Assembly (NCBI GenBank): GCA_022819645.1
Contig: JAJEGU010000037.1
Location: forward strand, 1 to 45,669
Direction of reading: 5' to 3'
DNA length: 45,669 bases
Origin: Pseudomonadales bacterium
GTDB taxonomy: Bacteria; Pseudomonadota; Gammaproteobacteria; Pseudomonadales; Pseudohongiellaceae
This document shows, piece after piece, positions 1 through 45,669 of the stretch. Made by a program: the position numbers and the translations under genes. Numbering within the stretch: the stretch's first letter is position 1; every line of letters begins with the position of its first letter. Under the pieces are notes generated by a model. That model worked only from the letters and a program-made list of their open reading frames with translations. It did no database searches and had not been told where the DNA came from.

Positions 1-180
1 CGGGAAAGTAACATAAGTCCGCGGGTTTTCTCCCAACAACAGCCCCCCCCCCCCCCCCCCCCCCAAAAAAAACGCTGGTCGAAGCCGTCATTGCGGGCAT
101 TGAGTATTGAGCAGGGCACGGCCAGCGGGGCAATTCAGTTAGGAAATTACGAAGACCCGAATTATCGGCCCGAAAGTTAG
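1..180 (+). CDS. Lasso peptide precursor A1 (5' end outside window)
   Basis: The frame is open from base 1 to a TAG at 178-180; the start lies beyond the left edge. A run of 22 C (43-64) encodes seven prolines and is in frame with both sides. After it come W (codon 76-78), P three residues on, then L-R, S, and a T three residues before the predicted core. The core would be GAIQLGNYEDPNYRPES (127-177): Gly1 with Glu9 as ring-closing acid, and a C-terminal Ser. The same arrangement recurs in A2-A5, which is the main support. Known: lasso precursors have a leader recognised by a PqqD-like protein and a core whose Gly1 amine is joined to Asp/Glu at 7-9. Inferred: this gene is the last of a plus-strand unit extending to the left, and its present tract length is an ON state, if the unseen start is in this frame. 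Confidence 0.7.
   Translation, partial: RESNISPRVFSQQQPPPPPPPQKKRWSKPSLRALSIEQGTASGAIQLGNYEDPNYRPES
43..64. repeat. Poly-C tract, 22 nt, in precursor A1
   Basis: Uninterrupted run of 22 C followed by eight A. It sits at the same place in the leader as the tracts of the other four precursors. Runs this long slip readily during replication, so the count may differ between cells and may be miscounted in assembly. Confidence 0.95.
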
Positions 181-237
181 TTGACGGGGTCGCCGTGCAC
201 AGGCAGAAGGGAATCCACCTCACAAGCCGCACTATGA

Positions 238-1182
238 TCAGGCTGTGGACAACGCCCCGGAGCATGCAAAACGCGGTCGCGCTCCGTCGGAAAGATGGCA
301 TTCGATAAGGTCAGCAAGGTTGCCAAGCGGCACACCCCCGGCAGGCCGCGCGACTCGCGTAATCGGCAGGTTCTGCGCAAGTTTCGTCAAGACCTGGAAA
401 TGCAAGTCCCGGTTTCCCATCGCCCCAATGAGACGGCGGCGATGGGTGTGTCGCCACAGAGCTCGCAGCGCCTTTGCCGGCGTCATGCGGACCAGTTCAA
501 GGGTTTCGGTTTCCCCGGCTTGAAGAACATAGGCGGCCCGAACGGTTTGCGGCCGCATGTCGAATCTGTCGACAGGCCAGAGGTATTTGTCGAGACCGTC
601 CCGCACCCGGCGGCTACGCGATTCGGCTGAAAGACCGAGTTGTTCGAATGCATCGGACCATAAACGGAGATTCGGATAGCCGCACAGAACCCGCGGTGGG
701 TCAGGTGAAAAGGCTTGTATCGCCGCCACATCGTCGGTAAGGACCTGGTAGCCCCGGGCCGCCAATGCCGCGGCGAGTGTTGATTTGCCGGCGCCCGATT
801 TGCCCAGGAAAAGGACCGCGCCTCGCTCTGTACACACCGCGCTGGCATGCAGTGTGACCAGGCCCCGCTGCTGCAGCAGCGCCGTGCAAACGGTGCCCAT
901 CAGATAAGCCGCGGCGAGACTGTCGGCACCATTGGGGCTGTCCACCATAACATGGCGACCTTCGGTCACGCGATATCGAAGTCTTTCATCAACCCGTAGC
1001 AGAAAATCTCCGCGGGCCGCCTCCCAGCGGGATGAGGTTTGGGCCGGGTTAGGGAGCGCCTGTGGCACGGCGCCGCGTCGCACAGCGACATCCGCCTTTC
1101 CGGCCGGCGCCACGCCGAAATGGGGCAATGGCACTTCGGAACGGAAGCGCAGGCCATAGGCCGTGTAAAATCCGGCGTCCAC
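238..1182 (-). CDS. HPr kinase/phosphorylase-like protein (lasso tailoring kinase 1)
   Basis: 314 aa. The C-terminal half resembles the HPr kinase/phosphorylase core: P-loop GKSGAGKST near residues 127-135, preceded by LHASAV, and an acidic LTDDVAAI motif about 15 residues after it. The N-terminal half resembles kinase 2 (2727-3662). Known: HPr-kinase homologues in lasso clusters (the paeninodin type) phosphorylate the side chain of a C-terminal Ser of the peptide. All five precursors here encode a C-terminal Ser, so that role fits well. The start is GTG at 1180-1182, 16 bases after the stop of precursor A2, so the two are probably co-transcribed. Family assignment is firm; the substrate is inferred. 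Confidence 0.82.
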   Translation of the reverse strand: MDAGFYTAYGLRFRSEVPLPHFGVAPAGKADVAVRRGAVPQALPNPAQTSSRWEAARGDFLLRVDERLRYRVTEGRHVMVDSPNGADSLAAAYLMGTVCTALLQQRGLVTLHASAVCTERGAVLFLGKSGAGKSTLAAALAARGYQVLTDDVAAIQAFSPDPPRVLCGYPNLRLWSDAFEQLGLSAESRSRRVRDGLDKYLWPVDRFDMRPQTVRAAYVLQAGETETLELVRMTPAKALRALWRHTHRRRLIGAMGNRDLHFQVLTKLAQNLPITRVARPAGGVPLGNLADLIECHLSDGARPRFACSGALSTA

Positions 1183-1198
1183 CCAGTCCGGTCAGCGA

Positions 1199-1393
1199 TC
1201 AACTTTTCGGAAAAAAGTAGGTGTCTTCAAGATATACAGAGTAATAATGGCCACCGCCCGTGCCACGCTCCACATTGATACTTCGAACAGAGGGCGCATG
1301 CCAAGGCCTACTTGGGGGGGGGGGGGGGTTATAGCCATCCGGCGCATGCGCGGCGGCGGTCTGGCCTGATTGAATCACTGTTTTGCCGTTCAT
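1199..1393 (-). CDS. Lasso peptide precursor A2 (in frame)
   Basis: 64 aa, ATG at 1391-1393 with a GAGG-type ribosome site about 8 bases upstream. Codons 22 onwards read Tyr-Asn followed by five prolines encoded by a 15-C run (1314-1328 on the plus strand as G). Then come W-H-A-P-S-V-R-S-I-N, a T three residues before the core, and the predicted core GHYYSVYLEDTYFFPKS (1202-1252). Gly1 to Glu9 would form a nine-residue ring; Asp10 is a possible hydroxylation target and the last residue is Ser. It sits between the oxygenase and kinase 1 genes on the same strand. This is the only one of five precursors whose start, tract and core can all be seen in one frame here. Confidence 0.82.
   Translation of the reverse strand: MNGKTVIQSGQTAAAHAPDGYNPPPPPSRPWHAPSVRSINVERGTGGGHYYSVYLEDTYFFPKS
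1314..1328. repeat. Poly-G tract, 15 nt, in precursor A2
   Basis: Run of 15 G on the plus strand, read as proline codons on the minus strand. Its length keeps start and core of A2 in frame; a change of one or two bases would cut the core off. Confidence 0.95.
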
Positions 1394-1446
1394 GGCGTGG
1401 GCCTCTATCGTGTCTTGGCAGCCTTGAGGGCCACCATTATGGCTAT

Positions 1447-2097
1447 TCAGTCTTGCTCGTCAAGACAGCAATTTGCCCACTGCCCGTCGAAGACCTCGAA
1501 GATGAAATGCACGCGGTCGTCGCCGCCGCCATTGAAGGCGCCGTGTGGAATGATGTTGTTTACCTCGTAGGCGTGTCCTTTCCGCAGATGATGTTCTTCA
1601 CCGCCGACAAAAAGCGTGGCGGCGGGCTCGGTGCGTATCGGAACATGAATCTTGTGCGCGCAGCGTGTGGCTTTTCCGCCATCGACATGTTTGTCGATGC
1701 GGTGGCCGGCGGCAAGAGAGGCAAGCATCGCTTTCGGATACACCGGCTCCGAAAATCCATAGGCGGCGCTAGCCTGATCCATGACCGGCAGCAGCGAACG
1801 GCTCCAGATTTTCCAGGCCGGGTTCGAGCGAAAGGAGCGTATGTCCTGGAAGCTGCAGAACCGGAAGATGACGTGGCGGGTGCTGTGGAAGCATGCAAAC
1901 TTGTTCGGTTTGTTTTCGTCCTCCCAGCGCCAGACGTTTTCCGTGAGACGGTCGAGGATGGCTTCCAGCGGCGCGATGTCCACGGGTCCAAGCGGGCGGA
2001 TGCCGCAGGGGGGTTTGCGGACGGGAGGCGGCTTCGCGATCAAGCCCGTGGGCGCGCCACGACGCGAAGCCGGCGGTTCGGCCCCGGTCGGAATCAT
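1447..2097 (-). CDS. Aspartyl/asparaginyl beta-hydroxylase-like oxygenase
   Basis: 216 aa. The C-terminal half carries an H-x-D iron site (HVDGG within AAGHRIDKHVDGG), a distal His in NNIIPHGAFN and the following Arg in DDRVHFIFEVFD, as in 2-oxoglutarate/Fe(II) oxygenases of the Asp/Asn beta-hydroxylase family. The N-terminal 45 residues are Pro/Arg-rich and without clear family match. The ATG overlaps the stop of the upstream PqqD-like gene (ATGA), so the two are translationally coupled. Known: an oxygenase of this general kind hydroxylates Asp in the lasso peptide canucin. Inferred: it acts on Asp in the cores of A1, A2, A3 or A5, which contain E-D, P-D or E-D-P pairs. The reaction on these peptides is untested. 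Confidence 0.75.
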   Translation of the reverse strand: MIPTGAEPPASRRGAPTGLIAKPPPVRKPPCGIRPLGPVDIAPLEAILDRLTENVWRWEDENKPNKFACFHSTRHVIFRFCSFQDIRSFRSNPAWKIWSRSLLPVMDQASAAYGFSEPVYPKAMLASLAAGHRIDKHVDGGKATRCAHKIHVPIRTEPAATLFVGGEEHHLRKGHAYEVNNIIPHGAFNGGGDDRVHFIFEVFDGQWANCCLDEQD

Positions 2098-2405
2098 TGG
2101 TCCGCAGCCTCGCCCGAATCCACGGCGACCAGCCCGAGAGCAGCCAACTCTTCAAGGAAACTCGCAAGATCCTTGAGGCAGGTCTCATCGTCGACGTCAT
2201 ACTCGGCGGTCAATGCGTCCCGCAATTGCGCCAGAGTGAGCCTGTCCTTCAGCAGCATCCAGATTCGCGCGCCGATGACATCGAGTTCATAGTACCGTCC
2301 CGCCCTGGAGTCAAGCATGACCACCTGGTCGTCGAGTTCACTGAACACCACCGAATCGCTACGCGCAAGAGGGGCGGAAACTGGAAGGGGCATGACAATA
2401 ACCAA
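2094..2405 (-). CDS. PqqD-like RiPP recognition element (lasso B1 protein)
   Basis: 103 aa, full-length for a stand-alone PqqD/RRE protein. It shows the typical pattern: VVFSELDDQVVMLDSRAGRYYELD (strands), GARIWMLL, and a helical tail with E-E-L-x-x-L-G-L. Known: such proteins bind the leader of the precursor and deliver it to the B2 peptidase and the cyclase. It lies directly after precursor A3 (stop at 2417) and overlaps the oxygenase gene by four bases. It is the only leader-binding protein visible, so it presumably serves all five precursors, whose leaders share one motif. Confidence 0.88.
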   Translation of the reverse strand: MVIVMPLPVSAPLARSDSVVFSELDDQVVMLDSRAGRYYELDVIGARIWMLLKDRLTLAQLRDALTAEYDVDDETCLKDLASFLEELAALGLVAVDSGEAADQ

Positions 2406-2416
2406 TCAGGCTTCAA

Positions 2417-2615
2417 TCAACTGGGAGGGTGGTAATCCGGGGCCTCGCAACAATATGCGATATGACCGGATTCCGTATGCTGTTCAAGGTTAACCATGCG
2501 GATGCGGGGCGCTTTCCAGGACAACTTGCGGCATGCACTGTCGTCGGGGGGGGGGGGGGGGATTTATAGGCATTTCTTTCACGCTGGCTGTGTTGCTTGA
2601 CAATATACTGTTCAT
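2417..2615 (-). CDS. Lasso peptide precursor A3 (tract out of frame by one)
   Basis: ATG at 2613-2615 follows AGGA seven bases upstream and gives MNSILSSNTASVKEMPIN before the poly-C run (16 C; plus-strand G 2546-2561). After the run the frame that matters reads D-D-S-A-C-R-K-L-S, W-K-A-P-R-I-R-M-V-N, T three residues before the core, then GHIAYCCEAPDYHPPS (2420-2467). Gly1-Glu8 would close an eight-residue ring; Cys6-Cys7 and a terminal Ser are notable. The start frame needs 15 or 18 C; with 16 the gene is out of frame, and the frame open to the core has a TAA just before the tract. Another frame from an ATG at 2638-2640 is open through the tract but gives no core. The gene precedes the PqqD-like gene in the operon. 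Confidence 0.72.
2546..2561. repeat. Poly-G tract, 16 nt, in precursor A3
   Basis: Run of 16 G on the plus strand. One base fewer, or two more, would join the ATG at 2615 to the core-coding frame. Confidence 0.95.
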
Positions 2616-2726
2616 GGTCTGGTCCTGCCAAATGGCACATTCGGGTAAAATACTCCTACCCAAACAACTGAATTCAAGATTTCTCCAGTATTATACAGGA
2701 GCAGCGCAATTTCCAGCCCACCAGAC

Positions 2727-3662
2727 TTGCCGAAAGGCCTTTCAAGCGCCGCCGACTTGTATTGCTATCGAGCGTACGGCCTGAACGTTGACTCGGACGT
2801 AGAATTGCCCTGGCCCTCCGCAGCCGCTCGCAACGGTGAGATTGACGTTGCGATTCGCCTCGGCGATGTTCCGCGCTATCTGGAGTCACCAGTGGACCGG
2901 CACGGGTACTGGCAGACGGCGGACGGAGCTTTCCTGATCAATCCGGATGGCGGGCCCCGTTGGCTGGTTTCAGAAAAAGGGCGTCTGGTCAGGGTCGCGC
3001 CAGCGAAGGATGGGGATGTGGGCGTTCATCTCATTGATTCGGTCCTGGCCGCCTGTTTGCAAATGCGCGGCATCATTGCCCTGCATGCAAGCGCCATTGC
3101 CACGGCGGCGGGCGCGGTCCTGTTCATGGGCTCTGTGGGGGTTGGCAAATCCTCCCTCGCGGCCGCTTTGACCGATCGCGGTTACCCGCTGCTCGCCGAC
3201 GGAATCGCCGCCATCGCCCGGGACAATGGAGGGAACCCGCTGGCGCTTGGCGGGTTCCCGCGAATCCGCCTGTGGGCCAGGTCGATAGACGCGCTGGACA
3301 AGACCTGGCGGAGGAGGAAGGCCGGTCCAGCCACCCGGGCCGGGGTCGGGAGCTACGCGGTTCCCGCGGGGCGATTCAACGGGAAGGCCGTCGCGGTTCA
3401 CGCCGTGTATGTGCTTTCCAGCACTGTTGACCGGGAAGTCGTCATCAAATCGCTACCGCCGGGCCCGGCATTTGCCGCCCTGGTGCGCTGGTCCTTCCGG
3501 ATGCGCTTCTTGCGCGGCCTTGGCGAGGAAAAAAACCATTTCCGCACAGTATCCGCCGTTGCCTCGCACGCGACGATACAGCGGCTCGTGAGACCGCACG
3601 TCGGCCACCCGCCCGCTGTCCTGGCCGCCAAGGTGGCCGAACGCTTGCCGCCGCCAGCGTAA
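2727..3662 (+). CDS. HPr kinase/phosphorylase-like protein (kinase 2)
   Basis: 311 aa, homologous to kinase 1 along its length (N-terminal CYRAYGL, central LHASAIA, P-loop GSVGVGKSS near residues 132-140). The acidic motif after the P-loop is ADGIAAI instead of TDDVAAI, so one conserved Asp is Gly; this may reduce catalysis or mark a different role. The start is uncertain; the TTG at 2727 is used because the frame shows no better-placed start. It is divergent from precursor A3 and is followed after seven bases by the sulfotransferase gene, so these two form their own short operon. Function as peptide kinase is inferred from family and context. Confidence 0.75.
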   Translation: MPKGLSSAADLYCYRAYGLNVDSDVELPWPSAAARNGEIDVAIRLGDVPRYLESPVDRHGYWQTADGAFLINPDGGPRWLVSEKGRLVRVAPAKDGDVGVHLIDSVLAACLQMRGIIALHASAIATAAGAVLFMGSVGVGKSSLAAALTDRGYPLLADGIAAIARDNGGNPLALGGFPRIRLWARSIDALDKTWRRRKAGPATRAGVGSYAVPAGRFNGKAVAVHAVYVLSSTVDREVVIKSLPPGPAFAALVRWSFRMRFLRGLGEEKNHFRTVSAVASHATIQRLVRPHVGHPPAVLAAKVAERLPPPA

Positions 3663-3669
3663 CGCGGAC

Positions 3670-4530
3670 ATGTCCCTGATACTGCTGGCGTCCTACCCCA
3701 AGTCCGGCAACACCTGGATGCGGGTGCTGCTTTCCAACTACCTGGCCGACAACGACGAGCCCGTCTCGATAAACGCGCTCGTGGGCGTTGTGCTCCAAAG
3801 CCGCCACGAGTTCGACGAGCGGCTGGGGCTATCGTCCTGGGCCATGACCCCCGATGAGATTCTGCACCGCCGGCCCCGGTTTCACGAATTGCTGGCGGCG
3901 GACCTGGAATCCCCCTCCTTCGCGAAAGTTCACGAGTATTACCTGCGCCTTCCCGACGGCGCGCCGCTGTTTCCCCGTGCGGCTTTTTCCAGTGTGGTTT
4001 GCATCGTTCGCAATCCCCTTGATATTGCCGTTTCCTACGCGCATCACATGCAGACCAGTATTGACCGGACGATAGAATTCATGGCTGAACGTCGGGCAAT
4101 GCTTTCGCCCCCGCGATTCGATGGCGGCACCCAGCTGCCGATTCCGATTTCCGACTGGAGCGGCAACGTGTCGAGCTGGCTGAACCAGGATGAGTTGCCG
4201 ATGAAGCTGGTCCGCTACGAACATTTGCACGCCGACCCGGAAGCGGTGTTTTCCGGGGTTGTGTCTTTCGCGGGCTTGCCAATGGACAGGGAACGGCTTG
4301 TGAAAGCGGTGGAGAACTCCCGGTTCCAGCGGTTGCGCGAGCAGGAAAAGCGGGTCGGGTTCAAGGGGCGGCAACCCACCGCTCCCAATTTCTTTAGGAA
4401 AGGCCTGATTGGCGATTGGCGCAACGTCCTCTCCCGAAAACAGGTTCAATGCCTGGTGGAGCGGCACGGCCCCGTGATGGCTGAACTGGGCTACCTGGAG
4501 GAAGCGGAGCGATTTCTGGTAAAGGGTTGA
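3670..4530 (+). CDS. PAPS-dependent sulfotransferase
   Basis: 286 aa. The N-terminus has the PAPS 5'-phosphosulfate loop YPKSGNTW (residues 9-16) and the 3'-phosphate motif CIVRNPLDIAVSYAHH near residue 115, both standard for cytosolic-type sulfotransferases; length is normal. It transfers sulfate from PAPS to a hydroxyl (or amine). In this context the likely substrate is a lasso peptide: most predicted cores are rich in Tyr, several beside acidic residues, and also contain Ser. It follows kinase 2 by seven bases and converges with the cyclase gene. Family certain, substrate inferred. Confidence 0.82.
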   Translation: MSLILLASYPKSGNTWMRVLLSNYLADNDEPVSINALVGVVLQSRHEFDERLGLSSWAMTPDEILHRRPRFHELLAADLESPSFAKVHEYYLRLPDGAPLFPRAAFSSVVCIVRNPLDIAVSYAHHMQTSIDRTIEFMAERRAMLSPPRFDGGTQLPIPISDWSGNVSSWLNQDELPMKLVRYEHLHADPEAVFSGVVSFAGLPMDRERLVKAVENSRFQRLREQEKRVGFKGRQPTAPNFFRKGLIGDWRNVLSRKQVQCLVERHGPVMAELGYLEEAERFLVKG

Positions 4531-4545
4531 ACGCGGGGCGCGGCG

Positions 4546-6405
4546 TCAGTCCACATGCCAGTCGAGGAGCGCAAGGGCCCGCGACAATTTACCGCCGCGC
4601 ACGTTTTTGCCCTGAACCTTGGACTCCAGGTGCGCAAGCAGCATCGGCATGTCGAGATACTCCGCCCGGGCGGGCGGCTCAGACCTGGCGGACAGATGCC
4701 GGTGAACCGTTGGCAGCGCTTCATCGAAAGCCTGCCGCCACGGCCGGTAGCGGGCGGGGTCGGTCTTGACGGACCGCTCCAGAACGGGCGGGGGCAGGAC
4801 GGAGCGCAATGCGCGACGCATGAACCAGCGCGAGCGGGGGCCGCGTCGGAATTGTCCGGCTGGCAGGCCCAGAACGAATTCGATCAGGCGGCGGTCCAGC
4901 AGGGGATATCGGTACTCGACTCCCGCCCTCGAGCCGCTCGCCGCCCAATCTTCCATGCGCCGGTTGAGGTGTCCGGGTTTCAGGCGCGCCAACTGGGTTT
5001 GCCGAACGCCGCCCTCGCGCGCGAACGGCCGCGGTTTCCGGTACTTGCGGGCCAGACCCGGAGCGGCGTAGGATTGCCGCCTGCGGGGCAGTTCCCTCCG
5101 GAGCAGTCGCTCCAGGCTGCCCGCCGCGCGAGGATGCGCCGCGGGCAGCACGACGTTCCTCAGCAGGAACATCCAAGGCCGGTTCGACAATCCGCGCGCT
5201 TCCCGATGCAGTTGGCCCAGACGACCTTCGCGCAGCAGTTCGACGTAGTAGCCGGCGCCGCTGTAGGAGGCGACCTCATCGCCGCCCCAGCCGGAAAGGA
5301 TCACGCGCACGCCAAGCCCGGCGGCGCTGTCCTGCACCAGCGACTCGTGAAGCAGCGTGCCGTCGCGGTTTGGAATCCTGGTGACATCGTTGCGCAGCAT
5401 GCCAACAATGTGGTCGGTGGAGGCTGCGTGATAAAGAGGTTGCAATTGCTCCTGGGCGCAAACGGACTCTATCAGGCGGTACTCATCGGCTTCTTCCGCG
5501 GTATGCGAACCGGCCGGGGGCGGATGCCAACAGAACGCATGGAGTTTCCGGCCCAGGGGCCGCAGCTCCCGGGACGCGAGCACGGCCACGCTGGAAGAGT
5601 CCAGTCCGCCGCTCAAATGCACGCCCAGTGGATGCGCTCCATGCAGGCGGTCGCGCACCGCCCGGCGGTAGCGGTCGAGGAACTCGCTTTCATAGTCCTC
5701 GTCGCACTCGTGGCGAACCGGGGGCGCGTCCTCGGGCCGCCACCAGCGCTCCACCCGTTCCGATTTGACGTCCACGGTGATGCTGTGCCCAGGCGGCAGG
5801 CTGCGCACGCCGCGGAAGAAGGTTCCATCCGTTCCACCCGCGCTCTCCCTGTAGGCGGCCATCAGAAAAGCGGCGACTTGCGAGTCGTCCAGCCGGTCAT
5901 CCACTCCGGGCGCGGCAAGCACCGCGGCGATGTCGCTGGCGAAAGAGAATTGCCCGCCGGGGAGTTGCGAGTAAAAAAACGGTCTGGCGCCAACCGCGTC
6001 GCGCGCGCAGAACAGCCGCTGCTCTGGAGAGTCCCATACGGCGAAGGCGTAGTCGCCCTGCAGGCGCGGGGGGCATTCTTCGCCCCAACGTTCGTAGGCC
6101 CGCAGGATCAGTTCCGAATCATCGGCGCGGGCTCTCTCCGGGTCGTCGAGGCCAAGGGCATCGGCGAGCTCGGCCCGGTTGTCCAGGCGCGCATCGGCAA
6201 CTACGGCAAGCCCCGGGATGGAGCGTCGCTCCCGTACCGGGGTGGTCTCGGCAGGGTCAGCCCAAAGGTCGCGGTACCTGAAGGAAACCGGCCCCTGATC
6301 GGTTCCTCCGGCGCGACCGCGTCCGGGCAAGGCCGCGAGCATGGCCGTCACGGCGTCCGCATTCGTATTGCCCCGGCGATGGATACCGCAGATTGCGCGC
6401 GCCAA
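4546..6405 (-). CDS. Lasso cyclase, asparagine-synthetase-like (C protein)
   Basis: 619 aa. N-terminal class-II glutaminase-like domain beginning ARAICGIHRRGN, then an Asn-synthetase domain with the PP-loop SGGLDSSSVAV near residue 263 and the LSGWGGDE motif common in lasso cyclases. Known: such enzymes adenylate the Asp/Glu side chain of the core and join it to the Gly1 amine to make the isopeptide ring. The start is TTG at 6403-6405 preceded by GGGAGAAGG. It lies downstream of precursor A4 (stop 6516) on the same strand and converges with the sulfotransferase gene. It is the only cyclase in the window and so must serve all precursors, with ring sizes predicted as 8 or 9 (and an anomalous 10 for A5). 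Confidence 0.87.
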   Translation of the reverse strand: MARAICGIHRRGNTNADAVTAMLAALPGRGRAGGTDQGPVSFRYRDLWADPAETTPVRERRSIPGLAVVADARLDNRAELADALGLDDPERARADDSELILRAYERWGEECPPRLQGDYAFAVWDSPEQRLFCARDAVGARPFFYSQLPGGQFSFASDIAAVLAAPGVDDRLDDSQVAAFLMAAYRESAGGTDGTFFRGVRSLPPGHSITVDVKSERVERWWRPEDAPPVRHECDEDYESEFLDRYRRAVRDRLHGAHPLGVHLSGGLDSSSVAVLASRELRPLGRKLHAFCWHPPPAGSHTAEEADEYRLIESVCAQEQLQPLYHAASTDHIVGMLRNDVTRIPNRDGTLLHESLVQDSAAGLGVRVILSGWGGDEVASYSGAGYYVELLREGRLGQLHREARGLSNRPWMFLLRNVVLPAAHPRAAGSLERLLRRELPRRRQSYAAPGLARKYRKPRPFAREGGVRQTQLARLKPGHLNRRMEDWAASGSRAGVEYRYPLLDRRLIEFVLGLPAGQFRRGPRSRWFMRRALRSVLPPPVLERSVKTDPARYRPWRQAFDEALPTVHRHLSARSEPPARAEYLDMPMLLAHLESKVQGKNVRGGKLSRALALLDWHVD

Positions 6406-6448
6406 TGGCCTTCTCCCTCATCAAATCCGCTGACCTGTGGAATCGGTC

Positions 6449-6500
6449 ATGCCAGCCCCTTCCTCGCTGGAGGATGCGTACCTTGAAGGGCAATGGTTTC
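6449..6500 (+). pseudogene. Relic of the 3' end of a TOPRIM gene
   Basis: In the frame beginning at ATG 6449 the first dozen residues read PAPSSLEDAYLEGQWF, matching PAPASLEDACLEWERF at the true end of the TOPRIM gene (10620-10691). No upstream part is left. It marks the left limit of the duplicated segment 6449-7010 / 10640-11290. Confidence 0.5.
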
Positions 6501-6515
6501 AACGCGGATCACTCG

Positions 6516-6739
6516 CTAGGACTGTGGATGATAGCTATAGGAGCCGCTCACAAATTCATAACTTCTTGAATTTATCCCGCCTTCGGTGTTGTTTGTAAGA
6601 GAGATTTCCCTAATGGACGGCGGATTCCAGTGAAACGCGTGCTTCCGGGGGGGGGGGGGGTAATTTGGGTGCTATCGTGGACAGGCGAGCGATCCCGGCC
6701 CATCCGCGAATTTCCGATGCCAGCGCTATCTTTCGTCAT
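6516..6739 (-). CDS. Lasso peptide precursor A4 (tract out of frame by one)
   Basis: The core frame ends at a TAG (6516-6518). It reads W-N-P-P-S-I-R-E-I-S, T three residues before the core, then GINSRSYEFVSGSYSYHPQS (6519-6578): Gly1-Glu8 ring, C-terminal Ser. The ATG at 6737-6739 (or 6764-6766 in the same frame) leads into the poly-C run; with 14 C present the start frame passes into another frame (continuing GSTRF...), while 15 or 12 C would join start and core. The core frame as it stands has a TAG before the tract. No strong ribosome site is seen. The leader half near the core is about 90% identical in DNA to that of A5, but the cores differ completely. It lies between an exporter-gene remnant and the cyclase gene. 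Confidence 0.7.
6647..6660. repeat. Poly-G tract, 14 nt, in precursor A4
   Basis: Run of 14 G on the plus strand; one more base would restore the start-to-core frame. Confidence 0.95.
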
Positions 6740-6789
6740 GTCGTTCGAGACCGGATAAGTATTCATGGGTAATTTGTAGCAAAGTGGCC

Positions 6790-7010
6790 TCAGGATTGCA
6801 AATCCAGCACTTGGTCGGGGTCTGCTTCGCGGAGCAGGGAGTCACCATGGGTGACAACCACTATGGTAGTGTGCCCACGCAAGCGGCGCAGCGTTTCTAT
6901 CACGCGGCATTCGTTGTCGGAGTCCAGTTGGCCGGTAGGTTCTTCAAACACAAACAGCGGGGTTTGCGCAACAGCAGCTTGGAATGCGAATCGGATACGG
7001 ATTACAATTC
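6790..7010 (-). pseudogene. Remnant of ABC exporter 3' end
   Basis: The last 50 codons read EEPTGQLDSDNE, RVIETLRRLRGHTTIVVVTHG, LLREAD and so closely match the C-terminus of the intact exporter at 11092-12804 (Walker B, H-loop). Similarity fades at about 7000, where the ABC signature motif should be; nothing further upstream is exporter-like. The open frame continues to 7164 without family resemblance. It is the exporter end of the duplicated segment that also holds precursor A4. Confidence 0.8.
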
Positions 7011-7150
7011 GCCGCGGGCGGGACTTGCTGCGGCATCGGCCAGACCAGCCGAAAGGTATCGAGATTCGGGAGGTGTCCGCCCCATTCTTACCGCATCTGG
7101 ATATTGGATGAAATTTGTGTGCCCAAGTAAAAAACTGGCAAGGTTGGATT

Positions 7151-8263
7151 ATGATTAACCGCATCTACATTGATAATTTTCGTTGTCTCGTCAATTTCGA
7201 AATCGAACTATCGCCAATCGGCTTGTTCCTGGGACCAAACGGAAGCGGCAAGAGCACGGTATTCGAAGTACTACGGCGACTGCAATCATACATCAGCGGG
7301 AATTGCCGGATAGAAGAAGCGTTTCCAAAGCAGGACATCACTCGCTGGCATAATCGTTCAGAGCAAAGATTCGAGTTGGGAGTTTCTCTTCCTGAAGGTG
7401 GTCTGACGTACTCGCTAGTCGTGGAACACTCCGAGACGGAAAATCTGTGTCGCGTCAAAGAGGAAAAGCTGGCTGAAGGGCCTTCGGAGCTTTTCCACCG
7501 AAAACTGGAAAACGTTTCCCTTTTTCGCGATGACGGTAGCGAGGGTCCCAGGTATCCCTATGATTGGACCCTCTCGGCTTTGGTTTCAATTCAGGCGCGG
7601 CACGACAACTCAAAGCTCACCGCATTCAAAAGGCAAATCGACAATCTGGTCATCGCTGCCATTTCTCCAAGCAATATGGAGAAAATCAGTGACAAGGAGG
7701 CTGTGCAACTTACCGCCCGCATGGAAAACTTCATTTCCTGGTATCGGAGAGTTTCCCAGGAAAACATGGCTTCCATGCTGGAGCTATTCGGTGAACTGAC
7801 GGCAGTGCTCGAAGGTTTCGATTCCTTCAGCTTCAAGGATTCGGGGGAGAGCGGGAAGATGCTCAAGGTCTTGTTCAAACAGGAGAGCAAGCCCCGGCGA
7901 ACCCGGCAGTATGATTTTTCCGAGCTGTCCGATGGACAGCGGGCCCTGATTGCGCTCTACGCCTTGTTGCACTCTTCGAGTGAGCGAAATCTTTGCCTGT
8001 TCCTTGACGAGCCCGACAATTTTGTTTCCATCAGGGAGATTCAGCCATGGCTGGCAAGCTTGCGGGAACTCTGCGGGGAGCGGCTGGATCAAGCGATCCT
8101 GATTTCCCACCACCCCGAGATCATTGACTCACTCGGATCGTCCAAAGGCTACCTGTTTGCTCGCGAGCCAGAGTCGCCCGCTCGAATTCTCTCCAGTATC
8201 CCCGACTCGGAAGAAAGCGGTCTGACTCTTTCTGAAATCCTGGCCAGGGGCTGGGAGAAATGA
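7151..8263 (+). CDS. AAA/ABC-type ATPase of a defence-like gene pair
   Basis: 370 aa, starting MINRIYIDNFRCLVNFEIEL; the ATG at 7151 has AAGG upstream and begins the canonical first strand, so an upstream start is not used. Walker A is GPNGSGKST near residue 32; a signature-like ELSDGQRAL lies near 257, Walker B LCLFLDEPDNF near 282 and an H-loop ISHHPEII near 322. This is the SMC/RecF-like ATPase of OLD-type and related anti-phage systems. The stop overlaps the start of a TOPRIM gene (ATGA). Known: such ATPase/TOPRIM pairs act in phage defence. Which named system it belongs to cannot be settled by eye. Confidence 0.8.
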   Translation: MINRIYIDNFRCLVNFEIELSPIGLFLGPNGSGKSTVFEVLRRLQSYISGNCRIEEAFPKQDITRWHNRSEQRFELGVSLPEGGLTYSLVVEHSETENLCRVKEEKLAEGPSELFHRKLENVSLFRDDGSEGPRYPYDWTLSALVSIQARHDNSKLTAFKRQIDNLVIAAISPSNMEKISDKEAVQLTARMENFISWYRRVSQENMASMLELFGELTAVLEGFDSFSFKDSGESGKMLKVLFKQESKPRRTRQYDFSELSDGQRALIALYALLHSSSERNLCLFLDEPDNFVSIREIQPWLASLRELCGERLDQAILISHHPEIIDSLGSSKGYLFAREPESPARILSSIPDSEESGLTLSEILARGWEK

Positions 8264-8832
8264 GTTATTCGGAAGTGATTGTGGTATGCGAAGACGATGC
8301 GCAAGGCAGTTTTATCCGGACTTTTCTGAAAAAAAGAGGATATGGGCATCAACGAATCAGGGTGCTTGGATTTCCAAGTGGCCGGGGAAGCGGCGCCAAA
8401 TTTGTATTGGATAAAGTCGCTGGCGAACTGAAAGGATTCCGCGCATGGCGCGCAAAAGCCCTTATTGTCATGATCGATGCGGATACCCACGAAGTTTCAC
8501 AGAGAAAGGCGCAGTTGAACAAGGCATGTCAAGCCAGGGATACAGCCGCCAGGAGTGCGGAAGAGACCGCTCTTTTTCTGGTTCCAAAGAGAAATATCGA
8601 ATCCTGGTTTCGTTACTTGAATAACCAGGAATGGAACGAGACTGAAAACTTCAGACTTGCAACGAATGACGGTCTGGCAAAGGAAGCAGCGAGAAATCTA
8701 CACCGGATGTGTTTTCTTGACTTCGACGGTTTAGCCCCTGGCCGCGATGATCCCAATTCGTACCTGGCTGATTTTGCGGGAGTTATCCCATGGGCTTTCG
8801 GGAAGTCTTTTGTAGTGCCTAGCGGATTTTAA
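8260..8832 (+). pseudogene. TOPRIM-domain protein gene, 3' end split by an IS
   Basis: The reading frame now gives 190 aa, but only residues 1-152 (to 8715) are native. They carry TOPRIM-like acidic sites: VVCEDDAQ at the N-terminus and VMIDADTHE near residue 71, then FLVPKRNIESW. From 8716 the frame runs into an insertion sequence and ends by chance at 8832. The native end lies beyond the element: from 10620 the frame reads DEQKLKEPAPASLEDACLEW and two more residues to a TAG at 10689-10691, giving an original length of 175 aa. It probably is the nuclease partner of the ATPase with which it overlaps by four bases. The hybrid protein may still work, as only the last 23 residues are replaced. 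Confidence 0.78.
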
Positions 8833-10595
8833 TAATTGACATTCGCGGTGGGGGCCGGTACACTCCCCGCCATGTTCGTTCGCGTCAAAAGCACCCCCAA
8901 CAGTCCCCGGAAGACCGTCCAGCTGGTGGAGGGCGTCCGGGTCGACGGCAAGGTCCGCCAGCGCATCGTGCGCTATATCGGCGTGGCCGCCGACGAGGCC
9001 GAGTTGGCCCGGTTGCAGCGGGTTGGCGCGTTTCTCAAGGCCCAACTGGAGTACGAGCGGCAGCCGGGGCTGTTTCCGCCGGAGCAGGTGGCCGAGGAGT
9101 TGATCACGGCGGGCTTGAATGCCGCCGAGGCGCCGGATTGCAAGCCGCTGGGGGTGGACCTGGGCGATCTGCGGGAAGAACAGCGCGTGGTCACCGGTAT
9201 GCACGAAGCCTATGGCCAAGTCTTTCGGGAATTGGGTCTGGACCGGTTGCTGCCGGTGCGGCAGCGGGCTTCCCGGCAAGCCTTGTTCCACACGGTCATG
9301 GCGCGCATTGCCAATCCCCAAAGCAAGCGCGGCACGGTGCGCGAGCTTGGCGGGGATTTTGGCGTCAGCCTGCCCCTGGAGAAGGTATACCGGATGATGG
9401 ACCGGTTGGACGACCGGGTCATTGGCAAGCTGCGCGACACGGTGGCGGCGGCCACCGGCGCTTTGTTGCCGGAACCGCTGGATGTGCTGTTTTTCGATTG
9501 CACCACGTTGTATTTTGAATCGGTGGCCGAGGATGGCGGCGAGGATCCGCTGCGGCAGTTTGGTTACAGCAAGGACGGCAAGCCACAGCGGACGCGGGTG
9601 GTGTTGGCGCTGATGGTGACGCGGGAGGGTTTACCGGTGGGGTACGAGGTGTTTCCCGGCGCCTTGTATGAAGGGAAGACCTTTCTGCCGGTGATGGAGG
9701 AGATGAGGAATCGACATGCGGGGCTGGAAGCGGTGTGCGTGGCCGACGCGGGGATGTGCGCGGAAGAGAACCTGGCCGAACTGGAGTCCGGGGGGCACCG
9801 GTACATTGTCGGGGCGCGTCTGCGGTCCTTGCCGAAGGCGCTCGGGGAGCGGATCGCCGGGGCGGGGCGTTTTCGCGGGGCGGCCGGGATGGAGGCGGGC
9901 GCCAGGGTGGGGGTGTTTCGCCACCGGGGCCGGCGCATTGTGGTTGCCCACAGTCCCAAACGGGCGGCGAAGGACCGGCGTGACCGGCAAAAGCAGATCA
10001 AGCGCCTGCTGAACAAACTGGGCAAGAAAGGCGCGCCCGGGTCCCTGGGAGATCGACCCGGACAAGATCGCCGCCGCGGCGCGCTGGGACGGATTGCACG
10101 GTGTGATCACCAATGTGCGCGGCCTGTCCGCGGCCGAACTGTTTGCGCGCTACCGCGGTCTGTGGCAGGTGGAGCGCGGCTTTCGGATCAACAAGCATGA
10201 TCTGAAGGTAAGGCCTATCCACCACTGGACCCCGCGCCGCATCCGGGCCCATCTGGCCCTCGCCTACATGGCCTTTGCCTGTGTGCAGCATCTGGTGTAC
10301 CGAATCAAACTGCAGAAGAAGCGCCCGCTGTCGCCGGAGGCCATCCGCGACGCCTTGATGGCCAGGCAGTGCTCGATCCTCAAGCATGTGCGCAAACCCG
10401 ACCGCTATGTGGTTCCCGCCCCCCGCACGGTAGAGGCCGAGTTGATCTACGATGCTCTCGGACTCAAGTTCACGGATGTGCCGTATGCCTTGAAATGATC
10501 CCCCGCCAGGAAGGAAAACCCCGGATGTTGTGCCTAGAAAAAATGCACAACCAAATGAAATCAATCACTTACGAAATGAAACCGTCGAAGTCAAG
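8716..10595 (+). mobile_element. IS1634-like insertion sequence with 24-bp target duplication
   Basis: The ends are a 17-bp perfect inverted repeat, CTTGACTTCGACGGTTT at 8716-8732 and its complement at 10579-10595. The 24 bp before the left end (8692-8715) are repeated exactly after the right end (10596-10619), which fixes the borders at 1,880 bp. Known: IS1634 itself makes unusually long and variable target duplications. It interrupts the TOPRIM gene close to its 3' end; the perfect duplication suggests a recent insertion, although its transposase is broken. Confidence 0.85.
8872..10498 (+). pseudogene. IS1634-family transposase, frameshifted
   Basis: The ATG at 8872 starts MFVRVKSTPNSPRKTVQLVE. 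The IS4-like DDE parts are visible: LDVLFFDCTTLYFES, VADAGMCAEENLAELESGG. Near 10,030-10,050 the frame is lost; the rest continues in another frame from WEIDPDKIAAAARWDGLHG through QVERGFRINKHDLKVRPIHH (the C-terminal catalytic Glu region) to the TGA at 10496-10498. A small deletion at the shift is likely because residues expected there are missing. The transposase should be inactive unless the shift is an assembly error. Confidence 0.82.
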
Positions 10596-10691
10596 AGAAA
10601 TCTACACCGGATGTGTTTTGATGAGCAAAAGCTCAAGGAGCCAGCGCCCGCCTCGCTGGAGGATGCGTGTCTTGAATGGGAGCGGTTCTAG
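10596..10691 (+). other. Displaced 3' end of the TOPRIM gene
   Basis: It begins with the second copy of the 24-bp target duplication and continues for 23 further codons to TAG 10689-10691. Joined to 8260-8715 it gives the uninterrupted gene. Confidence 0.75.
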
Positions 10692-10823
10692 CATGGATAA
10701 CTCACGAGTGGGTTACTTCGACCAACCATTGTCCGAGGAGTCCAGTCTCTTAAGTCAAACTACGCTGAACCCAAGTCTGCGCCCCAAACCGCAGAGGCAT
10801 TGTTGTCCATGAACGGAACCCTT

Positions 10824-11038
10824 TCAACTTTGTGAACCATAAACTATATCTTCGCCCCTGATGGCGTTCACATATTGCCCATTTGAGGTGCAGTTCAGAA
10901 GAGAGACTTCCCTAATGGACGGCGGAGTCCAGGGAAACGCCTGGTTCCGGGGGGGGGGGGGTAATTTTCACTGCCACGGACAGGTGGAGGACCCAGGCCC
11001 ATCCGCGTATTTTCGTTGCCGATGCTATCTTGTGTCAT
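10824..11038 (-). CDS. Lasso peptide precursor A5 (tract out of frame by one)
   Basis: The core frame ends at TGA 10824-10826. It reads F-P-W-T-P-P-S-I-R-E-V-S, T three residues before the core, then GQYVNAIRGEDIVYGSQS (10827-10880) with a C-terminal Ser. The first acids are Glu10 and Asp11, so a standard 7-9 residue ring is not possible; either the ring is unusual or this copy is decaying. The ATG at 11036-11038 (MTQDSIGNENTRMG, similar to A4's MTKDSAGIGNSRMG) leads into a 13-C run; 14 or 11 would put start and core in one frame. No clear ribosome site. It lies 53 bases after the exporter gene on the same strand. Confidence 0.62.
10949..10961. repeat. Poly-G tract, 13 nt, in precursor A5
   Basis: Run of 13 G on the plus strand, at the same leader position as in A4; one more base would restore the frame. 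Confidence 0.95.
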
Positions 11039-11091
11039 GCTGTTGGACCAGATAAGGATTCACCGGAATTAATATCACAATGGCTTCCGGT

Positions 11092-12804
11092 TCACAAGAC
11101 CAGCACCCGGCCAGAGTCCGCTTCGCGGAGCAGAGCTTCACTGTGGGTGACAATCACGATGGTCGTGTGCCCACGCAGGCGGCACAGCGTTTCAATCACG
11201 CGACCTTCATTGTCGGAGTCCAGTTGGCCGGTAGGTTCGTCTAGCACGAGCAACGCAGGCTTGCGCAGCAGCGCGGCGGCCAGAGCGACCCGCTGCCGTT
11301 CACCACCGGAAAGCCGGTTGCCGCGGTCTCCTACCACCGTGTCCAGCCCGCGGTCCAGCGTGTCGATGAAATTGGCCGACGCGAGTTGCAGGGCCTCCCG
11401 CATTTCAGTCTCCGTCGCGCCAGGGGAAGCCCAGGCAAGGTTTGCGCGTACGCTTTCGTGGAGCAGGAACGGATCCTGGGGGACATAGGCGGTCGAGCGC
11501 CTCCAGCGGCGCAGAAACGGTCCGCGCAGAGGAATGCCATCCACCAGGATACAGCCGCGGGTCGGCTCGAGCAGGCCGAGGATGAGGTCCGCCAATGTTG
11601 TCTTGCCGGAACCGGAAGGGCCGGTGATGGCGAAGATTCCATTCGCCGGAATGCGGAAGGAAATACCGGAAAGCGCGCTTGCCGAGGAATCCGGATAGTC
11701 GAATCCGAGGCCGCGCGCCTCGATGTCCTTACCTGATGTCAGCGCTGTTTCATCCGCGTCCATGGGTTCCGCCGCCGCCTCCAGTTCCTCTCTCATGGCG
11801 GTGACCGCGGCATGGGCGGGCAACGCGTTGACGAAGGTTTGCGCCCATTGCAACAAATTCAACGCGGTGGGGACGACCCTGGCGAAAACCAGGGCGAGCA
11901 GCGCCAGCTCTGGCAACGTGAGACGGGCGCCGGCAATTGAGTACCAGACCAATCCCGCCAACGCGGCGGCCGCGGCGAATTGCAGCGCGGCCCGCGTGGC
12001 CGCGCTGAGGGTGGCGAAAGCAATTTGCCGATCACGCACATCCGCGGTCTGTCTTTGAAAACGTTCGATGTGCGCCGCCTCGGCGTTCTGGCTTTTGGCG
12101 AGTTTCAGCCCATCCAGGAAATCGGTCGAATAGCCGCGCAGGACGAGGCCGCTGCGGGTGAGTTGCCGCCCCAGCGAGTGTGACCGGCGCAGCAGGGGAC
12201 GACTTGCCGCCGCCAGGGCCAGGCCCGCCATGGCGGCAACCGCGGCCACCGCCGGCGAGACTGCGAGGGCGACCGCAAACTGAACTGACGCCATAGTGGC
12301 GCCTACCGCCAGTTGCAGCAGTTGAAAAGCCGCGTTGCCGACGCGTCCCACGCTGTCGGTCAGCAGGTGTTGAATATCGGATCTACGCCGTCCCAGTAAT
12401 TGGCCCCAGGCGGCTCTGGCAACTGCCGCGTACAGGTCGCCGCGGATTTTATCCACAAATTCCAGCCTCAGTCGGGTGGTCAGGGTACCGCGAGCCCAGG
12501 CGGCGACGGAACGAACCGCCGCCAGCGCCAGAAACACGGCCAGCACGCCAGGCAGGTTGAGCGGAACTCCAAGCGACACCGCAATTTGAGTGACTGTTTC
12601 GACGATCGGGATGGCATCGCCACCGGTGCTGGTCAGCCCCGCCGCTTGCAGCAATGGGACGATCATGAGCAGGCCGAATGCCTCGGTTACGCTGGAGGTC
12701 AATAACAGCAACATCACCAAGGCACAGCGCCCAGGGGAGGCGGCAATCAGGTTGCGAAGGAGAGCCCAGGCCTCGCCACGCGTGGAAGACAATTTGACTG
12801 ACAT
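11092..12804 (-). CDS. ABC exporter, fused membrane and ATPase domains (lasso D protein)
   Basis: 570 aa: six hydrophobic segments in residues 20-310, then the ATPase domain with Walker A GPSGSGKTT near 389, signature LSGGERQRVA near 493, Walker B LLVLDEPTGQLD near 514 and an H-loop VTHSEALL. There is no N-terminal C39 peptidase, so it exports an already processed product. Known: lasso clusters encode such a type-IV exporter for secretion and self-immunity. It is upstream of precursor A5 on the same strand. Its 3' end has a decayed duplicate at 6790-7010. Confidence 0.85.
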   Translation of the reverse strand: MSVKLSSTRGEAWALLRNLIAASPGRCALVMLLLLTSSVTEAFGLLMIVPLLQAAGLTSTGGDAIPIVETVTQIAVSLGVPLNLPGVLAVFLALAAVRSVAAWARGTLTTRLRLEFVDKIRGDLYAAVARAAWGQLLGRRRSDIQHLLTDSVGRVGNAAFQLLQLAVGATMASVQFAVALAVSPAVAAVAAMAGLALAAASRPLLRRSHSLGRQLTRSGLVLRGYSTDFLDGLKLAKSQNAEAAHIERFQRQTADVRDRQIAFATLSAATRAALQFAAAAALAGLVWYSIAGARLTLPELALLALVFARVVPTALNLLQWAQTFVNALPAHAAVTAMREELEAAAEPMDADETALTSGKDIEARGLGFDYPDSSASALSGISFRIPANGIFAITGPSGSGKTTLADLILGLLEPTRGCILVDGIPLRGPFLRRWRRSTAYVPQDPFLLHESVRANLAWASPGATETEMREALQLASANFIDTLDRGLDTVVGDRGNRLSGGERQRVALAAALLRKPALLVLDEPTGQLDSDNEGRVIETLCRLRGHTTIVIVTHSEALLREADSGRVLVL

Positions 12805-12942
12805 AAAGGCAAGTGGAGTGGAAACGGCAAGTTAGCTGGTGCGGAATTGAACAACCGCAAAGTATAACTCGACAAGAAGGTGTCGCATGTGTGGGATATT
12901 TTCACATCCAACATACGAGGGTCCCTATACCTTCGTGCAGAG

Positions 12943-14115
12943 TTAAGGCAAACGACAAGTTCGTGGCGGGGCGAGATACTCCGCCCAGTCATCCATCAAT
13001 TCCCGTCGCCGCTCGAACAGGTCGGATCGGAAATAAGCCCCCTCGACACCGCCCACCGTATGCGCGAGCGCGGCCTCGGCGAGTTCCCGTGGTTTGCCGG
13101 TGTCCGCGCACCAGTCCCGGAAAGTGGAGCGGAAGCCATGCACGGTGGACTGGCCGGCAACGCCTGTGGATCGCAACAGCTTGCTCAAAGTGGCGTCCGA
13201 GATTGGACAGTCGCGGCGGATGGGGGATGGGAAGACGAGTTCGCCGCCTTTGTGGAGCTTTTTTGCGCGCTTGATGATTTCCACCGCTGGACCGGACAGC
13301 GGCACTCGATGTTCGGCGCCCGCCTTCATCCGCTCGCCCGGGATTTTCCAGACGCGCTTGCCGGTATCGATTTCGGGCCAGACCGCGCCGCGTACCTCTC
13401 CCGACCTCGCGGCGGTAAAGATCAGGAATCGCAGCGCAAGCCGGACAGTCGAGGATGCCCCCGATGCTTCCACCGCCTGCAGCACTTCCGAAACCTCCCC
13501 ATACGGAAGCGCCTTGTAATGCGCCTTGACGGCAGCCATGCGGGGCAGGGCGCCGTTGATGGAGTCGCCCGCCACATTGGTTTCCACAAAGCCATGGGCC
13601 AGGCACCAGTCCAGCGTGGCGCGGATATAGCGGCGCACCCGCCGGGCGGTTTCCTGCTTCCTGCCCCAGATCGGCGTCAGGACAGCCAGAACGTCCTCGC
13701 GGTCAATCTGGTTCACGGGCAGGTCCCCGAGCCGTTTCATCGCGTGGCGCTCCAGTTGCTGCAGCCAGTTGGCGGCAACCTTCGCGTTGCGCCAGCGGGG
13801 GCGCAGGGATTCCCAGGTGCTTTGGGCCGCTTCGCGGAACCGGGGCGCATTCGCCCGCCGCTTTTCGGCCAGCGGGTCCCCGCCGCGACGGGCAACGCGC
13901 CGGTTTTCCAGCGCCGCCTCGCGGGCCTCGGCGAGCGTCACATAACTCACGCCGCCCAGACCGATGCTGCGGCGTCTGCCGTGTACGGTGAGCCGCTGAA
14001 CCCACTGCTTCGAGCCGCCCGGCGCCACCCGCAGGAACAAGGTGTTGCCGTCGCCGTAAAACCCGGGCTCGGTGATCGCGCGGACCAGTTTTTGGGTCAG
14101 TTTGCCTTGTACCAC
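12943..14115 (-). CDS. P4-type tyrosine integrase
   Basis: About 390 aa from GTG 14113-14115, which gives MVQGKLTQKLVRAITEPGFYGDG, the usual N-terminus of DUF4102/P4 integrases, with AGGA nine bases before it; the frame also allows TTG at 14181. Catalytic residues are visible: Arg in TAARSGEVRG, H-x-x-R in VHGFRSTFRDW, then AHTVGG and the Tyr in GAYFRSD. It integrates elements at tRNA 3' ends. The tRNA-Phe 3' end (14257) lies about 140 bases from its start, exactly the expected layout, so it probably mobilised the island to its left. Confidence 0.88.
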   Translation of the reverse strand: MVQGKLTQKLVRAITEPGFYGDGNTLFLRVAPGGSKQWVQRLTVHGRRRSIGLGGVSYVTLAEAREAALENRRVARRGGDPLAEKRRANAPRFREAAQSTWESLRPRWRNAKVAANWLQQLERHAMKRLGDLPVNQIDREDVLAVLTPIWGRKQETARRVRRYIRATLDWCLAHGFVETNVAGDSINGALPRMAAVKAHYKALPYGEVSEVLQAVEASGASSTVRLALRFLIFTAARSGEVRGAVWPEIDTGKRVWKIPGERMKAGAEHRVPLSGPAVEIIKRAKKLHKGGELVFPSPIRRDCPISDATLSKLLRSTGVAGQSTVHGFRSTFRDWCADTGKPRELAEAALAHTVGGVEGAYFRSDLFERRRELMDDWAEYLAPPRTCRLP

Positions 14116-14256
14116 GTTTTTGTGTCCTGTTTTGTGCAACGTATGGGAACGAAATCTAGCGTATTCCCGCGCAGGAGTCAACAGGGGAAATTCCTATAAG
14201 ATATTGCTATATATTGTATTTATGGCAATTTGTGGCGGGATGTGCGCAGGCGGGTT

Positions 14257-14332
<76 letters not shown>

Positions 14333-14463
14333 AATTGTTGTCATACATGCCATCCCTGGCGCAACGCCGGAGGTTTTACCAAACCCCGGTCTCGACATCC
14401 ATGTCGAGCCGTTCGCCCCTCGAAAAGCGGTGCTTTTCGTCGGCTTTGCCGACCGGGCCTCAC

Positions 14464-14482
14464 CCGACTGAGCTACCTGGGC
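14464..14482 (-). repeat. Duplicate of the first 19 nt of tRNA-Phe
   Basis: The 19 bases at 14464-14482 equal the tRNA 5' end at 14314-14332. What follows (toward lower coordinates) is not tRNA. It may be the stump of a second tRNA-Phe gene or the scar of an earlier integration. The rest of the gap 14333-14650 holds no gene that I can support. Confidence 0.75.
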
Positions 14483-14650
14483 GCCAGACGGGGAAGGGAG
14501 GGTATTTAACCTTTCGGCTTGCGTGCAGTCAACTCCCTGACAAGGATTTGCTGATTCCCGGCAGCCGCTTCGATGATTTCCGGGAACGGGGATAGAATGG
14601 TTCACGATTTCCAAAAACAATCAGATTGAATCGCTACAATGGAGGCCCCC

Positions 14651-15268
14651 ATGAAATACCCGCGAATTCTCCTCGTACTGCTGCTGGCAATATCCATGAC
14701 CCAATTGAATGCCCAACGGATTCCATCCATCGACCCGACCGACTACACCGAAGAGCAGGCCCGGGCCGCGAGGGAGTTCGAAGCGGCGCGGAATCGTCCC
14801 GTGAGCGGACCTTTCGAACTCCTGATGCACAGCCCCGCGGTGATGAGCCGGGCGCGGGCTTTTGGCGATTATCTGCGTTTCGACTCCGCCATCGGCGCCA
14901 CCCTGAGCGAACTCGTGATTCTGATCACCGCACGGGAATGGTCCCAGGACTACGAATGGTATGTGCATTACCCGATTGCCCTCGAGATGGGGATTGACCA
15001 GGCAATCGCCGACGCCATCGCCGAAGGCCGCAGGCCCCGGGGAATGAACGAAGACGAGGAAATCGTCTACGACTTCTCCATCGAACTGCATCGCTGGCGC
15101 CGCGTCAGCGACGCCACCTTCGAGCGCGCCCGGGAACGATTCGGCAACCAGGGCGTGATCGACTTGACCGGCATCAATGGCTACTACACTTTCCTGGCCA
15201 TGCAGATGAACATGGCTCGCTATCCCGTCCCCGGCGAAGCCGACCGCCTGCCGCGTTTCCCGGATTGA
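14651..15268 (+). CDS. Carboxymuconolactone decarboxylase-like protein, exported
   Basis: 205 aa. The ATG at 14651 follows GGAGG (14641-14645); a start at 14639 would place the ribosome site inside the gene. A signal peptide is evident (MKYPRILLVLLLAISMTQLNAQ). The mature part has the CMD/AhpD fold signature region LVILITAREWSQDYEWYVHYPIALEMGI; the redox CxxC of AhpD is absent, as in many decarboxylase-like members. The substrate is unknown. It stands alone, convergent with the MFS gene, and is the first chromosomal gene after the tRNA. Confidence 0.75.
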   Translation: MKYPRILLVLLLAISMTQLNAQRIPSIDPTDYTEEQARAAREFEAARNRPVSGPFELLMHSPAVMSRARAFGDYLRFDSAIGATLSELVILITAREWSQDYEWYVHYPIALEMGIDQAIADAIAEGRRPRGMNEDEEIVYDFSIELHRWRRVSDATFERARERFGNQGVIDLTGINGYYTFLAMQMNMARYPVPGEADRLPRFPD

Positions 15269-15287
15269 ACTGGGAAACCACAACGAT

Positions 15288-16532
15288 CTACCGCGTTGAT
15301 TCCTCCGGCGCGGCTCCCGGAAATCTTGCCGCGAACATGAAGACGAGCAGGCTGAGAGCGGAAAGCCCGGCAGCCGCGAGGAAGGACATGCCCGGGAAAT
15401 AGAATGCGGCATCCGGGGCGCTGTAAAGGGCGAACAATTGTGTCATCAGCAGGGGCCCGAGGATGGCGGTTATACTGCCCAGACTGCTGAGGGCGCCCTG
15501 CAGTTCACCCTGGGCATTGGCGGGAATCTGGGCTGTCATGATCGATTGCAGCGCCGGGGTCACAAAGCCCGAAAGCGCCGCAATCGCCAACCAGGGGTAT
15601 AGCTGCCAGCCTGTGGCCGCGAACGCATAACCGCAAAAACCGGCAATCATCGCAGACATACCCAGCAATCCCGTGCGAAAAGCGCCGAGAGCCGGTATTG
15701 CCCAGCGGATCAGAACGGCCTGCACCAGAATCATGAAAACGCCAGCGAAGCCCAGGGAAAATCCGATCTGGCTTTCGGACCAGGCGAACTTCTCCATGGT
15801 GTAGTAGGTCCAGGTGGCGGGCAGGGAGAAATGACCGAGCATGTAGAGGAAGTAGGCGAAGGCGAGACCGGCAGCCACGGGATAGCTGGCGATCTGCCGC
15901 AGGGCGCCCACCGGATTGGCGCGATTCCATTGAAACCGTCGCCGATTGCGCTTGCCGAGTGATTCGCCAAGCACAATGAAACCATAGACGAAATTCGCCA
16001 TCGCCAGGCCGGCGGCGGCATAAAAGGGTATGCGCGGGCCAAACTCGCCAAGCAGACCACCGATTACCGGCCCGAGGACAAATCCGCCGCCGAACGCGGC
16101 GCCCACCAAGCCGAAGCGCTGGGCTCTCAGATCAGGCTCGGTGATGTCAGTGATATAGGCGTAGGCCAGAGAGAATGTGGAACTGGCCGCCCCGGCGATG
16201 AATCGGGCCACAAACAGCCAGAAAAGCGTTGGCGCAAAAGCCATGAGCAGGTAGTCAAGACTTAGCGCGAGCAGGGTGTACAGCAATATCGGCCGCCGCC
16301 CGAAACGATCCCCCATGGCGCCAAGTATCGGCGCGGCGAAAAACTGCACCGCGGCGTAAGTGAACATCAGATAACCGCCGAGGGCCGAAGCGCTGGAAAG
16401 CGGAACGTCTCCCAGCCCCATGATCAGTTGCGGCATCACCGGCAGAATGATGCCGAAGCCGATGGACTCGATCAGCACCAGAATGACGATGAAGGCAACG
16501 GCGTGCCGCCGCTGCTGCATGGAAGCCGGCAT
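15288..16532 (-). CDS. MFS transporter, TetA/multidrug type
   Basis: 414 aa with about twelve hydrophobic segments. Motif A is seen between segments 2 and 3 (GDRFGRRP, residues 73-80), and segment 1 has ESIGFGIILPVMPQL as in TetA-like proton-coupled drug exporters. Substrate cannot be deduced. It follows the GMC remnant by six bases on the same strand. Confidence 0.85.
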   Translation of the reverse strand: MPASMQQRRHAVAFIVILVLIESIGFGIILPVMPQLIMGLGDVPLSSASALGGYLMFTYAAVQFFAAPILGAMGDRFGRRPILLYTLLALSLDYLLMAFAPTLFWLFVARFIAGAASSTFSLAYAYITDITEPDLRAQRFGLVGAAFGGGFVLGPVIGGLLGEFGPRIPFYAAAGLAMANFVYGFIVLGESLGKRNRRRFQWNRANPVGALRQIASYPVAAGLAFAYFLYMLGHFSLPATWTYYTMEKFAWSESQIGFSLGFAGVFMILVQAVLIRWAIPALGAFRTGLLGMSAMIAGFCGYAFAATGWQLYPWLAIAALSGFVTPALQSIMTAQIPANAQGELQGALSSLGSITAILGPLLMTQLFALYSAPDAAFYFPGMSFLAAAGLSALSLLVFMFAARFPGAAPEESTR

Positions 16533-16537
16533 GTTCC

Positions 16538-16843
16538 CTATTCCGCCACTGCGCTCCAGTTGTTGGCCAGATAATCCGCGGTGCGCCAGGCCAGGGCCTG
16601 GGCGGTGAGGGTGGGATTGCGGGCGCCGCTGGTGTCCATGACCGAGGCGCCGAGTATGCCGAGATTGGGCGCTTCGTGGCAGAAGCCCCAGAGGACTTCC
16701 AGAGCTTCTCGGATTCGGGGCTGGGCCGGTTCTGCGCCCTGCTGGGCAATCAGCGTACCATTGCCGCCAAGCGCTGCGGCGCCCACAAGACCGGCGCCCT
16801 TGAGCAGATTGCGCCGGCCGGGATTGGCCGGTTGCGCTTGCAT
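16538..16843 (-). pseudogene. GMC oxidoreductase remnant (N-terminal Tat signal joined to C-terminus)
   Basis: 101 aa from ATG 16841-16843. The N-terminus is a Tat-like signal (RRNLLKGAGLVGAAAL). The last 60 residues match the C-terminus of GMC-family FAD oxidoreductases (LGILGASVMDTSGARNPTLT, QALAWRTADYL). The FAD-binding domain and most of the substrate domain, several hundred residues, are missing, so an in-frame internal deletion has probably produced it. It could still be made as a small exported protein; no function is suggested. Confidence 0.65.
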
Positions 16844-16972
16844 GACATCATCGGGATCGGGTTTTTGCCTGTGCTCTCGCGCCACAATGCTGTCCAGGCC
16901 GCAAGGTGATGGCGCCAGCCTAGCAAATTCGCAGGCCGGGAGCGAGAATGACTGCGCCACAGCCCCTCCCCC

Positions 16973-17067
16973 GTCATTCTGCGTGGAGCGAAGCGTAGTC
17001 GCAGAATCTCGTGCAGTGGCCCCGCCAGGGGGATCCTGCGACTGCGCTTCGCTCCGCGCAGGATGAC
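16973..17067. repeat. Palindromic intergenic repeat, family 1
   Basis: Two inverted arms, GTCATTCTGCG..GAGCGAAGCG and CGCTTCGCTCCGCGCAGGAT, face each other around a short spacer. The same design recurs at 38329-38412. Together with more GC-rich inverted segments it fills the gap 16844-17203, in which I see no gene. Confidence 0.8.
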
Positions 17068-17203
17068 AGTAGGGGAAGGGGCTCCGCACAGGATGACGGG
17101 ACCAAGGCCCTGCCCGGGATGGCGGGAATGACTCCTGTTGCAAGCTGGCGCGGTTATGGCATAAGTTTGGCCCTGACAGGAACCGCATCCGGGAGGGGAT
17201 ATC

Positions 17204-17626
17204 ATGCTCGAGGGAATTCCAGGCTGGGTCCGCATTGCCGTCATTGCGGCGGCGGCATACGTTTTGCTCGTGGTCGCCTTCGAGTCCCTGATCGGCTACT
17301 TTCAGCCATTCGGCGGCGACAGCATCGTCATCATCACCACTGACGACAATGGCGCCCGCAGCGAACGGGTGCTTTCCCGGCGCGATATCGACGGCAATCT
17401 CTACATTGCCGCCAATCACTGGCCGCGGCTGTGGTACCGCCAGGCGATGGAGCGCCCGCAAGTGGAAGTGGCGACCGATGGCGATGGCGAACCCGAGCCC
17501 TACCTCGCCGTGCCGCTGAGCGGCGCCGAGCTGGAACGGGTGGCGGAAGTTTACGATGTCGGCTTGTTTGTCCGCTTTCTCACCGGCTTTCCGCCACGCC
17601 GTTTTCTGCGGCTGGACCCGCGCTGA
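17204..17626 (+). CDS. Membrane-anchored small protein, F420/nitroreductase-like barrel
   Basis: 140 aa. One N-terminal membrane segment (residues 8-30). The soluble part (SIVIITTDDNGARSERVL.., DGNLYIAANHWPRLWYRQAM, PQVEVA) resembles the split-barrel proteins of the deazaflavin-dependent nitroreductase/DUF385 group, in which the middle block contacts the cofactor. The ATG at 17204 is preceded by GGGAGGGG. The resemblance is moderate and the reaction unknown. Confidence 0.6.
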   Translation: MLEGIPGWVRIAVIAAAAYVLLVVAFESLIGYFQPFGGDSIVIITTDDNGARSERVLSRRDIDGNLYIAANHWPRLWYRQAMERPQVEVATDGDGEPEPYLAVPLSGAELERVAEVYDVGLFVRFLTGFPPRRFLRLDPR

Positions 17627-17681
17627 GCGGGGCCGGGGATGAGAGTGGATTTGCAGCCGTGAATTCCTGTGGCGCGGGCTC

Positions 17682-18578
17682 CTATGCCGCCTTCTGGGCG
17701 CAATAACGCCTGAGCTCAAAATAGCCGCCGCTCCAGGCTTCATGAAGTGGTTGAACCTGACCGTACAGGCGATGCAACTCGGGTGTGCGTATTCCCCCGA
17801 TCATCAAGCCAGCCATCAATTTGCAGGCGTTTTCCACGATTTGCACATTGGCCGCATCTTTTCCATGAAAATCCTCGAATTCCCGAATTTCAAGACCTGT
17901 TTCGGCCAATATTTCGCGGTAGGAGGCCGGACATTCCAGACTGGGCAGGGCGTAAGGTTCACAGATTGGCTCGATGTACCTTTCGTATTCCGCGTCGGTC
18001 AAGCCGTCGCGCGCCATCCAGTCTGTCGCCACGATTTTTCCCGATGGCTTCAGAATGCGGTGGACTTCACGCAGGAAATTGCGCCGGTCCATGTAGTGGC
18101 AGGCGCTTTCGATATTGAGGACCACATCGACGGAGTTATCGGGGAAAGGCAGATGCTGGGAACAATCGGCGTACTCAAAGGAGGCCAGGTTTTCAAGACC
18201 GGCTTCAGCGGCTTTCCCGGTGGCGATTTCAAGATGCAGGGGGACGATATTCACCCCGGTGACCCGACAGCCTCGTGACCGGGCGAGATGGATGACCGCT
18301 CCGCCCACACCGCAGCCGGCATCCACAACATGATACTGCCGTTCGATTTCAGCGGGAGCCACGGTGGTTTCCACCATCCGCACCATGGCGCGGGCATGGA
18401 TTTCCGAGTCCGTGAACCATTCGTTTGGCTTGGGGCACTCGCCGGGTTCGAACAGTCCGAAATGAATATGATCGCGGTTCCATCCAGTGAGATACAGCCC
18501 GCGGGTTTCCGTATCGTAATAGCCCACAACCTTTTCGCCATGCTCGGCAAAGGATTCCCTGACTGTGCTGTGAAACAT
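17682..18578 (-). CDS. SAM-dependent methyltransferase (class I)
   Basis: 298 aa from ATG 18576-18578; an ATG at 18630-18632 in frame would add 18 residues. Motif I is VVDAGCGVGGAVIHLA near residue 90, followed by GVNIVPLHLE, the acidic strand YADCSQHLPFPDNSVDVV, and LREVHRILKPSGKIVATDW, a layout like small-molecule (sterol/tocopherol/glycine-type) methyltransferases. It is divergent from the SAM-cycle operon and shares with it a palindromic site (18657-18678), so its expression may follow SAH/SAM levels. The substrate is unknown. Its stop lies inside a family-2 repeat. Confidence 0.78.
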   Translation of the reverse strand: MFHSTVRESFAEHGEKVVGYYDTETRGLYLTGWNRDHIHFGLFEPGECPKPNEWFTDSEIHARAMVRMVETTVAPAEIERQYHVVDAGCGVGGAVIHLARSRGCRVTGVNIVPLHLEIATGKAAEAGLENLASFEYADCSQHLPFPDNSVDVVLNIESACHYMDRRNFLREVHRILKPSGKIVATDWMARDGLTDAEYERYIEPICEPYALPSLECPASYREILAETGLEIREFEDFHGKDAANVQIVENACKLMAGLMIGGIRTPELHRLYGQVQPLHEAWSGGYFELRRYCAQKAA

Positions 18579-18656
18579 CTTCCCGCCCCATTTTGCTCGC
18601 GACTGGCGCAAGTTTACCAAGGGATTCCGCATGAATTCAGGATCGTACCCAAAATA

Positions 18657-18678
18657 TTTATCAAAATATTTTGATAAA
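18657..18678. promoter_or_regulatory. Perfect 22-bp palindrome, probable SahR operator
   Basis: TTTATCAAAAT followed directly by its reverse complement, between the divergent methyltransferase and sahR-like genes. ArsR-family regulators bind such AT-rich palindromes. Assignment to SahR rests on position; I cannot compare with a collected motif here. Confidence 0.65.
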
Positions 18679-18740
18679 CGATTGCAGTCGGGGGCCGATG
18701 CTGCTATTGTTCGCTCCCATTTTGCTTGCCTGCAACTGCA

Positions 18741-19757
18741 ATGAGCACCAATCCCGCTTCCATACTGTACGAAAGCAGCCCCCGCCCAGTGGCCGAGCCG
18801 CTGCTTACCCTCACCGCCCTGCACAAGGCCCTGGCGGACAGCCTGCGGCTGCAAATCCTGCGGCTGCTGAAAAGCGAATCCTTCAGCGTCCTCGAATTGT
18901 GCCGCATACTGGATATTCGCCAATCGGCGCTGAGCCACCACCTCAAGATTCTGCTGCAAGCCGGCCTGCTTTCCACCCGGCGTGAAGGCACTTCGATCTT
19001 CTACCGCCGCACGCTGGTGCACGATCACGCGGATTTTGCCGAAAGCCGCCGCCATGTCCTGGAAGCCATCGATACCCTGCCGATTTCGACCTCGCAAAAT
19101 CGCAAGATTCGTCAGATCCAACAGGAGCGCGGCCTCTCCTCGCTGCAATTTTTTCGCCGCAATGCCGGCAAGTTCCACGAAAAGCAGGGCTTGATTGTCG
19201 CCCATGATCAGTATTGCGCGAATCTGCACGACGTGATTGCCGGCCTCGGGCTGGAGAAGCAGGCCCGGGTGCTTGAAGTCGGCCCCGGCGAAGGCCAGTT
19301 GCTTGCCGAGCTTGCCGAGCGGTTCCAGCGTCTCACCGCCCTGGACAACTCGCCGGACATGCTGGAAAAAGCCCGCGCCACCGTTGCCGCCGCAGGTCAC
19401 CAGGGAATTGAATTCCTGCTGGGCGAAACCCGCTCGGTGACCGACCGGCAATTCGATCTCATCATCTTCGACATGGTGCTGCATCATATTCCGTCGCCGG
19501 CCATGACCATCAAGGACTGCGCGCGTCTGCTGGCGCCCTCGGGCACGTTGCTGATCTGCGATCTGACCCGTCACGACCAGGACTGGGTGCGGGAATCCTG
19601 CGGCGACCTCTGGCTTGGATTCGACACCGACGACCTGCAGGACTGGGCCGGTCAGGCGGGCCTGGAAGACCACCAGGGCTCCTTCCTGGGGCTGCGCAAT
19701 GGATTCCAGATCCAGATGCGGATGTTCAGCAAGAAGCGCGACGCCCGTTCCCGATAG
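18741..19757 (+). CDS. sahR: ArsR-family regulator fused to a methyltransferase domain (SahR type)
   Basis: 338 aa from ATG 18741 (a TTG at 18726 is also in frame). Residues 25-95 are a winged helix of ArsR type (LRLQILRLLKSE, LDIRQSALSHHLKIL recognition helix, GLLSTRREGTSIFYR wing). From about 145 a SAM-methyltransferase domain follows (VLEVGPGEGQLLAEL, ALDNSPDMLE, LIIFDMVLHHIP). Known: SahR regulators have this fusion and repress S-adenosylhomocysteine-cycle genes, sensing SAH through the domain. It heads metK-ahcY-metF-rsmE with 15 bases to metK, which fits exactly. Confidence 0.85.
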   Translation: MSTNPASILYESSPRPVAEPLLTLTALHKALADSLRLQILRLLKSESFSVLELCRILDIRQSALSHHLKILLQAGLLSTRREGTSIFYRRTLVHDHADFAESRRHVLEAIDTLPISTSQNRKIRQIQQERGLSSLQFFRRNAGKFHEKQGLIVAHDQYCANLHDVIAGLGLEKQARVLEVGPGEGQLLAELAERFQRLTALDNSPDMLEKARATVAAAGHQGIEFLLGETRSVTDRQFDLIIFDMVLHHIPSPAMTIKDCARLLAPSGTLLICDLTRHDQDWVRESCGDLWLGFDTDDLQDWAGQAGLEDHQGSFLGLRNGFQIQMRMFSKKRDARSR

Positions 19758-19772
19758 ACTGGAAAACAGCCC

Positions 19773-20954
19773 ATGCCCGACACGAGCCTGTTCACATCCG
19801 AGTCGGTGGCCGAAGGCCATCCGGACAAGATGGCCGACCAGATTTCCGATGCGGTGCTCGACGCCCTGCTCGAGCGGGACCCGAATTCCCGGGTCGCCTG
19901 TGAAACCCTGGTCAAGACCGGCATGGTGCTGCTTGCCGGCGAAATCAGCAGCAGCGCCACCATCGATGTGGATTCCCTGGTGCGGGAAGTGGTGCGCGAT
20001 ATCGGCTACACCAGCGCCGAGCTCGGTTTCGACAGCGAGGCCTGCGCCGTGCTCAATGCCCTGGGCCGGCAGTCCCCGGATATCGCCATGGGGGTTGATC
20101 CCACCGAACTGAAGGAGCAGGGCGCGGGCGACCAGGGCCTGATGTTCGGCTACGCCACCAGCGAAACCGATGTGCTGATGCCCGCGCCCATCACCTATTC
20201 CCACCGGCTAGTGCAACAGCAGGCCCGGGTGCGCAAGAACGGGGCGTTGCCCTGGCTTGGCCCCGACGCCAAAAGCCAACTCAGCTTCCGCTATCGCGAC
20301 GGGCGCCCGGAAGGCATCGAAACGGTAGTGCTTTCCACCCAGCACGCCGGTGATGTTCCCCTGGCCCGGGTGCGGGAAGCGGTGATTGAAGAAATCATCA
20401 AGCCTGTCCTGCCACCGCAATGGCTCGACCAGCGCACCAATTACCTGATCAACCCCACCGGCCGTTTCGTGATCGGTGGTCCTCACGGCGACTGCGGCCT
20501 CACCGGGCGCAAGATCATCGTCGACACCTACGGCGGCGTCGCCCGCCATGGCGGCGGCGCATTTTCCGGCAAGGATCCTTCCAAAGTGGACCGCTCAGCG
20601 GCCTACGCCGCCCGCTATGTGGCCAAGAATCTGGTTGCGGCGGGCATTGCCGAGCGTTGCGAGGTGCAGGTTTCCTACGCCATCGGCGTAGCCGAGCCCA
20701 CTTCGGTCAGCGTCGAGACTTTCGGCACCAGCCGGATTTCGCAGCAGCGTATCATCGAACTGATTCGCGCGCATTTCGAACTGCGGCCCAGGGGGCTCAT
20801 CGAGCAACTCGACCTGTTGCGCCCCATTTACCGCCAGACCGCGAGCTACGGACATTTCGGACGCGAAGAATCCGACTTCCGCTGGGAGCGAACCGATCTG
20901 GCCGAAATGCTGCGCTATGAGGCCGGGCCCACAGTCCGGGCAAGCAGTCAATGA
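19773..20954 (+). CDS. metK: S-adenosylmethionine synthetase
   Basis: 393 aa, full length. It makes SAM from methionine and ATP. N-terminal [25 protein letters not shown], the ATP motif [12 protein letters not shown] near 116, [21 protein letters not shown] and the P-loop-like [19 protein letters not shown] near 260 are all intact. Second gene of the SAM-cycle operon, 34 bases before ahcY. Confidence 0.97.
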
Positions 20955-20988
20955 GTCGGGGGCGGGGGCCGGAGCGGGAGTTGAGCAG

Positions 20989-22392
20989 ATGAATCATCTC
21001 ATGATCAAGCGGCGGGAAGATTGTCCACTGCCGGACTTCAAGGTCGCCGATATTTCCCAGGCCGATTACGGCCGCCGGGAAATCAGCCTCGCCGAAAATG
21101 AAATGCCCGCTCTGATGGCCCTGCGAAGCCGCTATGCCGGCAGCAAGCCGCTGCGAGGGGCGAAAATTCTCGGCTGCCTGCACATGACGGTGCAAACCGC
21201 CGTGCTCATCGAAACCCTGATGGAACTCGGCGCGGAAGTGCGCTGGTCCTCGTGCAATATCTTTTCCACCCAGGACCATGCCGCCGCCTGCATGGCCGCG
21301 GAGGGCGTTGCGGTCTACGCCTGGAAAGGCCAGAGCGAAGCCGAAGGCGAATGGTGCATCGAACAGACGATTCTCAAGGACGGCCAGCCCTGGGACGCCA
21401 ACATGGTACTCGACGACGGCGGTGACCTCACCGCCATGCTGCACGAGAAATACCCCGCCGTGCTTGACGGCGTGCACGGCATCACTGAGGAAACCACCAC
21501 CGGCGTCCACCGCCTTCAGGAAATGCTCGAAGCCGGCGAGCTGAAAGTGCCCGCGATCAATGTCAACGATTCGGTGACCAAGTCCAAGAACGACAACAAG
21601 TACGGGTGCCGTCACAGCCTCAACGACGGCGTCAAGCGCGGCACCGACATGCTGCTCGCCGGTCGCAATGCGCTGGTGATCGGCTATGGCGATGTGGGCA
21701 AGGGTTCGGCCCAGAGCCTGCGCCAGGAAGGCATGATCGTGAAGATCGCCGAGGCCGACCCGATCTGCGCCATGCAGGCCTGCATGGACGGCTTTCAGGT
21801 CGTTTCCCCCTGGCGCGGCGGCGAAAACACCGGTCGCCCGGAAGACATCGACGCCGAGTTGCTCGGCAGCCTCGACCTGATCGTCTCCGCTACCGGCAAT
21901 ACCAATGTCTGCGACGGTTTCATGCTGCAAAAACTCAAGGCCGGCGCGGTGGTTTGCAATATCGGCCATTTCGACAACGAGATCGACACCGCCTACATGC
22001 GCAAGCACTGGGAATGGCAGCTCGTCAAACCCCAGGTGCATCGGATTTTCCGCTGCGGCAGGGAACATCCCGAGGACTACCTGATCCTGTTGTCCGAAGG
22101 CCGCCTGATCAATCTCGGCAATGCCACGGGGCATCCGTCCCGGGTCATGGACGGTTCCTTCGCCAATCAGGTGCTGGCGCAGATTCACCTGTACCGGGGC
22201 AAGTTCGCCGCCAGGCCGGAGCCCGAGCGCGAAGTAACCCTGAGCGTACTGCCAAAGAAGCTCGATGAGGAAGTGGCGGCATTGATGGTGCAAGGGTTCG
22301 GCGGCGTCATCACTCGGCTCACCCGGGAACAGGCCGATTACATCGGCGTGCCGGTGGACGGCCCCTTCAAGCCGGAAAGTTACCGTTACTAG
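20989..22392 (+). CDS. ahcY: Adenosylhomocysteinase
   Basis: 467 aa from ATG 20989 (a second ATG four codons later is possible). It hydrolyses SAH to adenosine and homocysteine with tightly bound NAD. Visible are the substrate region [37 protein letters not shown] and the NAD loop [14 protein letters not shown] near 230, ending with the usual PFKPESYRY. Operon with metK and metF. Confidence 0.97.
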
Positions 22393-22420
22393 GAGCCTGC
22401 GGCGCAGGCTCCCAGCTCCG
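22393..22420. repeat. Palindromic repeat, family 2
   Basis: AGGAGCCTGCGGCGCAGGCT, a near-perfect inverted repeat between ahcY and metF. Related copies occur at 17645-17685, 29640-29680, 29926-29962, 40852-40874 and 42575-42738. Confidence 0.8.
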
Positions 22421-22447
22421 GTCAAACCCAGCCCGCAGGCATCCCAG

Positions 22448-23296
22448 ATGGCAACCCCGGCGACTGATTTCAGTGTCGAGTTGTTCCCGCCCAGAACCCC
22501 TGAAGGCAGGACCAGGCTCGACCGCGTTCACGCCGAACTTGCGGCGCTCGGGCCGGATTTCTTTTCGGTAACCTATGGCGCCGGCGGCTCATCCAAGGAA
22601 GGCACCCGGGGAATCGTGCTCGATTACCGCGCGGCTGGCTCGGAACTCGCGCCGCATATTTCAAGCACGGGGCGCGATCTCGATGTTGCGCGTGAGTTGT
22701 TGCGGGTCTATCGCGACGCCGGCATCCGCCGCATCGTCGCCCTGCGCGGCGACCTGCGACCGGCGCATTTGAAAACGGCGAACGTTTTCTACGCCAGAGA
22801 CCTGGTGGAGTTCATTCGCCGTGAGAGCGGCGACCATTTCCATATCGAAGTTGCCTGCTATCCCGAGATTCACCCGGAATCGCCTGGCTACGCCATGGAA
22901 ATCGAATACTTTCGGCAGAAGGTCGCCGCCGGGGCGAATTCCGCCATTAGCCAGTATTTTTTCAATGCCGACTCGTACTTCCGCTTTGTGGAAGCCTGTC
23001 TTGGGGTGGGCGTCGACTTGCCCATCGTTCCGGGGATCATGCCCATTACCAATTTTGCCAAGCTCAGTGCTTTCTCGGAAAAATGCGGCGCGGAAATACC
23101 CGCCTGGCTGGCGCGACGGCTGGCGGATTTCGGCGATGACCAGGCGGGACTGCGCGAATTCGGCGACGAAGTGGTCAGCGAACTTTGCCACCGCCTGCTT
23201 GCGGGCGGCGCTCCGGGGCTGCATTTCTACTCCCTGAATCTGGCTGGCCCGGTGCGCAGGATCTGGGAAAATCTGAATCTTCCCCAGCGCCGCTGA
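22448..23296 (+). CDS. metF: 5,10-methylenetetrahydrofolate reductase
   Basis: 282 aa TIM-barrel flavoprotein. It reduces methylene-THF to methyl-THF for methionine synthesis. The N-terminal FSVELFPPRTPEG contains the catalytic Glu, followed by FFSVTYGAGGSSKEGT, RRIVALRGD and the VPGIMPITNFAKL block. Its place in the SahR operon links re-methylation of homocysteine to SAH recycling. Confidence 0.95.
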   Translation: MATPATDFSVELFPPRTPEGRTRLDRVHAELAALGPDFFSVTYGAGGSSKEGTRGIVLDYRAAGSELAPHISSTGRDLDVARELLRVYRDAGIRRIVALRGDLRPAHLKTANVFYARDLVEFIRRESGDHFHIEVACYPEIHPESPGYAMEIEYFRQKVAAGANSAISQYFFNADSYFRFVEACLGVGVDLPIVPGIMPITNFAKLSAFSEKCGAEIPAWLARRLADFGDDQAGLREFGDEVVSELCHRLLAGGAPGLHFYSLNLAGPVRRIWENLNLPQRR

Positions 23297-23309
23297 TCTT
23301 GTCGCCGCC

Positions 23310-24041
23310 ATGCGCCAGACCCGACTGCATTGCGAAGACTCCCTGGCGGAAGACGCGCCCCTGCGGCTCGAAGCCGATGCGGCCCACTATCTCGGCAATG
23401 TGCTGCGACTGCGGCAAGGTCATTGCGTACACGTATTCAACGCAGCCGATGGGGAGTTTGTCGCCTGCATCGAATATCTGGGCAAGAAACACGCCGGGTT
23501 GCGGCTTGGCCGGCGGCTGCGCGAGGCGGTGATGCCGAAGCTCGATATCGAGCTGTGCCTTGGCCTTTCCCGGGGCGACCGCATGACCTGGGCCATCCAG
23601 AAATCCACCGAACTCGGCGTCGGCCGCATCACGCCTTTCCTGAGCGCCCGGGGAGAGAAGAAACCGCCGAAGGATCGGTCAGCCAGCCGGCTTGCGCACT
23701 GGCGCCGGGTTTGCGTCAGCGCGGTGGAACAATCCGGCGGCTTTCGCATTCCCGAATTCAGCGAACCGAAAGCTCTCGACGAAATTCTGTTGCGTCCGCC
23801 CGAGCCGGATCGTGAAAGGCTGCTGTTCGATCCGACTGGCGCGCAAAGCCTGCCCGAAGCGCTGCCGGGCAATCGCCTGCAGATCGTCACCGGCCCGGAA
23901 GGCGGGTTCGCCGAGCCCGAACGCAAGCTCGCCGCCCGCTGTGGATACTCGGTCGTCCGGCTTGGCCCGCGCATCCTGCGAACCGAAACCGCGCCGCTGG
24001 CGGTGCTGGCCATCGTGCAGCATCGCTACGGCGACATGTGA
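23310..24041 (+). CDS. rsmE: 16S rRNA (uracil-1498-N3) methyltransferase
   Basis: 243 aa SPOUT methyltransferase. N-terminal PUA-like domain (HYLGNVLRLRQGHCVHVFN), then GDRMTWAIQKSTELGVGRITPF and the knot motifs IVTGPEGGFAEPE and RLGPRILRTETAPLAVLAIVQ. Last gene of the SAM-cycle operon, 13 bases after metF. Its stop (24039-24041) is immediately followed by the target duplication of a transposon, which separates it from its terminator at 27626. Confidence 0.95.
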   Translation: MRQTRLHCEDSLAEDAPLRLEADAAHYLGNVLRLRQGHCVHVFNAADGEFVACIEYLGKKHAGLRLGRRLREAVMPKLDIELCLGLSRGDRMTWAIQKSTELGVGRITPFLSARGEKKPPKDRSASRLAHWRRVCVSAVEQSGGFRIPEFSEPKALDEILLRPPEPDRERLLFDPTGAQSLPEALPGNRLQIVTGPEGGFAEPERKLAARCGYSVVRLGPRILRTETAPLAVLAIVQHRYGDM

Positions 24042-24103
24042 TAAAAAAGGGAATTGAGCATTAAAATCAGCAAGCGGAGTAAGTCACTGATTTGGCACAC
24101 AAT

Positions 24104-24604
24104 TTACGGGGCCTGGTCGGTAAGGTTCAGTAGGGTCAGCAGGCAATCCCTCAACTCCAGCGCTAGGACTTCATCCACATGCACCCTGGGCGCTCCGCGT
24201 TCATACACAGACCTCTTATACAGCGCCTCTTGTTCGACTGTTGGTTGAAATTCCTCCCTGACATACTGGAAACTAAGTTCATGTATTTCGTACGCTTCCT
24301 TGCCTTGCATCTTTGTGAGCAGATTCGATGCGGTCTCCTCAGCCCACTGTTTTGCACCTATGGCTTCCGATAAACCTTCTCCATACTCGGTGAGTCGAAC
24401 AGGACTTTTCGACTCGGATGGTCTTTCGGGGCCAAACATGTGCCCAATTATCCGGTCAAGATTCGCCTTGATCGCGGATATATTGGACTTGAGGTCGTTT
24501 ACGGCCTTTACTGAGGTGTTGACCTTTTGCACCCACATGCCTATGCCGAACACCAAGGTAAGTGCAACAACTACAATGTAGTAATTATTGGTCCAGCCCT
24601 CCAT
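24104..24604 (-). CDS. Membrane-anchored protein of unknown function (transposon cargo)
   Basis: 166 aa from ATG 24602-24604, with GGGGAGG seven bases upstream. One N-terminal membrane segment (YYIVVVALTLVFGIGMWV, residues 8-25), then a likely coiled coil (VNTSVKAVNDLKSNISAIKANLDRI) and an acidic helical remainder. No family recognised. It is inside the transposon, opposite in direction to the transposase operon, and ends 30 bases from the left inverted repeat. Confidence 0.65.
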   Translation of the reverse strand: MEGWTNNYYIVVVALTLVFGIGMWVQKVNTSVKAVNDLKSNISAIKANLDRIIGHMFGPERPSESKSPVRLTEYGEGLSEAIGAKQWAEETASNLLTKMQGKEAYEIHELSFQYVREEFQPTVEQEALYKRSVYERGAPRVHVDEVLALELRDCLLTLLNLTDQAP

Positions 24605-24794
24605 CGAAATACCTCCCCAGTAGGCTAGAGAGCAGCATGATGCTACTCTGGGTGGGGGACTATATCCAAGTTTTGCACACCCATCAACCAGAATGCAATA
24701 TGTATCAGCCCGCCACAAAATGTCTATGAAAACCGCTTGACATCGTTGATTTAATTGACATAGTATAATCAGCAATATCGACGGAGTCAGTGAA

Positions 24795-25793
24795 ATGAGC
24801 CAAAAGCGCAAGCCCAAAAAGCCAATCGCCGAGACCTTCGGGGTGACGCAGCTTTACCGTATGTTCCCGGATGAGGAATCGTGCTGGCGCTGGCTGGAAA
24901 ACCTGCGATGGGGCGGAACCCCGGTTTGCCCGCATTGCGGCAGTTGCGAGGAGGGCGACATCAAGCCGCCGCCACCGAGCAAGCCCCATCACCACTGGTG
25001 CAAGCCCTGCCGCAAGCACTTCACCGCGACAACCGGCACGGTCATGCACTCCCGCCGCCGTCCCTTGCAGGACTGGATTTACACCATCTACAGCGTCCTG
25101 ACGGCCCGCAAAGGCGTTTCCGCCATGCAGTTGAGCAAGGAACTCGATTGCCACTACCGGACGGCCTGGTATATGCTCCATCGCATACGAGAGGCTTGCG
25201 GAAGCGGCACCTTCACGTTGAGCGAAGTCGTCGAGGTCGATGAGACCTACATCGGCGGGAAGGAAAAGAACAAGCATGCCAGCAAGAAACTCAAGGCGGG
25301 GCGCGGCACGGTGGGCAAGATTCCGGTACTAGGCATGAGAGAGCGAAGCGGACGGTTAAAGGCCATGCCCGTCGCCGCCGTTAACAAGGTAACGCTGCAA
25401 GGTCTCATCACCGACAACGTGGAAGCGGGAACCACGATCTACACCGACGAGCACGGCGGCTACGAAGGGCTGGCCGGACTGTTCTACGGCCACGAGAGCG
25501 TCAAGCACTCGGTCAAGGAATACGTCAACGGCCTGTGCCACATCAACGGCGTGGAGAGCGTCTGGGCGCTCCTGAAGCGTTCGATCCACGGCACTTGGCA
25601 TCATGTCTCCCCGAAGCATCTGGCCCGCTACGTCAACGAGGCCAGCTTCCGACTCAACGAGGGCAACGTCTCGATTGACACCATCGAGCGCATGGAGTCG
25701 CTCGTTCGCAGCATCGTCCGAACCGACAGATTGCCGCTCGCGAAGATGACAGCCGATAACGGGCTGTCTCGCCATGTGCAGGGAGTGGCCTGA
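24795..25793 (+). CDS. IS1595-family (ISXO2-like) transposase
   Basis: 332 aa. N-terminal zinc ribbon CPHCGSC..CKPCRKHF, then TGTVMHSRRRPLQDW, and the DDE domain: EVDETYIGGKEKNKH, IYTDEHGGYEGL and HINGVESVWALLKRSIHG (N/E-type third position with HINGVES). A TATAAT box lies at 24764-24769 before it. The stop overlaps the start of the methyltransferase gene (TGATG), so transposase and restriction-modification genes are expressed together. Confidence 0.92.
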   Translation: MSQKRKPKKPIAETFGVTQLYRMFPDEESCWRWLENLRWGGTPVCPHCGSCEEGDIKPPPPSKPHHHWCKPCRKHFTATTGTVMHSRRRPLQDWIYTIYSVLTARKGVSAMQLSKELDCHYRTAWYMLHRIREACGSGTFTLSEVVEVDETYIGGKEKNKHASKKLKAGRGTVGKIPVLGMRERSGRLKAMPVAAVNKVTLQGLITDNVEAGTTIYTDEHGGYEGLAGLFYGHESVKHSVKEYVNGLCHINGVESVWALLKRSIHGTWHHVSPKHLARYVNEASFRLNEGNVSIDTIERMESLVRSIVRTDRLPLAKMTADNGLSRHVQGVA

Positions 25794-26749
25794 TGCAGGC
25801 TGCCGCATTGGCCGGGCCGGCGAGGCATCACGAGACCGCCTACAATCAGATAGTGCGGGGGGATGCAAGATCGGTGCTGCGAAACCTGCCGGGCGGTTCG
25901 GTTGATCTTAGCTTCTGGTCTCCGCCATATTTCGTCGGTAAATCATACGAGCGGGATTGGTCATTTTCCGATTGGCAGCAACTTTTGCAAGACGTGATTT
26001 CCTGTCATGCCCACATTTTGAGGGAAGGCGGATTCATGGCGGTGAACATCGGCGACATCCTGTGCTTTCCCGATGAGTCCATGCCGCGCTATCAGGCCAA
26101 CAACATCCGCGGAAAGGTCAATTCCGTCACCAGAGAGCAAGTGCTTGAGGCGCGGCGCAGGCATCCCGACGCCAACCGGAAGGAACTCGGGCGCTTGCTC
26201 GGATGCAGCGAGCAGACTGTACAGCGACGACTGGAAAACAACAACGTCAGGGGCGGCAAGCATCAGACTCCGACAAAGGTGCTGCTGACCGGCTGCATGC
26301 TGGCGGAATGGGCCGAGCAAGTGGGGCTGTATCTGTATGACCGGCGCATCTGGCACAAAGACCCGTGCTGGGCCAATAGCCGCTGGCATTCCAACAGCTA
26401 CCGCGCCGTAGACGAGTTTGAACACGTCTACATCTTCGTCAAACCCGGCATCGTCGAATATGACCGCCAACGCCTTTCCGATGATGAGTGGTCTGAGTGG
26501 GGATCGCGCGGCGTTTGGCAGATACCGTCCGTGCGCCGGAACTGCCGCCATGAAGCGGAGTTTCCCGAAGAACTGGCGGCTAGAGTAATCCGCCTGCTGT
26601 CGCCGGAAGGCGGCACCGTAATTGACCCGTTCGTTGGGAGCGGGACTACCACGTTTGTCGCAAAGGCGCTCGACAGACAGTGGTTAGGCATAGACATGGA
26701 TTCCAATGCGGTCGCAACCGCTGTCGAAAGAACCCATGCATCTTGGTGA
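25793..26749 (+). CDS. DNA methyltransferase of a type II R-M system (N4-cytosine type likely)
   Basis: 318 aa. The catalytic motif SPPY (LSFWSPPYFVGKSYERDW) precedes the SAM motif DPFVGSGTTTFVAKAL near the C-terminus, i.e. the beta order. Between them is a region with a helix-turn-helix look (RKELGRLLGCSEQTVQRRLE). The S-PPY form is common in N4-cytosine enzymes, but N6-adenine cannot be excluded. It overlaps the transposase stop and the endonuclease start, and should protect the site cut by the SfiI-like enzyme. Confidence 0.88.
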   Translation: MQAAALAGPARHHETAYNQIVRGDARSVLRNLPGGSVDLSFWSPPYFVGKSYERDWSFSDWQQLLQDVISCHAHILREGGFMAVNIGDILCFPDESMPRYQANNIRGKVNSVTREQVLEARRRHPDANRKELGRLLGCSEQTVQRRLENNNVRGGKHQTPTKVLLTGCMLAEWAEQVGLYLYDRRIWHKDPCWANSRWHSNSYRAVDEFEHVYIFVKPGIVEYDRQRLSDDEWSEWGSRGVWQIPSVRRNCRHEAEFPEELAARVIRLLSPEGGTVIDPFVGSGTTTFVAKALDRQWLGIDMDSNAVATAVERTHASW

Positions 26750-27401
26750 CCTGGAACGTCTTGAGCGGTCGGCCCTATCGCTGGTGGCCCAGGCCATGCG
26801 CGACTACTGGCAACAGGCAGAGACCATCTTCCGGGAAGAATCCGACCAGCCGCAAGACATAGCCGAGGACATCACACGGGAAGCCATCGCCTCGATGGGT
26901 GTTTCCGGCACACAGGACCGGCTGTATGGCAAGGTCGATGTGAAGAAGGCCATCTACGTATTCCTGCCCGATGCGGTCCCTGTCGCGCTCATGCTGGATG
27001 CGAAGGCCGAAAAGCAGAATGGCGATACCACGGCCACGATTCAGATGTCGCAGACTTCCATGCGCGTCCGGTTGACCAGACAAGGGGTTGACCTGGATGA
27101 GCCCGGGAAGCTGGAGCAGACCATTGAGCGAAATAACCGACGCTACATCGTCGCCACCATCATCGCGAAATTCGTCTACGACGAAAGCCCCGACAGTCGG
27201 GCATTGCGAAAAATCATCGTGTGCTGCATCCCCAACGGAATGCTTCAAGAGCGATACAACCCGACCGCTGCGGATACGATATGGCGCGTAGGGCGAGACG
27301 CGCCGAGTTTGGGGGAGGACTTTCGAGTCCGAATCAAGTACGCAAATCTAAAACGCAAGGCGGCATGGCGCGTTCAGGAAATAGTCGGGGCAGAACAATG
27401 A
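26736..27401 (+). CDS. SfiI-like type II restriction endonuclease
   Basis: 221 aa, ATG 26736 inside the end of the methyltransferase gene. Similarity to SfiI, as I remember that sequence, is spread along the protein: N-terminal LERSALSLVAQAMRDY, IAEDITREAI, LMLDAKAEK with a D-A-K catalytic pair, TIQMSQTSM, and the C-terminal RYNPTAADTIWRVGRDAPS and AWRVQEI. Known: SfiI is a tetrameric enzyme cutting GGCC-N5-GGCC. Family assignment is likely; recognition of the same site is only possible. Confidence 0.78.
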   Translation: MHLGDLERLERSALSLVAQAMRDYWQQAETIFREESDQPQDIAEDITREAIASMGVSGTQDRLYGKVDVKKAIYVFLPDAVPVALMLDAKAEKQNGDTTATIQMSQTSMRVRLTRQGVDLDEPGKLEQTIERNNRRYIVATIIAKFVYDESPDSRALRKIIVCCIPNGMLQERYNPTAADTIWRVGRDAPSLGEDFRVRIKYANLKRKAAWRVQEIVGAEQ

Positions 27402-27580
27402 GCGAGAACAAGCGACACAAAGACGAGTTCGACAAGCTGGACCGCGAGCCAGTCGGCGAGCGGGACTTCGATGAGGCCATGAATCTGATGCTCGGCCCGA
27501 AAACCAGCGTGAAATCCGAGAACCGCGAACCGACGAAAGCCGAACTCGAACGGCGGTTCAAGCTGCGGCGAATCGACTAG
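27398..27580 (+). CDS. Small charged protein, last gene of the R-M operon
   Basis: 60 aa: MSENKRHKDEFDKLDREPVG, then DFDEAMNLMLG and ELERRFKLRRID. Highly charged, no membrane segment, no recognised family. The ATG overlaps the endonuclease stop (ATGA), strong evidence of translation. It ends 12 bases before the right inverted repeat. It could be a regulator or partner of the R-M system or of transposition; nothing in the sequence decides. Confidence 0.65.
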   Translation: MSENKRHKDEFDKLDREPVGERDFDEAMNLMLGPKTSVKSENREPTKAELERRFKLRRID

Positions 27581-27625
27581 GCCAAGCGATGTTTGCTGAT
27601 TTTAATGCCCAATTCCCATAAAAAA

Positions 27626-27654
27626 AGCGGCGTCCCGTTGCCGGGAACGCCGCT
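27626..27654 (-). terminator. Intrinsic terminator of glnK-amtB, once shared with rsmE
   Basis: AGCGGCGTCCCG and CGGGAACGCCGCT pair with one bulge; on the minus strand the stem is followed by seven T. Before the transposon inserted, it stood directly after rsmE. Confidence 0.85.
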
Positions 27655-27679
27655 AAAGGAGAGTTCGTTGATTCGTGGC

Positions 27680-28948
27680 TTACTGGGTAACGAACTCCGG
27701 GTACGCCTCCATGCCGCATTCGGAAAAGTCGACGCCTTCGTGTTCCTCTTCCTCGGCAACCCGGATGCCCATGGCTGCCTTGAGCCCCAACCAGACGAGG
27801 AAGCTGGCGCCGAATACCCAGCCCATGATCGTCAGCATGCCGACAAGCTGGCCTGTGAAAGTGGCGTCCGGGTCGGACAGCAGCACGGCGAAGATACCGA
27901 AGATGCCCACGGTGCCGTGGACCGAAATGGCGCCCACCGGATCGTCGATCCTGAGCTTGTCCAGGGTGACGATGCTCACGACCACGATCAGGCCGCCCAT
28001 GGCGCCGATGATCGTCGCGAGCAAGGGCGATGGGTCAGCGGGTTCGGCGGTAATGGCGACCAGTCCGGCAAGCGCGCCATTGAGCGCCATGGTGAGGTCG
28101 GCCTTGCCGAACCAGAGCCGGGCCAGAACCAGTGCCGCAATCAGCCCGCCCGCCGCCGCGGCATTGGTATTGAGAAACACATTGGCCACCTCATTGGCCA
28201 CGCCGATGCCGCCAAGCTTGAGCGTCGAGCCGCCATTGAATCCGAACCATCCCATCCACAGAATGAAGGTGCCGAGGGTGGCCAGCGGCAGATTGGCGCC
28301 GGGGATCGCCCTGGGTTCGCCGCCGGGGCCATACTTGCCCTTGCGCGGGCCGAGCAGCACCACCCCGGCCAGGGCCGCGGTGGCCCCCGCCAGATGCACG
28401 ATACCGGAGCCGGCGTAGTCGCTGTAGCTGAGGCTGTATAGTCCGAACACCGAATTGCCGCCCCAGGTCCAGCTTCCTTCAAAGGGGTAGATGATCCCGG
28501 TCATCACCACGGCGAAGGCAAGGAAGGCCCACAGCTTCATGCGCTCGGCCACGGCGCCGGACACGATCGACATGGCGGTGGCGACAAAAACCACCTGGAA
28601 GAAGAAGTCGCTGGCGCCGGAATAGACCGAGTCGCCGTCGAATCCCGCGGCCGCGGAATCCGCGAGCACCGCGGCCACGGCGCCGTCATCCATCTGGGCC
28701 ACGGTGGTCACGCCGGACAGGAAGTACCCGCCGCCGTACATGATGTGGTAGCCGCAGATGAGATACATGGTGCAGGCCACGGCGAACAGCGCGACATTCT
28801 TGGTCAGTATCTCGGTGGTGTTCTTGGAGCGGACGAGCCCAGCTTCCAGCATGGCGAAGCCGGCGGCCATCCACATCACGAGCGCGCCGCAGATCAGGAA
28901 GTAAAAAGTGTCGAGCGCGTACTGCAGTTCAAAAATCTGGTTTTCCAC
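27680..28948 (-). CDS. amtB: Ammonium transporter
   Basis: 422 aa, about eleven membrane segments. Typical blocks: AGFAMLEAGLVRSKNTTEILTKN, GSWTWGG, DYAGSGIVHLAGATAALAGV, LWMGWFGFNGGS and DDPVGAISVHGTVGIFGI, with the paired channel histidines in the last two membrane blocks. It moves ammonium into the cell and is blocked by the GlnK trimer. It follows glnK by 28 bases and is driven by the sigma-54 promoter before it. Confidence 0.96.
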   Translation of the reverse strand: MENQIFELQYALDTFYFLICGALVMWMAAGFAMLEAGLVRSKNTTEILTKNVALFAVACTMYLICGYHIMYGGGYFLSGVTTVAQMDDGAVAAVLADSAAAGFDGDSVYSGASDFFFQVVFVATAMSIVSGAVAERMKLWAFLAFAVVMTGIIYPFEGSWTWGGNSVFGLYSLSYSDYAGSGIVHLAGATAALAGVVLLGPRKGKYGPGGEPRAIPGANLPLATLGTFILWMGWFGFNGGSTLKLGGIGVANEVANVFLNTNAAAAGGLIAALVLARLWFGKADLTMALNGALAGLVAITAEPADPSPLLATIIGAMGGLIVVVSIVTLDKLRIDDPVGAISVHGTVGIFGIFAVLLSDPDATFTGQLVGMLTIMGWVFGASFLVWLGLKAAMGIRVAEEEEHEGVDFSECGMEAYPEFVTQ

Positions 28949-28976
28949 GGTTCAGTTCCTCCTTTGGAAGCCCCGC

Positions 28977-29402
<426 letters not shown>

Positions 29403-29484
29403 TTAAGTGAGTTATTTCAGTAGGTTGGAAGGGGTGCAAGTAGGGCCGGAATGGTTGTGGGACCCCGGGAGGATTCAATCACCG

Positions 29485-29530
29485 TGCATTCTCCAGGGGC
29501 AATTCCGGACCCATGCACCAGAACGATGCA
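29485..29530. promoter_or_regulatory. Tandem NtrC-like enhancer sites
   Basis: TGCACCAGAACGATGCA (29514-29530) matches TGCACC-N5-GGTGCA at all but one position; TGCATTCTCCAGGGGCA (29485-29501) is a weaker match. They lie 29 bases apart and roughly 115-160 bases upstream of the predicted start site, usual for NtrC enhancers. The remaining gap 29316-29688 contains a family-2 repeat and no gene. Confidence 0.7.
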
Positions 29531-29688
29531 AGGCGTTTTTATTCTGTCTCCGGGTGAAACCAGGGGTGGTGCGGGCTTTCACGGCAGTCAGCCTGCGCCA
29601 GCGCCTGGAAACCGGTGCGGCGGGCTGTGTATACTGGCCGCCGATTTGCAGCCGTGAATTCCTGCGGCGCAGGCTCCTAGGAGTCGCC

Positions 29689-29946
29689 ATGTCAAACCGG
29701 GATCTGTTCGGGGAAATCAGTGGTCGCTTGAGCGGGTTGTTGCAATCCGGCGGCGAGGCTGCCGGCGACCTGCGGGGCAAGATCGAGCAGCAGTTGCGTG
29801 ATGGCGTGGCCGAGCTCTCCTCGATCAATCGGGAAGAGTTCGATGCCCAGGCCCGGGCGCTTGCGCGGGCCGAAGAGCGCATTGCGGCGCTTGAGGCCAG
29901 CGTTGCCGCCCTCGAAGCCCGCCTTGGAGCGGATTCTCAGCCGTGA
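29689..29946 (+). CDS. ubiK: Ubiquinone biosynthesis accessory factor UbiK
   Basis: 85 aa of the BMFP/YqiC family: an N-terminal helix (DLFGEISGRLSGLL), a middle with LSSINREEFDAQARALARAEERI, and a coiled coil (AALEASVAALEARLG) for trimer formation. Aids the aerobic ubiquinone-making complex together with UbiJ. The ribosome site GAG at 29681 is part of a family-2 palindromic repeat directly before the gene. Confidence 0.88.
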   Translation: MSNRDLFGEISGRLSGLLQSGGEAAGDLRGKIEQQLRDGVAELSSINREEFDAQARALARAEERIAALEASVAALEARLGADSQP

Positions 29947-29986
29947 GTTCCCGCGGCGCGGGCCCCTGTCGCAGCAGGATCAGTCC

Positions 29987-31510
29987 TCAACGGAACAGTG
30001 AGCGCAGCACGCGGCAGCGCCGGTAGCTGACGGCTTCCATCAGGTGCGGTTCGAGAATCTCCGGGCTTTGTTCGATGTCGGCGATGGTGCGCGCCACCCG
30101 CAACGCCCGGTGCGCGGCCCGGGCCGACAGCGAAAGCTGTTCCATGGTGTCCGCGAGGCGCCGCTTCAGTTTCGGGCGCAGCCGGCAGACGGTTTCCAGC
30201 GCCTTTCCCCGCAAATCGCTGTTGAGACTGCCCGCCCTGCGCCGCTGCAGTTCGCGGCAGGCGCTGACTTCGCCGCGCAGGCGCTCAGGCTCGAATGCGT
30301 CGGCCTTGACCGGCGCTGCCAGCAACTCCGCGTGAGACAGGGCCGGCACTTCGATAATGATGTCGAGCCGGTCGAGCAGGGGCCCGGAAATCCTGCCGAG
30401 ATAGCGGTCGATACGGTCCTGGCTGCAGCGGCATTCGTTGCGGGAATCGCCCGCATAGCCGCAGGGACAGGGGTTCATGGCCGCCACGAACTGGAAGCGG
30501 GCCGGGAATTGCAGCCGGTAATTGGCGCGGCTGAGGGTCATTTCGCCAGATTCCAGGGGCTCGCGCAGAGTGTCGAGGACGCTGGGTTTGAACTCGGGTA
30601 ATTCATCGAGAAACAGCAGTCCCCGATGGGCCAGGCTGATCTCTCCCGGCTGCGCCCGATTGCCTCCGCCCACAAGAGCCGGGCTTGTGGCGCTGTGATG
30701 CGGCGCCCGAATCGGGCGGCAGAACCAGGAAGGGCACTGGCCGCGCACCTGGGAAATCGAGCGGATTGCCGCCACTTCCAGGGCTTCCTCCGGTTCCAGC
30801 GGCGGCAATATCCGCGCCAGCGACTGGGCGAGCAGGGTCTTGCCGCTGCCCGGTGGGCCGATCATCAACAGGTTGTGATTGCCCGCGGCGGCCACGAGCA
30901 GGGCGCGCTTGGCCGCCTGCTGGCCGCGTATGCTGTCGAGCCCGCGATGACAATTGCAAGCGGGCGGCGCCTGTTCCGGGTCGGTCCCGGCGAGTTCGTC
31001 GCCGTTTTGCAAATGGGCGACATAATCTGCCAGACTGTCCGCCGCGTGGGAGCCTTGGTAGCCCACCAGATTCATTTCCTCGCGATTGGCTTCGGGAAGC
31101 ACCACCGAGCGCAACTCCCGCGCCGCAGCCTGAATCGACGGGATCAGCCCGAAAACCTTGCGCAGGCCTCCGTCAAGGGCGAGTTCGCCGAGCAGTTCCA
31201 CTCCGGCGAGCTTGCGACCGTCCACTTGCCCCGATGCGGCGAGAATCCCCATGGCGATGGCGAAGTCGTAGCGCCCGCCGGTCTTGGGCAGATCGGCGGG
31301 TGCCAGATTCACCGTGATGCGCCTGGCGGGGAATTCGAGCCCGGAATTCAGAATCGCGCTGCGCACGCGATCCTTGCTTTCGCGGACTGCGGTCTCGGGC
31401 ATGCCGACAATGGCAAAGCCTGGCAGGCCACCCGAGATATGGGTTTCCACGGTAACCGGCAGCGCCTCGACGCCGAGCACGGCCCGGGAATGAACAATGG
31501 CTACAGACAT
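29987..31510 (-). CDS. comM: ComM/YifB Mg-chelatase-like AAA+ helicase
   Basis: 507 aa. N-terminal Lon-like fold (ALPVTVETHISGGLPGFAIVGMPETAVRESKDRVRSA), AAA+ Walker A GPPGSGKTLLAQSLARILPPL near 215, HRGLLFLDELPEF Walker B, a four-Cys block (CPCGYAGDSRNECRCS), and the C-terminal helical domain. Known: ComM drives branch migration during natural transformation; the gene is widespread and does not itself prove competence. Confidence 0.95.
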   Translation of the reverse strand: MSVAIVHSRAVLGVEALPVTVETHISGGLPGFAIVGMPETAVRESKDRVRSAILNSGLEFPARRITVNLAPADLPKTGGRYDFAIAMGILAASGQVDGRKLAGVELLGELALDGGLRKVFGLIPSIQAAARELRSVVLPEANREEMNLVGYQGSHAADSLADYVAHLQNGDELAGTDPEQAPPACNCHRGLDSIRGQQAAKRALLVAAAGNHNLLMIGPPGSGKTLLAQSLARILPPLEPEEALEVAAIRSISQVRGQCPSWFCRPIRAPHHSATSPALVGGGNRAQPGEISLAHRGLLFLDELPEFKPSVLDTLREPLESGEMTLSRANYRLQFPARFQFVAAMNPCPCGYAGDSRNECRCSQDRIDRYLGRISGPLLDRLDIIIEVPALSHAELLAAPVKADAFEPERLRGEVSACRELQRRRAGSLNSDLRGKALETVCRLRPKLKRRLADTMEQLSLSARAAHRALRVARTIADIEQSPEILEPHLMEAVSYRRCRVLRSLFR

Positions 31511-31602
31511 AATGGCTTCGACCTGATGGTTGCGAAGCCAAAGTCATAGGCGAGATCGGCGGGAAATGCCAAATTTGCGGCGAAATCGGATAACCTTGCC
31601 GG

Positions 31603-31965
31603 TTATTGACTGCTTGCGATCATGAATTCGACGATGGCGCGCAACTCTTCCGGCGTGCAATCGAAGCAAAGCCCTTTGGGCGGCATGGTGCCCATGCCTT
31701 TGACGGTATTCTCCACCACGGCATCGAGTCCTTTTTCGAGCCGGGGTGTCCATTCCCGGGCGTTGCCCGGGGCCACCCGCGGGGCGCCGGCGGCGCCGGT
31801 GCTGTGACAGGCGAAACAGGCCGCCGCATAGCGCGCTTCGGGATCGAAGCCTTCGCTGACCTGGGCCAATTGCAGATTGCCGGCGCCGGGGTCAGCGCCG
31901 GCGGCAACCAAGCCGGACCATACTGCGGCAGCTTTCAGCAACAGAACGATCCGGAGGCTATTCAT
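31603..31965 (-). CDS. Monohaem cytochrome c, c5-like
   Basis: 120 aa. Signal peptide (residues 1-23), haem motif CFACH near residue 50, distal Met in GTMPPKGLCFDCT, where an extra Cys pair is as found in cytochrome c5. Small periplasmic electron carrier. Followed on the same strand by nothing close, preceded by a related cytochrome gene (31997-32515), so the two probably form one unit. Confidence 0.88.
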   Translation of the reverse strand: MNSLRIVLLLKAAAVWSGLVAAGADPGAGNLQLAQVSEGFDPEARYAAACFACHSTGAAGAPRVAPGNAREWTPRLEKGLDAVVENTVKGMGTMPPKGLCFDCTPEELRAIVEFMIASSQ

Positions 31966-31996
31966 CTGGGGACTGTATGGTCGCGGGGCGGCCGGA

Positions 31997-32515
31997 CTAC
32001 TGCTCGAGGCTCACCATGTACTGCGACAGTTCCCACAACTGGTCATCAGTGCAGGTATTGCACAGGCCCTTGGGCGGCATGGCGTTCAGGCCCTGGTTCA
32101 TGATTGCGATGATTTCCTCGCGACCTTTCTCCATGCGCGGCGCCCAGGCTTCGGCATCGCCGGGCCGCGGCGCGCCGGACAGGCCAGTGGAATGGCAGGC
32201 GAAGCAGAACATCTGGTAAGTGGCTTGCAGATCGAAACCATCGTCGGCCTGGGCCACGAGGACCGGTTCGGCCGCGGGCTCCGCGACGGGTTCGGGAGTG
32301 GCTGCAACGGCGGCAGGCTCGGCAGCCGCGGCGGGCTCGCCGGTCCTGGTCCCGACACAATCCTGCCCGGCGAGACAGAGTTGGGCGATGGGGGCAAGGT
32401 TTTCCTCGGCGGATTGATCCGCCAGGGAAAGCTGACCGGGAAGCAGCAGCATGCCCGCAGTGAGCACGAGGGCCGGAATGGAAGCGAATGATGCGTTAGC
32501 GCTGACAGGTTTCAA
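31997..32515 (-). CDS. Cytochrome c5-like protein with Ala/Pro linker
   Basis: 172 aa from TTG 32513-32515, chosen because GGAGG lies eight bases before it and a signal peptide then follows at once. An Ala/Pro/Glu-rich linker spans residues 58-90. The C-terminal haem domain has CFACH and AMPPKGLCNTCT, closely like the neighbouring cytochrome. The linker suggests attachment to or reach from another periplasmic complex. Partner unknown. Confidence 0.85.
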   Translation of the reverse strand: MKPVSANASFASIPALVLTAGMLLLPGQLSLADQSAEENLAPIAQLCLAGQDCVGTRTGEPAAAAEPAAVAATPEPVAEPAAEPVLVAQADDGFDLQATYQMFCFACHSTGLSGAPRPGDAEAWAPRMEKGREEIIAIMNQGLNAMPPKGLCNTCTDDQLWELSQYMVSLEQ

Positions 32516-32702
32516 CGAGGGTTTCCTCCAGGTGGTGATTGGGTTACCGTGGCAATCAGGCTGCTCTGGCGGAACAGCGCGCCGCACGGCCCGAAAGCCG
32601 GCGCGGATTATACACCCAATCCGCAATCGGTTCATTCATCGACTCCATCTCCACCGTAATTCGGTATACTCTGCCGCCTGACCATCCACTCCGGTAATCG
32701 TC

Positions 32703-34787
32703 ATGAACCTTCCGACCCTGACTGACTGGCGCGGCTTGCCGCCGGCCCTGGTCACCGTGTTTCTTGTCGCCTGCGGCGTCGAGGAAACGCCCGCCGTTGA
32801 AGAGGCCGCCCCGGCGCCCACCCCGGAACTCGGCAGTTTCGGTATTGATCTGGGCAACCAGGATGCTTCCGTGCGCCCTGGCGATGACTTCTTTCGTTAC
32901 GCCAATGGCCGCTGGCTCGACAGCTTCGAACTGCCGGCGGACCGTAGCGACTACGGCTCATTTTCGGTGCTTGCGGATCGTTCCGACCAGCGGGTGAGAA
33001 GCATCATCGAAGATCTGGCCGACCTTGAGCCCGCCCAGGGCTCCATCGAGCAGAAGATCAACCATTATTTCCAGAGCTACATGGATACGGACCGGCTCAA
33101 TGAACTCGGCATGGATCCCCTGCTTCCCGGGCTTGCCGCGGTGGACGCCATCGCGGACCGGGAGCAACTCGTGGCGGCGTTCGGCCGGGCCCAGCTCGAT
33201 AACACCGCAAGCCCCTTCGCCTTTTTCATCGGCGCCGACCGCAGCGACCCGGACCGGCACCAGCTTGTGCTGACCCTTTCCGGGCTCAGCCTTCCCGACC
33301 GCGACTACTACCTGCTGGACACCGGGGATTATCAGCGGGTGCGCGGGGAGTATCTCGCCCATATCGCCCGGATTCTCGATTTCGCCGGGATTCCGGACTC
33401 CGCCGCCAGGGCCGAAGCGATCCTCGCCCTGGAAACGGGCATCGCCGAACACATGTGGCCCAGAGCCGAGCGCCGCAACCGCGACCTCACCTACAACCCC
33501 ATGTCCTTCGCCGAGTTCAGCGCCGCCTGGCCCGATTTCGACTGGGATACGTATTTTGACGCCGCCGGCGTCAGTGGCCTCGACAGCCTCAATGTGAATT
33601 ACCCGAGCGCCATGGCGCCGGTGATCGCCCTGGTCAATGAAACGCCGCTGGAAGACTGGAAAAGCTATCTGAGCTACCGGCTGATCGCCGACAGCGCCAG
33701 CGTGCTGTCCGAAGAAATCGACCAGGAAGCCTTTCACTTCTATTCCACCGTCCTGCGCGGCGTGCCGGAGCAACGCGAGCGCTGGGAGCGCGGCGTGGCC
33801 CGGGTGGGCTCGCTGAGCAGCCTGGGCGAGGCCGTCGGGCAGATTTATGTGGAGCGGCATTTTCCCGAATCCGCCAAGCGGCAGATGCAGGAGCTGGTGG
33901 AGAATCTTCGCGGAGCCCTGCGTCAGAGCATCGAGCAGAACGACTGGATGGGGCCGCTGACCAGGGAAGAGGCCTACCGCAAGCTGGAGGCTTTCCGGCC
34001 CAAGATCGCCTATCCCGATGTCTGGCAAGACCTTTCCGCCATCGAGCTCAGCCGCGAATCGCTGTTCGACAATGCCCGCAACGTGCGCGAGTTCCGCTAT
34101 CGGGAAGAGATCGCGCGGCTCGGCCAGCCCACGGACCGCGAGGAATGGGGCATGACTCCACAGACCGTCAACGCCTATTACAATCCGTCGTTCAACGAGA
34201 TCGTTTTCCCCGCGGGCATCCTGCAGCCGCCCTTCTTCGACCCGGCGGCGGATGCGGCGGTGAACTATGGCGGCATCGGCGCGGTGATCGGGCACGAGAT
34301 GGGCCACGGTTTTGACGATCAGGGCTCGAAATCCGACTGGGCCGGCGTCCAGCGCAACTGGTGGACCGACGAGGACCGCGCCAATTTCGAAGACCAGGCG
34401 ACGGTGCTCGCCGAACAATACGCCGCATACGAGCCGGTGCCGGGATATTTTATCGACGGCCGGTTCACCCTGGGCGAAAACATCGGCGATGTGGGCGGCG
34501 TGTCCCTGGCCTACCGCGCCTACCGCATGTCTCTCGATGGCGAGGAGCCGCCGGTCATCGACGGCTTGACCGGCGACCAGCGCTTCTTCCTCGCCTGGGC
34601 CCAGGTCTGGCAGCGCAAGTACCGCGAAGACGCCCTGATTCAGCGCCTGACCTCGGACCCCCATTCACCGGCCGAGTTTCGCGTCAATGGCGTGGTGCGT
34701 AATTTCGACGCCTGGCATGAAGCTTTCGACGTGCAGCCGGAGGACGATCTGTATCTGCCCCCGGAAGAACGCGTGACGATCTGGTAA
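32703..34787 (+). CDS. M13-family zinc metallopeptidase, lipoprotein
   Basis: 694 aa. N-terminal lipobox (VFLVAC, Cys near 21), then the neprilysin/PepO fold: NEIVFPAGILQPPFFD, zinc site HEMGHGFDDQG near 536, third ligand in GENIGDVGG and the C-terminal W at the end. Cleaves small peptides outside the inner membrane. Four bases before the D-aminoacylase-like gene, so both may degrade peptides together. Confidence 0.93.
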   Translation: MNLPTLTDWRGLPPALVTVFLVACGVEETPAVEEAAPAPTPELGSFGIDLGNQDASVRPGDDFFRYANGRWLDSFELPADRSDYGSFSVLADRSDQRVRSIIEDLADLEPAQGSIEQKINHYFQSYMDTDRLNELGMDPLLPGLAAVDAIADREQLVAAFGRAQLDNTASPFAFFIGADRSDPDRHQLVLTLSGLSLPDRDYYLLDTGDYQRVRGEYLAHIARILDFAGIPDSAARAEAILALETGIAEHMWPRAERRNRDLTYNPMSFAEFSAAWPDFDWDTYFDAAGVSGLDSLNVNYPSAMAPVIALVNETPLEDWKSYLSYRLIADSASVLSEEIDQEAFHFYSTVLRGVPEQRERWERGVARVGSLSSLGEAVGQIYVERHFPESAKRQMQELVENLRGALRQSIEQNDWMGPLTREEAYRKLEAFRPKIAYPDVWQDLSAIELSRESLFDNARNVREFRYREEIARLGQPTDREEWGMTPQTVNAYYNPSFNEIVFPAGILQPPFFDPAADAAVNYGGIGAVIGHEMGHGFDDQGSKSDWAGVQRNWWTDEDRANFEDQATVLAEQYAAYEPVPGYFIDGRFTLGENIGDVGGVSLAYRAYRMSLDGEEPPVIDGLTGDQRFFLAWAQVWQRKYREDALIQRLTSDPHSPAEFRVNGVVRNFDAWHEAFDVQPEDDLYLPPEERVTIW

Positions 34788-34791
34788 GGCC

Positions 34792-36387
34792 ATGAAACCG
34801 CTTATTCGTTTCCTCATCCTGCTGCTCGTCCCGGGAGGCGCCGCCTTTGCCCAGGATTATGATGTCCTCATTCACGGCGGCCGCGTCATCAACGGCAGCG
34901 GCAATCCCTGGTTTGCGGCCGACCTCGGCATTCGCGGCGACCGCATCGCCGCCATTGGCGACCTGTCCGGGGCCACGGCGGAGATCCTGATTGACGCGGC
35001 CGGGCTGGTGGTGGCGCCGGGTTTTATCGACCCGCATACCCACGCCATCCGCGGCATCTTCGATGTGCCTACCGCCGAAAGCGCCCTGCTTCAGGGCGTA
35101 ACCACCCTGACCGAGGGCAATGACGGCAGCTCGCCCTGGCCAATCGGCGAGCATTACCGCGAAATCGCCGAACTCGGCATCAGCCCGAACTGGGCGGTAT
35201 TCGTGGGTCAGGGAACAATCCGCTCCCAGGTGATCGGCGTGGAGGACCGGGAACCCTCCCCGGTCGAAATCGAGCGGATGAAAGCCATGGTGGCCCAGGC
35301 CATGGAAGAAGGCGCGCTGGGGATATCCACCGGGCTTTTTTACGTGCCCGGCAGCTTTACTTCCACCGAAGAGGTGATCGCGTTGTCCCGGGTCGCGGCG
35401 GAGCACGGCGGCATTTACATCTCCCACATGCGCGAGGAGGCCTCGCAACTGATCGAGTCGGTCAACGAGACCATCCGCATCGGCGAAGAAGCCGGCATTC
35501 CCGTGCAGATTACCCACCACAAGGTCATCGGCGCGCCCAACTGGGGCGCCGCGGTGGACAGCTTGAGGCTGGTGGACGAAGCCCGCGCCCGGGGCGTGGA
35601 CGTGACCATCGACCAGTATCCCTATACCGCCTCCCAGACCGGCATCAACGCCCTGATTCCGCAATGGGCCCAGGAAGGCGGCAGCGACGCCCTGCTTGCC
35701 AGGCTCGACAGCCGGGAAACGCGCCAGACGATCAAGAATGAAGTGGTGGAGCGGATTCTGTTCGACCGCGGCGGCGGTGACCCGGCCAATGTCTTCATCT
35801 CGCGCAATAGCTGGGACCCGACCATGGCTGGCAGGAATCTGGCGGAACTGACCATCGAGGCGGGCATGGAACCCTCGCCGGAGAATGCCGCCGAAGTAGT
35901 GTTCGAAATTCTCCGCAATGGCGGCGCCACCGCGGTCTATCACGCCATCGGTTCCGATGATGTGGACCGCATCATGCGCCATCCCGCCACCGCCATCGGC
36001 TCCGACGGCCCGGTGGGCATCTTCGGCGAAGGCGCGCCCCATCCCCGGCAGTACGGCGCCTTCGCGAGGGTGCTCGGGCATTATGTCCGCGAGCGCGGCG
36101 TGATTTCCCTGGAAGAGGCGATCCGCAAGATGACGAGCATGACCGCCCAGCGTCTTTCCATCCAGGACCGGGGCCTGATCGCCGAGGGCTTCTTCGCCGA
36201 CATCGCGGTGTTCGACGCCGATGAAATCATCGACCGCGCCACTTTCGAGGATCCGCATCAATATGCCCTGGGCATGAAGTACGTGCTGGTGAACGGGGAA
36301 ATCGTGGTGGAGGACGGCGCCCACACCGGAAGCCGGCCGGGGCGGATTCTGCACGGGCCGGGATATGTCGGGAGCGGTAGCCTGTGA
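34792..36387 (+). CDS. N-acyl-D-amino-acid deacylase-like amidohydrolase, exported
   Basis: 531 aa with a signal peptide (residues 1-19). Amidohydrolase features: LIHGGRVINGSGNPW at the start of the small domain, the metal site GFIDPHTHA near 80, GISTGLFYVPGSFTS, YISHMREE, ITHHK, and SDGPVGIFGEGAPHPR. Known D-aminoacylases remove acyl groups from D-amino acids; related enzymes act on dipeptides. Coupled to the M13 peptidase gene by a 4-base gap. Confidence 0.88.
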   Translation: MKPLIRFLILLLVPGGAAFAQDYDVLIHGGRVINGSGNPWFAADLGIRGDRIAAIGDLSGATAEILIDAAGLVVAPGFIDPHTHAIRGIFDVPTAESALLQGVTTLTEGNDGSSPWPIGEHYREIAELGISPNWAVFVGQGTIRSQVIGVEDREPSPVEIERMKAMVAQAMEEGALGISTGLFYVPGSFTSTEEVIALSRVAAEHGGIYISHMREEASQLIESVNETIRIGEEAGIPVQITHHKVIGAPNWGAAVDSLRLVDEARARGVDVTIDQYPYTASQTGINALIPQWAQEGGSDALLARLDSRETRQTIKNEVVERILFDRGGGDPANVFISRNSWDPTMAGRNLAELTIEAGMEPSPENAAEVVFEILRNGGATAVYHAIGSDDVDRIMRHPATAIGSDGPVGIFGEGAPHPRQYGAFARVLGHYVRERGVISLEEAIRKMTSMTAQRLSIQDRGLIAEGFFADIAVFDADEIIDRATFEDPHQYALGMKYVLVNGEIVVEDGAHTGSRPGRILHGPGYVGSGSL

Positions 36388-36414
36388 CGGGAGCCTGTGC
36401 CGCGGGATAAGGAA

Positions 36415-37182
<768 letters not shown>

Positions 37183-37193
37183 AGAGGTATATC

Positions 37194-38288
37194 GTGCCAA
37201 GCAAACTCCAGCGCCATCTTGCCCGGGATTTCATGAAGATTTTCCTGCGCGACCGGCAATCGATCTTCTTCAGCCTGTTCTTTCCCGTGGTCTTCATGAG
37301 CATTTTCGCATTTGTCCGCGGCGGCCAGGAGCCGATTCCACTCGGCGTGGCCAATCAGTCGGACAGCGCCCTCGCCGGCGCGCTGGTGGACAAGCTCGGC
37401 GAGGACACCGCTTTCACCGTGGTGTCCGGCGATGAAGCACAGTTGCGGGAACAACTGATCCATGGCGAGCAGATGCTGGTGCTCGTGGTGCCGGCGCAGT
37501 TCCAGGCGCCGTCCGCCGGCGAGACCGCCGCCCTGCGCCTGCTCGCGGACACTTCCCAGTTCAACCAGTTGCCCCTGGTCGAGCCCATGCTCGAGCAGAA
37601 GCTCATGGAAATCGAGCGCGAATATCGGGGCGGGGAAGCGATGTTCTCGCTGGAAATCGAAAACGTGCAGGCGCTTTCGCAAAGCTATCTCGACTTCCTG
37701 CTACCCGGCTTGCTGGCGATGATGCTGATGCAATTGAGCGTGGCGGGCTCGGGCTACAATGTGGTGGAGTTTCGCCGCAAGGGCATTCTCAAGCGGCTGT
37801 TCGTCACGCCGCTGCAACCGCGGGATTTCGTCGCCGCCATCGTCGCGGCAAGGCTTGGCATCGTAATGATCCAGCTCACGGTGCTGCTGGCTTTCGCGCT
37901 GTTCGTGCTGCGGGTGAACATCGTCGGAAATTTCGCCGAATTCTATCTTGTGGCGCTTGTCGCCAGCCTGGTTTTCCTCAATATCGGGTTTTGCATCGGC
38001 AGCATGGCCAGGACCCAGCAGGCCATCATGGCGATCGGCAATATCGTGATCTTTCCGCAGATCGTGCTCTCCGGCGTGTTCTATCCCATCGACGCCATGC
38101 CGGGATTCGTGCAACCCCTGGCCCAGGTGCTGCCGCTGACTTTTGTCGTTTCCGGGCTGCGCGAAATCGCCGTGGCCGGCGCGACCCTGCTGGAAATCGT
38201 GCCCAGCCTGATAGGCATGGCGGTCTGGTTCGTCATCGGCTTCGCCCTCGCCACCCGGATGTTCGTCTGGAAGGATGTGGCGGCCTGA
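37194..38288 (+). CDS. ABC-2 type permease
   Basis: 364 aa from GTG 37194 with GAGG before it. One N-terminal membrane segment (SIFFSLFFPVVFMSIFAFV), an extracytoplasmic domain of about 150 residues, then five segments in residues 168-360 (LPGLLAMMLMQLSVAGSGYNVVEFRRKGILKRL..), the ABC2_membrane_3 pattern. Exporter partner of the preceding ATPase; together possibly drug, polysaccharide or Na+ export. Confidence 0.92.
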   Translation: MPSKLQRHLARDFMKIFLRDRQSIFFSLFFPVVFMSIFAFVRGGQEPIPLGVANQSDSALAGALVDKLGEDTAFTVVSGDEAQLREQLIHGEQMLVLVVPAQFQAPSAGETAALRLLADTSQFNQLPLVEPMLEQKLMEIEREYRGGEAMFSLEIENVQALSQSYLDFLLPGLLAMMLMQLSVAGSGYNVVEFRRKGILKRLFVTPLQPRDFVAAIVAARLGIVMIQLTVLLAFALFVLRVNIVGNFAEFYLVALVASLVFLNIGFCIGSMARTQQAIMAIGNIVIFPQIVLSGVFYPIDAMPGFVQPLAQVLPLTFVVSGLREIAVAGATLLEIVPSLIGMAVWFVIGFALATRMFVWKDVAA

Positions 38289-38328
38289 AACAGCAATTCC
38301 CATCATGGCAATGGGCGCGCTCACATCA

Positions 38329-38412
38329 GTCATCCTGCGCGCAGTCGCAGGATCTCATTGCGTGGCCACTGCAAGAGATTCTGCGACTACGCTTCGCTTC
38401 GCGCAGAATGAC
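38329..38412. repeat. Palindromic intergenic repeat, family 1 (second copy)
   Basis: GTCATCCTGCGCGCAGTCGC faces GATTCTGCGACTACGCTTCG and its tail around a short spacer. It has the same arms as the copy at 16973-17067. Confidence 0.8.
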
Positions 38413-38554
38413 ATGAAGGTTGGGGCGCCAAAATGAGAATTGCTGGACCTGAAAAGCCTTGCTTACATTCGCCGGGGAATTGCTATATATTTTGCGCCAT
38501 TGCCCGGGTCATGCCGCTTGGGCCAACCCATCTGGTAACAGGAGTAAGACGAGA

Positions 38555-39034
38555 ATGAAGAAGTTTCTGCTAGCACTGGCAGCTTTTGTCGCAACCAGCA
38601 TGTTTTTCGTGGCTTCGGCCCAGGATACGCCCACTCCGGAACAACAGGCCGCCGCCGCCACAACGGACCGGCAAGCCGTCTTCAAGCTGTTGCGGTTCAA
38701 TATCGGCGCGATTATCGCCATGACCCAGGGCGCGCCTTTTGATGCCGAACTCGCCGAGCGCAATGGCCGCCGCATTGCCGCGCTCGCGCCGATGATCCCG
38801 GATCTGCTCGGTGCCATGGATACCCGGGATTATGACGTGGAAACCCAGGCGCTGGATTTGATCTGGGACAATCTGGATGATATCGACGTCAAGGCCCAGG
38901 CGCTGGTCAGCGCCGCCAACGAATTCGCCGATGTGGCCGCCGGCGGCGATATGGCCGCCACCCTTGGTGCGGTGCGCACCCTGGGGGGCGCCTGCGGCAA
39001 CTGCCACGAAACCTATCGCGAAGACACCGAATGA
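38555..39034 (+). CDS. Cytochrome c' (class II)
   Basis: 159 aa with a signal peptide (MKKFLLALAAFVATSMFFVASAQ). A four-helix cytochrome with the haem motif CGNCH near the C-terminus (residues 148-152), FKLLRFNIGAI at the usual helix-1 place. Known: these bind NO or serve in electron transfer. GGAG precedes the ATG by ten bases. Shares its downstream hairpin with the oppositely directed peptide gene. Confidence 0.92.
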   Translation: MKKFLLALAAFVATSMFFVASAQDTPTPEQQAAAATTDRQAVFKLLRFNIGAIIAMTQGAPFDAELAERNGRRIAALAPMIPDLLGAMDTRDYDVETQALDLIWDNLDDIDVKAQALVSAANEFADVAAGGDMAATLGAVRTLGGACGNCHETYREDTE

Positions 39035-39040
39035 GCAAAA

Positions 39041-39077
39041 ACCAGCCTGCGCGGCCCGCAAGGCCGCGCAGGCTGGT
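39041..39077 (-). terminator. Strong bidirectional hairpin, 16-bp perfect stem
   Basis: ACCAGCCTGCGCGGCC and its complement around CGCAA. On the minus strand the stem is followed by TTTTT, a textbook terminator for the gene at 39092-39265. Confidence 0.9.
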
Positions 39078-39091
39078 GAACGTCAGCGGAT

Positions 39092-39265
39092 TCAGCGCGG
39101 CCAGATGCCCGGCAAGGCCAGGTGTGGCGCCACTGGCGTTCCGAAAGTCACAGTCAACGGATTGACCGGATCAGTCGGCCAGAACTGCTGTGGGGCCATT
39201 GCGGGAAATCCCGCCGATCTTCCACCCGTGACCGCCTGCATTTCTTTCTCCTCAAGTTTTCTCAT
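39092..39265 (-). CDS. 57-aa peptide with double-glycine leader (putative bacteriocin/RiPP-like)
   Basis: ATG 39263-39265 has AGGAG six bases upstream, and the gene ends 15 bases before a perfect terminator, so it is very likely real. The first 15 residues MRKLEEKEMQAVTGG match the double-glycine leader pattern (L at 4, E at 8, M at 9, V at 12, GG at 14-15) used by C39-peptidase exporters. The 42-residue remainder is rich in Pro (RSAGFPAMAPQQFWPTDP at its start, PGIWPR at its end), with no Cys. No C39 exporter is in the window; the ABC genes at 36415-38288 lack that domain. Precursor of a secreted peptide is an inference from the leader. Confidence 0.68.
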   Translation of the reverse strand: MRKLEEKEMQAVTGGRSAGFPAMAPQQFWPTDPVNPLTVTFGTPVAPHLALPGIWPR

Positions 39266-39364
39266 GTCTTGCTCCTCATGGATTGAAGTAAATGGCGCTT
39301 GCCCTCAAACCATAGGCGGACCCGGGAGAAAATGCGTAGTTTTCGTGGAAAATAATCTGTACGG

Positions 39365-39682
39365 TCAGGGACTGGCCGGCGGAGCGCCCCTGCGGGGGCG
39401 CTGGCGGTAGCGTCGCCAATAGGCGGTGACGGCGACCAGCCAGCCGAGCAGAAAAGTGGCGGCCACCATCAGCCCGGTGCGCAGCAATGCGCCCCAGGCG
39501 TCGTAGATGGCGGCCACATTGCTGCCCACAAAGCTCACCAGGAATACGAAATACAGCAGCACCAGATTGCTCTGGAAACCCACGTACTCCCCGGTGTGGC
39601 GCCGCCACATGGCGTTGGGAATCAGCGACGTGGCAAAACAGGTTGCGACAATCGTCTGCAAAATCAACAAGTCGTCAGGCAT
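39365..39682 (-). CDS. Small membrane protein, three to four segments
   Basis: 105 aa from ATG 39680-39682, GGAG before it. Hydrophobic segments at about residues 6-24, 39-60 and 68-90, then a basic tail (WRRYRQRPRRG). The order and length recall SemiSWEET-like half transporters, but no motif confirms this. It lies about 100 bases upstream of the double-glycine peptide gene on the same strand and could be transcribed with it. Confidence 0.55.
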   Translation of the reverse strand: MPDDLLILQTIVATCFATSLIPNAMWRRHTGEYVGFQSNLVLLYFVFLVSFVGSNVAAIYDAWGALLRTGLMVAATFLLGWLVAVTAYWRRYRQRPRRGAPPASP

Positions 39683-39846
39683 TTTCCGCTCCATATGCTA
39701 CTGGCGGCTTTCACTGCCGCCTATTCCTGTTATCGCTCGGCGCCGGGATTCGGTTAGGCGAAATTGCCGCGCTCGGTATTGCGGGGGCGCCCTTATAAAT
39801 ACCTAGTCGATATTTGTCTTTTTTGCCAAATTTTTTGTGCGATTCC

Positions 39847-40722
39847 TCAGTCTTCCCCGGAATGCCGGGTGAAAAACGCCGCCAGGGCGTCGCGGTCTTC
39901 ATCCGTCAGCCGGCTCGTGTTGTATTCGATGACCTCGTTCATGTCGCCGCCGACGAATTCGCCGTCGGGCTTCAGGCCGATCAGCAGGAACAGGTCGAAA
40001 TTGTCAAAAGTCCATTCTTCCAGCGCCGCGGCATCAATGGCCTCCACGGTGTCCTCGCCGAGTTCGGCGCCGGCGAATTCGCGGCTGCCGAGGAGAATGC
40101 CGAGGCTGTTGCGCGGCGTATGGCATTCCCCGCAATGGCCGAGGTTGCGGGCAAGATACGCGCCCCGGGCCACGAGGTCCGACGCAAACTCCTCTTCTCC
40201 CACGGCATAAAGGCCCGCGAGAAGATTCCAGCCCGCCATGAAGGGCCGCAACAGCCACCAGGGCGTTTCGTGCTCCGGCGCCTGGAAAGACACCGGCTCC
40301 AGCGACATCAGCCAGGAACCCATGGCCAGCACATCCTCGTCGGCAAGCCCTCCGTACGCCCGCCAGGGAAACGAGGGAAAGTAGAACCCGCCTCCGGGGC
40401 TGCGGCCATGCTTCATGGCCCGCAGGAATTCCCCCGCGGTCCAGCCGCCAATGCCGGTTGCCGCATCCGGCGTGATGTTCGGCACATGGAAAGTGCCGAA
40501 GTCGGATTCCAGCCCGAGGCCGCCGCTGAAGGCGGTTTCGTCCGCTGCGCCCCGATGGCAACTGATACAGCCTCCCGCCGACACCAGATATTCCCCTTTC
40601 GCCAGGGTTTCCGCATCGGTGGCGAAGGCCACGTCATTCCGGGCCGATGGCGGCCAGTACAGCAGAGCCAGCAATGCGACCAGCAAGGCGCCAGTCAGCC
40701 ATATTCGCCTGTTTATCGTCAT
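39847..40722 (-). CDS. Dihaem cytochrome c
   Basis: 291 aa with an N-terminal membrane anchor or uncleaved signal (residues 8-24). Two haem motifs: CISCH near 52 and CGECH near 195, in two cytochrome-c domains, as in membrane-bound electron-transfer subunits of alcohol or thiosulfate-type dehydrogenases. HVPNITPD and GHCGECHTPRN are typical of the alcohol-dehydrogenase cytochrome relatives. The partner enzyme is not in the window. Confidence 0.9.
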   Translation of the reverse strand: MTINRRIWLTGALLVALLALLYWPPSARNDVAFATDAETLAKGEYLVSAGGCISCHRGAADETAFSGGLGLESDFGTFHVPNITPDAATGIGGWTAGEFLRAMKHGRSPGGGFYFPSFPWRAYGGLADEDVLAMGSWLMSLEPVSFQAPEHETPWWLLRPFMAGWNLLAGLYAVGEEEFASDLVARGAYLARNLGHCGECHTPRNSLGILLGSREFAGAELGEDTVEAIDAAALEEWTFDNFDLFLLIGLKPDGEFVGGDMNEVIEYNTSRLTDEDRDALAAFFTRHSGED

Positions 40723-40851
40723 TAGACCTGCTCCGTACGCATTTCCTTACAATATAGCGCGAGCGACCCGTCCATATGCCCTGCGGCGCGGGCTTCCGGG
40801 CTATTTTCGCCGAAAACCTGGCGAATTCCCGAAAAGTTTCCTATACCCCCC

Positions 40852-40874
40852 AGGAGCCTGCGCCGCAGGCTCCT
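40852..40874. repeat. Palindromic repeat, family 2
   Basis: AGGAGCCTGCGCCGCAGGCT and three more bases form a perfect inverted repeat in the gap before the lipoprotein gene. Confidence 0.8.
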
Positions 40875-40920
40875 GGGGTGATGTCCCCTCTTTTTCAATC
40901 ACCCTGCAAGGAGTGAACAG

Positions 40921-41427
40921 ATGAGATTCCTGTACTCGTTCATCGTCGTTTCGCCGCTGGTGTTTGCCTGCGGCAAGCCGGGTGCCCTGCCGCCCGAAAT
41001 CAGCAATCCGGAAAGTGGCGCTGTGCATTTTCCGGCCCCGCCGCGCAGTGGGCAATCCCTCGTCTTGCCGGGCGGAGCGGCGCCGCTGGTGTTATGCCGC
41101 TATCGTTCCCGGGCGGGCAACTGTTTTCGTCTGTTGCAGTCTGGCGCTTCTGCCGCGACCGGCGCCATTGTCGTGCCCATGGCCAGCGAAGTCAGTTTCA
41201 GGCAATTTGCCAGCGAATTGTCGCTCCTTGGGGACGGCATGCAGATCTGCGAAGTCTCGGAACGCTGGGGGCCCTGGCGGGAAGTCCGGGTCGCCGCTTC
41301 AGGCCTTGCCTCCGGAAAGCTGGAAGAGCGCTATTGCAGCCCCGGGCCGGTGTCCGATGCTCCCGCCTGCCCTTGCCGTTCGCTGCGGGAAACCCGCCCC
41401 AAGCCGGGCTTGAAATTTCAGCGCTGA
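40921..41427 (+). CDS. Lipoprotein of unknown function
   Basis: 168 aa. Signal with lipobox LVFAC (Cys near 17). AGGAG lies just before the ATG. The rest has several Cys (CRYRSRAGNC, CSPGP, CPC) that could form disulfides. No family recognised. Seven bases before the matrixin-like protease gene, so likely one unit and perhaps a partner or inhibitor of that protease. Confidence 0.65.
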   Translation: MRFLYSFIVVSPLVFACGKPGALPPEISNPESGAVHFPAPPRSGQSLVLPGGAAPLVLCRYRSRAGNCFRLLQSGASAATGAIVVPMASEVSFRQFASELSLLGDGMQICEVSERWGPWREVRVAASGLASGKLEERYCSPGPVSDAPACPCRSLRETRPKPGLKFQR

Positions 41428-41433
41428 CATTCC

Positions 41434-42564
41434 ATGCTTCACACCACAATGTTGAAGCTGTCAATTCCTTCGCTGTTGCTGTCGCTCGCCGCCGTTCTGG
41501 CGCCCGGGCAGGCGCTCGGCTTCGAACTGAGCTACCTGGTGGGGCTGCGCGGCAATAAGCATACCTACTACGCGCATCTGCCGGGAAATCTGCCCGATGG
41601 CGTCAGCTTTTTCGAGAGTTTCGTCCGCTCCCTGCACGTGTGGATGGACGCTTCGGGCAATATCAGCCTGAATGCCATCGAAGAAGAACGCGAGGTGTGC
41701 CAGACCAATTTCCGGGGCAGTTCCCAGAACAAGGTCAACACCGCCTCCTTTTCCACCACGTTCTGCGGCGACGACAGTTACTTCAGCAGCGGTGGCACTG
41801 TCGCCGATGCGGTGACCCAGACTTCCTGGGACCCCGGCGGCATTGTTGAAAGCGATATCGTCTTCAACGAACACAGCAGGTCGCGATTCGAGTCCGTCGC
41901 GCATCATTTCCATCATGTGGCGACCCATGAAATCGGCCACACGCTGGGTTTCGGCCACAGCGCGGTGCGCTCGGCGATCATGCAGGCCAGGCTCAACTAT
42001 GGCAGGCGCGACCCGGTGCTGTCCATCGACGACCGCTGCGCCCTTGCCATGCGCTATGGCAGCCCCGGAGAGTGCCCCATCCTGCTCGGTGAAGGGCTTT
42101 CCACCGACAGTTTGCCCACCGAAGCCAGATTCGTCGGCGGCGCCACCACCAACGGCGGCAGGACTTTCGAAAATCACTTCAAGCCCTCGGATCGCATCAC
42201 CGTGTATGGCACCGTGGTCAAGGACCGGACTCACGGGCACCGGCCGGGAGATTTGCATGTGGTGGTGGCAACGGATAACGGTATATTGTTTGCCCGGCAC
42301 GCAGACGGCAACTTCCATCCACTGGAAGACGCGAGCGATATCCCGTCGGCGGGAGCGCTCAAGCCCGGCCTGTACGCCCAGGACCTGGTCATCATGGGAA
42401 CCCGGCACTATGACCGGGAGCCCTCGGTGGGCCCGCTGATCGGCTCGGTGTACCAGTTGCAGGGCCAGGCGATCTCTTTCTATCTGGCGTATTCCCTGGA
42501 CGAGCGCCCCGGCGTGTATTACTTCGGCAGCGAACCAATCCGGGTCAGTTGGAGCGAGGAATAG
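41434..42564 (+). CDS. Matrixin-like zinc metalloprotease, exported
   Basis: 376 aa; ATG 41434 or 41449, both followed by a signal peptide (SIPSLLLSLAAVLAPGQALG). The zinc site HEIGHTLGFGHS at residue 166 fits HExxHxxGxxH, and a Met some 15 residues on (AIMQARL) the Met-turn. Secreted metzincin of the matrixin/M10 kind. The last 170 residues form a separate, unrecognised domain. Confidence 0.85.
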   Translation: MLHTTMLKLSIPSLLLSLAAVLAPGQALGFELSYLVGLRGNKHTYYAHLPGNLPDGVSFFESFVRSLHVWMDASGNISLNAIEEEREVCQTNFRGSSQNKVNTASFSTTFCGDDSYFSSGGTVADAVTQTSWDPGGIVESDIVFNEHSRSRFESVAHHFHHVATHEIGHTLGFGHSAVRSAIMQARLNYGRRDPVLSIDDRCALAMRYGSPGECPILLGEGLSTDSLPTEARFVGGATTNGGRTFENHFKPSDRITVYGTVVKDRTHGHRPGDLHVVVATDNGILFARHADGNFHPLEDASDIPSAGALKPGLYAQDLVIMGTRHYDREPSVGPLIGSVYQLQGQAISFYLAYSLDERPGVYYFGSEPIRVSWSEE

Positions 42565-42574
42565 GACAGGCTCA

Positions 42575-42738
42575 AGGAGCCTGCGCCATAGGAATTCGCG
42601 AAAGCGAAAATTCGCTATCGCCGCGCCCCTGGCTGATCGATTGAGGCGAATATTGGTGGATATTCAACGAAATCGAGCGGCCAGGGGCGCGGATGAGAGC
42701 GGATTTGCAGCCGTGAATTCCTACGGCGCAGGCTCCTC
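42575..42738. repeat. Foldback element built from family-2 repeats
   Basis: GGAGCCTGCGCCATAGGAAT at the left and its near complement at the right (ending 42738) enclose a second inverted pair (CGCGCCCCTGGC / GCCAGGGGCGCG). The right arm with GATTTGCAGCCGTGAATTCC also occurs alone at 17651 and 29643. Confidence 0.75.
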
Positions 42739-43678
42739 AGGGCGGCGTCAATGCGAGGCGGAATCCGATGGCGGGGTTGCGCACGCCAGGGTCCACCGCG
42801 CCGCGCACGGCCCCCCGGATGTTGTTGGGGACATCCTGCCAGGAGCCGCCGCGCATGACGAACAGGGCGCCCGCGCCGAGGGAAGCGGCGTCATCGTGGG
42901 GGTTGTAGGGATAATCCTGCAAGGGGCTGCTCGTCATTTCCCAGACATTGCCGGCCATGTCGGCCAGCCCGTAGCTGCATTGCGGGCAGGTGCCGGCGGT
43001 CACCGGGCGCGAACCGCCGCTTGCAAAATTGGCATTGCCCGCGGCGGGGTCGGCGCCCCAGGGAAAGATGCGGCCGGCTTCCCCCCGGGCCGCCTTTTCC
43101 CATTGCGCCTCGGTGGGCAGCGTTACCCGCCAGCCGGCTTCGAGCGCCTGCCGCAGTGCATCCGGCGTTGCGCTCGAAGAGCGCATTTGCTCGCCCAGCC
43201 AGCGGCCATAGGCCAAGGCTTCCGGCCAGGTCACATGGCTTGCCGGATGCGCCGGTTCGCCATTGCGCGGGGCAATTCCGCCGGAGCTTTCCCCGGCGAA
43301 GCGATTGAACTGCGCCACGGTCACCTCGAATCGACCGATATAGAATGCCGGCAGATTCGGATTGCCCTGCCTGCGCCCCGCCGACCAGCGTTCATTTTCA
43401 TAGGCCATGGGGTCCTGTCGGGGATTGCTGCCCATGATGAATGCCCCGGCGGGCACTTCCACAAAGCCGAGCAGGGTCTCGTCGGGAAGCATCCAGGCGT
43501 CGCTGCGGAAACCATCGAGTGTGGCCGGGGTTTCCACTTGCTCCACAGTGGGGGAGAGGGTGCCCCCATTGCGATACAGCCAGAAAAAAACCAGCGCCAC
43601 GATCAACGCCAGCAGCACGATGCCGGTACGGCTGCTCGCCGGTTGCGACGGGGCATGCCCGGCGGTGGAAGAGTTCAC
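42737..43678 (-). CDS. SUMF1/formylglycine-generating-enzyme-like protein, membrane-anchored
   Basis: 313 aa from GTG 43676-43678, which overlaps the stop of the upstream gene (GTGA). One N-terminal membrane segment (residues 20-38). The C-type-lectin-like FGE-sulfatase fold is clear: FVEVPAGAFIMGS, FYIGRFEVTVAQF, PASHVTWPEALAYGRW, LPTEAQWEKAARG, AGNVWEMTSSP, MRGGSWQD and GFRLAL. Most bacterial members are not sulfatase activators; the role is unknown. Coupled to the RnfD-like gene. Confidence 0.88.
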   Translation of the reverse strand: MNSSTAGHAPSQPASSRTGIVLLALIVALVFFWLYRNGGTLSPTVEQVETPATLDGFRSDAWMLPDETLLGFVEVPAGAFIMGSNPRQDPMAYENERWSAGRRQGNPNLPAFYIGRFEVTVAQFNRFAGESSGGIAPRNGEPAHPASHVTWPEALAYGRWLGEQMRSSSATPDALRQALEAGWRVTLPTEAQWEKAARGEAGRIFPWGADPAAGNANFASGGSRPVTAGTCPQCSYGLADMAGNVWEMTSSPLQDYPYNPHDDAASLGAGALFVMRGGSWQDVPNNIRGAVRGAVDPGVRNPAIGFRLALTPP

Positions 43679-45324
43679 GCGCGATTTTCCCCACAGGCAA
43701 ATTGCCAGCCATGATCGCAGGCGCGCCGGTAGAGATCAGCCAGGGGTATTTCCATCAGGTTCAGTCCGCCTTCGCGCAACAGCAGGCGCAGGTCGAGGTC
43801 GCCCGGCGGTGTGCGGTACAGGGCGTCGCCACGCAACAGATTCTGGCAGGCCGCCATGGATTTCAGTTCGCAGGCCCGGGAGAAGAATCCGCTGGCAAGC
43901 ACTTCGTCCGCCGCGATGATGCCGCCTTCGCGGTAAAGGACGCCGAGTTCATTGCAGGCCCAGGCGGAATTGTCATTGCAGTAGGTGGCCTGCAATTGCA
44001 GCAGCCGATTGCAGGCCTTGGGCCGGGATTCCGCACAGGCCTGCTGCCAGAAGGGAAGGCTGTCGCCGGTGTGGCGGCTGTCTGTGCCGCCGGCAAGGGA
44101 AGCCCCGGCAAACACCGCAATCCACAAGGCCATATGCGCCGGATTCGCCCGCGCCGGATTCCAGCCGCGCTTCCAAAGCAGGGCCCAGGATTGTGACGGG
44201 ATCCGCTTCACGGCGCGGTCGATGGCGATTACGCTGAGGTTGAGCAGTGGCACGCACAGCAGCTTGTCGTAGAAAGTCGGCGCGCCAAAAGCCCCGAGCA
44301 AGGTGTAAAGGCCAAACACCCCAAGGCCATAGAGCAGGCCGAACAGGGCTTTGCCCAGTGGCGTGCGCGGCGATGTGGAAGGGTCGGTGACCAACAGGTG
44401 CAGGCCGAGAAAAACCGCCGCGGGAATTTCCGAATCAATGAAGTACGGTACGCCGGTGAAAGCGAAATACAGTGCGCTCATGGCGAACAGCGATATCGCC
44501 GCCATGCCCGCCACCAGGGTGATGGAAAAGAAATACATCACCACCAGGCCGGCCAGAAACAGGAAGGCGTAGATATTCGGCGCCAGGGTCAGGGTGGAGG
44601 CGATTTCCCGGCCCCAGGTGAGTCCGGTGGTTCCGGTGACAATCAGGGCCAGGGAGAACAGGCCCAGGGCGAAAGCCGAAGGATTGAAGATGTGCACGCT
44701 GCGCCCATCGCGCATCCAGCGGACGTACTCCTTGCCCATGAAGCCCGTCGCCAGCATGATGTATTGCAGGTAGAACCAGTCATCGCGGAACCACAGGAAC
44801 AGATTGATACTGAAGATGATGGGAAATGGCCCGAAGCCCAGCAGATACTCGCGCCTGCGCGACCAGGCGAGCAGCATGTCGAAGCCATAAGCGAACAGCA
44901 GCTGCGCAAGGAGCAGCCAGAAGTGGTCGTATACCGGGCTCCAGTAATAGCCCCAGTACAGAAAAACGCTGCTTTGCACCATGGCCTGCACATAATGCTG
45001 GGGCCGCGGCAATATCCGAATTACGGGATAGTCGCCATCGCGCTGGCAGCCAATCCACTGCCATCCCAGCCACAACAGCAACACCGCCCCGGCGCCCAGG
45101 GTGGAGGCCAGCAGAATCCGGTTGTCCTGCACTCTGGATTGCAGGCTGATGAACAGGAGACCGAAAGCCGCAAGTGCGGGCAGGGCAAGAATCTTCTCGC
45201 CGGACCAGGCTTGCGGGCGGCCGGTTTCGGAAACTCGCCGGGACTGGCGTTTACTCGCAGATGCTGGCACGAATGCAATGCCTGAAAGGCGCCAAGGCGG
45301 GGCGAACAAGAATAAACCACGCAT
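43675..45324 (-). CDS. RnfD/NqrB-like membrane protein with Cys-rich repeat tail
   Basis: 549 aa. About ten hydrophobic segments in residues 45-400; HIFNPSAFALGLFSLAL and FLGLHLLVTDPSTSPRTPLGKALFG resemble RnfD/NqrB-type subunits, in which the latter region (D-P-x-T-x-P) carries the flavin-binding Thr. The tail (420-549) has paired-Cys units (CNRLLQL..C, ACNELGVLYREGG, CELKSMAACQNLL) of Sel1-like kind. It is followed, with overlapping stop/start, by the SUMF1-like gene. Not part of a standard Rnf operon here. Confidence 0.72.
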   Translation of the reverse strand: MRGLFLFAPPWRLSGIAFVPASASKRQSRRVSETGRPQAWSGEKILALPALAAFGLLFISLQSRVQDNRILLASTLGAGAVLLLWLGWQWIGCQRDGDYPVIRILPRPQHYVQAMVQSSVFLYWGYYWSPVYDHFWLLLAQLLFAYGFDMLLAWSRRREYLLGFGPFPIIFSINLFLWFRDDWFYLQYIMLATGFMGKEYVRWMRDGRSVHIFNPSAFALGLFSLALIVTGTTGLTWGREIASTLTLAPNIYAFLFLAGLVVMYFFSITLVAGMAAISLFAMSALYFAFTGVPYFIDSEIPAAVFLGLHLLVTDPSTSPRTPLGKALFGLLYGLGVFGLYTLLGAFGAPTFYDKLLCVPLLNLSVIAIDRAVKRIPSQSWALLWKRGWNPARANPAHMALWIAVFAGASLAGGTDSRHTGDSLPFWQQACAESRPKACNRLLQLQATYCNDNSAWACNELGVLYREGGIIAADEVLASGFFSRACELKSMAACQNLLRGDALYRTPPGDLDLRLLLREGGLNLMEIPLADLYRRACDHGWQFACGENRA

Positions 45325-45354
45325 CAGCCGGATTCAAAAACACAAGCGCAGCGG

Positions 45355-45532
45355 CTAGTGTGCTGTCCCACAAGTTCGCCGTATTTCAGCGCGCCCTTCG
45401 GGAGCGGTCCTGAAGCGCCACCGCGGCGTTGCCGCCCTTGGCAATACTCCCGGTATTGCCCGCGGACGACGCCTTGCATTGACGCTTCAGGACCGCTCTG
45501 AAATGCGGCGAACTTGTGGGACAGCACACTAG
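45355..45532. mobile_element. 178-bp foldback (MITE-like) element
   Basis: Terminal inverted repeats of 35 bp with one mismatch (CTAGTGTGCTGTCCCACAAG at the outer end), and a second inner pair (GAGCGGTCCTGAAGCG and complement). No coding capacity. Probably moved by a transposase encoded elsewhere. Confidence 0.75.
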
Positions 45533-45669
45533 GGAAGCTCTGATCAAGTCAGAGCTTCCCTGCGGCACATGGAAGTGCCGCCGAATTCGATGGCGTAAGC
45601 CATTGAATTCGCGAGCAAAACAAAACCACGCTTTTGTTTTGCGATAATGAAAAACTCCACGGATGGAGT
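45533..45669. repeat. Hairpin-rich right edge
   Basis: A hairpin GAAGCTCTGA / TCAGAGCTTC at about 45534-45558 and another around GCAAAACAAAA / TTTTGTTTTGC at about 45613-45640. No gene is seen between 45,325 and the end. Confidence 0.6.

Follow-up and report, generated by a model that had tools for sequence, protein, structure and literature searches.

What do long homopolymer tracts do inside a family of short peptide genes? The window analysed here, i.e. the whole stretch of 45,669 bases, contains five short genes with a poly-C tract ahead of the motif W-x2-P-x-[ILV]-R. The first-pass annotation had described five runs of 22, 15, 16, 14 and 13 bases at the same place before a shared motif, and all of them are present as described:

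1..180, forward strand: precursor A, with leader motif and core WSKPSLRALSIEQGTASGAIQLGNYEDPNYRPES from base 76; its start lies past the contig edge
43..64, forward strand: C22 run of precursor A
1199..1393, reverse strand: precursor B, 64 aa, in frame, ATG at 1393
1314..1328, reverse strand: C15 run of precursor B
2417..2615, reverse strand: precursor C, out of frame, ATG at 2615
2546..2561, reverse strand: C16 run of precursor C
6516..6766, reverse strand: precursor D, out of frame, start at ATG 6766 or 6739
6647..6660, reverse strand: C14 run of precursor D
10824..11038, reverse strand: precursor E, out of frame, ATG at 11038
10949..10961, reverse strand: C13 run of precursor E

Beyond these five, the window has no C or G run of at least 8 bases, and no A or T run of at least 9 bases was found in it. 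Downstream of the run all five translations contain W-x2-P-x-[ILV]-R-x7-T-x2-G and end with Ser. Two refinements apply: Thr, expected at -2 in lasso leaders, is present in all five but separated from Gly by two residues (T-x-x-G), and poly-G replaces poly-C at the same position in two related genes. A Glu residue is invariant across 25 aligned precursors, at position 8 or 9 counted from this Gly in A to D and at position 10 in E; the Asp/Glu that closes a lasso ring is expected at 7 to 9. The proposal that two of the genes are in frame and three are off holds for B, which is in frame, and for C, D and E, which are not; precursor A is likely in frame as well, its frame being open back to base 1 of the contig. 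Each of the remaining two frames meets a stop codon among the first 16 bases, with no later start upstream of the run.

The neighbouring genes resemble a lasso peptide biosynthesis set:

238..1182, reverse strand: HPr-kinase-like gene (PF07475 2e-5, TIGR04352 1.1e-9, both below cut-off), a possible precursor kinase
1447..2097, reverse strand: aspartyl/asparaginyl beta-hydroxylase-like gene (PF05118 1.2e-8), overlapping B1
2094..2405, reverse strand: PqqD-like leader-binding protein (B1/RRE), 103 aa (PF05402 69.1 bits, cut-off 23.4)
2727..3662, forward strand: second HPr-kinase-like gene (PF07475 2.4e-5, TIGR04352 1.1e-8, both below cut-off)
3670..4530, forward strand: sulfotransferase (PF00685 2.2e-25)
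4546..6405, reverse strand: asparagine-synthase-like lasso cyclase (C), 619 aa (PF00733 4e-36, over cut-off)
11092..12804, reverse strand: ABC exporter, possibly the lasso D component

The best named model for the cyclase is the lasso cyclase NF033535, with 333 bits under its curated cut-off of 525, and lasso PqqD models rank first for B1, the best being NF033536 (67.6 bits, cut-off 80). Both the sulfotransferase and the beta-hydroxylase-like gene, whose gene order is the same in L019, are possible tailoring enzymes. No C39 peptidase domain is among the Pfam families listed for the exporter. The B2 protease (transglutaminase-like leader peptidase) was not found in the draft genome to which the window belongs, and a syntenic 265-aa gene, next to which it might have been located, does not have it as a neighbour there. 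B2 does score over cut-off in all three other precursor-bearing members of the genus (NF033537 checked in two) and in all eight closed chromosomes, as a single gene except in one of the eight, which has two. Possible features of a kinase-modified lasso (paeninodin type) are the terminal Ser of all five precursors and the two HprK-like genes, both under curated cut-offs. Taken as a whole, the system can be assigned to lasso peptide biosynthesis, with B2 not found in this draft.

We consider it very likely that slipped-strand phase variation switches single predicted lasso precursors on and off, gene by gene. Replication slippage would add bases to, or remove them from, the C (or G) run between start codon and leader recognition motif. 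One length in three would connect the start to W-x2-P-x-[ILV]-R, the predicted binding site of the PqqD-like B1, and the remaining lengths would result in a short useless peptide. Shared B1, B2, cyclase and kinase would process whichever precursors are on, so that the set of peptides made would vary among the cells of a lineage, with the run-free precursors of the same genomes as constant members. Somewhat less firmly, we favour the view that these genes form a combinatorial lasso phasome, in which up to about a dozen dispersed precursors per symbiont genome, many with their own homopolymer switch, depend on a single B2 and common enzymes acting in trans. Each cell of a clone would then display its own lasso set, heritable but fast-changing.

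The poly-C precursor pattern is not local to the window. A search of other genomes for a C run followed by the leader motif, as suggested by the first-pass annotation, was done at the DNA level with the pattern C10-N(0-30)-W..P.[ILV]R; it gave matches in 4 of 97 genomes, the window's own among them, and none with the reversed pattern used as control, which argues against a chance origin of the five-tract pattern. Clustering points the same way, as 5 of the 13 C runs of at least 13 bases in the 3.10-Mb genome of the window lie inside these five genes, within 11 kb. Run-bearing precursors also occur in six of the eight closed chromosomes, although in one of these six (G101) there is merely a C8 run, and two of the genomes carrying such genes are apparently from sponges. 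In the predicted lasso peptide genes of several bacterial genomes the runs comprise 8 to 30 C or G. A match in G042 (E 0.05, 13 residues) is probably due to chance.

In total, 48 of 72 precursors have a C or G run of at least 8 bases and 24 are run-free; many of the latter belong to other subfamilies, and one (L025:-7635) is probably not a precursor. In P0005, a relative of B, the run is lost, and together these cases imply that the family can do without it. Homologues without tracts had been named beforehand as evidence against a switch. They exist, next to the majority that have the run, and would look like the companions of an optional switch rather than its refutation.

Among the 47 run-bearing precursors that can be scored, 12 are in frame, 17 are at +1 and 18 at -1, which does not differ from a uniform distribution (p=0.52). 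The run-free precursors, in contrast, are mostly in frame (19 of 24; Fisher p=3e-5). As the main start rule chooses doubtful starts, disfavoured by orthology, in several genes, e.g. window gene C, L144:6203 of G018 and L139:8537 of G022, four alternative rules were applied; the trend was unchanged, with p from 8e-5 to 0.04, the weakest contrast being that of the nearest-ATG rule. No in-frame start lies between run and W in 35 of the 48 run-bearing genes; the other 13 have an in-frame ATG, GTG or TTG downstream of the run, which might allow the run to be bypassed.

Frames alone could also be scattered by faulty reads, and homopolymers of 13-30 bases are error-prone. If the length scatter were mostly sequencing or assembly error, all genes would truly be in frame and the run would be a structural polyproline linker, which we regard as very unlikely. 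Assembly may indeed struggle at the runs, as contig C70 begins 42 bases before the run of precursor A and contig C29 ends 18 bases past a C18 run. The on/off scatter is nevertheless alike in the four drafts of the genus (n=19; 6 on, 6 and 7 off) and the closed chromosomes (n=28; 6 on, 11 and 11 off), and two of the drafts, by their isolate prefix, apparently derive from Illumina 2x150 reads, as PMC9531527 indicates. Moreover, the two poly-G genes would encode polyglycine; in view of these genes and the near-random frames, a structural polyproline linker was rejected as main role.

Comparison of copies points to the run itself. In a tandem triplicate of G103 the assembled runs have 19, 13 and 17 bases, and the flanks are identical over 563 bases before and 177 bases after the run. 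The WRRPSIR genes of G018 and G022 have C9 and C15, respectively, with about 90 identical bases upstream and 55 downstream. Gene C and its orthologues, from three genomes in all, have C16, C14 and C14 and are in frame in G022, but not in the other two; here, a single base just outside the run sets C-type orthologues in different frames, which argues against error within the run. P0006, a separate protein record whose source is not stated, represents gene B of the window in an out-of-frame state, its downstream residues being those of the wrong frame of B. Sequencing or assembly error in homopolymers could still contribute extra length scatter among assembled sequences. As in homopolymer phase-variable genes, the frame is set by the length of a run in the coding region and this length differs between identically flanked assembled copies. 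Since the length varies between such neighbours and the frame is about random, the run is likely an on/off switch for each peptide separately, and the slippage reading put forward by the first-pass annotation agrees with the outcome of every sequence-level test applied.

Slippage might instead occur during expression. Slippage is known to occur at runs of CCC codons and at stretches of one repeated base, and if ribosome or RNA polymerase slipped on the run, every length would yield some product and the run would be a dosage device. Transcriptional slippage of this kind had also been raised by the first-pass annotation. We think this unlikely as the sole explanation; the poly-G genes would require another slippery codon. 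Such slippage is compatible with switching at the DNA level and both may act together.

The runs could, finally, be a by-product of mutational bias in genomes that tolerate long C runs, and the precursor genes, being dispensable, would simply be where they persist. The four precursor-bearing genomes contain 13, 10, 16 and 9 C runs of at least 13 bases; in ten other members of the genus tested such runs are absent except from one, which has 2, and 8 of the 13 runs in the window's own genome fall outside the window. Loss of MutS as a cause is unsupported, however, as MutS was found in all 14 of these genomes, and in the genes found the run precedes the W motif across unlike N-termini, and off genes keep the frame open behind the run to the conserved C-terminal Ser, although these last two points are weak because the searches demanded motif and open frame. 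On balance bias appears quite unlikely. A phase-variable methyltransferase was considered at G000:C41 but is not supported; for the open reading frame behind that run the matches are to the BrnT toxin and helix-turn-helix families.

Most known cases of phase variation concern surface structures and DNA-modifying enzymes. If our reading is correct, it would extend to secreted natural products, and chemical output would differ from cell to cell in one clone. This would be a possible reason for any variation among extracts from a single symbiont. Such precursors may also escape genome mining, since 35 of the 47 that can be scored are assembled out of frame.

No earlier report of such a switch in lasso precursors was found in the literature searched. 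Sponge symbionts are reported in PMC9426513 to have lasso clusters extended by sulfo-, glyco- and nucleotidyl-transferases, which the cluster in the window resembles by description; the main text of that paper does not mention homopolymer, poly-C, slippage, phase variation or frameshift. With the paeninodin type and the bsf cluster (split B1/B2 plus kinase) the window shares cyclase, PqqD-like B1, kinase-like gene, ABC exporter and the conserved C-terminal Ser, and relatives of this genome also share B2. The BsfA leader contains a YxxPxL motif, according to PMC10368454, and the corresponding aromatic-x2-P-x-[LIV] is located here at -17 to -12 if Gly is residue 1. The systems differ in that W replaces Y, T-x-x-G replaces T-x-G, the leader contains a homopolymer run and many dispersed precursors are found per B2 gene.

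The contingency genes of Campylobacter, Neisseria and Helicobacter likewise have a long G/C homopolymer early in the coding sequence, close to its 5' end. The length of this homopolymer determines the frame, and, as here, several such genes occur in each genome. Poly-G/C phase variation is known to target chiefly surface structures, glycosyltransferases and methyltransferases, whereas the predicted target here is a family of peptide precursors with common processing enzymes.

All five homopolymer runs that the first-pass annotation had placed in the window were recovered there, and each is a C run in the orientation of its gene. By translation, each is followed by a common leader motif (W-x2-P-x-[ILV]-R, the W motif) and then by a short core whose last residue is Ser.

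Translations behind the C runs of the five lasso precursors of the window
Precursor A, run of 22: WSKPSLRALSIEQGTASGAIQLGNYEDPNYRPES
Precursor B, run of 15: WHAPSVRSINVERGTGGGHYYSVYLEDTYFFPKS
Precursor C, run of 16: WKAPRIRMVNLEQHTESGHIAYCCEAPDYHPPS
Precursor D, run of 14: WNPPSIREISLTNNTEGGINSRSYEFVSGSYSYHPQS
Precursor E, run of 13: WTPPSIREVSLLNCTSNGQYVNAIRGEDIVYGSQS

B is joined to its ATG and C, D and E are not; base 1 of the window is base 1 of the contig (C70), which leaves the start of A outside it. In A, a single frame is open up to the contig edge, i.e. the frame leading into the core. Two contigs of this draft genome stop no more than about 42 bases from a long C run (window 1-64 and L011:8484-8501), so that the assembly may break at runs. 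Between D and E lies a DDE transposase gene that is divided between two reading frames (window 8836-10498), and the flanks of these two precursors look like a duplication.

The search of other genomes for a C run followed by the leader motif, proposed with the first description, was positive, as the exact DNA pattern occurs in four of 97 genomes, the window's own included, and the reversed pattern, used as control, in none of the 97. A leader-and-core profile gave 22 matches in five of the 61 genus genomes, the match in one of them (G042) being marginal, and 56 matches in eight closed chromosomes (G097-G104). Fifty of these 56 regions were taken and filtered on motif, length and C-terminus; 41 rows passed, one was removed as a duplicate and eight failed. 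With 20 precursors from four genus genomes and 11 from eight other loci this gives a set of 72, which holds eight of the nine profile matches of the relative G022, the ninth having a broken motif. Run-bearing precursors are present in six of the eight closed chromosomes, and none was found in G100 or G104 among the filtered rows.

Run-bearing precursors per closed chromosome
G097: 7
G098: 1
G099: 7
G101: 1
G102: 2
G103: 10

When genome contigs were scanned with an alignment of 22 cyclase sequences, a C run of at least 9 before the W motif was found in eight of the best 80 of 545 confirmed cyclase loci (L017, L018, L022, L023, L029, L036, L047 and L050). L017 and L018 stem from MAGs with isolate names starting with jk18x, the prefix of a MAG from Caribbean Ircinia sponges (NovaSeq 2x150 reads, Megahit assembly; PMC9531527), from which we infer a sponge origin for both.

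Of the 72 precursors, 48 carry a homopolymer of at least 8 C or G within the 130 bases that precede the motif (46 poly-C, 2 poly-G). A start codon, picked by a rule that ignores the downstream frame, could be assigned to 47 of these 48; 12 lie in frame, 17 at +1 and 18 at -1, a distribution indistinguishable from one third each (p=0.52), whereas the run-free set has 19 of 24 in frame (Fisher p=3e-5). Four other rules gave in-frame counts for run-bearing versus run-free precursors of 12/45 vs 18/23 (ATG with the best SD), 9/33 vs 16/20 (ATG with a strong SD), 10/45 vs 15/23 (farthest ATG) and 17/45 vs 15/23 (nearest ATG; p=0.04, the weakest of the four). Genus drafts (6/19 run-bearing precursors in frame) and closed chromosomes (6/28) agree.

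Some closely related copies differ at the run itself. G103 contains three tandem copies of one precursor, spaced 752 and 758 bases, whose flanks are identical over 563 bases upstream of the run and 177 bases downstream of it, yet the runs measure 19, 13 and 17, placing two copies in frame and one out. Between the relatives G018 and G022 the gene with the motif WRRPSIR has C9 vs C15, the nearest other differences lying about 90 bases upstream and 55 bases downstream. For gene C, these two genomes have runs of equal length and a one-base difference just before the run, and thus one orthologue is in frame and the other out. Among six proteins related to precursor B, the window's own included, P0002 is in frame, P0003 is frame-shifted from the run through the leader and regains its frame behind the motif, P0006 has the residues of the wrong frame of window gene B, P0004 is open from a different N-terminus, and P0005 has lost the run as well as the motif's W.

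A function of the run as a polyproline linker would need a kept frame and C rather than G, and was rejected as its main role since neither holds; poly-G is found at the same place in G022 (G15, L139:553) and in G033 (G14, L147). In G098, two nearby paralogues have a broken C6 stretch in frame vs a C14 run out of frame. In 35 of the 48 run-bearing genes there is no in-frame start codon between the run and the W, so that the leader would be made solely by joining across the run; the other 13, having such a start, might escape run control. The sequence facts on runs and precursors are firm. They are best read, with high probability, as slipped-strand phase variation that acts on lasso precursors one by one, by which a living population would switch its predicted products.

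C runs of at least 13 bases number 13, 10, 16 and 9 in the four precursor-bearing genus members; nine of ten other members have none and one (G057) has two. MutS was found in all 14 precursor-bearing and other genus genomes tested. In the window's own genome, a C14 run between a TTG and a TACAAT-like hexamer lies about 100 bases upstream of an NHLP-type RiPP precursor with a C39-peptidase ABC exporter nearby (L014:7966-8344; C69:25965), and resembles a promoter-spacer switch for another RiPP. A poly-G13 falls in the hydrophobic N-terminal stretch of a large protein, 779 aa or more, that is predicted to be secreted (L012:2198-2210, contig C30, minus strand), and a C14 run is immediately 5' of an M28-family peptidase gene (L015:8083-8096, contig C75). 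Given these sites, run-based variation may reach beyond the lasso genes.

The window cyclase is asparagine-synthase-like with lasso cyclase as best named model, and the best models of the PqqD-like leader-binding protein B1 are lasso B1 proteins, both scoring under the curated cut-offs of their lasso models. The window also holds two weak HPr-kinase-like genes, an aspartyl/asparaginyl hydroxylase-like gene, a sulfotransferase and an ABC exporter. The leader protease B2 had no match in the draft genome itself. It exceeds its cut-off in four of the 61 genus genomes, the three other precursor-bearing ones G018, G022 and G033 (NF033537 being over its cut-off in G018 and G033) and G003, and matches in all eight closed chromosomes, once each and twice in one case. 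B2 lies directly behind a precursor in G033, about 25 kb off on the precursor contig in G022, and on a different contig from the precursors in G018. As B2 is thus present in precursor-bearing relatives and sometimes far from the precursors, that of the window's genome was most probably missed through a gap in the assembly, real absence being the alternative. G003 has its own lasso-like cyclase, and the profile search found no precursor in it; its B2 and cyclase form a different lasso-like cluster (L148:2745-6399) in a genome that lacks C runs of 13 bases or longer.

Among the open-access titles and abstract openings listed, no report of a homopolymer run in the leader of a lasso peptide or other RiPP was found, which is weak evidence of absence, nor was an open-access paper found for 'lasso peptide' with 'phase variable'. 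Highly modified lasso clusters have been described in sponge microbiomes (PMC9426513), and by word look-up the main text of that paper lacks terms for runs or slippage. According to PMC10368454, a YxxPxL motif is located at -17 to -12, and the C-terminal Ser is the phosphorylation site in earlier lasso peptides. With the Gly taken as residue 1, the W motif of the present precursors occupies the same place as this YxxPxL motif.
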